From Clostridiales bacterium (GTDB lineage Bacteria; Bacillota; Clostridia; Christensenellales; Aristaeellaceae), in assembly GCA_022787165.1 (NCBI GenBank), contig JALFVL010000004.1:124001-188000 (forward strand): a stretch of DNA of 64,000 nucleotides. The letters are read 5' to 3'. A program made the translations under genes and the position numbers. The notes beneath the pieces were generated by a model. It saw only the letters and a list, made by a program, of their open reading frames with translations, ran no database searches and was not told the DNA's origin. Below are positions 1 through 64,000 of this stretch, piece after piece (positions within the stretch are counted from its first letter, which is position 1; each line of letters opens with the position of its first letter).

Positions 1-870
1 AATCGTATGCAGCATCTCGTCGTTAAACAGGCGCGCCGTCTTGCGGTTGAAAAGAATGCCGTGATAGCGCGTGCCCATTTCGCGCGGAATATCCATCAGG
101 AAACGCTCAAGCACGAGGCTGCGGTAGACGTAGATATGCTGCTCGGTCAGGAAGATGCGGCCAACCTCGACTGCCCTGCGGGACTCGCGATAGCTCTCGC
201 CGATCTCCGGGAAGGTCTTCTTCGGCTCACCGATGCCGACAACGCAGCTCTTGCCCGCTTCATCAAGCAGGGTCTGCTCGATCGCCTCCGCCAGCTGATA
301 GAGCTCGTCAAAGCTCTCGACATTCTCCATGCTCTTGAGGAAAACGACCGTATGGCGATCCATTTCCACGAGCAGGTCGTTGCTCGCGCGCGGCACGAGC
401 TCCTCGAGCATATTGAAGGCAGTCTCCGTCTCCGTCTGAAGGATCTGGAAAGTCATGACGCAGCGCTCGCGGTTGATCTCGATCTGATGCTCATGAGCCA
501 GCGCTTCAAGCTCGGAGCCGGCCAACTCCTCGCGCAGCACGCGGCGATACACATCGTAGCGGCTCTGGATCGGCGCCTCGCCACGCCCCATCGACTGAAC
601 CATCGCGCCGGCAAGCACAATGCAGTCATGGGTCGCTGCGCCCTGCGCGTCCGCGCAGAGGATGAGCTCCGGCGTGATGCCGATCATCAGGAACGTCTTT
701 CCCTCGAAGGCAACGGGCATCCCCGGCTCCATGAACTCCGGCAGGTTAATCTTGCCGCGGTTTTCCTCCGGCAGCAACACGGACCCTTCCGTGTCCAACA
801 GCCACAGCGGCTGCATCAGCCGAGCCAGTACCTGCTGAATCTGGTTTAAAAAGCGCTTTTCAGGTATCAT
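1..870 (-). CDS. CdaR/PucR-like sugar-diacid-type transcriptional regulator, C-terminus beyond the left window edge (partial)
   Basis: Open minus frame from ATG at 870 (AAAGGGG SD 7 nt upstream) to the window edge: MIPEKRFLNQIQQVLARLMQPLWLLDTEG...YRESRRAVEVGRIF..., resembling the CdaR GGDEF-like region. The + strand 7-849 ORF is its antisense shadow. Confidence 0.75.
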   Translation of the reverse strand, partial: MIPEKRFLNQIQQVLARLMQPLWLLDTEGSVLLPEENRGKINLPEFMEPGMPVAFEGKTFLMIGITPELILCADAQGAATHDCIVLAGAMVQSMGRGEAPIQSRYDVYRRVLREELAGSELEALAHEHQIEINRERCVMTFQILQTETETAFNMLEELVPRASNDLLVEMDRHTVVFLKSMENVESFDELYQLAEAIEQTLLDEAGKSCVVGIGEPKKTFPEIGESYRESRRAVEVGRIFLTEQHIYVYRSLVLERFLMDIPREMGTRYHGILFNRKTARLFNDEMLHTI

Positions 871-1034
871 TTCCATTCCCCTTTCGAGAACGTCTATCCG
901 CTATTCAGAATACAGATTCATTATACCTTATCAATGTCCAAAAATCCATACGTCTGAAAAATTATCTCCGCAAATTTGGTAAAGAATGCCGTGATTTTGT
1001 TCATTTCTAACAAAAAAATTCCAAAACGGGAAAA

Positions 1035-1056
1035 GCCCGCATCCTCCGATGCGGGC
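1035..1056 (-). terminator. Intrinsic terminator of the ugpC-like gene
   Basis: GCCCGCATC-CTCC-GATGCGGGC followed by TTTTCCCGTTTTGG on the minus strand. Confidence 0.75.
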
Positions 1057-1078
1057 CTGATGATGCTCTAAGGGGCAA

Positions 1079-2200
1079 TCAGCGGTTGAGAATGCTCAGC
1101 TCGCTGTCCTTGTCGAAGAAGTGCAGACGGTTGGTCTCGAAGGCGACCTTGATAGTATCGCCGTTGCGGGACTTGCTGCGCGGATCGACGCGGGCGACGA
1201 CGTTGCTGTCCTTGCCGGTGGTCTTGAGGTAGAGATAGGTCTCAGAGCCCATGAGCTCAACGACCTCAACCTTCGCCTCGACGAGGTTGCCATCGGCCTC
1301 GGCCAGGAAGCGCTCCTCATCGTGGATGTTTTCAGGACGGATGCCCATGACAACTTCCTTGCCGATGTAGGACTCATCAACCAACTTGCGAATCTTGGTA
1401 TCCGGCACCTTGATGGCGTTGTCGCCAAACTCGGCCCAAACGCCATCGGCCTTCTTGACCAGCTTCGCGTTGAAGAAGTTCATCTGCGGGCTGCCGATGA
1501 AGGAGCCGACGAAGAGGTTGGCCGGGTAGTCGTACAGGTTCTGCGGGGTATCAACCTGCTGGATGAAGCCATCCTTCATGACGACGATGCGGGACGCCAT
1601 GGTCATGGCCTCGGTCTGGTCATGCGTGACGTAGATGAAGGTCGTCTGCAGGCGCTGATGGAGCTTGGTGATCTCGGTACGCATCTGGACGCGCAGCTTC
1701 GCGTCGAGGTTGGAGAGCGGCTCGTCAAAGAGGAAGACCTTCGGGTCGCGGACAATCGCACGGCCGAGGGCAACGCGCTGACGCTGGCCGCCGGAGAGAG
1801 CCTTCGGCTTGCGGTTGAGCAGCTGCTCGATGCCGAGGATCTTGGCCGCCTCGCGAACCAGCTTGTCGATCTCATCCTTGGGTTTCTTGCGCAGCTTCAG
1901 GCCGAACGCCATGTTGTCATAGACGGTCATGTGCGGATAGAGCGCGTAGTTCTGGAAAACCATCGCGATATCGCGATCCTTCGGCGCCACATCGTTCACC
2001 AGGCGATCGCCGATATACAGCTCGCCCTCGGAGATCTCCTCCAGACCAGCGACCATACGCAGGGTCGTGGACTTGCCGCAGCCGGACGGTCCAACCAGAA
2101 CGATGAACTCCTTATCCTCGATGTCCAGGCAGAAGTCGGAAACGGCCGTCACGTTGCCAGAGTAGATCTTGTAGATGTGGTTGAGTTTCAAGCTTGCCAT
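1079..2200 (-). CDS. ugpC: Carbohydrate ABC transporter ATP-binding protein, UgpC/MsmK/MalK type
   Basis: [18 protein letters not shown] Walker [34 protein letters not shown] signature/Walker B, C-terminal TOBE-like region. Confidence 0.92.
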
Positions 2201-2287
2201 TGTTGTGAATCCCCTTTCACGTCGTTCATTCCAAAGCGCCTATCATTCACCGGCCCTTTTCGTCCCTCCGGTGTTTTGATTGAGTTC

Positions 2288-2316
2288 ATTATACATGTTT
2301 TAAATCTCTTTTTCAA
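2288..2316 (-). promoter_or_regulatory. Sigma-A-type promoter for the ugpC-like gene
   Basis: Minus strand TTGAAA-N17-TATAAT. Confidence 0.7.
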
Positions 2317-2752
2317 TCGATTAAACTCACAAAAAAAACAGGGTATTGAAACGATATTCTCCTCTTTTCCTCGCAGTTTTCATTGCAAATTCAATTGTTT
2401 TTCTTTGTTATTTCAATTTATCTTTTTGTTCCTCACTATATCTTCATTTATCTTCTGTTTTCTCTTGATTTGTTCACTTTTGTTATCTCAATCCGTTCAG
2501 CAGTCTATATACAAAAAAACCGTATATTTTCCGCAGGTTCATTTTCCGTCCTTATTTCCGTCAAATTCTGTGAATTGGCGCCGAAATCTGATGCATTGCC
2601 GAACAAATCCTGCAAAGTTTCTCCGAATGGACGCCCTGCCCCTCCGGAAGGAAATATGCCCCGTTTCTCCCCGTTTTCCCATTCTTGTGCAAGTTGCACA
2701 TATACAATATTGAACATCCCATTCTCAGGTTCACCCTTCTTTATATAGAAAA

Positions 2753-2776
2753 AATGGAATGGTATCCCATTCCATT
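2753..2776 (-). terminator. Intrinsic terminator downstream of hom
   Basis: AATGGAATGG-TATC-CCATTCCATT perfect 10-bp stem; minus strand continues with a T run. Confidence 0.8.
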
Positions 2777-2800
2777 ATAGGTTTTCATCTATCTCAATGT

Positions 2801-4069
2801 TCAATCCCGCTCCACTCGGATGACATTGACCTGGGAAACCAACGTCTTGTCCATCTCAAGGAGTGCTCTGCGCACACAGCATTCGGAAGCGCGATGCGTC
2901 AGGAAAACAAGCTGAACATGGCCATCCCGATCCATTTCCCCTTTCTGCACCATCGACGCGATGCTCACGCCGTGACGCGCAAATGTGCCCGATACGACGG
3001 AAAGCGCACCCGGCTCATCCTTGGCCAGCATCCTGATGAAGTGAACGCAGGCCCAATCGTCCGCCATCCTTGCAGGCGTGCCGTCCACAGCAGGCAGCTG
3101 ATGGCTCTTCGTCTTTGCAGCCTTGATCAGATCGGAGACCAGCGCGCTTGCCGTGGGCATATCCCCTGCGCCGCGTCCGTAGAACATCATCTCTCCGCAG
3201 GCATGTCCGTTCACATAGACTGCATTGAACGCATCGCTGACGCTGGCCAGCGGATGCTCATCCGGCACGAACGCCGGATGCACGCGCGCCTGAATACAGC
3301 CGTCGACCTCCTTGGCAATCGCCAGCAGCTTGAGCGTCAAGCCGAACGCCTTGCCGCATTGGACGTCAAGCGGCGTAATCCCGGAGATGCCCTCACGATA
3401 GACACGCTCAACCGGCACATGGCGATGGAACGCCAGCGTCGAGAGGATCGAAAGCTTGTAGGCCGCGTCATAGCCCTCGACATCGGCGGTCGGATCCGGC
3501 TCCGCCAGGCCCAGCCGCTGCGCGTCAGCGAGCACATCCGCATAGGAGGCACCCTCTCTGGTCATGCGGCTGAGGATGTAATTCGTCGTGCCGTTGATGA
3601 TGCCCGTGACAGAGGTGATGCGATTGGCCTGCAGGGAGTCGTTGAGCGCCCGGATGATCGGAATCGCGCCGCAGACGCTTGCTTCATAATACAGACCTGC
3701 CGCATGCTCCCTCGCCGCTCGAAGAATCTCCTGCCAATGTGTCGCAAGGGCCATCTTGTTCGCCGTGACAACCGTCTTGCCCGCCTCCAGCGCGCGAATC
3801 ATATAGGAAGCCGCAGGCTCCTCGCCGCCCATGAACTCCATCACAATGGAAATCTGCGGATCCAGGAGCACATCGTCCGGATTCTCCGTCATCAGCGCCT
3901 CCGGAATCTCCGCGCCGCGCTTCTTTCCCTTCGAGCGAACGAGAATCCTTCTGATTTCAAACGTCTCGCCCTCATTGCGCGCGATCTGCTCTCCCTGCTC
4001 CCCGAGCAGGCGATATACGCCGCAGCCGATGTTGCCACAGCCCAAAAATCCGATGGAAATGGTCCTCAT
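2801..4069 (-). CDS. hom: Homoserine dehydrogenase with C-terminal ACT-like domain
   Basis: GFLGCGNIGCGVYRLL Rossmann motif; TANKMALA; GIINGTTNYILSRM; typical length of 422 aa. Confidence 0.93.
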   Translation of the reverse strand: MRTISIGFLGCGNIGCGVYRLLGEQGEQIARNEGETFEIRRILVRSKGKKRGAEIPEALMTENPDDVLLDPQISIVMEFMGGEEPAASYMIRALEAGKTVVTANKMALATHWQEILRAAREHAAGLYYEASVCGAIPIIRALNDSLQANRITSVTGIINGTTNYILSRMTREGASYADVLADAQRLGLAEPDPTADVEGYDAAYKLSILSTLAFHRHVPVERVYREGISGITPLDVQCGKAFGLTLKLLAIAKEVDGCIQARVHPAFVPDEHPLASVSDAFNAVYVNGHACGEMMFYGRGAGDMPTASALVSDLIKAAKTKSHQLPAVDGTPARMADDWACVHFIRMLAKDEPGALSVVSGTFARHGVSIASMVQKGEMDRDGHVQLVFLTHRASECCVRRALLEMDKTLVSQVNVIRVERD

Positions 4070-4078
4070 ACGTCCTCC

Positions 4079-4849
4079 TCATCCCTGATTCTTTTCGTAA
4101 ATCAGGCGCAGCCCTGTCAGCGTCAGGTCAGGGTTAATCTCGTCGATGACGCTGGAGTTGTTCCTGACCAGGTGCGCCATACCGCCGGTCGCAATGACCT
4201 TGACGTTGGGCTGGCCGATCTCTTCCTTCATCCTGCCGATGATCTTCTCCACCGAGCCGATATAGCCGTAGAGAATGCCGGACTGGATATTGGAAACCGT
4301 CGTCCGCCCGATGGCTCTGGGCGGAATGACAAGCTCGATGGAGGGCAGCTTTGCCGTTCCGCTGGCAAGCGCCGCGTTCATCATCCTCAAGCCAGGGCCA
4401 ATAGCGCCGCCGAGGAACTCGTTTTTTTCGGAAACGACGCCATAGGTCGTCGCCGTGCCGAAGTCGATGAAGATGGAAGGGCCGCCGTAGAGCGTCGAAA
4501 CAGCGACGGCATTGGCGATACGGTCGCTGCCCAGCTCACGGGGATTCTCATAGCGGATGTTGAGTCCCGTCTTCATGCCGGGGACGAGCAGCCGCGGGTC
4601 CATGCCAAAATAGTCGCGGCACATGTGCTCGATGGTATAGTTGATCGTCGGCACCACGGAGGAGAACATGATACCCTCGATGTCCTTCATGTTCAGACCA
4701 TGATAGCGGAACAGATCGGCCATGATGATGCCGTACTGATCCGACGTCATCGAGGTATCCGTCGAGCAACGCCACCGCTTCAAAAGCCGGCTGCCTTCAA
4801 ATACCGCAGCCTTGATGTTGGTGTTGCCGATGTCCATGACAAAAACCAT
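4079..4849 (-). CDS. coaX: Type III pantothenate kinase
   Basis: MVFVMDIGNTNIKAAVFEG; IFIDFGTATTYGVV; GGAIGPGLRMMNAAL. Confidence 0.93.
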   Translation of the reverse strand: MVFVMDIGNTNIKAAVFEGSRLLKRWRCSTDTSMTSDQYGIIMADLFRYHGLNMKDIEGIMFSSVVPTINYTIEHMCRDYFGMDPRLLVPGMKTGLNIRYENPRELGSDRIANAVAVSTLYGGPSIFIDFGTATTYGVVSEKNEFLGGAIGPGLRMMNAALASGTAKLPSIELVIPPRAIGRTTVSNIQSGILYGYIGSVEKIIGRMKEEIGQPNVKVIATGGMAHLVRNNSSVIDEINPDLTLTGLRLIYEKNQG

Positions 4850-4894
4850 CGTCGTTCAACTCCTCCGCGGCCCGACGTCCGCGTTTCTTCAATA

Positions 4895-5560
4895 TTATTT
4901 GCGGATCTGGATTCGGCCGAGCGCACGATCCAGCGCCAGCGCGACGATCGGCGCAATCACGGCCGCGACAATCGCCTCCGGCAGTCCGTTGGTCACGCCC
5001 ATGGCAGCAATGCCCAGGCCCACGCCCCTTGAAGCGATGGCGTCCGGCACGCCCATGCCCGCCGTAAGCATCTGTCCGATCTTTCCCGCGTTGAGCAGGT
5101 AGATCATGCCCATGACCATCGTCGTGTGCAGCGCCGTTCCCAGCGCGCTCGCGCTGACGTATGCGATGATATGATGCCTGTCAAAGCCCGCCGTCAACTT
5201 CTTAACGCCCTCCGCGATAACATACACGCACACCGGGAAGAGCACGCGCGGCAGCACGGAAACCAGCGGGTTGATAAAAAACGGCGCGAAGAACGACGCG
5301 CCCGTCAGGTTGCTGATCAGGCTGTGGATGCCGAAGGTCAGGCCCGTCAGCACGCCGGCCTCCAGGCCGAGCACGAGCGTCGCGATGATCACCGGAATGT
5401 GCAGCGTCGTCGCCGTCAGAAACGGCATCGTGATCCTGCCAAGCGGTGTATTCGCCAGCACGAGCGTCAGCGCGATCATCATCGCCGTGCCCGTCATCCA
5501 CTGGATGGTCAGCTTCTTCTTCCTGACCGTCGTCGTTGCAGCCGTCGTTTGCGTATTCAT
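4895..5560 (-). CDS. ECF transporter S component (possibly pantothenate type, by coaX adjacency)
   Basis: Small multi-TM protein with ECF S-component-like sequence (LHIPVIIATLVLGLEAGVLTGLTFGIHSLISNL); directly upstream of coaX on the same strand. Confidence 0.8.
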   Translation of the reverse strand: MNTQTTAATTTVRKKKLTIQWMTGTAMMIALTLVLANTPLGRITMPFLTATTLHIPVIIATLVLGLEAGVLTGLTFGIHSLISNLTGASFFAPFFINPLVSVLPRVLFPVCVYVIAEGVKKLTAGFDRHHIIAYVSASALGTALHTTMVMGMIYLLNAGKIGQMLTAGMGVPDAIASRGVGLGIAAMGVTNGLPEAIVAAVIAPIVALALDRALGRIQIRK

Positions 5561-5680
5561 TTGACATTCCTCCGTTCGGGTTCGCTTCGGATACCCGACA
5601 AGTCGTTGCCGCGTCTTCCGCGGCGCTCTGTGGTTCTGCAGCCTTCCGGTCTGCCCCGCTGAGGGCGGCAGCTAGAATCG
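5561..5680 (-). promoter_or_regulatory. Structured 5' leader upstream of the ECF S component, unassigned
   Basis: Minus-strand promoter TTGCAT-N17-TACAAT just upstream, followed by several hairpins (CUGCC..GGCAG, GCAG-A-CCGGAAGG-CUGC, GCCGCG-GAAGA-CGCGGC, CGGGU..ACCCG) before GGAGG. Confidence 0.45.
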
Positions 5681-5760
5681 CGTTTATTGTATCAAATTTC
5701 GCTCTATGATGCAAGTTTTCACAGCGCAATTTGCAAAATTCGCGAAATGGCGCATTCCAC

Positions 5761-5789
5761 TTGACAAAAACATGAAAAGCCGCTATAAT
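5761..5789 (+). promoter_or_regulatory. Consensus promoter of tRNA-Leu
   Basis: TTGACA-N17-TATAAT, exact consensus. Confidence 0.9.
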
Positions 5790-5800
5790 GATATTCGTTC

Positions 5801-5887
5801 GCGGGAATGGCGGAATTGGCAGACGCGCTAGATTCAGGTTCTAGTGAAAGCAATTTCATGCAGGTTCAAGTCCTGTTTCCCGCACCA
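5801..5887 (+). tRNA. tRNA-Leu (anticodon CAG)
   Basis: Cloverleaf with long variable arm, loop TTCAGGT, encoded CCA. Confidence 0.95.
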
Positions 5888-5892
5888 GATCG

Positions 5893-5918
5893 CCCGCCGT
5901 GCTTCGGCGGGTTTTTTC
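5893..5918 (+). terminator. Terminator of tRNA-Leu
   Basis: CCCGCCG-TGCT-TCGGCGGG followed by TTTTTCTTTT. Confidence 0.85.
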
Positions 5919-5947
5919 TTTTCCAGATGGATTCTCGTTATGCAAAA

Positions 5948-5979
5948 GCCCCCCGCATGTGTGCGTCCATGCGGAGGGC
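5948..5979 (-). terminator. Intrinsic terminator downstream of the small ORF/msrA transcript
   Basis: GCCCCCCGCATG...CATGCGGAGGGC stem with one mismatch; minus strand then reads TTTTGCA. Confidence 0.6.
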
Positions 5980-6002
5980 TTGCTGTTTATTCTGTTCTCC
6001 AA

Positions 6003-6182
6003 TCAAATCGAGCATTCAGGATATTCGAAGACATGCATCCGTTCACTCCCTGACCGCTTTGCTGCGAGAGCTTCGCAGAAATGCATTGCCGCCCAGGCCT
6101 TTTCGATGAGGTCAGGCGCCAACGTCTGATAGCGCGGCAGGCGCTCCTGTGCAGATCGGCAACTCATCCCTGTCCGTGCCAT
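6003..6182 (-). CDS. Hypothetical 59-aa protein
   Basis: ATG at 6182 with GGAG 8 nt upstream; MARTGMSCRSAQERLPRYQTLAPDLIEKAWAAMHFCEALAAKRSGSERMHVFEYPECSI; terminator downstream. Confidence 0.45.
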   Translation of the reverse strand: MARTGMSCRSAQERLPRYQTLAPDLIEKAWAAMHFCEALAAKRSGSERMHVFEYPECSI

Positions 6183-6253
6183 GCTTTCTTCTCCGTTTTT
6201 GTTGTATTGTGTCTGCCTGTTGGCCGTTCGCTCATCGCGCCTGTCCAAGCGGT

Positions 6254-6790
6254 TCAGCCGTTCTCTTCGTTCGTCGGGTTTCCGGTCCGCCAGGATTTGA
6301 CCGCCGCTATCTGCGCGAAGGGCACATGGCAATAGCCGCCCGGGTGCTTATCCAGGTACTGTTGATGCGCCTCCTCCGCCGGATAAAAGCAGGCAAGCGG
6401 CAGGCATTCCACCACGACAGGCTTGTCAACCGACAATTGCAGCACCCGCAGCGATGCGCGGATGATCGCTTCATCCTCCACGTCAGCGTAGTAAACGCCC
6501 GTTCTGTATTGATGTCCGCAGTCGGGGCCCTGTCTGTCCAGCGCCGTCGGGTCAATGATCCGGTAAAAGAGCTCAAGCAGCTCGCGCAGCGTCAGGACAT
6601 CTGCGTCATACTCGACGCGAACGGTCTCCGCATGGCCCGTATCACCGTGCTTGACCTGTGCATAGCTCGGCGCAGCAACGCTGCCGTTGGCAAACCCAAC
6701 CTCGGTGTCGAGCACGCCGAAGATATTCGAAACGTATTTCTCCGTTCCCCAGTAGCAGCCGCCTGCCAGATAGATTGTCTTCCGTCTCAT
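6254..6790 (-). CDS. msrA: Peptide-methionine (S)-S-oxide reductase
   Basis: AGGCYWGTEKYV active-site motif, GDTGHAETVRVEYD, DPTALDRQGPDCGHQYRTGVYY. Confidence 0.93.
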   Translation of the reverse strand: MRRKTIYLAGGCYWGTEKYVSNIFGVLDTEVGFANGSVAAPSYAQVKHGDTGHAETVRVEYDADVLTLRELLELFYRIIDPTALDRQGPDCGHQYRTGVYYADVEDEAIIRASLRVLQLSVDKPVVVECLPLACFYPAEEAHQQYLDKHPGGYCHVPFAQIAAVKSWRTGNPTNEENG

Positions 6791-6936
6791 TCACGTTCCT
6801 CCTTGATCAGCGTCCGAAGACGCAGGTTCAGTATCGTTCCTCTTTCCATCCTGTCAACAGGTTTCATGTGCTTTCGTTCGTTGCAGGCCTCATCACAGCT
6901 TGACGCTCTCCCCTGCGCCGCTCTTTTCCAAGAAAA

Positions 6937-6975
6937 ATGCCGGAGGCGGGAGGTCTTTTTCCCCGTCTCCGGCAT
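6937..6975 (-). terminator. Terminator of the sugar ABC operon
   Basis: ATGCCGGAGGCGGG...CCCGTCTCCGGCAT followed by TTTTTCT on the minus strand. Confidence 0.7.
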
Positions 6976-6989
6976 GGATGTGCTGCGCT

Positions 6990-7811
6990 TTATCCCTTCA
7001 GGCCTCCTCTGGCGACGCCTCGCACGATATACTTGCGCGCAAAGAAGAACAGGATGATGACCGGCAGAACGACAACCGTCGAGGCCGCCATCAGCAGCTC
7101 GGGATACGATCCCGCCTCGGTCGTGAAGACCTGAAGACCCCACGGCAGCGTGCGGTTCTTGTCACTGGAGATAACGTACATGGGCCACATGAATGAGTTC
7201 CAGCTCGCCAGCGCGTTGAGCAGGATGATCGTCATCAGCGAGGGCCGCGCCATCGGCACCATGACCTTCCAGAGATACCGCCAGTTGCTCGAGCCGTCGA
7301 TCCTTGCCGACCAGTAGAGGCTGTCGGAGACGGAATCGAAGAAGTTCTTGAGGATATAGGTGTAGAAGATCGAGCTGGTGAACGGCAGGATCAGCGCCGG
7401 AATCGTGTCCCACAGCCCGAGATCGACAATGGTCGAATAGTTGGTGATGATGAGCATCTCGAAGGGGATCATCATCAGCGAGAGCAGCAGACCAAAGATC
7501 AGATTTCGCCCCGGGAAGCGGAGCCTGGAAAACGCGAACGCCGCCAGGATGGTTGTCAGCGTCGTCAGACCGACCGAGCAGACCATGACCACGATCGAGT
7601 TGACGAAATACTTGGCGAACGGCGCCATCTCGAACGCCCGGCGGAAATTATCCAGGCTCAGCCTGCCGGGCAGCCACTGTGGCGGAAACCGGTTGATCTC
7701 CTGCGTCGTCTTGAACGCCGAGGAAAACATCCAGAAGAACGGGAAGAGCATGATGACGCCGCCGATAATCAAAACGAAATAGACGAAAAACCGGGAAATC
7801 CTTCTCTTCAT
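6990..7811 (-). CDS. Carbohydrate ABC transporter permease (UgpE/MalG type)
   Basis: Multi-TM BPD-type permease with EAA-like loop (ARIDGSSNWRYLWKVMVPMARPSL); 273 aa. Confidence 0.9.
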   Translation of the reverse strand: MKRRISRFFVYFVLIIGGVIMLFPFFWMFSSAFKTTQEINRFPPQWLPGRLSLDNFRRAFEMAPFAKYFVNSIVVMVCSVGLTTLTTILAAFAFSRLRFPGRNLIFGLLLSLMMIPFEMLIITNYSTIVDLGLWDTIPALILPFTSSIFYTYILKNFFDSVSDSLYWSARIDGSSNWRYLWKVMVPMARPSLMTIILLNALASWNSFMWPMYVISSDKNRTLPWGLQVFTTEAGSYPELLMAASTVVVLPVIILFFFARKYIVRGVARGGLKG

Positions 7812-7817
7812 CGCGCG

Positions 7818-8744
7818 TCACCCCTTCCTCGCATTGACCCAGCTCTGCACAACGCGCTGCACCATGGTAAACGCGAAGATGAAGCCGAAAAGGACAATCG
7901 CCGCGGCCGCAGCCACGCCATACTTGCGGTTGTCGATCATCGCGTAACGGATATAGTAGACGACAGTGTAGAGATTGTAAAAGGGGCCGGGATTGCCGTT
8001 AAAGAGCGGATAGAGCTCGGAGAACACCTTGAAGCAGGAGATCGTATTGATGATGCAGACGAGAAAGATGGTCGGCGCAAGCAGCGGCACCGTGATGCGC
8101 AAGAAGATGCGCAGGCTGCCGGAGCCATCCACGCGCGCAGCCGTGTAATACTGCGGATCGATGTTTTGCAATCCGGAGAGCAGCAGGATGATCGTAAAGG
8201 GCAGGATGTTCCATATTCCGAAGATCACCAGCGCCGGGATGCTCCATGCGGCGTTTTCCAGCCAGGGGATCTTGTCGATTCCGAAAAACGAGAGGATGTA
8301 GTTGAGGATGCCGAAGTTCTTGTTGTACATCAGCTTCCAGGCCAGGCCGACCGCGGTGATCGAGGTGACCATCGGCAGGAAATATGCCGTCTGAAACAGC
8401 GCAGAGAAGCGAAGCTTCTGGCTGAGCAGATAGGCGACGACGACGGAGATGCAGGTGGAAATCGGCACGACCAGCAGCACATACTTGATCGTGTTGGAGA
8501 TTGCCTGCGCAAACTTCGGATCGGAGAGCACCTTCTGATAGTTCGCCAGGCTCCAGGCGTCAAAGCCGCGGGTCAGATAGCTGTATCCCTCCTTGAAGGA
8601 GATCAGCACGACGTTGACGACGGGATAGAGCGTAAAGACCGCAATGCCCAGGAAAAACGGGAGCAGGTAGAGATAGGGCTCAATGCGCGCCTTGAAGCTG
8701 CGATCCAGAAGCTCCTGACCGTCGCTCTGCTTTCTCTTTTTCAT
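7818..8744 (-). CDS. Sugar ABC transporter permease (UgpA/MalF type)
   Basis: EPYLYLLPFFLGIAVFTLYPVVNVV; AARVDGSGSLRIFLRITVPLLAPTIF. Confidence 0.9.
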   Translation of the reverse strand: MKKRKQSDGQELLDRSFKARIEPYLYLLPFFLGIAVFTLYPVVNVVLISFKEGYSYLTRGFDAWSLANYQKVLSDPKFAQAISNTIKYVLLVVPISTCISVVVAYLLSQKLRFSALFQTAYFLPMVTSITAVGLAWKLMYNKNFGILNYILSFFGIDKIPWLENAAWSIPALVIFGIWNILPFTIILLLSGLQNIDPQYYTAARVDGSGSLRIFLRITVPLLAPTIFLVCIINTISCFKVFSELYPLFNGNPGPFYNLYTVVYYIRYAMIDNRKYGVAAAAAIVLFGFIFAFTMVQRVVQSWVNARKG

Positions 8745-9799
8745 CGAATCCTCTCCCCCGTTTCCAGGTCAAAGACGAAGACGCCGCGCTTCTTGAGGCC
8801 CAGGCGAACACTGTCGCCCTTTTTGAGCCCCTCGTCGGAATCGATATAGGCCCTGAAGTCGCACTCGCCGAAGCGCAGATATGCCATCTCTTCCTTGCCC
8901 ATCTGATACACCCGCGTCACCTCGCAGACCATCGGTCCGTTCGGGTCGAGCACGAAACTCTCCGAGCGCACGGAGAGATTGACCTTTCGGCCGTTTTCGA
9001 TGCCATTCATCAGCGGCAGAGCGCAGCGCGCCTCACCCTTCGCGGTCACAAAGTCTCCGTCCTCGACGCAGCCGGAGAGGTTGTTGATCGGCGGCGTGCC
9101 CAGGAAGTCCGCGACAAACTGGTTCGCCGGCTCATTGTACAGCCGCTGCGGCAGGTCATTCTGCTGCAAAACGCCCGCCTTCATCAGCACGATCCGGTCG
9201 GAGATCGACATGGCCTCCTCCTGATCGTGCGTGACGAAGATGGTCGTTACGCCGGTTCTCTGCTGAATGCGCCGGATCTCCTCGCGCATCTCCAGGCGAA
9301 GGCGCGCATCCAGGTTGGACAGCGGCTCATCGAGCAGCAGCAGGCGCGGATTCTTGACCAGCGCGCGGGCAATAGCGACGCGCTGCTGCTGGCCGCCGGA
9401 GAGCTCCGCCGGCTTGCGGTTCATCAGCATATCCACATGGACGAGCCTGGCGATCTCGTTGGCGCGCTCCACACGCTCCGCCTTGGGCACGCGCTGCGTC
9501 TCCAGCGGGAAGCAGATGTTGCCCATGACCGTCATGTGCGGATAGAGCGCATAATTCTGGAACACGAGACCAATGCCGCGCTTCTCCGGCGCCATTGCCG
9601 TGACATCCTGATCGTCAAAAAAAATCTTGCCGCCGCTCACCGGCAGAATGCCGGAGAGCATGTTCAGCAGCGTGCTCTTACCGCAGCCGGACGGGCCCAG
9701 CAGCGAGATCAGTTCGCCATCCTCCAGCGTCGCGCTGAATTCGCTGACCGCCGTCACATCCGAGAAACGCTTTGTGATATGATCGAGTACTACGCGCAT
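8741..9799 (-). CDS. ABC transporter ATP-binding protein (UgpC/PotA type)
   Basis: [49 protein letters not shown]; stop/start overlap with the downstream permease. Confidence 0.9.
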   Translation of the reverse strand: MRVVLDHITKRFSDVTAVSEFSATLEDGELISLLGPSGCGKSTLLNMLSGILPVSGGKIFFDDQDVTAMAPEKRGIGLVFQNYALYPHMTVMGNICFPLETQRVPKAERVERANEIARLVHVDMLMNRKPAELSGGQQQRVAIARALVKNPRLLLLDEPLSNLDARLRLEMREEIRRIQQRTGVTTIFVTHDQEEAMSISDRIVLMKAGVLQQNDLPQRLYNEPANQFVADFLGTPPINNLSGCVEDGDFVTAKGEARCALPLMNGIENGRKVNLSVRSESFVLDPNGPMVCEVTRVYQMGKEEMAYLRFGECDFRAYIDSDEGLKKGDSVRLGLKKRGVFVFDLETGERIR

Positions 9800-9891
9800 A
9801 GGTCATATCTCCCTTACTTTTGAATCGTACATGAGTGCTTGCATGCATGAAGGAACAGAAATCTCTTCTCGCGGGAATTTCCACTTGGAGC

Positions 9892-11211
9892 TCAGCCCCT
9901 GAAGGGTGCGGCGAGCAGCGCGTCGAGGCAATGCCCGTCGATCTCCTCCATGTCAAAGCCAAGGATGCGCGCCATCGTCGGCGCTTCATCGACAAGGCTC
10001 GCCTTGTCAATCACCGCGCCCGGCTCAAACGCAGGGCCACAGGCGAAGAAGGTCGTCCGGTGGTCAAGCCACGGCAGCCCGCCGTGAGAGCCCGGCGCCG
10101 TCTTGTAATCCCCCGGCGCCGTCTTCGTAAACAGCGGCGCCGTCAGGCTGTAGGCAAAGGACATGGGCGATTCGCCCTCGATGATAAAGTCAAATGGCCC
10201 GGTCAGGTGGAAGCGCTCCTTCGCATCCTCCTTGGTGAAGACGTACCCGAGGCCATACTTCCCGCTCTCCTTCGCCTCAAGCAGGATATCGTAGACGCGG
10301 CTGCGCAGCGCCTCGTCCTGCGGATCCCGCAGCTCAATCCAGCCGCTGCCACCGGTCGAATGGCAGAAGGCGTCAAACGAGACGAGCTTCCCCGCCTCGT
10401 CGACGGTCTGCAGGCCCTTTTCCTGGAGCACGCGGTTGAAGTTGAGCGAACGGGGCACATCCGTCTGTCCATGATCGCCCATGACGACGAAATTTGTCCG
10501 CTCAAGATCGCCAAACCTGCGAATGCTTTCCATGAGCACGCCCAGCTGCGCGTCGTGCTTGGCGAGCTGCTCGCGCGCCGTTTCGCTCTCCACGCCCAGC
10601 TTGTGGCGCACCGTATCCAAATCGCACATCTTGACGAACATCACATCCGGCTGACCATAGTCGCGGATGATGTCCGGGGAAACGGCCTCCGTGAAGGCAT
10701 CGAGCGAGCCGTTGAGCAGTTCGTTGTAGCCGCTGAGCAGATAGCCGTATTTCCAGAAATAGCGTTCGAGCGCGTCATCGGAGGAAACGCCCTCAAAAAA
10801 CTGGCGCGGATTATCCCCCTTGTAGTGCATCGGCATGCACATGGGCAGGTTGATATCCACATCCGCCCCCGCCGAAACGGGCCAGTTGACCAGGCAGGTG
10901 CTGTATCCCCGCTCCTTCGCGTATTCTGCGAAGAACTTCTTTCTGACCAGCGAGCGGTGCGTGTACCACGGCACCGGATACACCCCGGCCTTCACCATCT
11001 CGTTGTGCGGGATGCCATGCTTGTCGGGGTAGCAGCCGGTCATGATCGACGTATGGCAGGGATAGGTGAAGGACGGATAGACCGGATAGACCTCGCGCAC
11101 AAGCGCGCCGCCGCGCAGCATCCAGCCGAAGTTGGGCAGCGTGCGCATATAGTGAACATCTGTCTCACACAGCGCGTCAATCATGAAGACAAAGAGCTTT
11201 TGCTTTTCCAT
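9892..11211 (-). CDS. Alkaline phosphatase superfamily protein (type I phosphodiesterase/nucleotide pyrophosphatase-like)
   Basis: FMIDALCETDVHYMRTLPNFGWML; YPSFTYPCHTSIMTGCYPDKHGI; VVMGDHGQTDV; GSHGGLP. Confidence 0.85.
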   Translation of the reverse strand: MEKQKLFVFMIDALCETDVHYMRTLPNFGWMLRGGALVREVYPVYPSFTYPCHTSIMTGCYPDKHGIPHNEMVKAGVYPVPWYTHRSLVRKKFFAEYAKERGYSTCLVNWPVSAGADVDINLPMCMPMHYKGDNPRQFFEGVSSDDALERYFWKYGYLLSGYNELLNGSLDAFTEAVSPDIIRDYGQPDVMFVKMCDLDTVRHKLGVESETAREQLAKHDAQLGVLMESIRRFGDLERTNFVVMGDHGQTDVPRSLNFNRVLQEKGLQTVDEAGKLVSFDAFCHSTGGSGWIELRDPQDEALRSRVYDILLEAKESGKYGLGYVFTKEDAKERFHLTGPFDFIIEGESPMSFAYSLTAPLFTKTAPGDYKTAPGSHGGLPWLDHRTTFFACGPAFEPGAVIDKASLVDEAPTMARILGFDMEEIDGHCLDALLAAPFRG

Positions 11212-11261
11212 TGTTTACCTCCCGGCAAAGGCCGGTGCTGATGCGGCTTTTAAAAAAGAGA

Positions 11262-11287
11262 GGCTGGCGGATGAAAGCCCGCCAGCC
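11262..11287 (-). terminator. Stem-loop with T tract between the substrate-binding protein and phosphodiesterase genes
   Basis: GGCTGGCGG...CCGCCAGCC followed by TCTCTTTTTT on the minus strand. Confidence 0.65.
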
Positions 11288-11312
11288 CCTTCAAGCCGGT
11301 GCTGAACCAGTA

Positions 11313-12548
11313 TTACTCGGAAAGGGCCTCGTTGGAAGTCGCCACGCAGGCAGCCAGCGCGTCCGCCGGATCCATGCCGCCGGCGCACATCGTCGCCGCT
11401 TCCTTAAGCGCATCGCGAACGGCCGTCGCGCCAGTCACGCTCGGCAGAGCGCCCGCAACATCCAGGTTCGCCTGAACAGCCGCCAGGGAGGCCGGCATGT
11501 TCGCCGCAAACTCGGCATACGCCTCGCTCTCCTGGGTGGTGCCATACGGGGACAGCGCGTTCATCGCCTGCGCCCACTGCGCGTTGATTTCCGGCGTGAG
11601 GAAATACTTCACGAACAGATACGCGCCCTTGTTGGCTTCCTCGCCCTTGTTGAAAACGATCGGGCCACGGTTCCAGCTCGGGAACCAGGCATTGTCAATC
11701 GCGTTGACCATCGGCGCAACAGCATACTCGAAGCCATCCGGCTTGATGTACGGATCGCCTGCGCAGGAGCCCAGATAGCTCGCCACGATTCCAGCGTTGA
11801 AGTCGGTGGAGAAATAGTCCTGCTGCGGAGCCAGCTGGAAGTATCCGGCCTGGCAGTTGTCGCCGAACCACTTGAGCCACTCGGCAGCCTTCTCATTGTC
11901 AAACAGCACGCACTTGTTCGCCGTGTCGATGTAGCCCAGACCGGACTGCATCATCAGAGACTGCATCATGTCGGTCAGGGAGTCGGCGGCAAAACCGGCG
12001 ATGCCCTTCGCCTCGTAGATGGTCTTCGCCTGCTCGGCCACCTCTTCCCAGGTGGTCGCCGGGGTCAGGCCCAGCTCGTCGTAGAGCGTCTTGTTGTAGA
12101 AGAGGATCGGGCCGGTGGTCACAGCCGGAAGCGCGTACATGCCGCCATCCGCGAAGCCAACCGTCTCATCCTTGATGGCGTCCGGCAGGGAGTTGTAGAC
12201 GTCCGCCATGCCGATCTCATCGTCAAAGACGTACTGGCTCAGGTCGACAACAAGGCCGTCCTTCACATACTCCGCCGCAGTGGAGGCATAGTTGATGATG
12301 ATGTTCGGGCCAACGCCGTTGGCCACCGCGTTGTAGACATTGTCAAGGAAGCCAGAGTAGGCCTGAGACTCGACGATGACCTCATACTCGTCCTGGGTCG
12401 CGTTGAAGTCGGCGGCAAACTTCTCCAGCGCAGCCTGCTGCGCGTCGGTGAAGGTGTGCCAGATGGTCACCTGGGTTGCAGCGGAGGCATTCGCGCACAG
12501 CGCAAACAGCATGACAGCCGCCGCAGCAAGAGCTACGATCTTTCTCAT
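11313..12548 (-). CDS. Extracellular solute-binding protein of a carbohydrate-type ABC transporter
   Basis: Signal peptide MRKIVALAAAAVMLFALCANASAATQVTIWHTFTDAQQAALEKF; start trimmed to ATG 12548 with an upstream AGGAGG. Confidence 0.9.
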   Translation of the reverse strand: MRKIVALAAAAVMLFALCANASAATQVTIWHTFTDAQQAALEKFAADFNATQDEYEVIVESQAYSGFLDNVYNAVANGVGPNIIINYASTAAEYVKDGLVVDLSQYVFDDEIGMADVYNSLPDAIKDETVGFADGGMYALPAVTTGPILFYNKTLYDELGLTPATTWEEVAEQAKTIYEAKGIAGFAADSLTDMMQSLMMQSGLGYIDTANKCVLFDNEKAAEWLKWFGDNCQAGYFQLAPQQDYFSTDFNAGIVASYLGSCAGDPYIKPDGFEYAVAPMVNAIDNAWFPSWNRGPIVFNKGEEANKGAYLFVKYFLTPEINAQWAQAMNALSPYGTTQESEAYAEFAANMPASLAAVQANLDVAGALPSVTGATAVRDALKEAATMCAGGMDPADALAACVATSNEALSE

Positions 12549-12600
12549 CTTGGGTTCCTCCTGTTGAAGTTCAGGTTTATGGATTAAGCGCGTCATGCGC

Positions 12601-13455
12601 CTATTCCCTGTGTCTTGGGGGCTTTCTGCCTCCGTTATACTGCGGCCCGAGCGCGGCATAGCGCCGTGTGATCCAGCGGCAAACGCCGTCAAGGCCCGGA
12701 TAGATCATGCGCTCGGAGATGTTGATGTAGTCGAGCTTGTCCCGGATTTCGAGCTTGACCTCTCTGGGGATGATGAGCTTGCGGCAGGGGATGTCCCTCT
12801 GCTCGATGATCTGCGTCAGCAGCACGGCCGGGTCGGAAACCACCGAGAAGAGCGCGTACTGGTTGACAATCCGGTCGATCATCGACGACGGCTCAAAGAA
12901 GAGCGCGTAAGGCTCCGGCGCCATTCGCTGCATGCTGTCAAAATCCGGGATGAGCTTTTCCAGCATGCCGATGGTGAAGATGTTGCAATCCTTCTCGCGC
13001 AGCTTCTTGGCAAGGGGCTGCGGCAAAAACTGCTTGAAGTCCGTCACATCCAGGCACCAGATGACGCCGTCCCGGTCATAGCAGGACGTATCCTCCGTCG
13101 CAAAATGCGCAGCGACCAGCGGTGAATAGGTCCAGTCAAGCAGCCTCGTGGGCAGACCGTGATGCTGCGCGACAGGGAGCAGCTGCCAGAAGCCGGAATA
13201 CCCGGCCAGCTCGGCATAGCCGTATTTGCGGAAGCTGCGGAAGACCTGCGATTCAAGCGAAAGATCATGCGCGCAGACACGGTTGAGCGAGGGGACGAGG
13301 TTCCACTGCTGATCGGACGTCCCGCGATAGATGCGGTTGTCACGGTAACGCATGACCTTCTCGTCCCAGACATCGTCAAAGACGGCCTCCTGAAGTTCGT
13401 CCCAGTCGTGTATCACGACCTCCTGAATCCCGCCCAAAGCATGCTCCCTCCGCAC
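12601..13455 (-). CDS. FRG domain-containing protein
   Basis: NRIYRGTSDQQWNLVPSLNRV...QHHGLPTRLLDWTYSPLVAAHFATED, characteristic of the FRG domain. Confidence 0.85.
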   Translation of the reverse strand: MRREHALGGIQEVVIHDWDELQEAVFDDVWDEKVMRYRDNRIYRGTSDQQWNLVPSLNRVCAHDLSLESQVFRSFRKYGYAELAGYSGFWQLLPVAQHHGLPTRLLDWTYSPLVAAHFATEDTSCYDRDGVIWCLDVTDFKQFLPQPLAKKLREKDCNIFTIGMLEKLIPDFDSMQRMAPEPYALFFEPSSMIDRIVNQYALFSVVSDPAVLLTQIIEQRDIPCRKLIIPREVKLEIRDKLDYINISERMIYPGLDGVCRWITRRYAALGPQYNGGRKPPRHRE

Positions 13456-13533
13456 TTACAATGTCTCATTATCGGTATTATTCGCGATTTTCCACGCAAC
13501 TCCTGCAAAAACTCAATTCCGATCTGTGTTTTT

Positions 13534-13548
13534 CATGCAAAATGCATG
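13534..13548. promoter_or_regulatory. Palindromic operator-like site upstream of the FRG-led operon
   Basis: CATGCA-AAA-TGCATG. Confidence 0.35.
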
Positions 13549-13561
13549 TAAATTCTTTCTT

Positions 13562-14131
13562 TCACAGGCGCGTATCCGCCTTTTCCCGGCGGTAGCGGGC
13601 CGGCCCTTCCTCGTAAAGGTTGCCTCCATGCACGTCGATTGCGACGATCAGCGGCATGTTTTCCACCCGCAGCTCGCGGATGGCTTCCGTCCCCAGGTCG
13701 TCAAAGGCAATGACCTTCGCCGCCTTGACGCAGGTCGCGATCAGCGCCCCCGCGCCGCCTGTCGCCGCAAAGTAGACGCCGCCGCAACGGCGGATGGCCT
13801 GCACGACGGCCTCGCTCCGCTGCCCCTTGCCGATCATGCCGATCAGCCCGAGATCGCACAGCACCGGCGCGTAGGCATCCATGCGGTAGCTCGTCGTCGG
13901 CCCGCAGGAGCCAATCGCGTCCCCCGGTTTGGCCGGACACGGGCCCGCGTAATAGATCACCTGATTCTTCATATTGAAAGGAAGCAGTTTCCCCTGCTCC
14001 ACCAGCGCGCAGAGGCGCTTGTGTGCGGCATCGCGTCCGGTATAGATTGTGCCCGTGAGCAGAACGCTGTCCCCCGCGCGCAGCTGCGCAACCTCCCCGG
14101 GAATCAGCGGCGCATGAATGAGCCTGGTCAT
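13562..14131 (-). CDS. Class I fumarate hydratase/tartrate dehydratase, C-terminal (beta) subunit
   Basis: GDSVLLTGTIYTGRDAAHKRL; GPCPAKPGDAIGSCGPTTSYRMD; adjacent to the alpha subunit. Confidence 0.92.
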   Translation of the reverse strand: MTRLIHAPLIPGEVAQLRAGDSVLLTGTIYTGRDAAHKRLCALVEQGKLLPFNMKNQVIYYAGPCPAKPGDAIGSCGPTTSYRMDAYAPVLCDLGLIGMIGKGQRSEAVVQAIRRCGGVYFAATGGAGALIATCVKAAKVIAFDDLGTEAIRELRVENMPLIVAIDVHGGNLYEEGPARYRREKADTRL

Positions 14132-14146
14132 CGTTTCTCTTCCTCC

Positions 14147-14986
14147 TCAAATCGTCGCGCTCTTGTGCCGCGCCGCGTGGCACTGCATGTTGACCGCCAC
14201 GGGCAGCCCGGCGATGTGCGTAGGCATCTGCTCGATATGCACAGCCAGCGCGGTCGTCCTTCCGCCCAGCCCCTGCGGGCCAATGCCCAGGTCGTTGATG
14301 CGCGAAAGCAGCTCGGCCTCCATCTGCGCGAGCATCGGGTCGTCCGAGGGCTCACCGCACTCGCGCGTCAGGCTGTGCTTGGCCATGAGCATGGCGCGCT
14401 CCGCCGTACCGCCGATGCCCACGCCCACCACCACCGGCGGGCAGGGATTGCCGCCTGCCAGGCGTACCGTCTCGACGATGCAGTTTTTGACACCCTCGAT
14501 CCCCTGCGCGGGGGTAAGCATCCAAAGCCTGGACATGTTTTCAGAGCCAAAGCCCTTGGGCGCTGCGGTCAGCGTCACCTGCTCGCCCGGCACCAGGCGC
14601 AGATGCACGATGGCCGGCGTGTTGTCCTTCGTGTTTTCGCGGGTGAGCGGCGTCAGGACGCTCGCGCGGAAGCAGCCATCCCGGTAAGCGCGCCTGACGC
14701 CCCGCTGGATTGCCTCATTGACATCGCCGCCGGTGAAATGCACATCCTGGCCCACGTCCATGAAGATGACCGCCATGCCTGTGTCCTGGCAGATCGGCAT
14801 GTGCCGCTGCGCGGCCAGGCGGTCGTTTTCAATCAGCTGGCGCAGAACCTCCTTGCCAAAGGGAGATTCCTCTTCCTCGTATCGCGTCTGAAGCAGGTGG
14901 AGTACATCCTCGCCGATCTCGCAGCATGCGCTCAGAAACAGCCCGTATACGGTCTCTTCAACCCGGGCCACGTCAATCTCTCTCAT
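14147..14986 (-). CDS. Class I fumarate hydratase/tartrate dehydratase, N-terminal (alpha) subunit
   Basis: PICQDTGMAVIFMDVGQDVHFTGGDVNEAIQRGVRRAY; MLTPAQGIEGVKNCIVETVRLAGGNPCPPVVVGVGIGG; ATG 14986 with GGAGG. Confidence 0.92.
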   Translation of the reverse strand: MREIDVARVEETVYGLFLSACCEIGEDVLHLLQTRYEEEESPFGKEVLRQLIENDRLAAQRHMPICQDTGMAVIFMDVGQDVHFTGGDVNEAIQRGVRRAYRDGCFRASVLTPLTRENTKDNTPAIVHLRLVPGEQVTLTAAPKGFGSENMSRLWMLTPAQGIEGVKNCIVETVRLAGGNPCPPVVVGVGIGGTAERAMLMAKHSLTRECGEPSDDPMLAQMEAELLSRINDLGIGPQGLGGRTTALAVHIEQMPTHIAGLPVAVNMQCHAARHKSATI

Positions 14987-15190
14987 GTGGTTCCTCCCCA
15001 TGCGGCAGCGCTCCTGCCGCCGTTTTTTTCACTATATCGCATTTCTTCCCGCTTTTCAAGCGCTGTGCCGCGATTGGAAACCGCTGACTTTCAAAATGTT
15101 CGTCCCGAAGGCTGTTTCCTTTTGGAGCGGGACGGAGTATAATAGAAGAATCCCAATCAATCCGTCCCGATGCATCAACGGAGGTCACTC

Positions 15191-16396
15191 ATGCAGCTTT
15201 CCAAGGATACCAAGCGCTTTCTCGTCCATCTGGCTACGTTTACCGTCCTTTTGACGCTTGTCGTCCGGCATTTTCCATCCATCGGAACCTGGCTGGGCAA
15301 CATCGTCTCCGCGCTCTCGCCGTTCATCATCGGCGCATGCTTCGCCTTCCTGCTCAGCGTGCCCATGCGCCTGTTCGATCGCCTGCTGAGCAAAAAGAAC
15401 AGGAAGGGCCAGCCTCTTCTTTCGGATAAAAAGCGCCGTCCCGTCACGCTCGTGCTCGCGCTGCTGCTGGTGGTGCTGCTCCTCGTGCTCTTCGGCGTCA
15501 TCGTGCTGCCCCAGCTGCTCGACACGGTCTCCTCCCTGGCCTCCTCCGTCATGCACTTCGTGCCCATTGCGCAATCCTGGATCGCCCAGCTGCGCGAATG
15601 GCTGACCCAATACCCGGAGATTGCGGCGGTCGTGGAGCCCTACCTGCCCGACGTCAATCAGATGGCCTCGACCTTCATCTCCTTCGTGCAGAAATACGCC
15701 GGCATCATTGCCGGCACGGTCGTCAGCAACGTCTCCTCGCTCTTTGGCAGCGCGACGGATGTCATCATTTCCTTCGTCTTTGCGATCTATGTTCTGCTGC
15801 AGCGGGATTCCCTCTCGCGCCAGTGCAAGAAGCTCCTCTATGCCTTCCTGCCCAAGGACTTCTGCGATGAGACGCTGCGCGTGGCCTGCATGACGCACAA
15901 GACCTTCTTCTCCTATGTCACCATCCAGTGCACGGAGGCGGTCATCCTCGGCTGCCTCTGCTTTATCGGTATGCTCGTCTTCCGCTTCCCCTACGCGCTG
16001 GTGATCTCCACGATCATGGTCTTCTGCGCGCTGATCCCGATCTACGGCGCGATCATCTCCTGCGTCATCGGCGCGTTCCTTGTGCTCTTCAGCAACCCGA
16101 TTCAGGCGGTCTGGTTCGTGGTTTTCATCCTCGTTCTCCAGCAGATCGAGACCAACCTGATCTATCCGCGCGTCGTCTCGACGTCGATCAACCTGCCGTC
16201 GATGTGGGTGCTGCTGGCCGTGACGGTGGGCGGCGGTCTCTTCGGCGTGATCGGCATGATCACCGCCGTACCGGTCACCTCAATCGTCTACACGCTGCTG
16301 GGAGAGATCACCGGCAAGCGCCTGGCCGCGCGCCATTTGACCGTCGAGGATTTCGCCCCATACTCTACGCATGACCCGGACGGCAGGAAGTCCTGA
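15191..16396 (+). CDS. AI-2E family transporter (multi-TM membrane protein)
   Basis: TM pattern and NLIYPRVVSTSINLPSMWVLLAVTVGGGLFGVIGMITAVPVTSIVYTLLGE; ATG 15191 with GGAGG. Confidence 0.88.
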   Translation: MQLSKDTKRFLVHLATFTVLLTLVVRHFPSIGTWLGNIVSALSPFIIGACFAFLLSVPMRLFDRLLSKKNRKGQPLLSDKKRRPVTLVLALLLVVLLLVLFGVIVLPQLLDTVSSLASSVMHFVPIAQSWIAQLREWLTQYPEIAAVVEPYLPDVNQMASTFISFVQKYAGIIAGTVVSNVSSLFGSATDVIISFVFAIYVLLQRDSLSRQCKKLLYAFLPKDFCDETLRVACMTHKTFFSYVTIQCTEAVILGCLCFIGMLVFRFPYALVISTIMVFCALIPIYGAIISCVIGAFLVLFSNPIQAVWFVVFILVLQQIETNLIYPRVVSTSINLPSMWVLLAVTVGGGLFGVIGMITAVPVTSIVYTLLGEITGKRLAARHLTVEDFAPYSTHDPDGRKS

Positions 16397-16448
16397 CGCT
16401 CGTGTCTTTCCATTTTCAAAATCAATCTTGCACAGGAGGATTTTTTCC

Positions 16449-17165
16449 ATGAGCCGTTTGGGAGATTTGATTCTGCTGGAGCGCACGCGCCAGAAGCTGA
16501 CCCGCAAGCAGGTCGCCAAGAAGTGCGGCATTTCCGAGGGATACCTCAAGGACGTTGAGGAGGGCCGCCGCATCATTCAGGATGATCAGGCACGCCGCAT
16601 CCTCAAGACGCTGGGCACAAGCCAGCGCAGCGAGGCCGAGTTCTCACTTGACGAGATCGCCGCGACAGTCGATCTGGGCACGCTTGCCCCGGCCCCCAAG
16701 CCCGCGCCCAAGCCTGAACCCAAGCCCGAGCCTGTCAAGCCCGTCAGGCCCGAGGAGCAGAGCGGCATCTGGCTGGACGCGCTGAGCAGCGTGCTGAAGC
16801 CCGTGCCGATCATGAACGCCGGCTGGATCCAGGTCGGCCGCAAAATGGTGCCGATTCAGGACGGCAAGATTGAGGGCGCGAAGCCCGATCGCGTTGTCTA
16901 CTTCCAGGCGCCGGACGATTCCATGCGCGCGATGCGCATCGAAAAGGGCGATCTCGTGCTGATCGTCCCGCAGGCGCTGCCCATTGACGGCGCGATCATG
17001 CTCGTGGAATATGGCGCGCATCGCTGCCTGCGCCGCATCAAGCTGCTGGGTAACTCGAACATTCTGCTGCAGAGCGGCGACCGCGAGCTCGACGCTCAGG
17101 CACTGAACATCAGCGAAATCAAGCTCGTCGGCCGCGCCGTGCGCGTGGAGTTTTCGCTCACATGA
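16449..17165 (+). CDS. XRE-type HTH protein with Pro/Lys-rich linker and S24/LexA-like C-terminal domain
   Basis: LLERTRQKLTRKQVAKKCGISEGYLKDVEEGRRII HTH; PAPKPAPKPEPKPEPVKPVRP linker; FQAPDDSMRAMRIEKGDLVLI resembling the S24 DSM motif. Confidence 0.75.
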   Translation: MSRLGDLILLERTRQKLTRKQVAKKCGISEGYLKDVEEGRRIIQDDQARRILKTLGTSQRSEAEFSLDEIAATVDLGTLAPAPKPAPKPEPKPEPVKPVRPEEQSGIWLDALSSVLKPVPIMNAGWIQVGRKMVPIQDGKIEGAKPDRVVYFQAPDDSMRAMRIEKGDLVLIVPQALPIDGAIMLVEYGAHRCLRRIKLLGNSNILLQSGDRELDAQALNISEIKLVGRAVRVEFSLT

Positions 17166-17893
17166 CCCGGCCTCTGCCCTTTGCCTTTCCGCTCCCTCCG
17201 GAAGATATTCGTCGCCGCCGGGCCGCGATTCTCGCCAGTCTGCTGGCGCTGGATGAAGGCTTTTGCCGCATTCCTGTCATCAGCCTGCGCACCGCGACAC
17301 TCGAGGAGATGCTGAGGCTGTATGACGGGCGGTTTTTCTCCGGCTTTCTGCGCGCATCCTTTGGAACGCTGCGCGTGACGCTCTCCTCCCGGCTGACCAG
17401 CGCCGCGGGCAAGTTTGTCTACGCCCGCAGCGCGTCCAAACGGCTGGAAAATGCCGAAATCCGCATGTCCTCGGACTTCCTTTTCCGCCTGAGCGAAGGG
17501 CCGTTTTCTCTCAACGGCCTTTCGGTCGCGACCCCGCAGGAGGCCTTTCTCGTCGTCTTTGAGCATGAACTCTGCCACGCGCTGGAAACCGCGCTCTACG
17601 GCAGCACCGGCCATTCCGCCCGCTTTCTCACGCTGGCCTGCGGCCTGTTCGGCCATACAGACGTGCATCATGCGCTGCCCACCCGCCGGGCAGAAGCCGC
17701 CGAGGCCGGACTGACGGTCGGTTCCCGCGTCTGCTTTTCCTACGAAGGGCAGGCACTGGCTGGCATTCTCTCCTATGTCGGCAAGACGGCCACCGTCATG
17801 GTGCCCTCCCCGCGCGGCCCCTACCGCGACCGAAGCGGACAGCGCTACGCGAAATACCGCGTTCCGCTGCCGTTGCTGCAAAAAGCGGAATAG
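17162..17893 (+). CDS. SprT-like zinc metalloprotease family protein
   Basis: HELCH (HExxH) within EAFLVVFEHELCHALETALYGSTGHSARFLTLA; overlaps the upstream stop by 4 nt (ATGA). Confidence 0.7.
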   Translation: MTRPLPFAFPLPPEDIRRRRAAILASLLALDEGFCRIPVISLRTATLEEMLRLYDGRFFSGFLRASFGTLRVTLSSRLTSAAGKFVYARSASKRLENAEIRMSSDFLFRLSEGPFSLNGLSVATPQEAFLVVFEHELCHALETALYGSTGHSARFLTLACGLFGHTDVHHALPTRRAEAAEAGLTVGSRVCFSYEGQALAGILSYVGKTATVMVPSPRGPYRDRSGQRYAKYRVPLPLLQKAE

Positions 17894-18267
17894 TCTTTTC
17901 CCCCTCTCCCGTTACGGAGAGGGCTTTTGCGCACCAAGGGCCTCCGAGGGACAATCTCTCTTTGGCAGACTACGCTTCCGAGCCTGCGTGGGATTTCATC
18001 CTCAAACCCCTTTCTTCTCGCGCTGATGGCTCTTTTTCTCTGAAAATAGGATCAGAAATTGAACAGTATACAACGCGCGCCGATTTGCCGTCGACGGCTG
18101 TCTACGCCGTGATTTGTTAGAATTGTACATGATTTTACGTCAGATTCTACGTTTTAGACCTTTACTGACTTTAACTAAGCGTGCTATACTATACCCGTCG
18201 AAAGACAGAAATCATTGAACCGTTCACCGGGCGGTTTCCGCCCTGAACATAAAGGAGGAGGATTTGG

Positions 18268-20880
<2,613 letters not shown>

Positions 20881-20924
20881 CCGGAGACATCCGGTTTAAA
20901 CCCCATATCAGCCCTGTTTCACCC

Positions 20925-20957
20925 GGGGAGGACCGCTTCAGGCGGCCCTCCTTTTTT
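20925..20957 (+). terminator. clpB terminator
   Basis: GGAGGACCGC-TTCAG-GCGGCCCTCC followed by TTTTTTT. Confidence 0.8.
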
Positions 20958-20990
20958 TGCTTTTCCGGGGTTCTCCAACCAATACGGGCG

Positions 20991-21062
20991 TTTTCTGAGT
21001 CGCTAATACAATCTTACGGCGACGTGATCGACGCGATTACCAAGCTGGGCGAGCAGTTCTGA
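20991..21062 (+). pseudogene. Probable C-terminal remnant of a TRAP substrate-binding protein (DctP)
   Basis: Frame ending ...SLIQSYGDVIDAITKLGEQF* directly before a TRAP permease; no start or body present. Confidence 0.4.
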
Positions 21063-21096
21063 TCAACGATTGCGGTTCACCTGTTCAATCGGGCGA

Positions 21097-21124
21097 GGGA
21101 GGCGGAGAATGCGCTCCGTCTCCC
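21097..21124 (+). promoter_or_regulatory. Intercistronic stem-loop between the dctP remnant and the TRAP permease
   Basis: GGGAGGCGGAG-AATGCG-CTCCGTCTCCC. Confidence 0.55.
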
Positions 21125-21183
21125 TTTCTGATTTGATGGCACATAAAGAAAACTGAACATCCACAAAGGGAGGTTTGCGCCTT

Positions 21184-22299
21184 ATGATCATAGATCTGCA
21201 CGACACCGCGCTGGCCAGGCTGCTGCACGGCATCGATACGGTGATCCACAGGGTCATGCTGTATGTGGCCGAACTCGCGCTGCTGATCATGGCCTACGTC
21301 AACGTCATCTCCTCGATGATGTTCGGCCATCTGTCCGGCTCCGCCGTCGCCGACGTGTCCTCTCTGGGCTCCATCGTCATCCCGATGATGAAGAAGCAGG
21401 GCTACACTGACGACTTCTCCGTCGGCCTCACCGTTACCACCGCCTGTCAGGGCGTGCTGATTCCGCCGAGCCACAACATGGTGCTCTATGCGCTGGCCGC
21501 GGATGCCGGCGGACTGATCCCCGCTCTGCTCTACGGCGGCCTTGTGCCGGGCGTACTGCTGGGCATCAACTTCTGCATCCTCTTCTTCGTCATGGCGAAG
21601 ATGTATAACTTTCCCAAGTGCGATACGATCCCCAAGGAGAAGATTCGCAGGATCGTGATCGATGCCATCCTCCCGCTGATGATCTTCGTCATCATCATGG
21701 GCGGTATCGGCCTGGGTCTTTGTACCGCGACAGAGGCTGCCTCCATCGCCTGCGTGTACACGTTCATCATCGTGTTCTTCGTGCTGCGTACGGCGAAGCT
21801 GACCGCGCTGCCGAGCATTCTGAAGAACTCCCTCAAGACGCTGGGCATCGTGCTGACGCTGATCGCCTCCGCAAAGGCATTCTCCTTCATGATGACCTAC
21901 CTGTATATCCCGCAGCTGCTTATCGGCGCGCTGGGAAGCCTGGCGAGCAACCGCATTGTGCTGCTGCTGGTCATCAATGTGATGCTGCTGCTTGGCTGCT
22001 TCATGGACATGGCGCCGCTGATCCTGATCATGACGCCGATTCTGCTGCCGGTCGTGCAGTCCGTGGGCATGAGCACCGTACACTTCGGCGTGATGATGAT
22101 CTTCAATCTGGCGTGCGGCCTGTGTACCCCGCCTGTGGGCACCGCGTTGTTCGTGGGCTGCGCCGTTGGCAAGACGCCAATTGAGCGCACCAGCCGCCAC
22201 ATGCTGCCGCTGTACGCCGTCATGATCATCACGCTGCTGATGGTCACCTTCATCCCCTTCCTGAGCACCGGCCTGCCGACGTTCCTGGGCATGATGTAA
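21184..22299 (+). CDS. TRAP transporter large permease (DctM-like), apparently an in-frame DctQ N-term/DctM fusion lacking the DctM N-terminus
   Basis: VNVISSMMFGHLSGSAVADVSSLGSIVIPMMKKQGY and LLGCFMDMAPLILIMTPILLPVV are DctM; the first ~40 aa look like DctQ; ATG 21184 with GGGAGG. Confidence 0.8.
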   Translation: MIIDLHDTALARLLHGIDTVIHRVMLYVAELALLIMAYVNVISSMMFGHLSGSAVADVSSLGSIVIPMMKKQGYTDDFSVGLTVTTACQGVLIPPSHNMVLYALAADAGGLIPALLYGGLVPGVLLGINFCILFFVMAKMYNFPKCDTIPKEKIRRIVIDAILPLMIFVIIMGGIGLGLCTATEAASIACVYTFIIVFFVLRTAKLTALPSILKNSLKTLGIVLTLIASAKAFSFMMTYLYIPQLLIGALGSLASNRIVLLLVINVMLLLGCFMDMAPLILIMTPILLPVVQSVGMSTVHFGVMMIFNLACGLCTPPVGTALFVGCAVGKTPIERTSRHMLPLYAVMIITLLMVTFIPFLSTGLPTFLGMM

Positions 22300-22402
22300 G
22301 GCAGCCAGTCGGGCTTTCGAGCAGGCGTGCGTAAAGCATTCCTTCCTCTCCCTGCCCCGTGCATCTCTTCGGTACACGGTCTGTCAGGCAGGAAGAGACA
22401 AT

Positions 22403-22459
22403 AGACTCATACGCCGGGAAGCATTCAAGGCAACCCACGCGTATGAGTCTTTCTTTTTT
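22403..22459 (+). terminator. Intrinsic terminator after the TRAP gene
   Basis: AGACTCATACGC...GCGTATGAGTCT perfect 12-bp stem plus TTCTTTTTT. Confidence 0.8.
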
Positions 22460-22631
22460 CTTCAGCATGCTATTTTTCTAATGCCCACCGGCCCCATGCC
22501 GCGGGATCCCTCCGTGGAAACCTGCACAGCGTCCGCCTATCCCACAGCAAAGAAAACGTCGTCAACCGCCCGCTGTACCGACGGCTTGCCGGCAATGCAG
22601 ACTTCCAGTCCATGCCGTTTTTGATGAAATA

Positions 22632-22662
22632 AAAAAAAACCGAAAGCGCAATGCTTTCGGTG
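22632..22662 (-). terminator. Terminator of the tRNA array
   Basis: Minus strand CCGAAAGC-ATTGC-GCTTTCGG followed by TTTTTTTTT. Confidence 0.85.
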
Positions 22663-22738
22663 TGGTGCACCTTCAGGGGCTCGAACCCTGGGCACCCTGA
22701 TTAAGAGTCAGGTGCTCTACCAACTGAGCTAAAGGTGC
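22663..22738 (-). tRNA. tRNA-Lys (CTT)
   Basis: Cloverleaf, anticodon loop CTCTTAA, CCA encoded. Confidence 0.95.
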
Positions 22739-22743
22739 TTGCC

Positions 22744-22817
<74 letters not shown>

Positions 22818-22821
22818 ACAG

Positions 22822-22896
22822 TGGAGCGGTAGACGAGATTCGGACTCGCGACATCCACCTTGGCAAGGTGGCACTCTACCACTGAGCTACTACCGC
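22822..22896 (-). tRNA. tRNA-Gly (GCC)
   Basis: GCGGTAGTAGCTCAGTGGTAGAGTGCCACCTTGCCAAGGTGG..., CCA encoded. Confidence 0.95.
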
Positions 22897-22904
22897 AATA
22901 AAAA

Positions 22905-22988
22905 TGGTGCGGGTGAAGAGACTCGAACTCATACGCCTGTGGGCAACAGATCCTAAATCTGCCGCGTCTGCCATTCCGCCACACCCGC
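22905..22988 (-). tRNA. tRNA-Leu (TAG)
   Basis: Long variable arm, anticodon loop TTTAGGA, CCA encoded. Confidence 0.95.
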
Positions 22989-23001
22989 AAGCCCAACAAA
23001 A

Positions 23002-23077
23002 TGGTGACCCATTGGGGATTCGAACCCCAGGCACCCTGATTAAAAGTCAGGTGCTCTACCAGCTGAGCTAATGGATC
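23002..23077 (-). tRNA. tRNA-Lys (TTT)
   Basis: Anticodon loop CTTTTAA, CCA encoded. Confidence 0.95.
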
Positions 23078-23081
23078 AAAA

Positions 23082-23157
23082 TGGCTGGGGTGGCAGGATT
23101 CGAACCTTGCGAATGCGGGAGTCAAAGTCCCGTGCCTTGCCGCTTGGCGACACCCCA
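23082..23157 (-). tRNA. tRNA-Gln (TTG)
   Basis: TGGGGTGTCGCCAAGCGGCAAGGCACGGGACTTTGACTCCCG..., CCA encoded. Confidence 0.95.
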
Positions 23158-23186
23158 TCGCTCCTGCACAAACAGGAGAAAAAAAG

Positions 23187-23264
23187 TGGGGTGAGTAGTG
23201 GGGCTCGAACCCACGACCTCCAGGGCCACAACCTGGCACTCTAACCAACTGAGCTATACCCACC
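23187..23264 (-). tRNA. tRNA-His (GTG)
   Basis: Anticodon GTG, G-1:C73 pairing possible, CCA encoded. Confidence 0.93.
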
Positions 23265-23268
23265 ACGA

Positions 23269-23345
23269 TGGCGCGCCTGGAGGGGCTCGAACCCACGGCC
23301 CACGGCTTAGAAGGCCGTTGCTCTATCCAACTGAGCTACAGGCGC
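23269..23345 (-). tRNA. tRNA-Arg (TCT)
   Basis: GCGCCTGTAGCTCAGTTGGATAGAGCAACGGCCTTCTAAGCCG..., CCA encoded. Confidence 0.95.
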
Positions 23346-23392
23346 ACGAACCGCTGTCTCCCGCGCTGCGGCGTTCCCGCTGACGAAAATAG

Positions 23393-23421
23393 ATTATACC
23401 GGATTTGCTCCGGATTGTCAA
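23393..23421 (-). promoter_or_regulatory. Consensus promoter of the tRNA array
   Basis: Minus strand TTGACA-N17-TATAAT. Confidence 0.88.
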
Positions 23422-23485
23422 GGGTGTTTGCAGGCTTTTTTGAATTTTTTGTCTACGGATTTTTTCTGTCACGGCGTGCGCCCTC

Positions 23486-23968
23486 TCAGAGCAGAATATC
23501 CCGGATTCGCACCTGCCCCCTGTCGATTTCCATCAGCTTCGCGCGCGGTCTCCCGCCCCGGCAGTATCTCCCCGCAGAGCCCGGATTGACCAGCAGCACG
23601 CCGTTTTCCTCCTCGCAAACCGGCTCATGCGTATGACCGAAAAGCGCGATTTCCGCCCCGTGCTCCTGTGCGCGGTAAACAAGGCCCAGTGCGCCTGCGC
23701 AGCGGTGGCCATGCGTCATGTATACACGCTTGCCGCCCAGCTCAATGAGCAGCTCATCCGGCAGTACGGAAACCGGATCGTTGTTCCCGCGCACGGCGTA
23801 AAGCGGCGGCTCATTCGGCTTGGCGCTGAGCACATCGCGCAGGTAGGCCGCGTCCGAGGCGACGTCGCCCATGAAGCAGACGGCGTCAAGATACCCCATC
23901 TGCTCCATTAACCGCCAAATGGAGCCGCAGTCCCCGTGGCTGTCGGCAAACAGCCCCACGCGCGTCAT
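23486..23968 (-). CDS. Metallophosphoesterase, YfcE/MJ0936 family
   Basis: GLFADSHGDCGSI; GNND; MTHGHRC; LFGHTHEP. Confidence 0.92.
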   Translation of the reverse strand: MTRVGLFADSHGDCGSIWRLMEQMGYLDAVCFMGDVASDAAYLRDVLSAKPNEPPLYAVRGNNDPVSVLPDELLIELGGKRVYMTHGHRCAGALGLVYRAQEHGAEIALFGHTHEPVCEEENGVLLVNPGSAGRYCRGGRPRAKLMEIDRGQVRIRDILL

Positions 23969-24555
23969 GCCTGCGCCTCCGCGTCAAGCGCCGCAAGCAC
24001 GGCGGCGATGCCGCGCTTTCTGTGGCTGATGGCGTTCTTCTTCTCCATGCTGATCTGCGCGAAGGTCTCCCCCGTCTCGCACAGGAACAGCGGGTCATAG
24101 CCAAAGCCGCCCGTCCCGCGCCGCTCAAAGAGGATTTCTCCCTCGCAAACACCGCGCCGGATGACCGGCTCCCTCCCGGGCCTCACGAGCGCAATCGCCG
24201 CAACATAGCGCCCCGTTCTGGGCGCCGGCACATTCCGCAGGTTCTCCAGCAGCAGGTCGTTGTTTGCCTCGTCATCGCCGTGGCGGCCGCAGTAGCGCGC
24301 GCTGTATACGCCCGGCGCGCCGTCAAGCGCGTCGACCTCCAGCCCGCTGTCGTCGGCAATCGCCGCGCAGCCGGAGACACCCATGACATACTGCGCCTTG
24401 ATGAGCGCGTTCTCCTCAAACGTCGTGCCGTTTTCCTCGATATCCGCGTCGATTCCTGCGTCGCGCATCGAGACGATCTCGTAACGCCCGCCCAGAATCG
24501 CCGCAAATTCTTTGAGCTTGTTTGGGTTGTTGCTCGCCACGATCAGCTTTTCCAT
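23965..24555 (-). CDS. rdgB: XTP/dITP diphosphatase (RdgB/HAM1)
   Basis: MEKLIVASNNPNKLKEFAAIL; ADDSGLEVDALDGAPGVYSARY; GFGYDPLFL; 4-nt overlap with the phosphoesterase. Confidence 0.95.
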   Translation of the reverse strand: MEKLIVASNNPNKLKEFAAILGGRYEIVSMRDAGIDADIEENGTTFEENALIKAQYVMGVSGCAAIADDSGLEVDALDGAPGVYSARYCGRHGDDEANNDLLLENLRNVPAPRTGRYVAAIALVRPGREPVIRRGVCEGEILFERRGTGGFGYDPLFLCETGETFAQISMEKKNAISHRKRGIAAVLAALDAEAQA

Positions 24556-24616
24556 TGTTTTGCACTCCCCTGTTGTTGATCGGGCTTCAGTATAGCATAT
24601 TTGAAGGGAGAAAAAA

Positions 24617-24650
24617 AGGGCTGAATGCGCCGTGCCGCGCATTTCAGCCG
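24617..24650 (-). terminator. Terminator of the gerM-like gene
   Basis: GGCTGAATGCGC...GCGCATTTCAGCC with a T tract on the minus strand. Confidence 0.7.
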
Positions 24651-24655
24651 CTTCC

Positions 24656-25699
24656 CTATTCGATCGTCATGACCTCCGGCAACTGCGTTTCGATCTCTGA
24701 TGCGACGTTGGCGAACGTCGGCACCTCCTGCGACGGCAGCTGGTAAGGCTCGCCGTCCACGAGGATTTTGACCTTGCGGATGCCCGGATAGCGCGTGCAG
24801 GTCAGCATCAGCGCGCGGATCGCCTGCACGCCGCCGTCGCTTTGCTCGGCGATCTTTACAAACCCCGAGCTGAAATTGATCGTCACCGTGCTGCCGCTGA
24901 CGCTTACGCCCAGCAGCTGTACGTCTTCCGGCAGCGGCGTTTCCAGTCCGCTGTCCGTCCTGGGCCCGCGCAGAAACTCGAACACCGCCGTCGCCACGTC
25001 GTCGCTGCCATAGATCGTCCGCGAGACCGGCACCAGCAGCCGCCCGTCCTGCGCCGGGAAGTACATCTGAATCTCCTGTGCCCCGGCAAAGGTCTCCTGC
25101 GCAGGCTCCTCCTGGTTGAGCCCGACGCGCGTGTAGCTGCCCGAGATGTCCGTGCCATGCGTCAGCGCGCTCCTCTTCTGTCCGTCGACGAGGAAGGAGA
25201 CGTCCTCTACCGTGTCAAACTCCGTCAGCGCCCAGACGATGGCGGTGCGCATGTTCTCCTCCTGCGCCCTGTCCTGTGTCTCAAGCGCCTGATGGCTCAT
25301 GTCCACGCGTGCATGGCCCTGCGAGATGTCCAGGTCAAATGTCGTCCCCTCCGGCACAACCGGCATCAGCCCCAGCCGCGCCGCGTCCATGTCGTTGCGC
25401 GCGCTCTGTACCATCAGCCCCAGCGTTGCCTTGGCGATGCCGTCCTGCCGCGCAATCTCCCTCTGAACGGGCACGAGATACCCATCCCCATCCTCGTAGT
25501 AGACGACGGTCATCTGCGTCTGCGCCTGCGTCGCCGAGGCGGCCGTTTCGCTCGTGGGGATTTCCTCGAGCGGCTCTTCGTAGGGCTCCGTCTCCACGCC
25601 ACGCCCCGAGAAGGAAAGCACCAGCACAAGCGCCGCCGAGCATGCAATGAGTATTCGCTCGATATCCGCCCGCGCCAGCCTGATCCTCGGTCTCTTCAT
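24656..25699 (-). CDS. GerMN domain-containing (spore germination/sporulation) protein
   Basis: N-terminal TM plus two GerMN-like repeats (VYYEDGDGYLVPVQREI..., MYFPAQDGRLLVPVSRTI...). Confidence 0.85.
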   Translation of the reverse strand: MKRPRIRLARADIERILIACSAALVLVLSFSGRGVETEPYEEPLEEIPTSETAASATQAQTQMTVVYYEDGDGYLVPVQREIARQDGIAKATLGLMVQSARNDMDAARLGLMPVVPEGTTFDLDISQGHARVDMSHQALETQDRAQEENMRTAIVWALTEFDTVEDVSFLVDGQKRSALTHGTDISGSYTRVGLNQEEPAQETFAGAQEIQMYFPAQDGRLLVPVSRTIYGSDDVATAVFEFLRGPRTDSGLETPLPEDVQLLGVSVSGSTVTINFSSGFVKIAEQSDGGVQAIRALMLTCTRYPGIRKVKILVDGEPYQLPSQEVPTFANVASEIETQLPEVMTIE

Positions 25700-25876
25700 C
25701 CTCCATCACTCCTTGCCGGTTCATTTCCGCTTGAGTCTATTCGGGGCCCATCCTGTCCATGCCAAAGCGCCGTCCGTTTTTCCTTGCTTTTGGCTCGAAG
25801 GATGTTATAATAATGGGGAATTGAACATTCTATGCGCGCGGGCCGCCCGCCATGCGGCGCGCCGCTTTTGCTGCCC

Positions 25877-25950
25877 GAGAAGCCTGGCCGCATTGCCTTG
25901 CGCTTGATTCCAGGCTTCTCTTTCACTGTGTTCTCGCCGGCTTGCGCCGG
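25877..25950 (+). promoter_or_regulatory. Structured leader of the rqcH-like gene
   Basis: GAGAAGCCTGG...CCAGGCTTCTC-TTTC then GCCGGC-TTGC-GCCGGC before GGGAGG. Confidence 0.45.
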
Positions 25951-25970
25951 CTTGACGGGAGGAACTGCCC

Positions 25971-27716
25971 ATGCCTATGGACGGCGTCATGCTCGGCTTT
26001 GTCGCCCGGGAGCTGAACGAAAAACTGCGGGACGGACGCATCGACCGTGTCATCCAGCCCGAACGGGACGAAATTCATCTGCTCATCCGCGCGCAGGGCG
26101 AAAACCATCGCCTCGTGCTCAGCGCCGCGCCCAGCGCGCCCCGCGTGCATCTGACCCGGCATGCCAAGACCGGCCCGATGGAGCCTCCGATGCTGTGCAT
26201 GCTGCTGCGCAAGCATCTGGGCGGCGGGCGGATTGCCGATGTACGGCGCATCGCCGGCGACCGGATTCTCGAAATCGATATCACCGCGCTCAGCGAGCTG
26301 GGCGACGTCGTGCTGCGCACGCTCGTCGTGGAAATCATGGGACGCCACTCCAACATCATCCTGCGCGACGAACACGGCCGCATCATCGATGCGGCGCGCC
26401 ACGTCGGTGAGGATATCTCCCGCGTGCGCCTCGTGCAGCCCGGCCTGCCCTACGCCTATCCCCCCTCTCAGGGCAAGCTCGATCCGGAGCTGGCCGATGC
26501 GCCGGCGCTCGAGGCGGCGCTTGCCGCCGCTGGGGGCAAGCTCGCCAAGGCCATCGGCTCGAGCATCGCCGGTTTTTCCCCGCAGGCCGCCCGCGAGGCC
26601 GCCGCGCGCATCGGCCTGGACGGCGACGCGCTCGTCAGCGAGCTCGATCTGAGCGCCGCCGCCCGCGCGCTTCACGCCTATCTGCGCGCGATGCCCGGCC
26701 TTTCCCCCTGCTGCGTGACGCTCTCGGAAGACGGCTCCCCGACGGATGTCTTCCCCTTCCCGCAGCTGCATCTGTCCTGCGCGGCGCACACCGATTATCC
26801 GGAGGGACCCAGCGCGGCGCTTGACGCCTATTTCTATGAGCGCGACCGCCGCGACAGAATGAACCAGCGCGCCAGTTCTTTGGCGCACACGCTCAAAACG
26901 CACATCGAGCGCTGCGAGAAGAAGATCGCCATTCAGAAGGAAGCGCTTGCCGGGGCCGAGAAGATGGAGGAATACCGCCAACGCGGCGAGCTGATTCAGG
27001 CCAATCTTTACCGCCTCAAAAAAGGCGAGCCCGTCGCCCGCGTTGAGGATTATTACAGCGAAGCCTGCGAAACCGTCGACATCCCGATGGATGTCTCGCT
27101 CTCCCCTGCGCAGAACGCCCAGCGCTATTTCAAGCTCTACCAAAAAGCGCGCGGCGCGCGTGCCCTGGCTGCCGAGCAGAAGCAAAAAACCGAGGAGGAG
27201 CTGCTCTACCTGGAGCAGATGCTCGACGACCTGCGCAAATGCACGGACGCACAGGGACTTTCCGAGCTGCGCGCCATGCTGGAGGCCTCCGGTCACGTGC
27301 GCGCAGCCGTCTCCCGCGTCAAGCCGCGCAGGGAAGCGCCCTCCCAACCGATGAAGTTCCTCTCCAGCGACGGGATCGAGATCGAGGTCGGCAAAAATGC
27401 CCTGCAGAACGAGCGTCTGACAATGGGAGCCAGGGGCGACGAGCTCTGGCTCCATGCGCAGAAGATGCCCGGCTCCCATGTGCTCGTCCACGCGCAGGAG
27501 GTGCCTGAGCGCACGCTTTCCGAGGCCGCGATGCTCGCCGCCTATTATTCAAAGGGCGTCCGCTCCGCGCAGGTGCCCGTCGACGCAACGCTTCGCCGCT
27601 ACATCAAAAAGCCCGGCGGAACGCCCGCGGGCTTTGTCATCTATACCCATCAGCGCACGCTCTATGTCACGCCGGACGAGTCCGCTGTCAAGGCCATCCG
27701 TCTGCTGCGTGAATAA
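25971..27716 (+). CDS. rqcH: NFACT family protein RqcH (fibronectin-binding A homolog; Rqc2-like)
   Basis: MPMDGVMLGFVARELNEKLRDGRIDRVIQPERDEI; central coiled coil; NFACT-R region GDELWLHAQKMPGSHVLVHAQ. Confidence 0.93.
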   Translation: MPMDGVMLGFVARELNEKLRDGRIDRVIQPERDEIHLLIRAQGENHRLVLSAAPSAPRVHLTRHAKTGPMEPPMLCMLLRKHLGGGRIADVRRIAGDRILEIDITALSELGDVVLRTLVVEIMGRHSNIILRDEHGRIIDAARHVGEDISRVRLVQPGLPYAYPPSQGKLDPELADAPALEAALAAAGGKLAKAIGSSIAGFSPQAAREAAARIGLDGDALVSELDLSAAARALHAYLRAMPGLSPCCVTLSEDGSPTDVFPFPQLHLSCAAHTDYPEGPSAALDAYFYERDRRDRMNQRASSLAHTLKTHIERCEKKIAIQKEALAGAEKMEEYRQRGELIQANLYRLKKGEPVARVEDYYSEACETVDIPMDVSLSPAQNAQRYFKLYQKARGARALAAEQKQKTEEELLYLEQMLDDLRKCTDAQGLSELRAMLEASGHVRAAVSRVKPRREAPSQPMKFLSSDGIEIEVGKNALQNERLTMGARGDELWLHAQKMPGSHVLVHAQEVPERTLSEAAMLAAYYSKGVRSAQVPVDATLRRYIKKPGGTPAGFVIYTHQRTLYVTPDESAVKAIRLLRE

Positions 27717-27786
27717 CGCGGACGCCTGCAGGCCGGGCATCCTGCCCGCCCTGCAAGCACTTCCGCGAGCGCCATTTCTTTGTTGA

Positions 27787-28377
27787 TTACGCCGACAGCC
27801 GCCTCGTGTACAGTGCGTTTGAAACACAGACGGAGCCAGCATTGACGGCGGCAGACGCTGCCAGCACGGCCAGCCAGACAGCCGTCAGCGCCTCGGTAGG
27901 CATCCCCTGTGTCGACTCGGCCAACACAAAATACGCTGCCATCTGCACGCCGATGGCCAGCAGATAGACCATTCTGCCCTTCTCCGTCCCCAGACGGAAC
28001 ATGATCGGCAGCACGATGCTCACGGCCAGCAGCGCCATCGCGACACTGGCAAGCATCAGCCACGCCGGCACGGCATAGCCCGGAAACAGGGCACTGCGCA
28101 CAAGCGCGACCATCAACGCAAATGCGATGCTCGCATAGCCGATCAGATACTTGTCTGTCACGCAGGCAAGCCCGCTGACCGGCATCGCGCTCAGCAGCCG
28201 CTCAAAGTGGGATCGCTCGTCATAGGCCAGGATGTTGACCGGCAGCATGAGCGAATAGATCATGGCGAACATGAGCTGATAGTCCGAGCCGAAGCCCGCC
28301 AGCAGCACCACAAGCGCGACATAAATCCATATCGTCTTGCGGATCGTCATCAGATCCTTATACAGGATTCCCTTCAA
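27787..28377 (-). CDS. ABC-2 type transporter permease
   Basis: Small multi-TM protein; overlaps the ATPase stop; GntR-ATPase-permease order. Confidence 0.75.
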   Translation of the reverse strand: MKGILYKDLMTIRKTIWIYVALVVLLAGFGSDYQLMFAMIYSLMLPVNILAYDERSHFERLLSAMPVSGLACVTDKYLIGYASIAFALMVALVRSALFPGYAVPAWLMLASVAMALLAVSIVLPIMFRLGTEKGRMVYLLAIGVQMAAYFVLAESTQGMPTEALTAVWLAVLAASAAVNAGSVCVSNALYTRRLSA

Positions 28378-29258
28378 GACAAAACCTCTCCCTTCTCCAG
28401 CAGCAGCATGACGTCCTCGATGCTCGTCCTGCCCGCCTCCATGTTTCCCGGCAGCAGGCCGCGTCTGGCCAGCACGCGCACGGCGCCGTGCGATCGCAGC
28501 ACGCGAAGCACGCAGGCCGGCTCGAGCTGGCGCAGGTCGTCCTCCCCGATCGTTATCACGGCGTATTCCTCGTCAAGCGCATCCTTCTCAGTGACCAGAA
28601 TGACCCGGCCCGCGTGCAGGAACACCAGATAGTCGCAGATCTTTTCCAAATCGGAGACGATGTGCGAGCTCATGAGGATCGAATGAGACGCGTCGCGCGT
28701 GTATTCGCACAGCAGGTCGAGAATCTCGTCCCGCACGACCGGGTCAAGGCCACCCGTCGCCTCGTCGAGCAGGAGCAGCTCGGCCCCGTGGCTGAGCGCG
28801 CAGGCGATGGCCAGCTTCATCTTCATCCCCCGTGAATAGTGTCTGACCGTCTTGTCCGCCGGGAGCGCGAAGCGGGTGCAAAGCGCTTCAAACGTCCCTT
28901 CCTCCCAGCCGCAGTAAATGCCCCGCATCATCCTGCCGATTTGCGGCGCGGTTAGCTCCTCCGGCAGACAGGCCTCATCCAGCACGACGCCCAGGCGCTG
29001 ACGCAGCTGCGCAAACGAGCGGCTCTGGTCCGCTTGCTGACCCAGCACGCGGATGCTTCCGCTGTCCGCGCGGCATGCCCCCAGCATCATGCGGATCAGC
29101 GTGCTTTTGCCCGCGCCGTTTTCGCCGATCAGCCCCAGCACACAGCCCGTCGGCAGCGAAAAGGAGACGTCGCTGAGCGCAAAATCACCGTAGCGCTTTT
29201 GCACATGCGCGAGCTCTATCGCGTTTTCCCCAACCCATTTTCCGTTTTCCAAGGTCAT
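28374..29258 (-). CDS. ABC transporter ATP-binding protein
   Basis: GLIGENGAGKSTLIRMMLG; YSRGMKMKLAIACALSHGAELLLLDEATGGLDP; start trimmed to ATG 29258. Confidence 0.92.
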   Translation of the reverse strand: MTLENGKWVGENAIELAHVQKRYGDFALSDVSFSLPTGCVLGLIGENGAGKSTLIRMMLGACRADSGSIRVLGQQADQSRSFAQLRQRLGVVLDEACLPEELTAPQIGRMMRGIYCGWEEGTFEALCTRFALPADKTVRHYSRGMKMKLAIACALSHGAELLLLDEATGGLDPVVRDEILDLLCEYTRDASHSILMSSHIVSDLEKICDYLVFLHAGRVILVTEKDALDEEYAVITIGEDDLRQLEPACVLRVLRSHGAVRVLARRGLLPGNMEAGRTSIEDVMLLLEKGEVLS

Positions 29259-29632
29259 TCCTCCTCCAGCCTGAGCGTTTGCAGCATCTCGCAAAGATCC
29301 TCGCCGCTCAGGCCGATCTGTGCGGCCAGCTGCGAAATCTGCTGCAAGTGGTCTTCAATTTTGCGCAGCACATCCTCCCGGAGCCATTCCGCATTGCGCT
29401 CGGCGACAAAGGAGCCCTTTCCGGCCGCCGTCACGATCAGCCCCTCGCGCTCCAGCTCGTCATAGGCCCGCTTGGTCGTGATCACGCTGATGCGCAGATC
29501 CTTGGCCAGCGAGCGGATCGAGGGGAGCATCTCCCCCGACACGAGCTCTCCGCTGACAATCTGCCGCTTGATCTGTGAGACAATCTGCTCATAGATCGGT
29601 TTGCCTGATGTATTGCTGATGATCAGATTCAC
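29255..29632 (-). CDS. GntR family transcriptional regulator (YtrA-like)
   Basis: GTG 29632; SNTSGKPIYEQIVSQIKRQIVSGELVSGEMLPSIRSLAKDLRISVITTKRAYDELEREGLI; 4-nt overlap with the ATPase. Confidence 0.92.
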   Translation of the reverse strand: MNLIISNTSGKPIYEQIVSQIKRQIVSGELVSGEMLPSIRSLAKDLRISVITTKRAYDELEREGLIVTAAGKGSFVAERNAEWLREDVLRKIEDHLQQISQLAAQIGLSGEDLCEMLQTLRLEEE

Positions 29633-29742
29633 ACGACGATTCCTCCCTTTCTTTGTCCGTTTTATCTGTTCATGTACAGTATATACAGTTGTTCCTCGCT
29701 TGTCAACATCGATTCTTCTTTTTTCGGAAGATAAAGACAATA

Positions 29743-29771
29743 TTGACATTCTGTCTCCATGCGGATATAAT
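29743..29771 (+). promoter_or_regulatory. Consensus promoter of the T-box operon
   Basis: TTGACA-N17-TATAAT. Confidence 0.9.
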
Positions 29772-29777
29772 ACAACC

Positions 29778-29985
29778 ATCAAACCGTTGACGCAGGAAAA
29801 AGTCAGATCCGGTTCGTCAAAGCGACGGGAGGGCGGTGAAAGCTCCCGACGGGCTCCTGAGCAATATGGTCTGCGGAGGGCGGCTCCTAATGGGCCGACG
29901 GCTGGACGGACGTTAACCGTCGCGGATATGATGGTATCCGGCTGAGGGGTCTTTGGGCCCGAATCAAGGTGGCACCGCGGAATCG
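29778..29985 (+). promoter_or_regulatory. T-box leader, candidate specifier UGG (Trp)
   Basis: AAGGTGGCACCGCGG (29966-29980) matches the T-box sequence; stem-I-like distal region GGGAGGGCGGTGAAAGCTCCC; TGG 29867-29869 followed by TCTGCGGAG. Confidence 0.85.
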
Positions 29986-30073
29986 ATGGATTTTCGCCCT
30001 TGAGCAATGCAACCGAATGTTGACATTGTGTCAATGGTGTTTTTGTTGTGTCTTGAAAAAGGAGGCTTTCAGA

Positions 30074-30994
30074 ATGGACAGCCGGCGCATCGTGATTCTC
30101 GGCGCGGGCCATGTCGGCAGCCATTGCGCCTACGCGCTTGCCGTGCAGGGCATCTGTGAGGAGATCGTCCTCGTGGATATCGTGCCCGGAAAGGCCGAGG
30201 CGCAGGCGCTCGACATCGCCGACAGCGTGAGCTTTTCGCCCCGGCCCGTCCGCGTGCGCGCCGGGGACTATGCGGACTGCGATGGCGCGGCGCTGATCGT
30301 CGTCGCCATCGGCGAGCCCCGCCTTCCCGGGCAGACGCGGCTCGATCTGCTGAGCCGGTCGGTCGAGCTGGTCAGGACGCTCGTCTCCCAGCTTCGCCCC
30401 TACACGATCCGCTGCCCGGTCGTCGCGATCACCAATCCCGTCGACATCGTTGCGGACTACCTGCGCAAGAGCCTCATGCTCGAGCGATGGCGATGCTTCG
30501 GCACCGGCACGCTGCTGGATACGGCGCGCCTCATCCGCATTCTCGCCCGCCGGGCTGGCGTTGCGCCGCAGAACGTCAGCGCCTTCGCCCTGGGCGAACA
30601 CGGCGATTCCTCGCTGGCCGCGCTCTCCTGCGCCAGCGCCGGCGGCCTCCCGTTTGAGGCGCTCGGCCTTGACCCGAATGCCATTATCGAAGAAACCCGC
30701 CGCGCCGGGATGGACATCATCATCGGCAAAGGCTCCACCGAATTCGGCATCGGGCGCTCGCTCGCTCTGCTTGCCGGATGTATCCTTCGCGACGAACACC
30801 GCATCCTTCCCGTCTCCGTCCAGCTGCTGGGCGAATACGGCCAAAGCGGTGTCGGCTGCGGTGTTCCCTGCCAGATTGGCGCAGAGGGCATCGAGCGCAT
30901 CATCGAGCTTCCGCTCTCCGACAGGGAGCGCGAGCAGCTTGCGCATTCCTGCTCCATCATCAAGCAGCATATTGACATGGCGTCCGCTCTGTGA
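30074..30994 (+). CDS. L-lactate/malate dehydrogenase family 2-hydroxyacid dehydrogenase
   Basis: VILGAGHVGSHCAYALAVQG; VAITNPVDIVADYLRK; GEHGDSSLAALS; ATG 30074 with GGAGG. Confidence 0.92.
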   Translation: MDSRRIVILGAGHVGSHCAYALAVQGICEEIVLVDIVPGKAEAQALDIADSVSFSPRPVRVRAGDYADCDGAALIVVAIGEPRLPGQTRLDLLSRSVELVRTLVSQLRPYTIRCPVVAITNPVDIVADYLRKSLMLERWRCFGTGTLLDTARLIRILARRAGVAPQNVSAFALGEHGDSSLAALSCASAGGLPFEALGLDPNAIIEETRRAGMDIIIGKGSTEFGIGRSLALLAGCILRDEHRILPVSVQLLGEYGQSGVGCGVPCQIGAEGIERIIELPLSDREREQLAHSCSIIKQHIDMASAL

Positions 30995-31021
30995 CGCCCA
31001 CAGAATCAGGAGGAAAAGAAA

Positions 31022-31981
31022 ATGAAAAAGCTCATCGCTCTCGTGATCGCCGTTCTCTCCCTGTCCCTCGTTCTCGCAGCCGCCTGCGCGCAGACCGTCG
31101 CCATCGTTCAGCCCATGAGCCATACCTCGCTGGATCAGATTCGGGAGACCATCGTCGCCAGGCTCACCGCCGACGGTTACACGGTCGTGACCGGCAACGC
31201 AAACGGCGATACGACCGCGCTGACGACGCTTCTTTCCAACTACGCCGCCGAGGGCATCGACCTGTTGATCCCGATTGCCACCTCGACCGCTCAGGCCGCC
31301 AAGACCGTCTTCGAGGGCACGAACACGCCGATCGTCTTCGCCGCCGTCTCCGATCCCGGCGCGGCCGGCATGACGGGCGAGGGCTGTGAGAACATCACGG
31401 GCGTCTCCAACAGCATCCCCGCTGCGGAAATCGTAAAGCTCATCTACGGCTTCCAGCCGGACTGCCAGAAGATCGGCTTCCTCTATACCTCCAGCGAGAC
31501 GAACTCCGTCTCCACGATCAACGCCGCCAAGGCCTACTGCGACGGCGAGGGCATCGCCTATGAGGAGGCCTCCATCGCCAACCTCTCCGAGCTGCAAACC
31601 GCCTGCGAAACCCTGATCTCCCGCGGCGTCGACGCCCTGTACACCGGCAACGACAACACCATTGCCTCCGCCATGGCGCTGTACACCGACACTGCCTATG
31701 CCGCAGGTATCCCCGTCTACTGCGGCGCGGATTCGATGGTCGCAGACGGCGGCTTCGCCACCATCGGCGTCAACTATGTCCAGCTGGGCGACCAGGTCGC
31801 CGCGCTGGCCGAGCAGATTCTCTCCGGTACCGCTCCCTCCGAACTCCCGTATGAGACGCTGAGCGAGTATGCGAAGTTCGTCAACCTGCAGGCGGCGGAC
31901 CGCTTTGGCGCCGATTTCCCTGAAAGCGCCTATGAAGGCTACTCCGTGCTCGTCGAGGCCGACGGAACGAGCCACTTCTGA
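31022..31981 (+). CDS. ABC transporter substrate-binding protein (ABC_sub_bind/TrpX-like)
   Basis: Signal peptide; IVQPMSHTSLDQIRETIVARL...PIVFAAVSDPGAAGM...ENITGVSNSIPAAEIVKLIYGFQPDCQKIGFLY. Confidence 0.9.
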   Translation: MKKLIALVIAVLSLSLVLAAACAQTVAIVQPMSHTSLDQIRETIVARLTADGYTVVTGNANGDTTALTTLLSNYAAEGIDLLIPIATSTAQAAKTVFEGTNTPIVFAAVSDPGAAGMTGEGCENITGVSNSIPAAEIVKLIYGFQPDCQKIGFLYTSSETNSVSTINAAKAYCDGEGIAYEEASIANLSELQTACETLISRGVDALYTGNDNTIASAMALYTDTAYAAGIPVYCGADSMVADGGFATIGVNYVQLGDQVAALAEQILSGTAPSELPYETLSEYAKFVNLQAADRFGADFPESAYEGYSVLVEADGTSHF

Positions 31982-32067
31982 TCCTCCTTACCCTTTCAGC
32001 CGCCCGTACGGCTTCCAGCCGCACGGGCGGCCTTTCCGCTCTGCCAAGTCCATCTCCATCGGAGGTT

Positions 32068-33030
32068 TTGATCACGGTGCTCTACCACATGTTCCTCTCC
32101 GCGCTCAGCCAGGGCCTGCTCTATGCGCCGATGGCGCTGGGCGTCTATGTGACCTTCTGCATCCTCAAGACGCCCGATCTGACTGTGGACGGAAGCTTCG
32201 TCTTCGGCATGACCGCCTGCGCCGCAGTCACCATCGCCGGCCATCCCTTCGCCGCGCTGCTCGTCGGCGCGGCCGCCGGCGCACTGGCCGGTCTGCTGAC
32301 CGCGCTGCTGCAAACCCGGCTGCGCATCGAGCCGATCCTCTCCGGCATTCTCGTCTCCACCGGGCTGTACACGGTCAATTTTGCCGTGCTCGGCGGCCAG
32401 TCGAATCTCTATCTGCAGTCTGCCGTCGTGAGCGAATCCGGCGCCGTGAGCAATGTCTCCAGCAAGACCGTCTATCGCCTCTTCGGCGCGCTGCCTGCCT
32501 GCTCGCAGGGCTTTCTCTCCGATGCAAACGCGCAGGTGCTTGTGCTGACGCTGCTCTTCGTCCTCCTGCTTGCCGCCCTCCTCTCCGTCTTCTTCTTCAC
32601 GCGCCCGGGTATGGCCATCCGCGCGACGGGCGACAACGAGGAGATGGTCCGCTCTTCCTCCATCAACGCCGACCGCATGCGCACGGCGGGCGTCATGCTC
32701 GCCAACGCGCTGGTCGCGCTCTCCGGCGCGCTGATCTGCCAGCAGCAGCGCTACGCCGACCTGAACTGCGGCAACGGCATGCTCGTCATGGGCCTCGCCT
32801 CCGTCATCATCGGCCAGGTGTTTTTCGGCCGGCGCGGCATCATTCTCGGGCTCATCGGCGCGGTCAGCGGTTCCCTGCTCTACCGCATCGTGCTGCAGGC
32901 CGCCTACAAGGTGAACATGCCCAGCTACGCCGTCAAGCTGCTCTCCGCGCTGATCGTCGTGGCGGCGCTCGCCATCCCGGCCGCGCGCAAGGCGCTGGCC
33001 CATCGCAGGAAAGGAGGCCACCGCGCATGA
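32068..33030 (+). CDS. ABC transporter permease (TrpY-like)
   Basis: TTG start with GGAGG; ALSQGLLYAPMALGVYVTFCILKTPDLTVDGSFVFGM; IRATGDNEEMVRSSSIN. Confidence 0.88.
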   Translation: MITVLYHMFLSALSQGLLYAPMALGVYVTFCILKTPDLTVDGSFVFGMTACAAVTIAGHPFAALLVGAAAGALAGLLTALLQTRLRIEPILSGILVSTGLYTVNFAVLGGQSNLYLQSAVVSESGAVSNVSSKTVYRLFGALPACSQGFLSDANAQVLVLTLLFVLLLAALLSVFFFTRPGMAIRATGDNEEMVRSSSINADRMRTAGVMLANALVALSGALICQQQRYADLNCGNGMLVMGLASVIIGQVFFGRRGIILGLIGAVSGSLLYRIVLQAAYKVNMPSYAVKLLSALIVVAALAIPAARKALAHRRKGGHRA

Positions 33031-33797
33031 GCAGCTCGCTTCAGATTCACGGCCTGACCAAGCGCTTTGAGGCCGGTACCATCAACGAAAAGCTCGCGCT
33101 TGACCATCTCGATCTCTCTGTCCCTGCCGGTCAGTTTGTGACCGTACTGGGCGCCAACGGCTCCGGAAAGACGACGCTCTTCAACCTGATTCTGGGCAAG
33201 ATGCTCCCCGACGAGGGGCAAATCCTGCTGGGCGAGGAGGATATCACCTATCAGAAGGACTACCGCCGCGCGCTCAATATCGGATGCCTGTTCCAGAATC
33301 CGCTGCGCGGCACGGCGCCCAACATGACGCTGGAGGAAAATCTTGCGCTCGCCTATACGCGCAAGGCCTCGCGCTCCTTCTTCGCCGTCAACCGCAGGGA
33401 CAACGCCTTCTTCCGCGACCAGCTTGCGCAGCTGGGCATGGGCCTGGAGGACAGGATGAAGACCCGCATGGGCCTGCTTTCCGGCGGTCAGCGGCAGGCG
33501 GCCTCCCTGCTCATGGCCACCATCGCCAGGCCGAACCTGCTGCTGCTTGATGAGCACACCGCCGCACTCGACCCCGGCGCCGCGGAAAAGGTCATGGCCG
33601 TCACGATGGAGATCACCGCTCGCGAGCGCATCACGACGCTGATGATCACGCACAACATGGAAAACGCGCTTCGCGCCGGCAGCCGCACGATTCTGCTCAG
33701 CGGCGGCCGCATCGCGCTCGACCTCACCGGCAGTAAGCGCGCTCGCATGACCTCCGGCACGCTGGCGGAAATCTTCTACGGCGGGCGCGCCGGATAA
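33027..33797 (+). CDS. ABC transporter ATP-binding protein (TrpZ-like)
   Basis: GANGSGKTTLFNLILG; LLSGGQRQAASLLMATIARPNLLLLDEHTAALDP; overlaps the permease stop. Confidence 0.92.
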   Translation: MSSSLQIHGLTKRFEAGTINEKLALDHLDLSVPAGQFVTVLGANGSGKTTLFNLILGKMLPDEGQILLGEEDITYQKDYRRALNIGCLFQNPLRGTAPNMTLEENLALAYTRKASRSFFAVNRRDNAFFRDQLAQLGMGLEDRMKTRMGLLSGGQRQAASLLMATIARPNLLLLDEHTAALDPGAAEKVMAVTMEITARERITTLMITHNMENALRAGSRTILLSGGRIALDLTGSKRARMTSGTLAEIFYGGRAG

Positions 33798-33814
33798 ACG
33801 CATTTCCCCGGACG

Positions 33815-33846
33815 GGGCCTCCGGCAGAACCCGGCGGCCCTGTTTT
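33815..33846 (+). terminator. Terminator of the T-box operon
   Basis: GGGCC-T-CCGG-CAGAAC-CCGG-C-GGCCC then TGTTTTT. Confidence 0.75.
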
Positions 33847-33962
33847 TCTGCCACCTGGTGGCTTTCCAGCGGCGGAAGAATATGGTATACTGGATATGAT
33901 CGCGTTTTCTCTTGGGATAAACGGAAAACGAGAAGCAAGAAAGAGAAAAGGAGAAACCCGTC

Positions 33963-34757
33963 ATGAAAAAGAAACTGGCCATCGCCGGCTGCGGCTTCCT
34001 GGGCGGCATCGTCGCCGATGCCTATGCGCAGGGGCTGCTGAGCGATTATGAGCTTGTCGGCGTCACCAGCCGCACGCGCGAGGATGCCGTGCAGACCGCA
34101 AGGCACACTGGCTGTGCCGTCTGCGAGGACACCGCCGCTCTGCTCACGTTGAAACCTGATATCGTCGTGGAGACCGCCTCCGTCGAGTGGGTGCGCGAAA
34201 ACGCCGAAGCCGTCCTGCGCAGCGGCGTCGATCTGGTCGTGATCTCCATCGGCGCGTTTGCCGATCTCGAGCTGTACGAGCGCGCAAAGCAGGCGGCCGT
34301 GGAGAGCGGCGCGAGGATTCATCTCGCCTCCGGCGCCATCGGCGGCTTTGACGTCCTGCAGACCGTCTCGCTGATGGCCAGGGCGCAGGGGCTTGATGAA
34401 ACCGCCGGCATCGAGACGCATACCGGCTGCAAGGGCTTCATGCCCACCCCGGTCTGGGACGACATCCTGCTCACGGAGCAGAAGACCGTCTTCACCGGCA
34501 ACGCCAAGGAGGCAATCGCTACCTTCCCCCGCCGCGTGAACGTCGCAGTCGCCACTTCCCTTGCGACCACGGGCCCGGAGGTCACCGGCGTGACGATGCA
34601 CAGCGTGCCGAACTGGCAGGGCGACGATCACAGGATCACCGCCGAGATTGACGGCGTCAAAGCCGTCGTCGACATCTATTCGAGAACCAGCGCCATCGCG
34701 GGCTGGAGCGTCGTCGCGCTGCTGCGCAACCTCGCCTCCCCGGTGTGCTTTTATTGA
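33963..34757 (+). CDS. Aspartate dehydrogenase-like (NadX/DUF108) oxidoreductase
   Basis: KLAIAGCGFLGGIVADAY; IVVETASVEWVRENAEAVL; HLASGAIGGFDVLQ. Confidence 0.8.
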   Translation: MKKKLAIAGCGFLGGIVADAYAQGLLSDYELVGVTSRTREDAVQTARHTGCAVCEDTAALLTLKPDIVVETASVEWVRENAEAVLRSGVDLVVISIGAFADLELYERAKQAAVESGARIHLASGAIGGFDVLQTVSLMARAQGLDETAGIETHTGCKGFMPTPVWDDILLTEQKTVFTGNAKEAIATFPRRVNVAVATSLATTGPEVTGVTMHSVPNWQGDDHRITAEIDGVKAVVDIYSRTSAIAGWSVVALLRNLASPVCFY

Positions 34758-34769
34758 GGAGGGGCTTTC

Positions 34770-35672
34770 ATGTTTCGCAAGCTGGTCGCCATCGAGCCCG
34801 TCAGCCTGATTCCCTCCGCCGAGGAAAAGCTGCATGACTACGCCCGCGAGGTCGTCCTCTATCGCGACGTGCCCGCGGATGACGAGGAGATTCTGCGCCG
34901 CATCGCCGATGCAGACGCTGTCCTCGTCAGCTACACCTCCCGCATCACCCGCTCCGTCATCGAGCGCTGCCCAAACGTCCGCTACATCGGCATGTGCTGC
35001 TCCCTCTACTCCGAGGAGAGCGCCAACGTCGATATCGCCTGCGCGCGCGAGCATGGCATCCGCGTGCTGGGTATCCGCGACTACGGCGACCGCGGTGTCG
35101 TCGAATATGTTCTGCATGAGCTCACCGGCCTTCTGCACGGCTTCGGCATGCCGATGCTGCGCGACGAGCCGGTCGAGATCACGGGGCTTCGCGTCGGCAT
35201 CGTCGGCCTCGGCGTTTCCGGCCGCATGATTGCAGACGCGCTCGCGTTCATGGGCGCGCAGATCAGCTACTACGCCCGCGCCCCCAAGGCGGATGCGGAG
35301 GCGGCAGGCTATGTCTTTAAGCCGCTTGACACGCTGCTGCGCGAGAGTGAGGTCGTCTTTACCTGCCTCAACAAAAACGTCCTGCTGCTCCAGGAGGCGC
35401 AGTTTGCAGCGCTGGGCGACCACAAGGTGCTCTTCAATACCTCCATCGGTCCCGGCTTTGATGCCAAAGCGCTCGACGCGTGGGTTCGCCGCCCCGGCAA
35501 CCGCTTCTTCTGCGATACAAAGGCCGCAGCGGGCGACGTCAGCGCAGACTTCTTCGATCTTCCCTCCGTCCGCTGCCCGGCCATCTCCGCCGGCAGGACG
35601 AAGCAGGCGTTTGTCCTGCTAAGCCAAAAGGTGCTCGCCAACATCGAGACCGCGCTTTCCGATATGCAATGA
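34770..35672 (+). CDS. D-isomer-specific 2-hydroxyacid dehydrogenase family protein
   Basis: GLRVGIVGLGVSGRMIADALAFMGAQISYYARAPK NAD-binding motif; VLFNTSIGPGFD. Confidence 0.85.
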   Translation: MFRKLVAIEPVSLIPSAEEKLHDYAREVVLYRDVPADDEEILRRIADADAVLVSYTSRITRSVIERCPNVRYIGMCCSLYSEESANVDIACAREHGIRVLGIRDYGDRGVVEYVLHELTGLLHGFGMPMLRDEPVEITGLRVGIVGLGVSGRMIADALAFMGAQISYYARAPKADAEAAGYVFKPLDTLLRESEVVFTCLNKNVLLLQEAQFAALGDHKVLFNTSIGPGFDAKALDAWVRRPGNRFFCDTKAAAGDVSADFFDLPSVRCPAISAGRTKQAFVLLSQKVLANIETALSDMQ

Positions 35673-35750
35673 GCGCCAGAGCGTCGGTTTTCTGAGCGAT
35701 TCCACCCGGCAGTCTGTTTGCGTTCAGACCCATTTTCTTCGCATGGCAAA

Positions 35751-35797
35751 GGCGGCGGATCCTTCCCTTCCGTGGAAGAAGATCCGCCGCCTTTTTT
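35751..35797. terminator. Bidirectional terminator
   Basis: GGCGGCGGATC...GATCCGCCGCC flanked by AAA and TTTTTT. Confidence 0.8.
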
Positions 35798-35834
35798 CGT
35801 TTCAGCTTGCCTCAGGTTCCAGACTGTCGGTCGC

Positions 35835-36689
35835 TTAGCCGGCGAAGCCCGCAATGCCAAAGGCGCCGGGGCCGCTGTGCGCCGCGATGACGCAGCCGGT
35901 CTCGACCCAGTGAATCTGTGCAAAGCCCTGTCCGCGCATGATCTCCTCGACCTCGCCGCGCAGCGCCTCGTCAAGCCCTTGCCCGTAAATCAGGTAGATT
36001 TCCTTGCGGTCAAGCCCCTGCTGCAAAGCATACTCGCCTGCAAGCTTCCTGACAACGCGCGCCATGGAGCCGCGGTATTTCTTCGTGGAGATGAGCTTGC
36101 CGTTGTCAATCTCGATGAGTGGATGCAGACCAAGAATCTTTGCGCCGAGGTAGGCGGCGTTGCTCACGCGCCCGCCTGCGCGCAGATAATCGAGATCACC
36201 CGGGAAGAACGCCATGCGAACAGCCTCAATCGCATTCCTGGCGCAGTCGGCCGCCTCCTCGAGCGTCGCCTCCGGATGCTCGCGCAAAAACGCTGCCACC
36301 CGCAGAACGATGGCCCCCTGGCCCGCCGTGACGCTCTTGGTGTCAATCGAGAGGATACGCTCGTTGCCCTCTGCGGCCAGAATGGCGCTGTGCATCGAGC
36401 AGGTCGTGCAGGCGGAATAGGCCAGATGTAGAATCTGCGCGTCCGGATGCTCCGCGAGCAGGCGCTCAAAGACGACCTCAAAGTCGTGCGGCGTGCAGCC
36501 GCTGGTGCGCGGCAGATCGCGCGTCGTCTGGTAGTGCTCAAACATCCGGGAGACGGGGAACGCGCCGTCGTCAAGCGTCTCTCCGCCGAAGGTGACATGC
36601 ATCGGAACAATCGTAACGCCGTTCTCTTTCGCCAGCTCGGGCGTCAGATCACAGCCGGATTCGGCAACAAGCAAAATGCGGCTCATCAA
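35835..36689 (-). CDS. DegV family (fatty-acid-binding) protein
   Basis: LLVAESGCDLTPELAKENGVTIVPMHVTFGGETLDD; HLAYSACTTCSMHSAI. Confidence 0.92.
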   Translation of the reverse strand: MMSRILLVAESGCDLTPELAKENGVTIVPMHVTFGGETLDDGAFPVSRMFEHYQTTRDLPRTSGCTPHDFEVVFERLLAEHPDAQILHLAYSACTTCSMHSAILAAEGNERILSIDTKSVTAGQGAIVLRVAAFLREHPEATLEEAADCARNAIEAVRMAFFPGDLDYLRAGGRVSNAAYLGAKILGLHPLIEIDNGKLISTKKYRGSMARVVRKLAGEYALQQGLDRKEIYLIYGQGLDEALRGEVEEIMRGQGFAQIHWVETGCVIAAHSGPGAFGIAGFAG

Positions 36690-36756
36690 TCAAACCTCCG
36701 TTTCGTGATGAACGCAGTATACCCGATCGCCGTTTCCGATTTGATGGAGATTTGTT

Positions 36757-37866
36757 TCAGAAATGTGAATCCCCTTTGGCAACAGATGCTTCGTATCGCG
36801 GCAGCCGTACAATAAAGTCCGAGCCCTCGCCCGGCTCGCTGCGCACCTCGATGCGCCCGCGGGAAATATCCAGCACGCGCCGAACAAGCGCCAGCCCCAG
36901 GCCGCTTCCCTCCCCGGCATGCGAGGTATCTCCCTGATAGAATTTGTCAAAGATGCGCGCCTTCGTCTCTTCGTCCATGCCGCAGCCGGTATCGGAAACC
37001 GTAACGACGACATCCTGCCCGTCCTTTTCCTGGCGAAGCACGATTCGCCCGCCCGGCTCCGTAAACTTGATGGCATTGCCAATCAGGTTGTTGAAGACGA
37101 TCTCCATCATGCTCTCGTCGGCGAGCACCATGACGCGCTCCTCCAGCTGTGCGTCAAAGTCGATGTGCTTCTTCTCCCACTGCGCCTCATGCGAAAGCGC
37201 GCAGTCACAGAGCTGGCGCGTAAGGTCATAGGGCTTCGCGCTGGGCACGATCTCCTGATTTTCGAGCTTGTTGAGCCGCAGGATGTTGCTCACCATCGTG
37301 CTCAGGCTGTCGCTCGCCGCCGCGATGGTTCTCGCGTATTCGTCGCGCTGGGCGTCCGTCAGGCTGGGTCTTTGCAGCGCGGCGGCATAGCTGCTGATGA
37401 CGGCCAACGGCGTCCTGATCTCGTGGGAGACGTTGGCGATGAAGTCGTTCTTCATGCCCTCCGTGCTCGCCAGCTCCTGCACCATCCGGTTAAAGTCCTC
37501 GAACATGATGTCCATGTCGTCAAACTTCCTTTTGTCATGAACCGGCTGAACGGAAACGGAAAAGTCCCCGCCCGCCACAGCGCGCATCGCCCGGCTCAGG
37601 CGACGCATGGGCCTGTCCAGCTTCGCGCAGCTGACCAGATGCAGTACGATCGCGGCCAGCAGCGCCATCGCGACCCAATAGGTGCCCGCGCCCATGCTCG
37701 CCGCGACGCTGAAGACCTCCATGTTGAGCACAAGCTCCAGAATCAGTACGTTGCTCACCGTGAGCACGAGAACCACCAGCAGAATCAGCAAAAACATCCG
37801 CCAGGAAAACAGCCTCCTGCGGACGCGCGGATCATCCTGCTCATGCCAGAAGCTGATCTCCCTCAT
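36757..37866 (-). CDS. HAMP-domain sensor histidine kinase
   Basis: FIANVSHEIRTPLAVISSYAAAL; NNLIGNAIKFTEPGG; VSDTGCGMDEETKARIFDKFYQGD; GSGLGLALVRRV; ATGA overlap with the response regulator. Confidence 0.93.
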   Translation of the reverse strand: MREISFWHEQDDPRVRRRLFSWRMFLLILLVVLVLTVSNVLILELVLNMEVFSVAASMGAGTYWVAMALLAAIVLHLVSCAKLDRPMRRLSRAMRAVAGGDFSVSVQPVHDKRKFDDMDIMFEDFNRMVQELASTEGMKNDFIANVSHEIRTPLAVISSYAAALQRPSLTDAQRDEYARTIAAASDSLSTMVSNILRLNKLENQEIVPSAKPYDLTRQLCDCALSHEAQWEKKHIDFDAQLEERVMVLADESMMEIVFNNLIGNAIKFTEPGGRIVLRQEKDGQDVVVTVSDTGCGMDEETKARIFDKFYQGDTSHAGEGSGLGLALVRRVLDISRGRIEVRSEPGEGSDFIVRLPRYEASVAKGDSHF

Positions 37867-38537
37867 ACGGCAGGCACCGCCTTGTAGCCAAGACCATGCA
37901 CGGTCACGATTTTGAAGTCCTCGCATGCGGAAAACTTATCCCGGATCCGCGTGATGTAGACATCCACGGCACGCAGGCTCGCGCTGCTGTCGCCGCTCCA
38001 GAATTCGTCCATCAGCTGTGCGCGGGAGAATGTCCTGCGCGGATAGGAGAGCAGCTTGTAGAGAATGTTGAATTCGCGCACAGTCAGCGCGACCTCCTCG
38101 CCGCCGACATAGGCGCTCATCTCCTCCGCATCCAGCACGGTATGGCCGACCATCAGCCGCTTTTCCGCCTCGATGCGCGCGCGGCGCAGCAGCGCCTCAA
38201 TGCGCAGAATCAGCTCATCCACGTCGATGGGCTTGACCATATAATCGTCAATCCCCGCGCGAAAGCCCCGCCGCTTGGCGGCCAGGTCATCCCGCGCCGT
38301 CATCAGCAGGATCGGAATCGTCCGGTTGACGCGCCGGACGCTCGTCACAAATTCAAAGCCGTCCGTCCCGGGCATCATGATATCCGAAACGATCAGGTCG
38401 ATATTCTGCGCATACATCACGTCGTATGCCTGCTGCGCGCTCAGACAGCCGTGCGCGGCATAGCCGCTTGCGTTGATGCTCTCGCAGACGATTTCATTCA
38501 GCCTCACGTCGTCCTCGACGACGAGCACGTGCACCAT
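37863..38537 (-). CDS. OmpR/PhoB-type response regulator
   Basis: VHVLVVEDDVRLNEIV; LIVSDIMMPGTDGFEFV; winged-helix C-terminus with YITRIRDKF; ATG 38537 with GGAGGAG. Confidence 0.93.
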   Translation of the reverse strand: MVHVLVVEDDVRLNEIVCESINASGYAAHGCLSAQQAYDVMYAQNIDLIVSDIMMPGTDGFEFVTSVRRVNRTIPILLMTARDDLAAKRRGFRAGIDDYMVKPIDVDELILRIEALLRRARIEAEKRLMVGHTVLDAEEMSAYVGGEEVALTVREFNILYKLLSYPRRTFSRAQLMDEFWSGDSSASLRAVDVYITRIRDKFSACEDFKIVTVHGLGYKAVPAV

Positions 38538-38746
38538 GCTACTCCTCCTCACCGGATGGTCGCCGTGTATCACATAGCCCCCTCGACGCGCGCAGGCCCC
38601 CGCGGCGTCGGTTCGTTTTCTTAGTGTATCAGACAATTGTTTCGAAATTGTTACATCCCGGTTTTTCTTCTCCTCCATCTCCCCTTTGCCGCATAAATTG
38701 CCGCTTTCCCGTCAAGCTAAAAGCAGCTTGTCTCTGGAGGCGGATT

Positions 38747-39460
38747 ATGCTCGTTGTCATTCCTCCCGCGCCCTTTGGCCGTCTGGGCGCCCTGCTGAGC
38801 GCGCTGATCGTGGTCGCCTGTCTGATCGGACTGACCATGCACAAGGATTTTTACGCAGGCCGCCCGCGCTGCGGTTTCTTCCTCTATTACACCAATCTGA
38901 GCAACCTGATCGTCCTGCTCTATTTTTCGCTGCTGGCACCCCGGCTTTACGCCCGCGCCGCGCTATGGCCGCTGATACCTCACGTCGAGTTCGCGGTCAC
39001 GATGAGCATCATGCTCACCGCCGTCGTCTTTGACCGCATCCTCAAACCTCCCATCCTTGCGAGAATGCGCCATCAGCCGCACACGCGCGAGTTCTGCATC
39101 GTTTTGGCGGACAATATCTTCATTCATTACCTCGTACCCTGGCTGACCTTCGTATACTGGCTCCTCTGCGGCCCGCAAAAGGGCACGCTATCCGGCGCAG
39201 ACGCGGGGCTGTGGACGTTGATTCCCCTGTCCTATCTCTTCTATGTGCTCCTGTCAGCCCGGCACGGCCCCTGCATCCCGGAGACAGACAGCCCCTATCC
39301 CTATCCGTTTCTGGATGCCGGCAGGCTCGGCGCGCTGAGCGTCATGCTCACCTGTGCCAGGATGCTCGCTGCCTGCATCTGCTGCGGGCTTTTCGCCGTG
39401 CTTCTCCTGCGCGCAGGCTTTTTCGTCTTTGGCGGCGGTCATGCGCTGCTGCTGATCTGA
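38747..39460 (+). CDS. Pr6Pr-like (FAR-17a/AIG1-like) integral membrane protein
   Basis: FFLYYTNLSNLIVLLYFSLL; NIFIHYLVPWLTFVYWLL; ATG 38747 with TGGAGG. Confidence 0.75.
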   Translation: MLVVIPPAPFGRLGALLSALIVVACLIGLTMHKDFYAGRPRCGFFLYYTNLSNLIVLLYFSLLAPRLYARAALWPLIPHVEFAVTMSIMLTAVVFDRILKPPILARMRHQPHTREFCIVLADNIFIHYLVPWLTFVYWLLCGPQKGTLSGADAGLWTLIPLSYLFYVLLSARHGPCIPETDSPYPYPFLDAGRLGALSVMLTCARMLAACICCGLFAVLLLRAGFFVFGGGHALLLI

Positions 39461-39508
39461 TTTGGCGCGCGCCATCACGGCTTCTTTGAAAAAAATAGCA
39501 AAAGGGGA

Positions 39509-39537
39509 TTGACAGATTCCCCGTTTTCCGGTATAAT
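39509..39537 (+). promoter_or_regulatory. Consensus promoter of the tRNA-Gln/tRNA-Glu pair
   Basis: TTGACA-N17-TATAAT. Confidence 0.88.
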
Positions 39538-39569
39538 CCTTTTTGTTCGAGCGGTTCGCTCGAAGTTAT

Positions 39570-39643
39570 TGGGGAATTGTGTAACGGCAGCACCTACGAC
39601 TCTGACTCGTATTGTCTAGGTTCGAATCCTAGTTCCCCAGCCA
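39570..39643 (+). tRNA. tRNA-Gln (CTG)
   Basis: TGGGGAA...TTCCCCA-G-CCA, anticodon CTG. Confidence 0.93.
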
Positions 39644-39646
39644 TTC

Positions 39647-39721
39647 GCCTCCATGGTCAAGCGGTTAAGACGTTGCCCTCTCAAGGCAAAATCATGGGTT
39701 CGATTCCCATTGGAGGTGCCA
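39647..39721 (+). tRNA. tRNA-Glu (CTC)
   Basis: GCCTCCA...TGGAGGT-G-CCA, anticodon CTC. Confidence 0.93.
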
Positions 39722-39726
39722 CCAAG

Positions 39727-39753
39727 CCACAGGTTTTGCCTGTGGTTTTTTTT
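39727..39753 (+). terminator. Terminator of the tRNA pair
   Basis: CCACAG-GTTTTGC-CTGTGG then TTTTTTTT. Confidence 0.85.
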
Positions 39754-39962
39754 GTTGCCCTCTTCCCCTGCCGCGCTGGCGCATCCCCATATTCTGCAAT
39801 GGGCCTTGACAGCTCCTGTTGCATGATTATCCGCCTTTTCCCCCAGTCAGTTGCCCGTTGCCTGCCTATTTTTTCTGCCATTTTTTTGGCAATTCAGTCC
39901 TGCCCTGCTCTTTTCGTTATGCATCATGTATAATCAAGGGTGTTCGACGCTGTGAATATTGA

Positions 39963-39991
39963 TTGACATTCTCTCTCCTGTATGCTATACT
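39963..39991 (+). promoter_or_regulatory. Promoter of the tct-like operon
   Basis: TTGACA-N17-TATACT. Confidence 0.8.
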
Positions 39992-40059
39992 TTTTGTAAA
40001 GTGCCGGCGGATGATTACGGCTTGTCCTGCCGGCCAAAAATCGTGAGGAGGAACTCTCT

Positions 40060-41025
40060 ATGAAAAAGTTTCTTGCCCTGATGGTCGCGCTCGTGCTCGT
40101 GTGCGGCATGGCAACCGTCGCTTCCGCTGCGGAATACCCGAGCAAGGGTATCTCCGTCATCTGCCCGTGGGGTGCCGGCGGCGGTACCGACTCCTGCCTG
40201 CGCGCCTTCTGCGAGGCTCTTGGCAAGCAGCTGGGCGTCACCCTGACTGTTGACAACCAGACCGGCGCCTCCGGCGTCATCGGCCACGAGGCCATCGCCG
40301 ACGCCGATCCCGACGGCTATACCATGGGCATGATCACCTTCGAGCTCTCTGCCTACAAGGCTCAGGATATGTCCGATTACACCTATGAGAACTACGATCC
40401 GCTCTGCCGCGTCAACACCGACGCCGCCGCGATCACCGTCAACACCGACTGGGCCGCAGCCAACGGCATCACCGACGTCGCCACCTTCGTCGAGTATTGC
40501 AAGGCGCATCCGGGCGAGGTCATGATGGGCGGCTCCTCCTCCGGCTCTGTCTGGCACATCGCCGGCGGCTACCTGATGAACGCGACCGGCATCGAGATCA
40601 AGATGATCACCTATGCCAACGGCGCCGCTGATGCCGTGAAGGCCGCCGCTCAGGGCGAAATCCAGGGCGTGACGGTTTCCCTCGCGGAGGCCCGCAGCTT
40701 CATCGGCAACGGCCTGACCGTTCTGGGTGTCATGGATACCGAGCGCAACTCCGCGTTCCCGGATGTCCCGACCTGCCAGGAGCAGGGCTTCGACGTCGTG
40801 TACGCGACTCAGCGCGGCATGGCGCTCCCGCTCGGCTGCGATGAGGAAGTGCGCGCGAAGCTGCAGGCTGCCTGCGCCGCCGCCATCGAGGATCCGGACT
40901 TTATCGAGTTCATGAACAACGCTGGCCAGACCATCTCCTACATGGACGCCGAGGCGTACACCGCTTATCTCAAGCAGGCTGCCGAAGACGTTCCGAAGGC
41001 CATGGAGGCTGTCGGTCTGCTGTAA
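40060..41025 (+). CDS. Tripartite tricarboxylate transporter substrate-binding protein (Bug/TctC family)
   Basis: YPSKGISVICPWGAGGGTDSCLRAFCEALGKQLG; upstream of TctB and TctA. Confidence 0.93.
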   Translation: MKKFLALMVALVLVCGMATVASAAEYPSKGISVICPWGAGGGTDSCLRAFCEALGKQLGVTLTVDNQTGASGVIGHEAIADADPDGYTMGMITFELSAYKAQDMSDYTYENYDPLCRVNTDAAAITVNTDWAAANGITDVATFVEYCKAHPGEVMMGGSSSGSVWHIAGGYLMNATGIEIKMITYANGAADAVKAAAQGEIQGVTVSLAEARSFIGNGLTVLGVMDTERNSAFPDVPTCQEQGFDVVYATQRGMALPLGCDEEVRAKLQAACAAAIEDPDFIEFMNNAGQTISYMDAEAYTAYLKQAAEDVPKAMEAVGLL

Positions 41026-41140
41026 TTCCCCCATTCCGACTCTCTGATCAACTGCAGCTGTGGTGGGCAGGCTTTGCCTGCCCACCTTTTCATTGCGCAA
41101 GCCTGCTGATAAACCGTTACACTTTAAGGATGTGATTGAC

Positions 41141-41668
41141 TTGAAAAAAAACCAGTCGAAGGCATTTTCCAATCTGGTGATTTCAATCGTCCTGCTTGTC
41201 TTTGAAATCTGGGCTTATGTGCAGACGCTGAGCTTCAAGGTCGTCAAGAACGCGGCCGTTCAGCCTGCCTCGTTCCCCCAGTTCATGTGTCTGGGCATGA
41301 TGATCTTCACCATCGTCCTGCTGATCCAGTCCGTGATGAAGCTGATGAACATGAAGGAGGACGATCCTCTCGCCGCTCCTGCGAGTTCCATCAACTTTTT
41401 CAAAAGCAAGGGCGCGCTCGCCGGTCTGGTCGTGATCGCGCTGTGCGTCGCCTATGTCGCGCTCTTTGAAGTTCTGGGCTACGTTCTCGTCTCCGCGCTG
41501 ATCGCCGCTGCGATCATGTGGATCATCGGCAAGCGGGATTTCCGCCAGATCCTCCTGGTTTCCATTTTCGTTCCTCTGCTGATGTGGCTGGTCTTCTACA
41601 AGATGCTGACCGTCAACATCCCCATGGGCATTCTTCAGCCGCTGAAGAATCTCGTCGACATGATTTGA
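41141..41668 (+). CDS. Tripartite tricarboxylate transporter TctB family protein
   Basis: Small 4-TM protein between TctC and TctA; start uncertain (TTG 41141 or GTG 41132). Confidence 0.85.
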   Translation: MKKNQSKAFSNLVISIVLLVFEIWAYVQTLSFKVVKNAAVQPASFPQFMCLGMMIFTIVLLIQSVMKLMNMKEDDPLAAPASSINFFKSKGALAGLVVIALCVAYVALFEVLGYVLVSALIAAAIMWIIGKRDFRQILLVSIFVPLLMWLVFYKMLTVNIPMGILQPLKNLVDMI

Positions 41669-41684
41669 GAAAGGAGGCGCTTGT

Positions 41685-43214
41685 ATGAATTGGAGTTTGC
41701 TTTTCCAGAGCTACGGTTCCGTCTTTCTCAATCCTGAAGTGCTTCTGATGACGCTGCTGGGCGCTGCCGGCGGCGTGCTGCTGGGCGCGATTCCAGGCAT
41801 GACGGCCACCATGGGCGTCGCGCTGCTGATTCCCTTCTCCTTCGGCATGGATCTGATCCCGTCCATCGGTCTGCTGCTGGGTATCTACTGCGGCGGCATG
41901 TACGGCGGCTCGATTTCCGCCATCCTGATCCATGCACCGGGTACGCCGGCCGCAGCCGCAACGCTGCTGGATGGCTATCCCATGTGCCAAAAGGGCCAGG
42001 CGGGCAAGGCGCTTTCCATCGCCATGTTCTCCTCCTTCTGCGGCGGCATCATCGGCGCGCTGGTCATGACCTTCCTCTCCCCGCTCATCGCGGATGTGGC
42101 GATGGAATTCACCTCCGCCGAGATGCTCATGCTCGCCGTCTTCGGCCTGTCTGTCATCATCGCCATCTCCGGCCAGTCCATCGCGAAGGGCCTGATCTCC
42201 GCCTTCTTCGGCATGCTCCTTTGTACCGTTGGCATGGACCCGACCTACAGCGCCAAGCGCTTTACCTTCGGCGTCAAGTCGCTCTATTCCGGCCTTCAGT
42301 TCATCCCCGTGCTGATCGGCCTGTTCGCCGTCTCCGAGATCATCGCCGGTGTTGAGCGTATCATCAACGGCGAGGAGAAGCAGGGGCGTTCCGACGAGAA
42401 GATCACCGAAGTGCTGCCGAGTCTCACCACGATCGCCCAGATCTGGCCGCAGATCCTCTCCGGCGGTCTGATCGGCACCTTCATCGGCGCGATTCCTGGC
42501 GCGGGCGGCGACATCGCCGTGTTCGTCTCCTACGGCTTCAACAAGAGCTTCAGCAAGCATCCCGAGCAGTGGGGCACCGGCATTCCGCAAGGCGTCGCCT
42601 CCACCGAATCCGCGAACAACGGCTGCTCCGGCGGCGCGATGATCCCGCTGCTCTCCCTGGGCGTTCCGGGTGACGCCGTCACCGCCGTCATCCTCGGCGC
42701 GTTCATCATGAAGGGCATCCAGCCCGGCCCGACGATGTATGTGGACAAGCTGGACACCGTCTACTGCGTCTTTGCCGCGCTGATGCTCGCCAACCTGGCG
42801 ATGCTGGTCGTCGGCTGCTGCGGCGTCCGCTTCTTCGCCAAGATCGTCTCGGTCGAGAAGAAGATTCTCTATCCGATCATTCTGGTCGTCTCCCTGCTGG
42901 GCGCGTTCTCCATCAACAAGAACGTGTTCGACGTCGGCGTCTGCGTCCTCTTCGGCGTGGTCGGCTGGCTGATGAACAAGTATGAATTCCCGCTGAGCCC
43001 GATCCTGCTCGCCCTCATCCTTGGACCGATGTGCGAGCAGAATTTCGTCCGCTTCATGGATCTCAATGGCGGAAACTTCCTCGCCATCCTGGGTCGTCCC
43101 ATCGCCGTGGGCTTCTTCGTGGTCGCTGTCGCCGTCATCCTCTTCTCCATCTACAATCAGAAGAAGATCAACAAGCGCGAGGCTGCCGCAAAGACCGCCG
43201 CGAGGGGCGAATAA
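41685..43214 (+). CDS. Tripartite tricarboxylate transporter permease (TctA family)
   Basis: GAIPGMTATMGVALLIPFSFGMD; IYCGGMYGGSISAILIHAPGTPAAAATLLDGYPM; GAIPGAGGDIAVFVSYGFNK. Confidence 0.96.
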   Translation: MNWSLLFQSYGSVFLNPEVLLMTLLGAAGGVLLGAIPGMTATMGVALLIPFSFGMDLIPSIGLLLGIYCGGMYGGSISAILIHAPGTPAAAATLLDGYPMCQKGQAGKALSIAMFSSFCGGIIGALVMTFLSPLIADVAMEFTSAEMLMLAVFGLSVIIAISGQSIAKGLISAFFGMLLCTVGMDPTYSAKRFTFGVKSLYSGLQFIPVLIGLFAVSEIIAGVERIINGEEKQGRSDEKITEVLPSLTTIAQIWPQILSGGLIGTFIGAIPGAGGDIAVFVSYGFNKSFSKHPEQWGTGIPQGVASTESANNGCSGGAMIPLLSLGVPGDAVTAVILGAFIMKGIQPGPTMYVDKLDTVYCVFAALMLANLAMLVVGCCGVRFFAKIVSVEKKILYPIILVVSLLGAFSINKNVFDVGVCVLFGVVGWLMNKYEFPLSPILLALILGPMCEQNFVRFMDLNGGNFLAILGRPIAVGFFVVAVAVILFSIYNQKKINKREAAAKTAARGE

Positions 43215-43363
43215 TCACATTTTGCTTGAGGCTGCCAGACCATCTGGCAGCCTCTTTTTTCTCCGGCGCTTCATATACTTTGATCAGCCTCAATCCTCTG
43301 TTCTCCTTCGGCAGGAGGTAGTTTCATCGATTTTTTTCCCCCCCAAGATGTGTAAAATTAAAA

Positions 43364-43391
43364 TTGATTTTTTGTAAAATTTGTGTATAAT
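43364..43391 (+). promoter_or_regulatory. Promoter of the Fbp/Pot-like ABC operon
   Basis: TTGATT-N16-TATAAT. Confidence 0.7.
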
Positions 43392-43453
43392 AGAGTCAGA
43401 GCTATCCGATGGCGTCTGCATCGGATCAATGTCAATTGAAGGAGGATTTGTCC

Positions 43454-44659
43454 ATGAAACGCTTCCTGTCTGTGGCTCTGGCGCTTGCCGTGCTGATGAG
43501 CCTTGCCTGCTTCGCCGTCGCAAGCGCCGACGCGAGCAACTACACCATCCGAATCTACTCCAACTCCAACTCCACGGAGCGCGCGACCTGGCTGCAAAAT
43601 GCTGCCAGGGAGGCCGGCTTCAACATTTCTCTGGATGACAACTCCGTCATCTCCGGCGACACCGCCGCGATTCAGGCTGCCAATGAGAACAAGGACGGCG
43701 ACCTGATCTTCGGCCTCAACGAGACCCGCTGGTCCCAGCTCGTGGGCGGCACCTACGAGAACCTCAAGGTCATGGACTGGACGCCCTCCTGGGCGGGCGA
43801 CGTCGGCGAGTACGTCTATCCGGGCAAGGCCTATGGTCTCGTCATCCAGAATATCCTGATGCTCTACCGCAACGATGAGCTGGGCACGAACGGCGAAGCG
43901 CTCTCCTTCGAGCACTGGGCCGACATCGTGAATTGCGGCTACAAGTGGTATCGCCAGGGCAAGGTCGGCGGTACCACCAACAGCAACATCAACAACGCGA
44001 TGCTCTATTCCTTTGTCGACCCGTCCTCTCCGGCGGGCGGCATCTCCGTCGAGGGCTGGAAGACCCTATGGGCCTACTGCGCCAACGGCCTCTTTACCGG
44101 CGACAGCTATGGCTTTGATCCGCTGAACCGGGGCGACGTGCAGGTCTCCACGTTCTACTCCTCTTCCCTCTACGGCAATATCGATGCCGCAGCCGACAGC
44201 TCCTCTTCCCCGCTGCTGGGCACGCTTGATCCCGAGAACTGGGGCATCGTCGAGATCGCGGACGGCACCTACTACATCGCCGAGTACATCGGCATCCTCG
44301 AGCGCGAGGGCCGCTCTGAGGAGGAAACCGAGGTCGTGAAGGCCTTCGCCGAGTGGTTCGGCTCTGCCGAGACCCAGGCCGCCTGGGCGGATGAGTTTGA
44401 CTCCTTCCCCTGCAACACCGTCGCTGCCGGCATGATCTACGACGAGACCCCTGCGATCTATACCCTCAAGAACTGCTCCCTGACCAAGGTGGAAGGCACC
44501 GACATGAACTATGCGGAGTATGTCGCGGCGCATTCCTCCGAGTGGACGAACATCATGACCAACCTGGGCTTCTACTGGGCCGACAACAGCGCGGCGCCCG
44601 CTGAGCCGGATTGGGACAATCTCGACTGGGCCGTTCTGACGCAGGCTGCTGCCAAGTAA
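43454..44659 (+). CDS. ABC transporter substrate-binding protein (Fe3+/thiamine/2-aminoethylphosphonate-type)
   Basis: Signal peptide MKRFLSVALALAVLMSLACFAVASA; followed by a PotA/FbpC-type ATPase and a fused permease. Confidence 0.85.
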   Translation: MKRFLSVALALAVLMSLACFAVASADASNYTIRIYSNSNSTERATWLQNAAREAGFNISLDDNSVISGDTAAIQAANENKDGDLIFGLNETRWSQLVGGTYENLKVMDWTPSWAGDVGEYVYPGKAYGLVIQNILMLYRNDELGTNGEALSFEHWADIVNCGYKWYRQGKVGGTTNSNINNAMLYSFVDPSSPAGGISVEGWKTLWAYCANGLFTGDSYGFDPLNRGDVQVSTFYSSSLYGNIDAAADSSSSPLLGTLDPENWGIVEIADGTYYIAEYIGILEREGRSEEETEVVKAFAEWFGSAETQAAWADEFDSFPCNTVAAGMIYDETPAIYTLKNCSLTKVEGTDMNYAEYVAAHSSEWTNIMTNLGFYWADNSAAPAEPDWDNLDWAVLTQAAAK

Positions 44660-44746
44660 ACCATTGCGTGTATCTCAAAGGCGAGTCTGCCGCGCGCAGA
44701 CTCGCCTTCTCCTTATCCAATCCACGTTTGAAGGGAGCTGTCCCCC

Positions 44747-45760
44747 ATGATTGAGCTGTCCAATATCGTCGTGAAGTTTGATGACTTCGAAGCCCTGCAT
44801 CACATCCATGTCAAGGTTGGCGAAGGAGAGTTCTTTACCTTTCTGGGCCCATCCGGCTGCGGCAAGACGACCACACTGCGCACCATCACCGGCTTCATCG
44901 AGCCCGTCGCCGGCACGGTCAGCATGAACGGCGAGGATATCACCCATGTTCCGATCGAGGCGCGCAATATCGGCATCGTCTTCCAGAGCTACGCGCTGTT
45001 CCCGACGATGACCGTCTATGACAACATCGCCTTCGGCCTCAAGGTCAAGAAGCTGAAAAAGGCGGAAATCGACCGCAAGGTTCGCGACATCGCCCGCAAG
45101 GTCGACCTCTCGGATGAACAGCTCAAAAAGGCGGTCAGCCAGCTCTCCGGCGGCCAGCAGCAGCGCGTCGCGATCGCCCGTGCGCTCGTCACCGAGCCGA
45201 GCATCATCTGCATGGATGAGCCGCTTTCAAACCTCGACGCCAAGCTGCGCGTTCAGCTGCGCAACGAGCTCAAGAAGATGCAGCGCGAGTTCGGCATCAC
45301 GACCATCTACGTCACCCACGATCAGGAGGAAGCGCTGACGCTCTCCGACCGCATCGCCGTCTTCAACAAGGGCTGCATCGAGCAGATCGGCACCCCCAAC
45401 GAGATCTACAACCACTCCCAGACCGAATTCGTCTGCAACTTCATCGGCGACATCAACCGTCTGGGGGACGACATTGTCCGCGCCATGCGGCTCGACCCCG
45501 CCAAGCATCATTTCATCCGGCTGGAGCGCGTGCGCGTCAACTGCCCCGCCCATCCGGGCGAGGTGCAGCTCACGGGAACGATCGTCAGCCGCGAATACTA
45601 CGGCCTCTACATCAAGTACGCCATCGAGGCCGCCGGGCAGACCGTCAAGGTGATCGAGAAGAACGACGGCGTCAATATCTATGAACCGGGGCAGCAAGTC
45701 GTCCTTGGGCTGCATCCCGCGAACGTCATGTCCTACGACGCGCCCGTCAAGGAGGCGTGA
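44747..45760 (+). CDS. ABC transporter ATP-binding protein (PotA/FbpC type)
   Basis: [50 protein letters not shown]. Confidence 0.93.
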
Positions 45761-45762
45761 TT

Positions 45763-47697
45763 ATGCAGAAAACCGCCAGGCGCACCCCCGCGTGGCTCAA
45801 GCCGGAGCTGCTGGGCAGGGTGTTCTTCATCGCCTTTTTTGTCTATCTGTTCTTCGGCTTCATGCTGCTCCCGTGCCTCAACACCATCACCCAGATCTTC
45901 ACCGTCCGCACCGCGAGCGGCGAAATCGATCCCTTCGCGGTCATTCGCTTCTTCTTCGCGGGCAACATGCCCAAATTCGTCCTCAACTCGCTCAAGCTCG
46001 CCGTCTGCCTGGTGATCACGGTCAACGTCGTTGGCGTCTCCATCGTCCTGCTGACGGAGTATTTTGACATCAAGGGTGCCCGCGTGCTCCGCCTGGGCTA
46101 TATGACGACGATGATCTATTCCGGCGTCGCGCTGGTCACCGGCTACCTCTTCCTCTACGATTCGGACGGCATCCTGACGACCTGGTTGGCCAACAGCCTG
46201 CCGTCGTTTAACAAGAACTGGTTCTCCGGCTTCAACGCCGTCCTCTTCACCATGACCTTCGCCTGCACGAGCAACCACATGCTCTTTCTGCGCAACGCCA
46301 TCCGCGGCATCGACTACAACACCGTCGAGGCGGCGCGCAACATGGGCGCCAAGCCCTTCACGGTGCTGCGTCGAGTCGTCCTCCCGACGCTTGTGCCCAC
46401 GCTCTTCTCCCTGACGGTCATGACCTTCATCACGGGCCTTTGCGCCATGTCAGCCCCGACGCTGTTGGGCTATGACTCGATCAACCCGGAAATCGTCCGT
46501 CTGGCAGGCTCTTCCGTCGCCGACGAGGCCTTTCCGCAGGCGCGCGCCGCGCTCCTTTCGATCATCCTGGCGCTCTTCACCATCCTCCTGCTGAGCATTT
46601 TGAGCGCCTATGAGCGCAAAGGGCATTATCTCTCTGTCAGCAAGACCAAGGCAAAGCTCGTCAAGCAGAAGATCACCAACCCCGTCGCCAACGTCCTGGC
46701 GCACATCTACGCCTATGTGCTCTTCGTGATCTACATGACCCCGGTCGTGATGATCATCCTCTTCGCGTTCCAGAATTATCCGGCCATCCGCTCCAAGACG
46801 CTGGATGTCAAGAACTGGACGCTCATCAACTTCTTCGGCACGCAGGATTACGAATTCATGACGACACGCGGCAAGCTCAAGACGCGCACGGGCGCGATCT
46901 CGGGTCTGTTCTCCAATGCCGATACCGTCGGCGGCATCCGGCTGAGCTTCGTGATGTCCGCGATCGCGGCGGCGCTGGCCTGCGTGATCGTCGTCGTCGC
47001 GGTCAACTACATCTTCAGCCATCGCAATAAGAAGAGCGCGACCGTGCTTGAGTACAGCCTGCTCTTCCCCTGGCTGCTGCCGACCATCCTGATCTGCTAT
47101 TCATACAGGACGTTTTTCAACTCCGAGTCCGTCTGGTATGTGTTGGGCAACAACCTTTACATGCGCGAAAACGTGCGCTTTCTGATCGTCATGGCCTATA
47201 CGGTCGTCAAGATTCCGTTCGCCCTGCGCATGATCAAGGCCGCGTTCTACGGCATCGACGAGGAGCTCGAGGATGCCGCGCGCAACCTGGGCGCAAAGAA
47301 GCTGATGACCTTTGTGCGCGTGAAGCTGCCCATCATCATGCCCAGCGTGCTGGCCGTCTTCGCGCTCAACTTCAACGCGCTGTTCACCGAGTACGACATG
47401 TCCGCCACGTTCCACTCGAGCTACGGCAAGTCCTACGCCATGGTCATCCAGAACATGTGCGCTGAGGAGGGCCGCGACGGCTACAACGTCAACGCCTCCG
47501 GCAGACGCTGCGCCTCGACCGTGTTCATCATGGTCGTCTCCGGCATCATTCTCTACCTCGTCTACGGCGTTGGCGCCCGGGATCTCGGCGAGCGCCTTGA
47601 GGCGAAGGAACGCCGCCGCAGGCGGATGGCGAAGATCCGCAATGCTCTGCCCCGCCACAAAAAGAAGGATGCGGACAAGCCGGCTCCCGGTTCATGA
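45763..47697 (+). CDS. ABC transporter permease with two fused permease domains (FbpB-like)
   Basis: Two EAA-like loops (VEAARNMGAKPFTVLRRVVLPTLVPT and LEDAARNLGAKKLMTFVRVKLPIIMPS); 645 aa. Confidence 0.9.
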   Translation: MQKTARRTPAWLKPELLGRVFFIAFFVYLFFGFMLLPCLNTITQIFTVRTASGEIDPFAVIRFFFAGNMPKFVLNSLKLAVCLVITVNVVGVSIVLLTEYFDIKGARVLRLGYMTTMIYSGVALVTGYLFLYDSDGILTTWLANSLPSFNKNWFSGFNAVLFTMTFACTSNHMLFLRNAIRGIDYNTVEAARNMGAKPFTVLRRVVLPTLVPTLFSLTVMTFITGLCAMSAPTLLGYDSINPEIVRLAGSSVADEAFPQARAALLSIILALFTILLLSILSAYERKGHYLSVSKTKAKLVKQKITNPVANVLAHIYAYVLFVIYMTPVVMIILFAFQNYPAIRSKTLDVKNWTLINFFGTQDYEFMTTRGKLKTRTGAISGLFSNADTVGGIRLSFVMSAIAAALACVIVVVAVNYIFSHRNKKSATVLEYSLLFPWLLPTILICYSYRTFFNSESVWYVLGNNLYMRENVRFLIVMAYTVVKIPFALRMIKAAFYGIDEELEDAARNLGAKKLMTFVRVKLPIIMPSVLAVFALNFNALFTEYDMSATFHSSYGKSYAMVIQNMCAEEGRDGYNVNASGRRCASTVFIMVVSGIILYLVYGVGARDLGERLEAKERRRRRMAKIRNALPRHKKKDADKPAPGS

Positions 47698-47707
47698 TTC
47701 ATTCCGT

Positions 47708-47742
47708 GCGGCGCGTATTCCTTTGGGATGCGCGCCGCTTTT
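47708..47742 (+). terminator. Terminator of the Fbp-like operon
   Basis: GCGGCGCG...CGCGCCGC then TTTT. Confidence 0.7.
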
Positions 47743-47835
47743 GTGCGTTCTCCTGCCGCATTACGGGCTGCTTGGCGGTCTGTTCGTTCCGCTCTACGCC
47801 GTCGGTAAAAATACGAGTAATTGGGCTTGCGCCTC

Positions 47836-47866
47836 TTGACCTGTACGCCGCGTACAGGTTTATACT
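47836..47866 (+). promoter_or_regulatory. MerR-type promoter/operator (19-bp spacer with dyad)
   Basis: TTGACC-N19-TATACT containing ACCTGTACG-CCG-CGTACAGGT. Confidence 0.8.
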
Positions 47867-47903
47867 GGCTCATACAGGAAGACCGATTTCCTCTTCCTGA
47901 TCA

Positions 47904-48093
47904 AAACCGGCATGATGCCGGTTGCATTTCCGACCAAGTGATGAAAGTCCCGCTGCTTTGCGGTCGAGACCGGAGCTTTGTAGAGGGACTTTCAGAGTAA
48001 ACCGGCATGATGCCGGTTGCATTTCCGACCAAGAGATGAAAGTCCCGCTGCTTTGCGGTCGAGACCGGAGCTTTGCAGAGGGACTTTCAGAGT
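47904..48093 (+). repeat. Two tandem 95-bp copies of a predicted structured element in the MerR-gene leader
   Basis: 47904-47998 and 47999-48093 identical except T47939/A48034 and T47981/C48076; each has AACCGGCA-TGA-TGCCGGTT and GAAAGTCCC...GGGACTTTC stems. Confidence 0.93.
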
Positions 48094-48111
48094 AAAAAAG
48101 GAGGCCGCATC

Positions 48112-49008
48112 ATGCGCATCAGCGAAGCCGCGCAGGCCGTCGGATGTACGCGCCGCGCGATCAAGTATTATGAGGAGCAGGGTCTGCTCCCCGTCGTCGA
48201 CCGGGAGGAGAACGGCTATCGCGACTACTCCGACGAGGATATCCGCATCCTCCACGAGATTCAGGCCTATCGCAAGCTCGGCATCTCCATCGATGACATC
48301 CGCCGTCTGCTCAAAGGAGGCGGACAAGACGTGCTGGACGCCGTCCTTTTGCGCAAGCGCCGGGAGCAGCAGACCCGGCAGGAGGAGATCGACGCGCTGG
48401 AGGCCTTTATCCGCCAGCATGACGCGCCTGCGCTTGACGAAGCGCTCGATTTTGAGACGATCGCCCAAGCCATTCGCGCTCAGCTTCCCGGGGGATTCGG
48501 AATCTACCTCACCGCGCATTTTGCGCCCTATCTGCAGCTGCGCATCACGACTGATGAGCAGAAGCAGGCCTATCAGACCATTCTCGCCTTCTGGGATGAT
48601 CCAGAGCTGCGCCTGCCTCTGCTCTTTCGTCTCTCCACGCGCCTGTCCGGCCTCTCGGGTGCAGCTGCGAATATCTCTGCCGCTCAGATGGATGCGCAGC
48701 TTCAGGCGATGCTTCATCCCGACGAGGCCGCCTATGCGCGCCTCAAGGCGCAGACGCTGCGCACCGTCCGCCTGCGGGAAAACCCGCTGATCCGCTATTC
48801 CCCTGTTGAGCTCGCAAAGCGTCAGATGCTGCGCGCGCTGCAAACCTGCGGCTACAACGACGTGTTCATCCCCGCCATGAAGCGCCTGTCGCCTGCCTAT
48901 CGCGCCTATCATGACGCGCTTCAACAGCTCAATGAACGCCTCTGCCGGGATCTTGGGCTGCATTACGATGCAGATTGGAATCTGGTCGTCAGCAAGAAGG
49001 CTCAATAA
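48112..49008 (+). CDS. MerR family transcriptional regulator
   Basis: MRISEAAQAVGCTRRAIKYYEEQGLLPVVDREENGYRDYSDEDIRILHEIQAYRKLGISIDDIRRLL; ATG 48112 with AGGAGG. Confidence 0.93.
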   Translation: MRISEAAQAVGCTRRAIKYYEEQGLLPVVDREENGYRDYSDEDIRILHEIQAYRKLGISIDDIRRLLKGGGQDVLDAVLLRKRREQQTRQEEIDALEAFIRQHDAPALDEALDFETIAQAIRAQLPGGFGIYLTAHFAPYLQLRITTDEQKQAYQTILAFWDDPELRLPLLFRLSTRLSGLSGAAANISAAQMDAQLQAMLHPDEAAYARLKAQTLRTVRLRENPLIRYSPVELAKRQMLRALQTCGYNDVFIPAMKRLSPAYRAYHDALQQLNERLCRDLGLHYDADWNLVVSKKAQ

Positions 49009-49115
49009 CCCTTTTCAGAACAAACCGACACGCTGACAGCAGCATCACTGGCAAAGGTCTATAAACCCTGCAACTCTGTGCCCGAGGTCATCGTCTTGCC
49101 GGGGAGTTTCCATAA

Positions 49116-49160
49116 AAAAGGACGCTTCCGTCATCTAGGAAACGTCCTCTTTTTTTTCCT
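49116..49160. terminator. Bidirectional terminator between convergent genes
   Basis: AAAAAAGGACGCTTCC...GGAAACGTCCTCTTTTTTTT. Confidence 0.75.
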
Positions 49161-49179
49161 TTATTCCGCCTTAAAAGGA

Positions 49180-49947
49180 TTACTTCGCCATCTGGATCTC
49201 GTCAACCCACTGCTGATAGAGGCCCTCGGCGTTGATCTGGTCGATCAGCTCCTGGATCTTCGCGGTCAGGGTGTCCTCGCCCTTGACACTGGCGATGTAG
49301 TTGCCGCCCTCAAAGTCGAAGGCAAACTCGGCGATCTCCAGGTCGTCGTTCTCGGCCAGAACACTGTCATACACGGTCTTCGGCACAGCCAGCGCGTCGA
49401 CGCGGCCGGTCTTCACCATGTTGACGCCGTCCGGGATTTTGGTGACCAGCTCAAGGGTCGCGTCGGGGAGCTGCTCCTCGACCATGATCTGCTGGTTGGT
49501 GCCGTTCTGCGCGGCGACGGTCTTGCCGGCAAAGGCCTCGGGAGAATTGTAGGCAGCGCTCTCGCCCTTCTTGACGAGCAGGCCCTGGTCGCCCTCGTTC
49601 CAGTAGATGCCGGTGAGGTCCATACGATTGGTGCGCTCCTCGTCGTAGGTCAGGCCCGCGACGACGAGGTCGACGTCCTTCTGGCCGACCGCCGCGAGGC
49701 AGGCGTCAAACGCCATCGGCTGAATCTCGAGTTCAACGCCCAACTGCTCGGCCATCCACTGCACCATCAGGATATCGGTGCCGACGATGTCGCCATTGTC
49801 GTCGATATATTCATACGGCGGCCAGTCCGGGCTGGTCGCGACGACGAGCTTTCCGGCAGCGAGGATATCGTCCAGACGGTCGGCCAGCGCCAGCGAGCAG
49901 GTCATCACGAGCATCACGGCGAGCACAAGCGCAAGAATTTTCTTCAT
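49180..49947 (-). CDS. Polar amino-acid ABC transporter substrate-binding protein
   Basis: Signal peptide; DILAAGKLVVATSPDWPPYEYIDDNGDIVGTDILMVQWMAEQLGVELEIQPMAFDACLAAV. Confidence 0.93.
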   Translation of the reverse strand: MKKILALVLAVMLVMTCSLALADRLDDILAAGKLVVATSPDWPPYEYIDDNGDIVGTDILMVQWMAEQLGVELEIQPMAFDACLAAVGQKDVDLVVAGLTYDEERTNRMDLTGIYWNEGDQGLLVKKGESAAYNSPEAFAGKTVAAQNGTNQQIMVEEQLPDATLELVTKIPDGVNMVKTGRVDALAVPKTVYDSVLAENDDLEIAEFAFDFEGGNYIASVKGEDTLTAKIQELIDQINAEGLYQQWVDEIQMAK

Positions 49948-50213
49948 GATCATTTCCCTCCTGAAATTCCATCCGCGGCGCAGCAGGCGCCGCAAAAATG
50001 ATAGTGCTATTTTACGACGTGCCGGCGTATATGTCAAGTGAATATTCTGCATAAAAATGCTTTATTTTTCGTCGGGTATTCAGAAATTGATGGTTTTTTG
50101 AAAGAAAGTGCTTTTTTCGGTTGTATTGCTTCCTTCGTTGTGATAGAATATGAGCATTGCTTTTTGGAGCATGTCTGATGTTTCACTTTCACTTTGGAAA
50201 GGCGTGAATAATT

Positions 50214-51392
50214 ATGCCCGAGCTGAGCCGTCGCGTTCAGACGTTTACCGATTCCGTCATCCGCCGCATGACCCGCATCAGCGATGAGGTCGGCGCAATC
50301 AATCTCTCCCAGGGCTTCCCGGACTTTCCCCCGCCCAAGGCGATCACGGATCGTCTGCGCGAGGTGGCCGACGAGGGCCCGCATCAGTATTCCGTGACCT
50401 TCGGTGCTGAAAATTTCCGCGAAGCCCTTGCCCGCAAGCAGGGCCGCGCCTACGGCCGCGCCATCAACCCGAATACCGAGGTGCTCGTCACCTGCGGCGG
50501 CACCGAGGCCATGATGAGCGCGATGATGACCGTCTGCAATCCCGGCGACAAGGTTGTCGTCTTCTCCCCCTTCTATGAGAATTACGGCGCGGACGCGATT
50601 CTCTCCGGCGCAGATCCGATCTTCGTTCCGCTCGTCCCGCCGGCGTTTGATTTTGACCGCGACGTGCTGGAGGACGCCTTCCGTCAGCATCCCAAGGCGA
50701 TCATCGTCTGCAACCCTTCGAACCCCTGCGGCAAGGTCTTTACGAAGGAGGAGCTGCTCTTTATCGGCGACCTGTGCAACCGCTACGACGCCTACATGAT
50801 CACCGACGAGGTCTACGAGCACATCGTCTTCGCGCCGTATCATCACACCTATGCCGGCGCGCTCCCGCAAATCGCCGACCGCGTCATCTGCTGCTCCTCG
50901 CTCTCCAAGACCTATTCGATTACGGGCTGGCGCCTGGGCTACCTGATCGGCCCGGCCAACGTCATCGAAGCCGCCAAAAAGGTGCATGATTTCCTGACCG
51001 TCGGCGCTGCCGCTCCCCTGCAGGAGGCCGCCGTCGTCGGCCTCAACTTCCCGCAGAGCTATTATGACGAGCTGACCGCGCTGTACACGAAGAAGCGCAG
51101 CCTCTTTCTCGACGGCCTTGACCGCATTGGTCTTGCGCATACTGTGCCCCAGGGTTCCTATTTTGTGATGGTCGACATCAGTGACTTCCAAAAGCCCGGC
51201 ATGCGCTTCTGCGGCAAGAGCGACATGGAGTTCTGCGAGTGGATGATCCGCACGGTCGGCGTCGCTGCTGTACCGGGCTCGAGCTTCTTCCGTGAGCCGG
51301 TCAACCACCTGATCCGCTTGCACTTCGCTCGCAGCGAAGAGACCCTGAATGAATCGATTGAGCGGCTCTCAAGGCTGCCCAGGCTGGTGTAA
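50214..51392 (+). CDS. PLP-dependent aminotransferase class I/II
   Basis: INLSQGFPDFPPPKAI; NPSNPCGKVFTKEEL; SSLSKTYSITGWRLGYLIGP. Confidence 0.94.
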   Translation: MPELSRRVQTFTDSVIRRMTRISDEVGAINLSQGFPDFPPPKAITDRLREVADEGPHQYSVTFGAENFREALARKQGRAYGRAINPNTEVLVTCGGTEAMMSAMMTVCNPGDKVVVFSPFYENYGADAILSGADPIFVPLVPPAFDFDRDVLEDAFRQHPKAIIVCNPSNPCGKVFTKEELLFIGDLCNRYDAYMITDEVYEHIVFAPYHHTYAGALPQIADRVICCSSLSKTYSITGWRLGYLIGPANVIEAAKKVHDFLTVGAAAPLQEAAVVGLNFPQSYYDELTALYTKKRSLFLDGLDRIGLAHTVPQGSYFVMVDISDFQKPGMRFCGKSDMEFCEWMIRTVGVAAVPGSSFFREPVNHLIRLHFARSEETLNESIERLSRLPRLV

Positions 51393-51394
51393 TC

Positions 51395-52483
51395 ATGTAT
51401 TTGACCGATGTCGTCACGCTGCCGCGCTTTATCTTTGGGCGCGGCGTCTATGCGCGTTTTCCCGCGCTCTGCGCGCCGCTGGGCAGCCGCTTCGTTGTCA
51501 TCGGCGGCAAAACGGCGATGGAGAAGGGCCTGCCCCCCTTGCGCGCTGCTCTCCATACGGGTGGCCCGGAGCTGCTGGGTGCTTTTCCCTTCGGCGGCGC
51601 CTGTACGCAGCAGGCGATGAATCGACTGAGCGACCAAATCGCCCCGCTGCGCCCCGATTTTTTCGTCGGCATGGGCGGCGGCAAGGCGATCGACACGGCA
51701 AAGGGCGTGGCCCATCAGCTGAACCTTCCTCTCGTAAGCCTGCCCACGCTCGTCTCCAACTGCGCGCCCATCACGGCGCTCTCCGTCGTCTACCGCGAGG
51801 ATGGCCCGTTCGATCGCTTCCTCTTTTATGACGCGCCGCCCGCGCTGACGATGATCGACCTCACCCTCGCCGCCAACGCCCCCGCGCCGTACTTTCGAGC
51901 CGCGCTGGGCGATACGCTGGCCAAGCACCTTGAATCGACCTTCAGCGCGAAAAACGACGAGCCCGGCGTCTCCATCGACCACATGTCGCTGATCGGCGTG
52001 AGCCTCTCCTCGACCTGCTATGAGCCGATTCTCCGCTTTGGGCGCGCCGCGCTTGACGAGGTGGAGCGCCGCGAGGCCGGGCCCGCCATGGAGCTCTGCG
52101 CACGCAGCGTGATCGTCTCGGCCGGTCTGGTCTCGCTGATGGCGAATGACGATTACAACTGTGCGCTCGCGCATGCCGTTTGCTATGGCCTGCAGCTCTT
52201 CCCCCATGTCGAGCGGGAATTCCTGCATGGCGATCTGGTCGCCTATGGCGCGCTCGTGCAGCTCGCTTTGGATGGGCAGATCGAGCGCGCGAGAGAGCTG
52301 CGCCGCTTTCTCGTCAGCCTGGGTACGCCGGTCACGCTCGCTCAGATGCGTGTGCCGCTTGACCGCGCCGCACTGGATGCCGCGCTCGCCGAGGCCACCG
52401 AAGGGCCCGACATGGCGCATATCCCCTATCCGATAACGCGGGACATGGTCTATGAAGCCATGGCGCGTGTTGAAACCCTGTAA
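51395..52483 (+). CDS. Iron-containing alcohol dehydrogenase family (glycerol dehydrogenase-like)
   Basis: FVVIGGKTAMEK; FFVGMGGGKAIDTAKGVAHQLNLPLVSLPTLVSNCAPITALSVVY. Confidence 0.88.
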   Translation: MYLTDVVTLPRFIFGRGVYARFPALCAPLGSRFVVIGGKTAMEKGLPPLRAALHTGGPELLGAFPFGGACTQQAMNRLSDQIAPLRPDFFVGMGGGKAIDTAKGVAHQLNLPLVSLPTLVSNCAPITALSVVYREDGPFDRFLFYDAPPALTMIDLTLAANAPAPYFRAALGDTLAKHLESTFSAKNDEPGVSIDHMSLIGVSLSSTCYEPILRFGRAALDEVERREAGPAMELCARSVIVSAGLVSLMANDDYNCALAHAVCYGLQLFPHVEREFLHGDLVAYGALVQLALDGQIERARELRRFLVSLGTPVTLAQMRVPLDRAALDAALAEATEGPDMAHIPYPITRDMVYEAMARVETL

Positions 52484-52508
52484 CCCGCTACATGAAGGAG
52501 GGATTTCC

Positions 52509-53174
52509 TTGCTCGTTAACATCGAAAAGCTGCTGGTGAAATACGGCATGAGCTTTGTCAATGGCTTGGGCACAACCCTGCTGCTGGCGCTCGTCGCCGT
52601 CGCCGTCGGCTGCGTCATCGGCGCGCTGGTCGCGATCATGCGCCTGTCCAAGTCCCGAGTCCTCAACCTCATCGCCACCATCTACACCGAAATCATCCGG
52701 GACACACCGCTGCTGCTCCAGCTCTATTTCTTCTATTTTCTGTTGCCGGATCTGCTGCCTGCCCTCAAACTCTCCAAGTTCACCTGCATCGCCGTCGCGC
52801 TGATCATCAACTCCGGCGCGTATATGTCCGAGGTTTTCCGTTCGGGCATTCAGTCGATCGATCGCGGGCAGACCGAGGCGGCACGCTCACTCGGCCTCTC
52901 CGCCAGCCAGACCATGATCCGTATCATCCTGCCGCAGGCCTTCAAGAACGTCCTGCCCGCGATGTGCAACGAGTTCGTCGCCATCACAAAGGAGACGTCG
53001 CTCGCCTCAACCTTCTACGTTGGCGACCTGATGACGCAGTACCAGACGATCTCCGGCAAAACCTATCTCGTTCTGGAGCCGCTGATCATCATCGGCATCA
53101 TCTACTTCGTTGTCACCTTCACGATGAGTAAGCTCATCGCCGTGCTGGAAAGGAGGCTCAAGGCCGATGACTGA
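52509..53174 (+). CDS. Polar amino-acid ABC transporter permease
   Basis: TTG start with [60 protein letters not shown]. Confidence 0.92.
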
Positions 53175-53925
53175 GCAGTTTGATTACAGAGACGCTCCCG
53201 AGCTCATCCGGGTCGAGGATCTGCACAAGGACTTTGGCTCCCTCAAGGTGCTCGCCGGCATCACGGAGACCATCCACAAGGGCGAGGTCGTTTCGCTGAT
53301 CGGCCCCTCCGGCTCCGGCAAGTCGACCTTCCTGCGCTGCCTCAACCGCCTTGAAGAGGCAACCTCCGGTCATATCTGGTTTGACGGCGTCGATATCGCG
53401 AACAAGTCTGTCAATATCGACCAGCACCGCCAGAAGATGGGCATGGTCTTCCAGCATTTCAACATCTTCCCGCACATGTCCGTGATCGACAACATCACCC
53501 TTGCTCCCGTCCTGCTGGGCAAAAAGAGCAAGGACGAGGCCATCGCTCAGGCGGAAGCGCTCCTTGAGCGCGTTGGCCTCTCCGACAAGCGCGACAGCAA
53601 GCCGACCCGCCTCTCCGGCGGCCAGAAGCAGCGTCTGGCGATCATCCGTGCGCTCGCGATGGAGCCGGAGGTCATGCTCTTTGACGAACCGACCTCCGCG
53701 CTCGACCCGGAGATGGTCGGCGAGGTGCTTGAGGTCATCAAGGCTCTGGCGCGCAACAAGATGACCTGCGTGATCGTGACCCACGAGATGGGCTTCGCGC
53801 GCGAGGTCTGCAACCGTGTGCTTTTCATGGATGGCGGCATCATCTGTGAGCAGGGCGCGCCGCAGGATCTGTTCGATCATCCGCAGAATCCGCGCACGCA
53901 GGACTTTCTGAGCAAGGTGCTCTGA
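53167..53925 (+). CDS. Polar amino-acid ABC transporter ATP-binding protein (GlnQ type)
   Basis: [63 protein letters not shown]. Confidence 0.95.
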
Positions 53926-54815
53926 TGCGCCTTGAGCATACCGTCTCCGCCGGGGAGGATGGCCTGACGCTCCAGCAGCTTCTGCGTGGGCCAATGGGCC
54001 TCTCCGGACGTGAGATTCGCTCTGCCAAGCAAAGGGGTGCCGTGTCGGTCGATGCGGCGCCCTTTTTCAGCAACCAGCCCGTCCGCGAAGGCATGTGTGT
54101 GCGCGTGGAGCTGGCGGATTATGCGTCGGCTTCCTCTGCGTCGCCGTCGCGTCCACTCGAGGTGCTCTATGAGGATGAGGCGCTGCTCGCCGTCTTCAAG
54201 CCCGCACCGCTGCAATGCCATCCTTCGCCCTCAGCGCCCGGCGGCAGTGATACGCTTGAGGCGCGCGTATGCGCGGTTCTCGGCCGCCCCGCGCATCCCG
54301 TCCATCGGCTCGACGCCGAGACTACCGGCATCGTCCTGTTTGCCAAGCTGCCCTTTGTCCAGGCGCATCTTCAGCGTCAGATGCAGGTGGGCTCGTTTGA
54401 AAAGGTCTATCGCGCCTGGGTCTATGGAACGCCTGAGCCGCAATCCGGCGAGATCGACGCGCCCATCGCCCGTCTGACGCCAGACAGCTTCACGCGTGTC
54501 GTTCGCGCCGACGGACAGCGCGCCGTCACGCGCTACGCCGTGCTCCAGAATCTGTCCATCGGCCAGGAGACCGTCTCCCTCGTCTCGTTTCACCCCTTGA
54601 CAGGGAGAACGCATCAGCTCCGCGTCCACGCATCGCATATCGGCTGTCCGCTGCTGGGCGATACACGCTATGCCTCACAGGAAAGCGCCCGCCTGAGCCG
54701 CGCACTCTCTCTTGCGCATCATCAGCTCAGCGCCGTCTCCCTCTCCTTTGTCCATCCCGTGACCCGCGCGCGCGTTTTCCTCTCCCATTCCGCCGTGTTT
54801 GACTTCAATCCATGA
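53925..54815 (+). CDS. RluA family pseudouridine synthase
   Basis: HPVHRLDAETTGIVLFAKLPFVQAHLQRQM; THQLRVHASHIGCPLLGDTRYA; TGATG overlap with the ATPase. Confidence 0.93.
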   Translation: MRLEHTVSAGEDGLTLQQLLRGPMGLSGREIRSAKQRGAVSVDAAPFFSNQPVREGMCVRVELADYASASSASPSRPLEVLYEDEALLAVFKPAPLQCHPSPSAPGGSDTLEARVCAVLGRPAHPVHRLDAETTGIVLFAKLPFVQAHLQRQMQVGSFEKVYRAWVYGTPEPQSGEIDAPIARLTPDSFTRVVRADGQRAVTRYAVLQNLSIGQETVSLVSFHPLTGRTHQLRVHASHIGCPLLGDTRYASQESARLSRALSLAHHQLSAVSLSFVHPVTRARVFLSHSAVFDFNP

Positions 54816-54833
54816 CCCATTCCATCTTCTTCC

Positions 54834-54862
54834 AGAGCGCCCTACGGTGCTCTTTTTTTTCT
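54834..54862 (+). terminator. Intrinsic terminator after the RluA-like gene
   Basis: AGAGCGCC-CTAC-GGTGCTCT then TTTTTTT. Confidence 0.75.
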
Positions 54863-55016
54863 TTTATTGCGTGGATTTTCTCCTCTGCTCCTCCGCCTTT
54901 CCAGAACTTGGAATCTGTTACATGGCAATAAAAGATTTTTCGCCTTCGTCATGTATGCAGAAGGCGGTCAGGAACGGCCGCTTGAACGCCTTCGCAATGA
55001 CAAAGGAGGATTCCTG

Positions 55017-55931
55017 ATGCAGAATACCAAGAAGAAAGCGGCTTGCGCCGCGATGCTCTGCATGGCGATGGCGGCTCCGCTCGCCTCGCTCGCCGAGAAT
55101 GAAATCCGCGTGATCACCTGCGGCACGCTCAACCTGCGCGCCGAGGCGAGCACGGAATCCGCCGTGCTGGGCAAGTATGGCTGGGGGACGCAGGTGCTCG
55201 TCAAGGGCATCAACGGCGATTGGGCCAGCGTCGATGTCGGCGGTCAGAGCGGCTACATGTACACCAAGTACCTGGGCAGCGAGGGCGAGACGGATACGGT
55301 TCGCTATGTAAACACGAACACCCGTGGGCTTAACCTGCGCGCTACTCCGAACGGCGACATCCTTGGCTCCTATCCGCGCGGCACGCAGGTGACGGTGCTC
55401 TCCACCGATGGCGCCTGGAGCAAGGTCAGCGTCAATGGCAAAACCGGCTACATGTCCTCCCAGTGGCTGAGCGCCACCAAGCCGGGCGTGCCTTCCACAC
55501 CGTCCATCCCCTCTACGCCGGTCAGCGGCAGCGCCGTGGTCAACAACCCGCGCGACACGCAGGTACTCTTCCTGCGCAGCGAGCCGTCAACCGCCAGCGA
55601 GGCGCTGGGCTACTACCGCAACGGCAAGCAGGTCAAGCTGCTGGAGAAGCTTGACGGCTGGTACAAGGTCAGCGTCGACGGCAAGACAGGCTACATGATG
55701 GCGCAGTACCTGAAGGTCACCGCTGATGTTGTCAGCGGCACGGCGACTGTCATCAACCCGAACGGCAACAGCTACGTCAACTTCCGCAGCGGCGCAAGCC
55801 TGAACGCGGGAATCCTGCGCACGGTTCCCGTCGGCAAGCAGATCAACGTGCTGGAAAAGACGACCGATTGGACCAAGGCAGAGATCGACGGCCAGATTGG
55901 CTACATCTCCACCTGGTTCCTCCGCTTCTGA
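55017..55931 (+). CDS. Secreted protein with tandem bacterial SH3 domains
   Basis: Signal peptide; repeated [54 protein letters not shown]..., [26 protein letters not shown]. Confidence 0.88.
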
Positions 55932-56073
55932 TTTCTTTGCGCTGAATCCGGCAAGGCCGGCGCTTCGGGGTGTTCCCGTGCGCCGGCCTTGCTGTTTTCG
56001 CATCCTCCCGCTTCCGCATAGTTTTTCCGCTTCTGCGCATCCTACGCGCAAACGAGAAGCGGAGGAATTGCCT

Positions 56074-57354
56074 ATGCGATCAAGCGAAATCGTCAGCATT
56101 CTGGGGCGTGAGGTGCTCGATTCCCGGGGCAACCCCACCGTCGAGGCGGAGGTTGCCCTCGCCTGCGGCGTCACTTGCACGGCCATCGCGCCCAGCGGCG
56201 CGTCGACGGGCAAATTCGAGGCGCTGGAGCTGCGCGACGGGGATATGCAGCGCTTCGGCGGCAAGGGCGTCACACGCGCCTGTAAGGCCATCTCGACCTC
56301 CATCGCCAAGGCGCTCGCCGGCATGGACGCGGCCGATCTTGCCGCCGTGGACAGCGCTCTTTGTATGCTCGATGGTACAGACAACAAGTCTGTCCTCGGC
56401 GCCAACGCGACGCTCGCCGTCTCCCTGGCCTGCGCAAAGGCCGCCGCGAGCGCGCAGGGCGTTGCGCTGTTCCGCTTTCTGGGCGGCGCGCAGGCCGTTA
56501 CGCTTCCCCTGCCGATGATGAACATCCTCAACGGCGGCGCGCACGCGGGCAACGGCCTGGACGTTCAGGAATTCATGATCGCGCCCATCGGCGCCGACAG
56601 CTTCCGCGAAGCGCTGCGCATGGGCGCGGAGGTCTATCACGCGCTTGCCGCGCTGCTCAAGAAGCGCAATCTCTCCACGAGCGTCGGCGACGAGGGCGGC
56701 TTTGCCCCGGAGATCATCGAGGAGACGCAGGCCATCGACCTGATTCTGGAGGCTGTCTCCCGAGCTGGCTATACCGCCGGGCGCGACTTTGTTCTCGCGC
56801 TCGATGCAGCGGCCAGCGAATGGAAGCAGAAGAGCGGCTATTTGCTGCCCAAGAGCCGCCGAACCTTCACCGCGCACGAGCTGACGGAGCACTGGCGCGA
56901 GCTCATCCGTCAGTATCCCATCCGGTCCATCGAGGATCCGCTCGGCGAGGAGGACTGGCCCGCCTGGCAGGCCATGACCAAGACGCTGGGCGACGGCTGC
57001 CAGCTCGTGGGCGACGACCTCTTTGTCACCAACGCGGAGCGCCTGTCAAAGGGGATCTCGATGGGCTGCGCCAACACGATTCTGCTCAAGCCCAATCAGA
57101 TCGGCACGTTGAGCGAGACCATCTCGGCGCAGCGCCTTGCGCGCCAGAGCGGCTATCGCACGATCGTCTCCCATCGCTCCGGCGAGACGGAGGACGTCTC
57201 CATCGCCGATCTCTCCGTCGCGCTCAACGCGGGGCAGATCAAGACCGGCGCACCCTGTCGCGCAGAGCGGACGGCCAAATACAACCGGCTTCTGCGCATT
57301 GAAGAGGCCCTCGGGAGCGCGGCTGTCTTCGCCAAGGCGGCGATGAACGGATGA
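56074..57354 (+). CDS. eno: Enolase
   Basis: [100 protein letters not shown]. Confidence 0.97.
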
Positions 57355-58115
57355 TCTACCTGCTGCTCAGCGCCGTCAGCGCGTTTTTCGGCGTCAGCGA
57401 TGGGCTCGGCCCCGCGACGCTGCTTCGCCCGCTGCTCGACGCCGTCTCGCCGCTTTCGCCCGACGCCGTCGCCATGCTCGCGACGATGGCGACGCTCTGC
57501 GCGGCGCTCGTCAGCGCGTTCTTCGCGCTCGGCAAGCCGCTTCCGCTGCATCAGGAGGAACTGCTTCTGCTCGCCGTAGGCGCGCTGCTGGGCGGCATTC
57601 TGGGCGACCTTGCCGCCTATCGCCTGATCGCGGTCATCGACACCCAGGCCGTGCGCATGCTTCAAAACGCGCTCCTCTTTACGCTCATCGCGCTCCCCTC
57701 GGTCTATTTCAGCGCGCTGTCGAGGACATTACGCCCGCTGGCGCTCTCGCGCCTGTTTGCTTTCCCCGTCGCGATGTTTGCCGGGCTGACGGCCTCGTTT
57801 CTCGCCTTTGGCGCGGAGCCGCTGACACTGATGCTCTATTTCCTGCTCTTCGACGCGGAAAACGACGAGTCCTCCGCCGCGGCGCTGACTATAGCGCTCT
57901 TCGCCATGACGGGCAAGCTCCTCACGCTGCTGATCCGTCAACGCTTTAGCCTGCCCCATGCCGATGTGCTGCTCTGGATTCTTCCCGGCGCCTTGGGCGG
58001 CACGCTGCTTGCCATGCTGCCCGGGCTGCACCGGGGCTCTCAGCGAAGCGGCGAGGTGCTCCTGCGTCTGAGCCTGTTTACCTCGCTGCTCAATATCGCC
58101 TCCTCCGTGCTGTGA
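57351..58115 (+). CDS. TauE/SafE (TSUP)-like integral membrane protein
   Basis: Multi-TM, two-half organisation ([20 protein letters not shown]...); overlaps the eno stop. Confidence 0.65.
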
Positions 58116-58252
58116 TTCTGCCCCTCTGTGAAGCGCTCTTGATAAAGATTCTTTGCGCTTTCAAGCGGTTTCTTGGCGGCTTCTTGGCGGCTGTTTCTCC
58201 TATAATACAGGCAAAGATTACGCGGCGCCTGTGCGCAAGGAGGAACTTCGCC

Positions 58253-58627
58253 ATGTTTGTTTCCTGGTTGCTCTGTCTGTTTCTCATGCTGATCATCCCC
58301 GTTTTGACACTCCAGACCGGCTATCTGCGCCTCAGAAAATGCGCCGATATGGATGCCGAGCGCGGTTATCGGACGGCGCTCTCCCTCTCCTCGCCAAAGG
58401 CATGGGCGTTTGCGCAGAAGGCCAGCAGTGTCCGCTACATGGTGACGGGTTTTGTGATGGCTGTGCTCTCCGTTCTCATCGCCCGCGCGCTGCCGTATGA
58501 CAACCTGCTCAATCTGTATATCTTTACGGGGACCATCATCCTGTTCCAGACTGCTGTCGTGATCGTGCTGATCTCCACAGTGGAGAGCGGTCTGCGTGCC
58601 TTGCTGGGCATCAAGAAAGAACAGTGA
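58253..58627 (+). CDS. SdpI-like family small membrane protein
   Basis: ALSLSSPKAWAFAQKASSV motif plus 3-4 TM; ATG 58253 with AGGAGG. Confidence 0.7.
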   Translation: MFVSWLLCLFLMLIIPVLTLQTGYLRLRKCADMDAERGYRTALSLSSPKAWAFAQKASSVRYMVTGFVMAVLSVLIARALPYDNLLNLYIFTGTIILFQTAVVIVLISTVESGLRALLGIKKEQ

Positions 58628-58657
58628 TCCGCTTCACAGGCCGCTCCAAAAGAAAAA

Positions 58658-58689
58658 CTGCCGTGCTCAGAATCGCCGGCAGTTTTTTT
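58658..58689 (+). terminator. Terminator after the SdpI-like gene
   Basis: CTGCCG...CGGCAG then TTTTTTT. Confidence 0.7.
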
Positions 58690-58740
58690 CGTTGTTTGCC
58701 TGAAAGCCATTTGGGCTTGCTATTCCCTCAGTCCGCTCCC

Positions 58741-59256
58741 TCACAGAACCAGAGAGGGCGCAGAATACACGCGCGCAGCCAGCTCGCTGTTGAGCATATA
58801 CAGGCTTCTGGCGTCATTGCCGTAGAGCTCCATCTTCGTAATCAGATCGTTGGAGTTCTTTTCCTCTTCGCCCTGCTCCTTGATAAACCAATCGAGGAAC
58901 TGCGTTGTGCGGTAATCGTTGACCTTCTGCGCCTGCGCATAAATCGCATTGATTAGGGAGGTCACGTATTTTTCATGCTTAAGACCTGCCTTGAGCGGGT
59001 CCATCAGCGTCTCAAAGGTTTGATCCGGCTTGGCAATCGCTTCAAGCGTAACCCTCTCGCCGTTATTGTGGAGATACTGGTACATCAGCATCGCGTGATC
59101 CTGTTCTTCCTTGGCCTGGATCTCATACCAGTTGGCAAAGCCGTCAAGCCCCTTCTGGGCATAGAAATTCGCCATATCCAGATACAAATAAGCGGAATAG
59201 AATTCCTTGTTGATCTGGTCGTTAAGAAGGGTTGCAACCTGCGTATCCATACTCAC
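58741..59256 (-). CDS. Ferritin
   Basis: LLNDQINKEFYSAYLYLDMANFYAQKGLDGFANWYEIQAKEEQDHAMLMYQYLHNNGERVTL. Confidence 0.95.
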   Translation of the reverse strand: MSMDTQVATLLNDQINKEFYSAYLYLDMANFYAQKGLDGFANWYEIQAKEEQDHAMLMYQYLHNNGERVTLEAIAKPDQTFETLMDPLKAGLKHEKYVTSLINAIYAQAQKVNDYRTTQFLDWFIKEQGEEEKNSNDLITKMELYGNDARSLYMLNSELAARVYSAPSLVL

Positions 59257-59307
59257 ATTCCTCCATTGATGTAGGTTGATCGCATCGTTAGATGCTTCTT
59301 ACATCAA

Positions 59308-59337
59308 ATTATACCACATTTTGGCAGCAAATCAAGG
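59308..59337 (-). promoter_or_regulatory. Promoter of the ferritin gene
   Basis: Minus strand TTGATT-N16-TATAAT. Confidence 0.65.
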
Positions 59338-59518
59338 CCCTTCATCCTGTTCTTTGCTTCAGAATTTCCTTCCAACGCCTTTTCGCAGTCGAAAACCGGC
59401 GTCCTCTCCCAACACATCGATCCCCCGCCGTCTGCCCAGAGCTTCAGGCGATGCCACAAAAAAACGATTCTCTTCTTCAGGGGGGGCCGCCCGGTTTCCT
59501 CATCCGCTCTGAGCGCCA

Positions 59519-60529
59519 TCAGATGTCGTGTTCCGCGGCGGATTTGGAGATTCCCCCTTTGCCGCCGAGCATGAACGCCGTAAGCGCCTCCTCCAGCTGC
59601 TCAAGCGTCGTGAGCGTGTTGACCCTCGTGCGCAGTCTGGCCGCGTCGCGCATGCCGCGCACATAGCAGACGATGTGGCGGCGCATCTCGCGCACGGCCA
59701 CCGGCTCGCCCTTGAGCGCCGCAAGCATGCGCGCATGGCGCATGGCGACATCCAGCTTCTCCCGGGGCAGAATCTCCCGCATGGGCCTGCCCGCCATCGC
59801 ATCCCGAATCTGCTCAAAGATCCAGGGATTGCCCTGCGCCGCGCGGCCGACTGCCACGCCGTCGCAGCCCGTCGTCTCGAGCATCCGAAGCGCATCCGCC
59901 GCGCTGGCCACGTCTCCGTTGCCCACAACGGGGATCGAGACGCGCTCTTTCAGCTTTTTGATCGCGCTCCAGTCGGCATGCCCCTCGTAATACTGGCTCC
60001 GCGTGCGCGCGTGCAGCGTGATCATGGCCGCGCCGCTCTCCTCAACCAGCTGCCCCAGCAACAGATAGGTCTCGCTCCCCGGCTCAAACCCGAGGCGCAT
60101 CTTGACCGTCACGGGGACATGGCTCGCCTGAGCGACGGCGCGCACGATCTCCGCCGCGTGAACCGGCTCGCGCATCAGCGCGCTACCCTCGCCATTGCCG
60201 ACGATCTTGGGCACGGGGCAGCCCATGTTGATGTCCAGCATGGCGTAGCGCCCCCCGCGCGTCAGCTCCTCCGCGGCACGCGCCATGATGTCGCCTTCAT
60301 GTCCGAAGAGCTGCAGGGCGACCGCGCCCTCTTCCTGCGGCGCGACGGAGAGCAGCTCCCTCGCCGCGCGGCTGTCCCTGGGCGCGAGCAGATAGCCCTT
60401 CGCGCTGACCATCTCGCTGACAGCCATTGGGCAGCCCATCTCCCGGCAGAGCACGCGAAAGGGCATGTCCGTCACGCCGGCCATCGGCGCGAGCATGGCG
60501 CCCTTCTTCAAAAAATCAAATCCGTCCAT
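59519..60529 (-). CDS. dusB: tRNA-dihydrouridine synthase (DusB family)
   Basis: GAMLAPMAGVTDMPFRVLCREMG; DINMGCPVPKIVGNGEGSALM; HARTRSQYYEGHADW. Confidence 0.95.
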   Translation of the reverse strand: MDGFDFLKKGAMLAPMAGVTDMPFRVLCREMGCPMAVSEMVSAKGYLLAPRDSRAARELLSVAPQEEGAVALQLFGHEGDIMARAAEELTRGGRYAMLDINMGCPVPKIVGNGEGSALMREPVHAAEIVRAVAQASHVPVTVKMRLGFEPGSETYLLLGQLVEESGAAMITLHARTRSQYYEGHADWSAIKKLKERVSIPVVGNGDVASAADALRMLETTGCDGVAVGRAAQGNPWIFEQIRDAMAGRPMREILPREKLDVAMRHARMLAALKGEPVAVREMRRHIVCYVRGMRDAARLRTRVNTLTTLEQLEEALTAFMLGGKGGISKSAAEHDI

Positions 60530-60532
60530 TCG

Positions 60533-61072
60533 TCATTCGTCGATCTGTTCAAGCAGCTGCAGGTTGGAAATCATCCACTTTCCCGCGGTGCGCACCAGCG
60601 TCACGCGATAGCGGGCTGTCGCCCATTTCGGCGGGGAGAGCCGCTCTTCGCCGCCCTCAGCCAGCGCTGCCTCCCGCTTGGAGGAGAGGATTGTGCCGTC
60701 GATCGCGGGAATGCTCTCGATGATCTCCGCGCGCGCGACCGTCTCCCAGGGCCAGGACCACACGGAGATCATCTTCACGCGATGGTCATAGCCCCGGATG
60801 TCGTAGTCCCTGTACGGCGAGGTGTCGCTCAGGGCGACCTGCAGCACGGGATCCTGGCTGAGGAATTCCTGCCGGAAATACTTCGTCAGCTCCTCCTCGC
60901 CCTCGCCCATGAGCACGACGCCCGCGCGCGCATCGAGCCCGTCGCTGATGAGCACCCAGATATTGGCCGTGTTCATCGCCAGATAGAAGGCGATGATCAG
61001 CAGCGCGCTGACGACCGTGAGCATGAACATCCTTGAGGCGATGAAGCTCAGAAAGCGTTTGAGTGTCCGCAA
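60533..61072 (-). CDS. Hypothetical membrane-anchored protein (one N-terminal TM, exported domain)
   Basis: MRTLKRFLSFIASRMFMLTVVSALLIIAFYLAM...; 4-nt gap to dusB, 23-nt gap to ftsY. Confidence 0.75.
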   Translation of the reverse strand: MRTLKRFLSFIASRMFMLTVVSALLIIAFYLAMNTANIWVLISDGLDARAGVVLMGEGEEELTKYFRQEFLSQDPVLQVALSDTSPYRDYDIRGYDHRVKMISVWSWPWETVARAEIIESIPAIDGTILSSKREAALAEGGEERLSPPKWATARYRVTLVRTAGKWMISNLQLLEQIDE

Positions 61073-61095
61073 GAATCATCCCTCCCGTCCCTGTC

Positions 61096-62103
61096 TCAGA
61101 AGATGGCCTCGACGAAGGCGTCCGCGTCGAATGCCTGAAGATCCTCGATGCCCTCGCCCACGCCGATGTAGAGCACGGGCAGGCCCAGCTCCTCCATGAT
61201 CGCCACAGCGATGCCGCCCTTCGCCGTGCCGTCGAGCTTCGTGAGCACAATACCGGAGACGTCGGCCACCTCGGAAAATTCGCGCGCCTGCGCCAGGCCA
61301 TTCTGCCCGGTCGTCGCGTCGATCACCAGCAGCGTGCGAACCTCGGCCTCGGCGTATTCCCGCGTGATGATGCGGGAGATTTTGCGCAGCTCCTCCATCA
61401 GGTTCTTCTTGTTGTGCAGCCGTCCGGCGGTATCGACGATCAGCAGATCGGCCTCGGACGATTTCGCCTTCTGAATGCCGTCAAAGACGACCGCAGCAGG
61501 ATCCGCGCCCTCCGCATGGCGAACCAGCGGCACCTTCGCCCTCTCCGCCCAGATTTCGAGCTGATCGGCCGCCGCAGCGCGGAAGGTATCCGCCGCCGCA
61601 AGCACGACGCTGTGGCGCGCGTCCTTGAAGCGCAGCGCGAGCTTGCCGATCGTCGTCGTCTTGCCCACGCCGTTGACGCCGACCACCAGCATGACCATCG
61701 GCCACTTGAGCGGCTTGCGCGGCTTGTTCATCATTTCCTTGAGGATCTGCTTGAGGATTTCCCGGGCCTTTCGCGCGTCCGTGATTCTCTGCTCCGCTAC
61801 GCGGCGCCTGAGCTCCTCGATGACCTTGTCGCTCGTGCGCACACCCATATCGCTCATGATCAGGATGTCCACGAGATCCTCATAAAAGTCGTCGTCGATC
61901 TCCTCGGTCGCCTCGATGAGCTCGTCGACGCGGCCGGAGACGTTCGTCCTCGTCTTGGAAAGTCCCTGCCAAAGGCGAGAGAAGATTCCCTTCTTCGCCT
62001 CGTCCTCCTCGCTCTCGGGCGCGCTCTCCTGCGCAGGCGTCTGGGCCTGAATGGGCTCCTGCGCCGCCTGCTCCTTCTTTTTTCCAAATCCAAAGAAAGC
62101 CAT
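61096..62103 (-). CDS. ftsY: Signal recognition particle receptor FtsY
   Basis: VVGVNGVGKTTTIGKLALRFK; DLLIVDTAGRLHNKKNLMEEL; LTKLDGTAKGGIAVAI; GVGEGIEDLQAFDADAFVEAIF. Confidence 0.97.
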   Translation of the reverse strand: MAFFGFGKKKEQAAQEPIQAQTPAQESAPESEEDEAKKGIFSRLWQGLSKTRTNVSGRVDELIEATEEIDDDFYEDLVDILIMSDMGVRTSDKVIEELRRRVAEQRITDARKAREILKQILKEMMNKPRKPLKWPMVMLVVGVNGVGKTTTIGKLALRFKDARHSVVLAAADTFRAAAADQLEIWAERAKVPLVRHAEGADPAAVVFDGIQKAKSSEADLLIVDTAGRLHNKKNLMEELRKISRIITREYAEAEVRTLLVIDATTGQNGLAQAREFSEVADVSGIVLTKLDGTAKGGIAVAIMEELGLPVLYIGVGEGIEDLQAFDADAFVEAIF

Positions 62104-62126
62104 GATGCTCCTCCCTGTCCTGTTGA

Positions 62127-64000
62127 TCAGACCATCGCGTCCTCGCCGACGTCCTTGAGCTCGACGCTCAGCATCTTCGAGACGCCCTTTTCCTCCATCG
62201 CGACGCCATAGAGGCTGTCGCAGCGCTCCATCGTGCCCTTTCTGTGCGTGACGACGACAAACTGCGTGTCCTTCGAGAAGTCACGCAGATAGTCGGCGAA
62301 GGTCGAGATATTGCCGTCGTCCAGCGCCGCCTCGATCTCGTCAAGGAAGCAAAACGGCGTTGGCTTCAGGCGCAGCATCGCAAAAAGGATTGCAATCGCC
62401 GTCAGCGCGCGCTCACCGCCCGAGAGCAGCGAGAGCAGCTGCAGCTTCTTGCCCGGCGGCTGCGCAACGATCTCGATGCCGCAGCCCAGCACGTCGTTTT
62501 CGTCCATCAGCCGCAGCTCCGCCTGCCCGCCGCCGAAGAGTTTGACGAACGTCTCGGAGAGGTACTGCTGCATCAGGCGGAAATTCTCCATGAACTGCCG
62601 CTCCATCTGCTTTTGCAGCGCGCTGATGATGCCCTGCAGATCGTCCTGCGCCTTGAGCAGGTCGTCGCGCTGTCCGGTCAGCTCGTCATAGCGCTCGCGG
62701 CAGGCGCGGTAATCCTCCACAGCCGTGACGTTGACCGGGCCCATCGCGCGAATCTCGCGGCGGATATCGCCCGTGCGCCTGTCGCTAGCCGCCAGGTCAA
62801 ACGGCTCGCTCAGGTATTCCTTTGCGCCGGCGTAGGTCAGCTCATATTCCTCCCAGATGCGCTGCTGCATCTGGGCAAGCTCGCTCTGCGTGCGGTTGAG
62901 CACCATCTCCGCCTTGTGGCATTTGTCCTGATCCTGGGCAAGCGTCTCGCGCAGCGCGTCGATCTGCTGCGTCATGCTGCGCACATTCTCCTGCGCCTCG
63001 TTTCGACGGCTCTGCACGCTTTGCAGCGTCTTTCCGGCCTCCTGAAGCCGCCCGGCGCAGGCCGCGCTCTCGCGCTCATCCTGCGCAAGCTGCTGCGTGC
63101 TCGCCTGGTGGCGGAGTGTCAGCTGCTCGCGGCTCTCCTGCGCCTGACCAATCTGCGCGGCAAGCTCGTCGCTCTCACGGCGCATTCTCGCCGCGTCCTG
63201 CGTCAGCGCATTGAGGTCGCGCTCCCTGGCCGTCATTGCCAGCCGCAGGCTCTGCGTCTGCTCGCGCAGCGCGTCCAACGTCTCGCGCTTGGCATAGAGC
63301 GCATCGCTGAGCTCGCCCGTTCTCCGGTTCATCTCGTCGCTGTTCTTCTGCTCGCCCTCCTGCGTGTCGCGCGCGCCGGCGAGCTGGGCGTCGATCTGCG
63401 CAAGATTTTCGGCGATTTGCGCCCGGAGCAGCTCGCAGCGCTCCTGCTGCTGGCTATGCCCCTCGCATTGCTGACTCGCCGTGCGCACACGCTCGCTGGC
63501 GATGGAGACGTCGATCTGCGCCTGATGCAGGTCGTCAAAGGCCTGCGTGCGCCGCTCCTTGAGGCTCTGGCGGACGGCCTCGCCCTTTTGAAGCCGGGCC
63601 TCGTAGTCCGCCAGCTTCTGGGCGAGCTTCTCTGTCAGCGCCTCATGCTCCTTGATCTCGCGCTCGCGGGAGAGCAGGCTCGTCATCCGCGACGCCGAGC
63701 TGCCGCCCGTCATCGAGCCGCCGGAGTGCATGACATCGCCCTCGAGCGTCACCAGGCGAAACGCATGATGACCGCGGCGCATGATCTCAATGCCCGCGTC
63801 GAGGTTCTGCGCGACAACCGTGCGGCCGAGCAGGTTTTCGACAATGCCGCGGTACTGCGGCTCAAAGCCGACCAGCTCGCTGGCCAAACCCACGCAGCCG
63901 GGCATCGAAAGCAGCTGGCGCTCCTGCGCATTGAGCGTGCGTCCGCTGATCGTCGTCAGCGGCAGGAAGGTCGCGCGGCCCAGCTTGTTTTGGCGCAGAT
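62127..64000 (-). CDS. smc: Chromosome segregation protein SMC, hinge to C-terminus (N-terminus beyond window)
   Basis: Frame open through 64000; LGRATFLPLTTISGR hinge; LLSGGERALTAIAILFAMLRLKPTPFCFLDEIEAALDDGNISTFADYL. Confidence 0.96.
   Translation of the reverse strand, partial: LRQNKLGRATFLPLTTISGRTLNAQERQLLSMPGCVGLASELVGFEPQYRGIVENLLGRTVVAQNLDAGIEIMRRGHHAFRLVTLEGDVMHSGGSMTGGSSASRMTSLLSREREIKEHEALTEKLAQKLADYEARLQKGEAVRQSLKERRTQAFDDLHQAQIDVSIASERVRTASQQCEGHSQQQERCELLRAQIAENLAQIDAQLAGARDTQEGEQKNSDEMNRRTGELSDALYAKRETLDALREQTQSLRLAMTARERDLNALTQDAARMRRESDELAAQIGQAQESREQLTLRHQASTQQLAQDERESAACAGRLQEAGKTLQSVQSRRNEAQENVRSMTQQIDALRETLAQDQDKCHKAEMVLNRTQSELAQMQQRIWEEYELTYAGAKEYLSEPFDLAASDRRTGDIRREIRAMGPVNVTAVEDYRACRERYDELTGQRDDLLKAQDDLQGIISALQKQMERQFMENFRLMQQYLSETFVKLFGGGQAELRLMDENDVLGCGIEIVAQPPGKKLQLLSLLSGGERALTAIAILFAMLRLKPTPFCFLDEIEAALDDGNISTFADYLRDFSKDTQFVVVTHRKGTMERCDSLYGVAMEEKGVSKMLSVELKDVGEDAMV

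Follow-up and report, generated by a model that had tools for sequence, protein, structure and literature searches.

A tryptophan T-box operon that pairs a lactate dehydrogenase-family enzyme with a TrpXYZ-like importer in Clostridia, and its possible role in indole-3-lactate salvage

We analyzed an operon in a 64,000-nucleotide stretch of a Clostridiales genome (GCA_022787165.1, contig JALFVL010000004.1, positions 124,001 to 188,000; hereafter, the window) in which a T-box leader precedes genes for a dehydrogenase and the three components of an ABC importer, with a terminator closing the set (Table 1). The gene calls of an earlier reading made from the letters alone (hereafter, the sequence-only reading), namely an LDH/MDH-family dehydrogenase, an ABC_sub_bind protein, a permease and an ATPase, held at the level of families, while NCBIfam equivalog cut-offs were missed slightly by the dehydrogenase for L-LDH and widely by the binding protein for TrpX. 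The consensus promoter that it had noted is a perfect one, and shuffles gave an expectation of 0.9 promoter-like sites weaker than this one across the whole region. The terminator it had placed at 33815 coincides with a stable predicted hairpin ahead of a U run, which was missing from the list of a simple consensus scan of the whole region. The permease may instead start at a GTG at about 32077.

Table 1 Features of the operon in the window (positions are those of the window).
Feature	Position	Strand	Basis
Sigma-70 promoter, TTGACA-17-TATAAT	29743..29771	+	12/12 consensus matches
T-box riboswitch leader, stem I to antiterminator	29778..30004	+	RF00230 match; kept ahead of orthologous operons
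Specifier codon UGG (Trp)	29867..29869	+	Comparison of leaders from orthologous operons
T-box sequence with UGGC bulge	29966..29980	+	UGGC pairs with discriminator G of own tRNA-Trp(CCA)
Intrinsic terminator hairpin, then U run; exclusive with antiterminator	29995..30040	+	Predicted folding energies
LDH/MDH-superfamily dehydrogenase	30074..30994	+	Pfam Ldh_1_N/Ldh_1_C; family alignment
ABC_sub_bind TrpX-like substrate-binding protein, Asn130 at TrpX Asp152 position	31022..31981	+	PF04392, E 4.7 × 10−55
ABC permease BPD_transp_2, TrpY-like position	32068..33030	+	Pfam PF02653, synteny
ABC ATPase, TrpZ-like position	33030..33797	+	Pfam PF00005, synteny
Terminator ending operon	33809..33845	+	Hairpin −25.2 kcal/mol, then UGUUUUU

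The leader matched the T-box model RF00230 over its full length (positions 1–219 of 219) with 64 bits, at E = 8.9 × 10−14 when 401 bases were compared with all Rfam families and E = 1.3 × 10−13 in a search of the whole genome, which bears out the T-box call of the sequence-only reading, as does the T-box sequence, found exactly where it had been placed. The leader is absent from a default Rfam scan because its score falls under the curated cut-off of 93 bits, a threshold passed by only 3 of the 18 T-boxes in this genome; 14 of the 17 others also lie below it, most of them before the gene predicted by their specifier. Predicted energies, on which the proposed switch is based, were −17.5 kcal/mol for the leader terminator (8 of 500 shuffles were equally stable) and −12.5 kcal/mol for the antiterminator alone; the two hairpins overlap, with the segment CGCCCUUGA common to both. 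Folded alone, the whole leader had an uninformative z of −1.3.

We assign the specifier to UGG because relatives keep this triplet: each of the 42 leaders taken from orthologous operons has it in the same position, whereas the overlapping frames vary. Its spacing is consistent with that of T-boxes of known target in the same genome, and the discriminator base is G in the genome’s own tRNA-Trp(CCA) and A in its tRNA-Tyr and tRNA-Met. The candidate TGG of the sequence-only reading is thereby upheld. Two other placements were considered and rejected: UAU, suggested with low posterior by the Rfam column placement, becomes UCU in two of the leaders (L080 and L124), and AUG becomes CUG in the same two; the tRNAs that these codons would call for carry the A discriminator.

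There is therefore firm support for a Trp-specific T-box that governs both the LDH-family dehydrogenase and the TrpXYZ-like importer, and the operon is a variation on the known T-box/TrpXYZ theme. The streptococcal trpXYZ operon (S. suis TrpX, S. pneumoniae SP1069) likewise unites a UGG T-box, ABC_sub_bind and BPD_transp_2 proteins and an ATPase (PMC9382623), whereas the operon in the window begins with a dehydrogenase and encodes a binding protein that has Asn for Asp152, further pocket changes and a score under the TrpX cut-off. The order of T-box, LDH-family dehydrogenase, TrpX-like binding protein, permease and ATPase recurs across many Clostridia, including Anaerobutyricum hallii, Pseudoflavonifractor, Anaeromassilibacillus and many uncultured members, and Spirochaetes have an equivalent gene order without the T-box. 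All T-boxes found on operons of this kind specify Trp, none Phe or Tyr. A search of the open-access literature returned no matching precedent, neither for an LDH-like gene within a T-box operon nor for T-box-controlled indolelactate salvage, which is weak evidence of novelty.

The binding protein, whose nearest solved structures are 3lft, 6hni and 3lkv, scored 228 bits against the TrpX model NF041285 (equivalog cut-off 390). In place of the ligand-contacting Asp152 of TrpX and the Trp-selecting Gln273/Gln284 it has Asn and Tyr (PMC9382623, PMC6816091). Three related proteins were crystallized with Trp, Tyr or Phe (PMC6816091), and the position of the Trp-favoring Gln284 of SP1069, Tyr in the window protein, is also Tyr in the Phe- and Tyr-binding relatives. 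Two proteins of that paper, the C. difficile tyrosine-binding protein CD0873 and the V. cholerae protein VC_1101, share the fold family and ligand-site framework but keep the Asp, and the portion available mentions no linked dehydrogenase for either. The Tyr counts against the indolelactate reading, though a paralog in the same genome, under a UGG T-box, also has Tyr at the Gln284 position.

The Asp-to-Asn change tracks neighboring dehydrogenases. Asn occupies the position in all 18 subfamily-A and all 9 Syntrophomonas-type proteins of the tree set, every one dehydrogenase-linked, while Asp is kept in 64 of 64 sampled relatives with no neighboring dehydrogenase. Counting against salvage, Asp is also retained by subfamily-B importers, although an LDH-type gene is located close to them. 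Outside the two Asn groups, all five sampled Asn-type proteins are encoded directly behind an Fe-ADH/GldA-type dehydrogenase, with a UGG T-box in two of the five operons. The enzyme in such operons (L271–L274) is unrelated in fold to the window dehydrogenase and falls under the GldA and PRK10586 (YbdH) cut-offs, although the pairing of a dehydrogenase with a modified importer, twice under a Trp T-box, is the same. The two dehydrogenase types occur in tandem in one locus (L146), another (L188) has a UGG T-box ahead of an Asn-type importer, and in L143 a single Trp T-box stands before an ordinary Asp-type TrpXYZ set, followed 105 bases on by the dehydrogenase and an Asn-type set. In an independent-pairs test against the dehydrogenase, the tree held only two Asp-to-Asn events, too few for a formal test of the association. 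An S. pyogenes TrpX-like protein whose ligand is not stated also has Asn at 152 (PMC9382623), so Asn alone is no proof of a hydroxy-acid ligand.

From these sequence features (T-box and specifier, operon structure and conservation, pocket change, dehydrogenase association) we infer a ligand, a substrate, a direction of reaction and a final transamination. Uncharged tRNA-Trp would pair through its anticodon with the stem I UGG and through its GCCA end with the antiterminator UGGC; this would keep the leader terminator from forming and allow transcription of the genes for dehydrogenase and importer. The importer is related to TrpXYZ, but its binding protein has lost the Asp presumed to hold the alpha-amino group, and its probable cargo is therefore a 2-hydroxy (or 2-oxo) aromatic analogue and not the amino acid itself. 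The dehydrogenase would oxidize this 2-hydroxy acid to the corresponding 2-oxo acid, from which a general aminotransferase would make Trp; the likeliest substrate is L-indole-3-lactate, with an aryl-lactate mixture possible. We hold with moderate confidence that the operon responds to Trp starvation by importing and oxidizing a 2-hydroxy acid, most likely indole-3-lactate, to yield Trp. Two facts favor salvage, the Asn-for-Asp change and the unrelated Fe-ADH/GldA-type dehydrogenase behind the other Asn group. The regulatory half of the salvage interpretation in the sequence-only reading (Trp T-box, importer, dehydrogenase) thus stands; its metabolic half, import, oxidation and transamination of indolelactate, gains indirect support from synteny, the pocket, the second, non-homologous dehydrogenase, L143 and the missing trpB and trpC, with Arg102 of the dehydrogenase pointing the other way.

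Ten subfamily-B loci, in which a related dehydrogenase lies directly behind the gene for DAHP synthase, an enzyme that serves all three aromatic amino acids, are consistent with a more general aryl-lactate salvage, as is the Tyr at the side-chain position. Phenyllactate, 4-hydroxyphenyllactate and indolelactate would then be handled alike, with control by Trp only because it is scarcer than the other aromatic amino acids; given that every T-box found on such operons specifies Trp, we consider this rather unlikely. It is very improbable that the importer carries Trp itself while the dehydrogenase reduces arylpyruvate to aryl-lactate for redox balance or excretion. That TrpXYZ systems controlled by Trp T-boxes import Trp is established (PMC9382623), reduction of 2-oxo acids is the usual direction for LDH-type enzymes, and the Bifidobacterium aromatic lactate dehydrogenase makes aryl-lactates (PMC8556157); however, spending the Trp skeleton would be ill-timed during Trp starvation, neither the altered pocket nor the use of another dehydrogenase type in equivalent operons would be accounted for, and this genome already has a second TrpXYZ-like set, whose pocket is unchanged and which has a Trp T-box of its own.

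In the family alignment the window dehydrogenase has the catalytic residues R109, D168, R171 and H195 of a 2-hydroxy-acid dehydrogenase intact, which counts for salvage. The closest solved structures are L-LDHs, with MDHs scoring lower, and the enzyme resembles canonical NAD-dependent L-LDH (Ldh_1) in its best-scoring family as well. It reached 295.6 bits against TIGR01771 (NAD-dependent L-lactate dehydrogenase; cut-off 303.55), which some family members pass (L126, 324 bits; L188, 341 bits), and stayed below the LDH-like MDH models PRK06223 (247.5 versus 283) and TIGR01763 (194 versus 351.85). Whereas canonical L-LDH has Gln102 and the motif KGATYYGIA, the window enzyme has Arg102, Gly236 as in MDHs, and KGSTEFGIG, with a deletion of ~11 residues before the helix bearing that motif. 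Arg102 is present in all known MDHs (PMC4109310), and among the checked members of the window enzyme's family only L145 (Pro) lacks it; an aromatic hydroxy-acid dehydrogenase regained oxaloacetate activity once Arg102 was restored (PMC9299796). Because specificity position 102 is Arg, the MDH residue, an aromatic substrate is unproven, and the label ‘LDH/MDH-like’ by itself predicts none. This counter-evidence had escaped the sequence-only reading.

A malate dehydrogenase acting on a dicarboxylate, placed in the operon to meet carbon or redox needs in amino-acid starvation, would suit the nearly invariant Arg102 and the MDH-like Gly236, but it is a highly doubtful alternative in view of the L-LDH-like nearest structures, the lack of a route from malate to Trp supply, the Fe-ADH-type swap in parallel operons, which it leaves unexplained, and L145, which keeps its T-box and importer with Pro at 102. 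Enzymes of the LDH/MDH superfamily that act on aryl-pyruvates include, according to the available texts, the Bifidobacterium aromatic lactate dehydrogenase (PMC8556157), likened here by description rather than sequence, and the phenyllactate dehydrogenase FrsC (PMC9299796), which has a loop insertion and Ser102 where the window enzyme has Arg102; those texts mention neither T-box nor importer.

We are evenly divided on the broader proposal that this is an undescribed route under Trp T-box control, widespread among gut Clostridia, that makes Trp out of extracellular indole-3-lactate and employs a hydroxy-acid-selective TrpXYZ branch and two unrelated dehydrogenases, perhaps one per enantiomer. 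Infant-gut bifidobacteria produce indole-3-lactate and other aryl-lactates (PMC8556157); if the proposal is true, common gut Clostridia that take up indole-3-lactate and turn it into Trp would be linked to its producers by cross-feeding and would act as a sink for a bioactive metabolite, one TrpX-like residue may help to separate amino-acid from hydroxy-acid importers, and the hydroxy acid may be enough to sustain bacteria whose genomes are scored as Trp auxotrophs. The host, a gut bacterium, itself seems unable to make Trp, trpB and trpC (IGPS) being absent from its genome. Two observations weigh against salvage. Within the genus, trpB was missing from all five operon carriers and from 15 of 24 other genomes, an association that was not significant, and some carriers elsewhere, such as A. 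hallii, retain IGPS.

The operon varies the T-box/TrpXYZ arrangement already known and does not represent a separate kind of system; our search of the open-access literature found no published description of such an operon. Its T-box is real. The covariance model RF00230 matched the leader over its full length with 64 bits (E = 8.9e-14; 1.3e-13 genome-wide), a score below the Rfam curated cut-off, which is why a default Rfam scan does not list it; only 3 of the 18 matches to the model in this genome exceed that cut-off. The specifiers of these T-boxes agreed with the downstream gene wherever it was recognisable, the names being read off translations with no database behind them: Leu (leuA), Met (a cystathionine-synthase-type gene plus a metA-like gene, and also metS), Phe (pheS), Cys (cysE/cysS), Tyr (tyrS), Val (valS and ilvB), Ile (ileS), Ala (alaS) and Thr (thrS). 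A promoter scan of the window returned a perfect sigma-70 promoter, and past the ATPase gene lies a hairpin that folds at -25 kcal/mol and is followed by a U run, so that the promoter, T-box and closing terminator of the sequence-only reading all held up, as did its four genes. A second hairpin, in the leader, uses the same 5' arm as the antiterminator, which points to transcription attenuation as the most likely mode of control.

Features of the operon, its flanks and loci compared with it
Feature	Sequence	Positions	Strand
Putative GntR-type regulator, ABC ATPase, likely membrane partner	window	27787-29641	-
Promoter of this divergent set	window	29706-29678	-
Sigma-70 promoter	window	29743-29771	
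T-box (RF00230 match)	window	29778-30004	+
Specifier UGG	window	29867-29869	+
Leader hairpin with U run	window	29995-30040	+
LDH-family dehydrogenase	window	30074-30994	+
Binding protein	window	31022-31981	+
Possible lipobox Cys	window	31022-31080	
Permease	window	32068-33030	+
ATPase	window	33030-33797	+
Closing terminator	window	near 33815	
Aspartate-dehydrogenase-like and D-2-hydroxyacid-dehydrogenase-family genes	window	33963-35672	
Two further importer sets	L089 (own genome, contig C9)	190-5805	
Split binding-protein or permease gene	L081 (relative)	7458-7524	
Ortholog lacking Arg102	L145 (relative)	6001-6900	

The stem I spacing of this genome's T-boxes gives UGG as the specifier, the candidate codon of the sequence-only reading. 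Because this spacing is not constant, shifting by about one base from one T-box to another, and is insufficient alone, relatives were brought in. A whole-genome search found the same operon behind a T-box in four, with the specifier regions AAUAUGGUCUGCGGAG, AAUCUGGUCUGCUGAG, GAAUGGACUUUUGAG and GAAUGGACUUUGGAG, and UGG occupied the same place in 42 of 42 leaders from these and a GTDB genome scan, in a pattern search that demanded TGG near GAG, a chance match uncommon at leader size, and whose hits fell at one site. The UAU and AUG readings, which overlap UGG, were lost in several of the 42 leaders and were rejected. Rfam alignments of five relatives' leaders (L080, L081, L082, L116 and L186) agree with UGG. 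The T-box bulge, UGGC, calls for a G discriminator, which the genome's tRNA-Trp(CCA) has; its tRNA-Tyr and tRNA-Met genes have A. Control of the operon by uncharged tRNA-Trp is established as firmly as sequence evidence allows.

The GTDB scan, which used an alignment of six orthologs, returned 342 relatives, 80 of which were fetched. Those with roughly 52% identity or more (subfamily A) nearly always have the dehydrogenase gene first, then the genes for binding protein, permease and ATPase in that order, mostly with a T-box motif in front. Spirochaetes, including three genomes or bins (L139, L148 and L151), have the whole operon with no recognisable T-box motif, suggesting transfer with control lost or replaced. 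In the Syntrophomonas-type group dehydrogenase and importer are convergent, one importer (L188) lying under its own UGG T-box. In subfamily B (Eubacterium-type) the importer is more distant, and in ten loci (L154, L161, L164, L165, L167, L171, L173, L177, L178 and L185) a DAHP synthase gene lies directly upstream, about 1.1 kb before the dehydrogenase; Rfam scans of three of the ten found no T-box. Binding-protein or permease genes are split across frames in L081, L116 and L119, which could be decay or metagenome-bin assembly errors.

The importer comprises a TrpX-like ABC_sub_bind protein, a BPD_transp_2 permease and an ABC ATPase. Crystal relatives of the binding protein hold Trp (3LFT), Tyr (6HNI) and Phe (3LKV), gripping the ligand amino and acid groups in a common way (PMC6816091), and Asp152 of S. 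suis TrpX belongs to the conserved residues of the ligand site (PMC9382623). Asp is the rule at this position across 291 genomes sampled from the class, and is found in 3/3 crystal relatives and both own-genome paralogs; the window protein (Asn130) and all subfamily-A proteins covering that stretch have Asn, together with further changes, to NDN next to conserved Asn233 and to GADSM close to the side-chain site. From its chemistry, Asp152 would hold the ligand alpha-amino group. In the tree set, all 64 binding proteins that lack a dehydrogenase neighbour have Asp (flanks of about 1.5-2 kb inspected), and every Asn-type protein was dehydrogenase-linked (18 in subfamily A, 9 Syntrophomonas-type, 5 others). 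The thirteen subfamily-B proteins keep Asp despite a nearby LDH-type gene, so a nearby dehydrogenase is not always paired with Asn; within subfamily B, most of the DAHP synthase loci have Asp-type importers close by. By parsimony the Asn state arose twice, each time with a dehydrogenase present, a pattern that is suggestive and short of statistical proof. At L143 one UGG T-box precedes an Asp-type set, and a dehydrogenase and Asn-type set begin 105 bases past its ATPase. A point against a Trp-like ligand is that the window protein has Tyr at the position of SP1069 Gln284, where Tyr should obstruct side chains as large as that of Trp (PMC6816091), but an own-genome paralog under a UGG T-box carries Tyr there too.

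The dehydrogenase belongs to the LDH/MDH superfamily, with L-lactate dehydrogenases as nearest solved structures; it scores slightly below the L-LDH equivalog cut-off and far below malate dehydrogenase cut-offs, and retains the catalytic residues R109, D168, R171 and H195. Position 102 is Arg instead of Gln, and the family signature is KGSTEFGIG with R102 and G236. Arg102 occurs in all known malate dehydrogenases and Gln102 in canonical LDHs (PMC4109310). In aromatic-specific members the residue is Ala or Ser, and Arg102 restored oxaloacetate activity to one of them (PMC9299796). This likeness to malate dehydrogenases counts against an aromatic substrate, but position 102 alone is not decisive, other residues mattering strongly according to the same literature (PMC4109310/PMC9299796). 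In this family an invariant Glu replaces Tyr beside T246 and might, speculatively, alter the site. L145 alone lacks R102, with Pro in its place, an altered KGSTEFGIG, and T-box and importer intact; its enzyme is either changed or decaying, and makes this locus a natural experiment on whether Arg102 is required.

All five other Asn-type proteins are preceded by a 366-residue Fe-ADH/GldA-type protein, whose closest named models, GldA and PRK10586 (E. coli YbdH), are both under cut-off. YbdH is reportedly a hydroxycarboxylate dehydrogenase. Two of these operons (L271 and L272) lie behind strong T-boxes that score 106.5 and 98.2 bits and have UGG as their specifier, and in L146 the Fe-ADH-type gene directly follows the LDH-type gene. 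Asn-type importers thus stand beside two unrelated folds under one amino-acid signal. On balance we favour import and oxidation of a Trp-related 2-hydroxy acid, most simply indole-3-lactate, as the reading that best explains why the importer is altered, why two kinds of dehydrogenase occur with it and why they share a T-box signal. Neither trpB nor IGPS was found in the own genome (90% complete), nor IGPS in two other operon-bearing isolates, Pseudoflavonifractor An901 and Anaeromassilibacillus An200; operon-bearing A. hallii and Youngiibacter retain IGPS. A supply route that begins with a Trp analogue taken up from outside would be sensible physiologically, but within the genus the link between operon and trpB loss was not significant.

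The own genome holds two further TrpX-like binding-protein/permease/ATPase sets, facing each other, which look like its ordinary aromatic amino acid importers; one (L089b) has a UGG T-box (L010) in front of it and retains Asp152. The possible lipobox Cys is shared with L079 and absent from L080-L082, which keep a signal-peptide-like start (A2 alignment columns 1-30), so lipid anchoring seems not to be conserved. The two genes directly past the operon probably form a separate transcript, with a possible link to hydroxy-acid metabolism. The divergent set upstream, whose GntR-type assignment comes from translation only, has a good promoter of its own.
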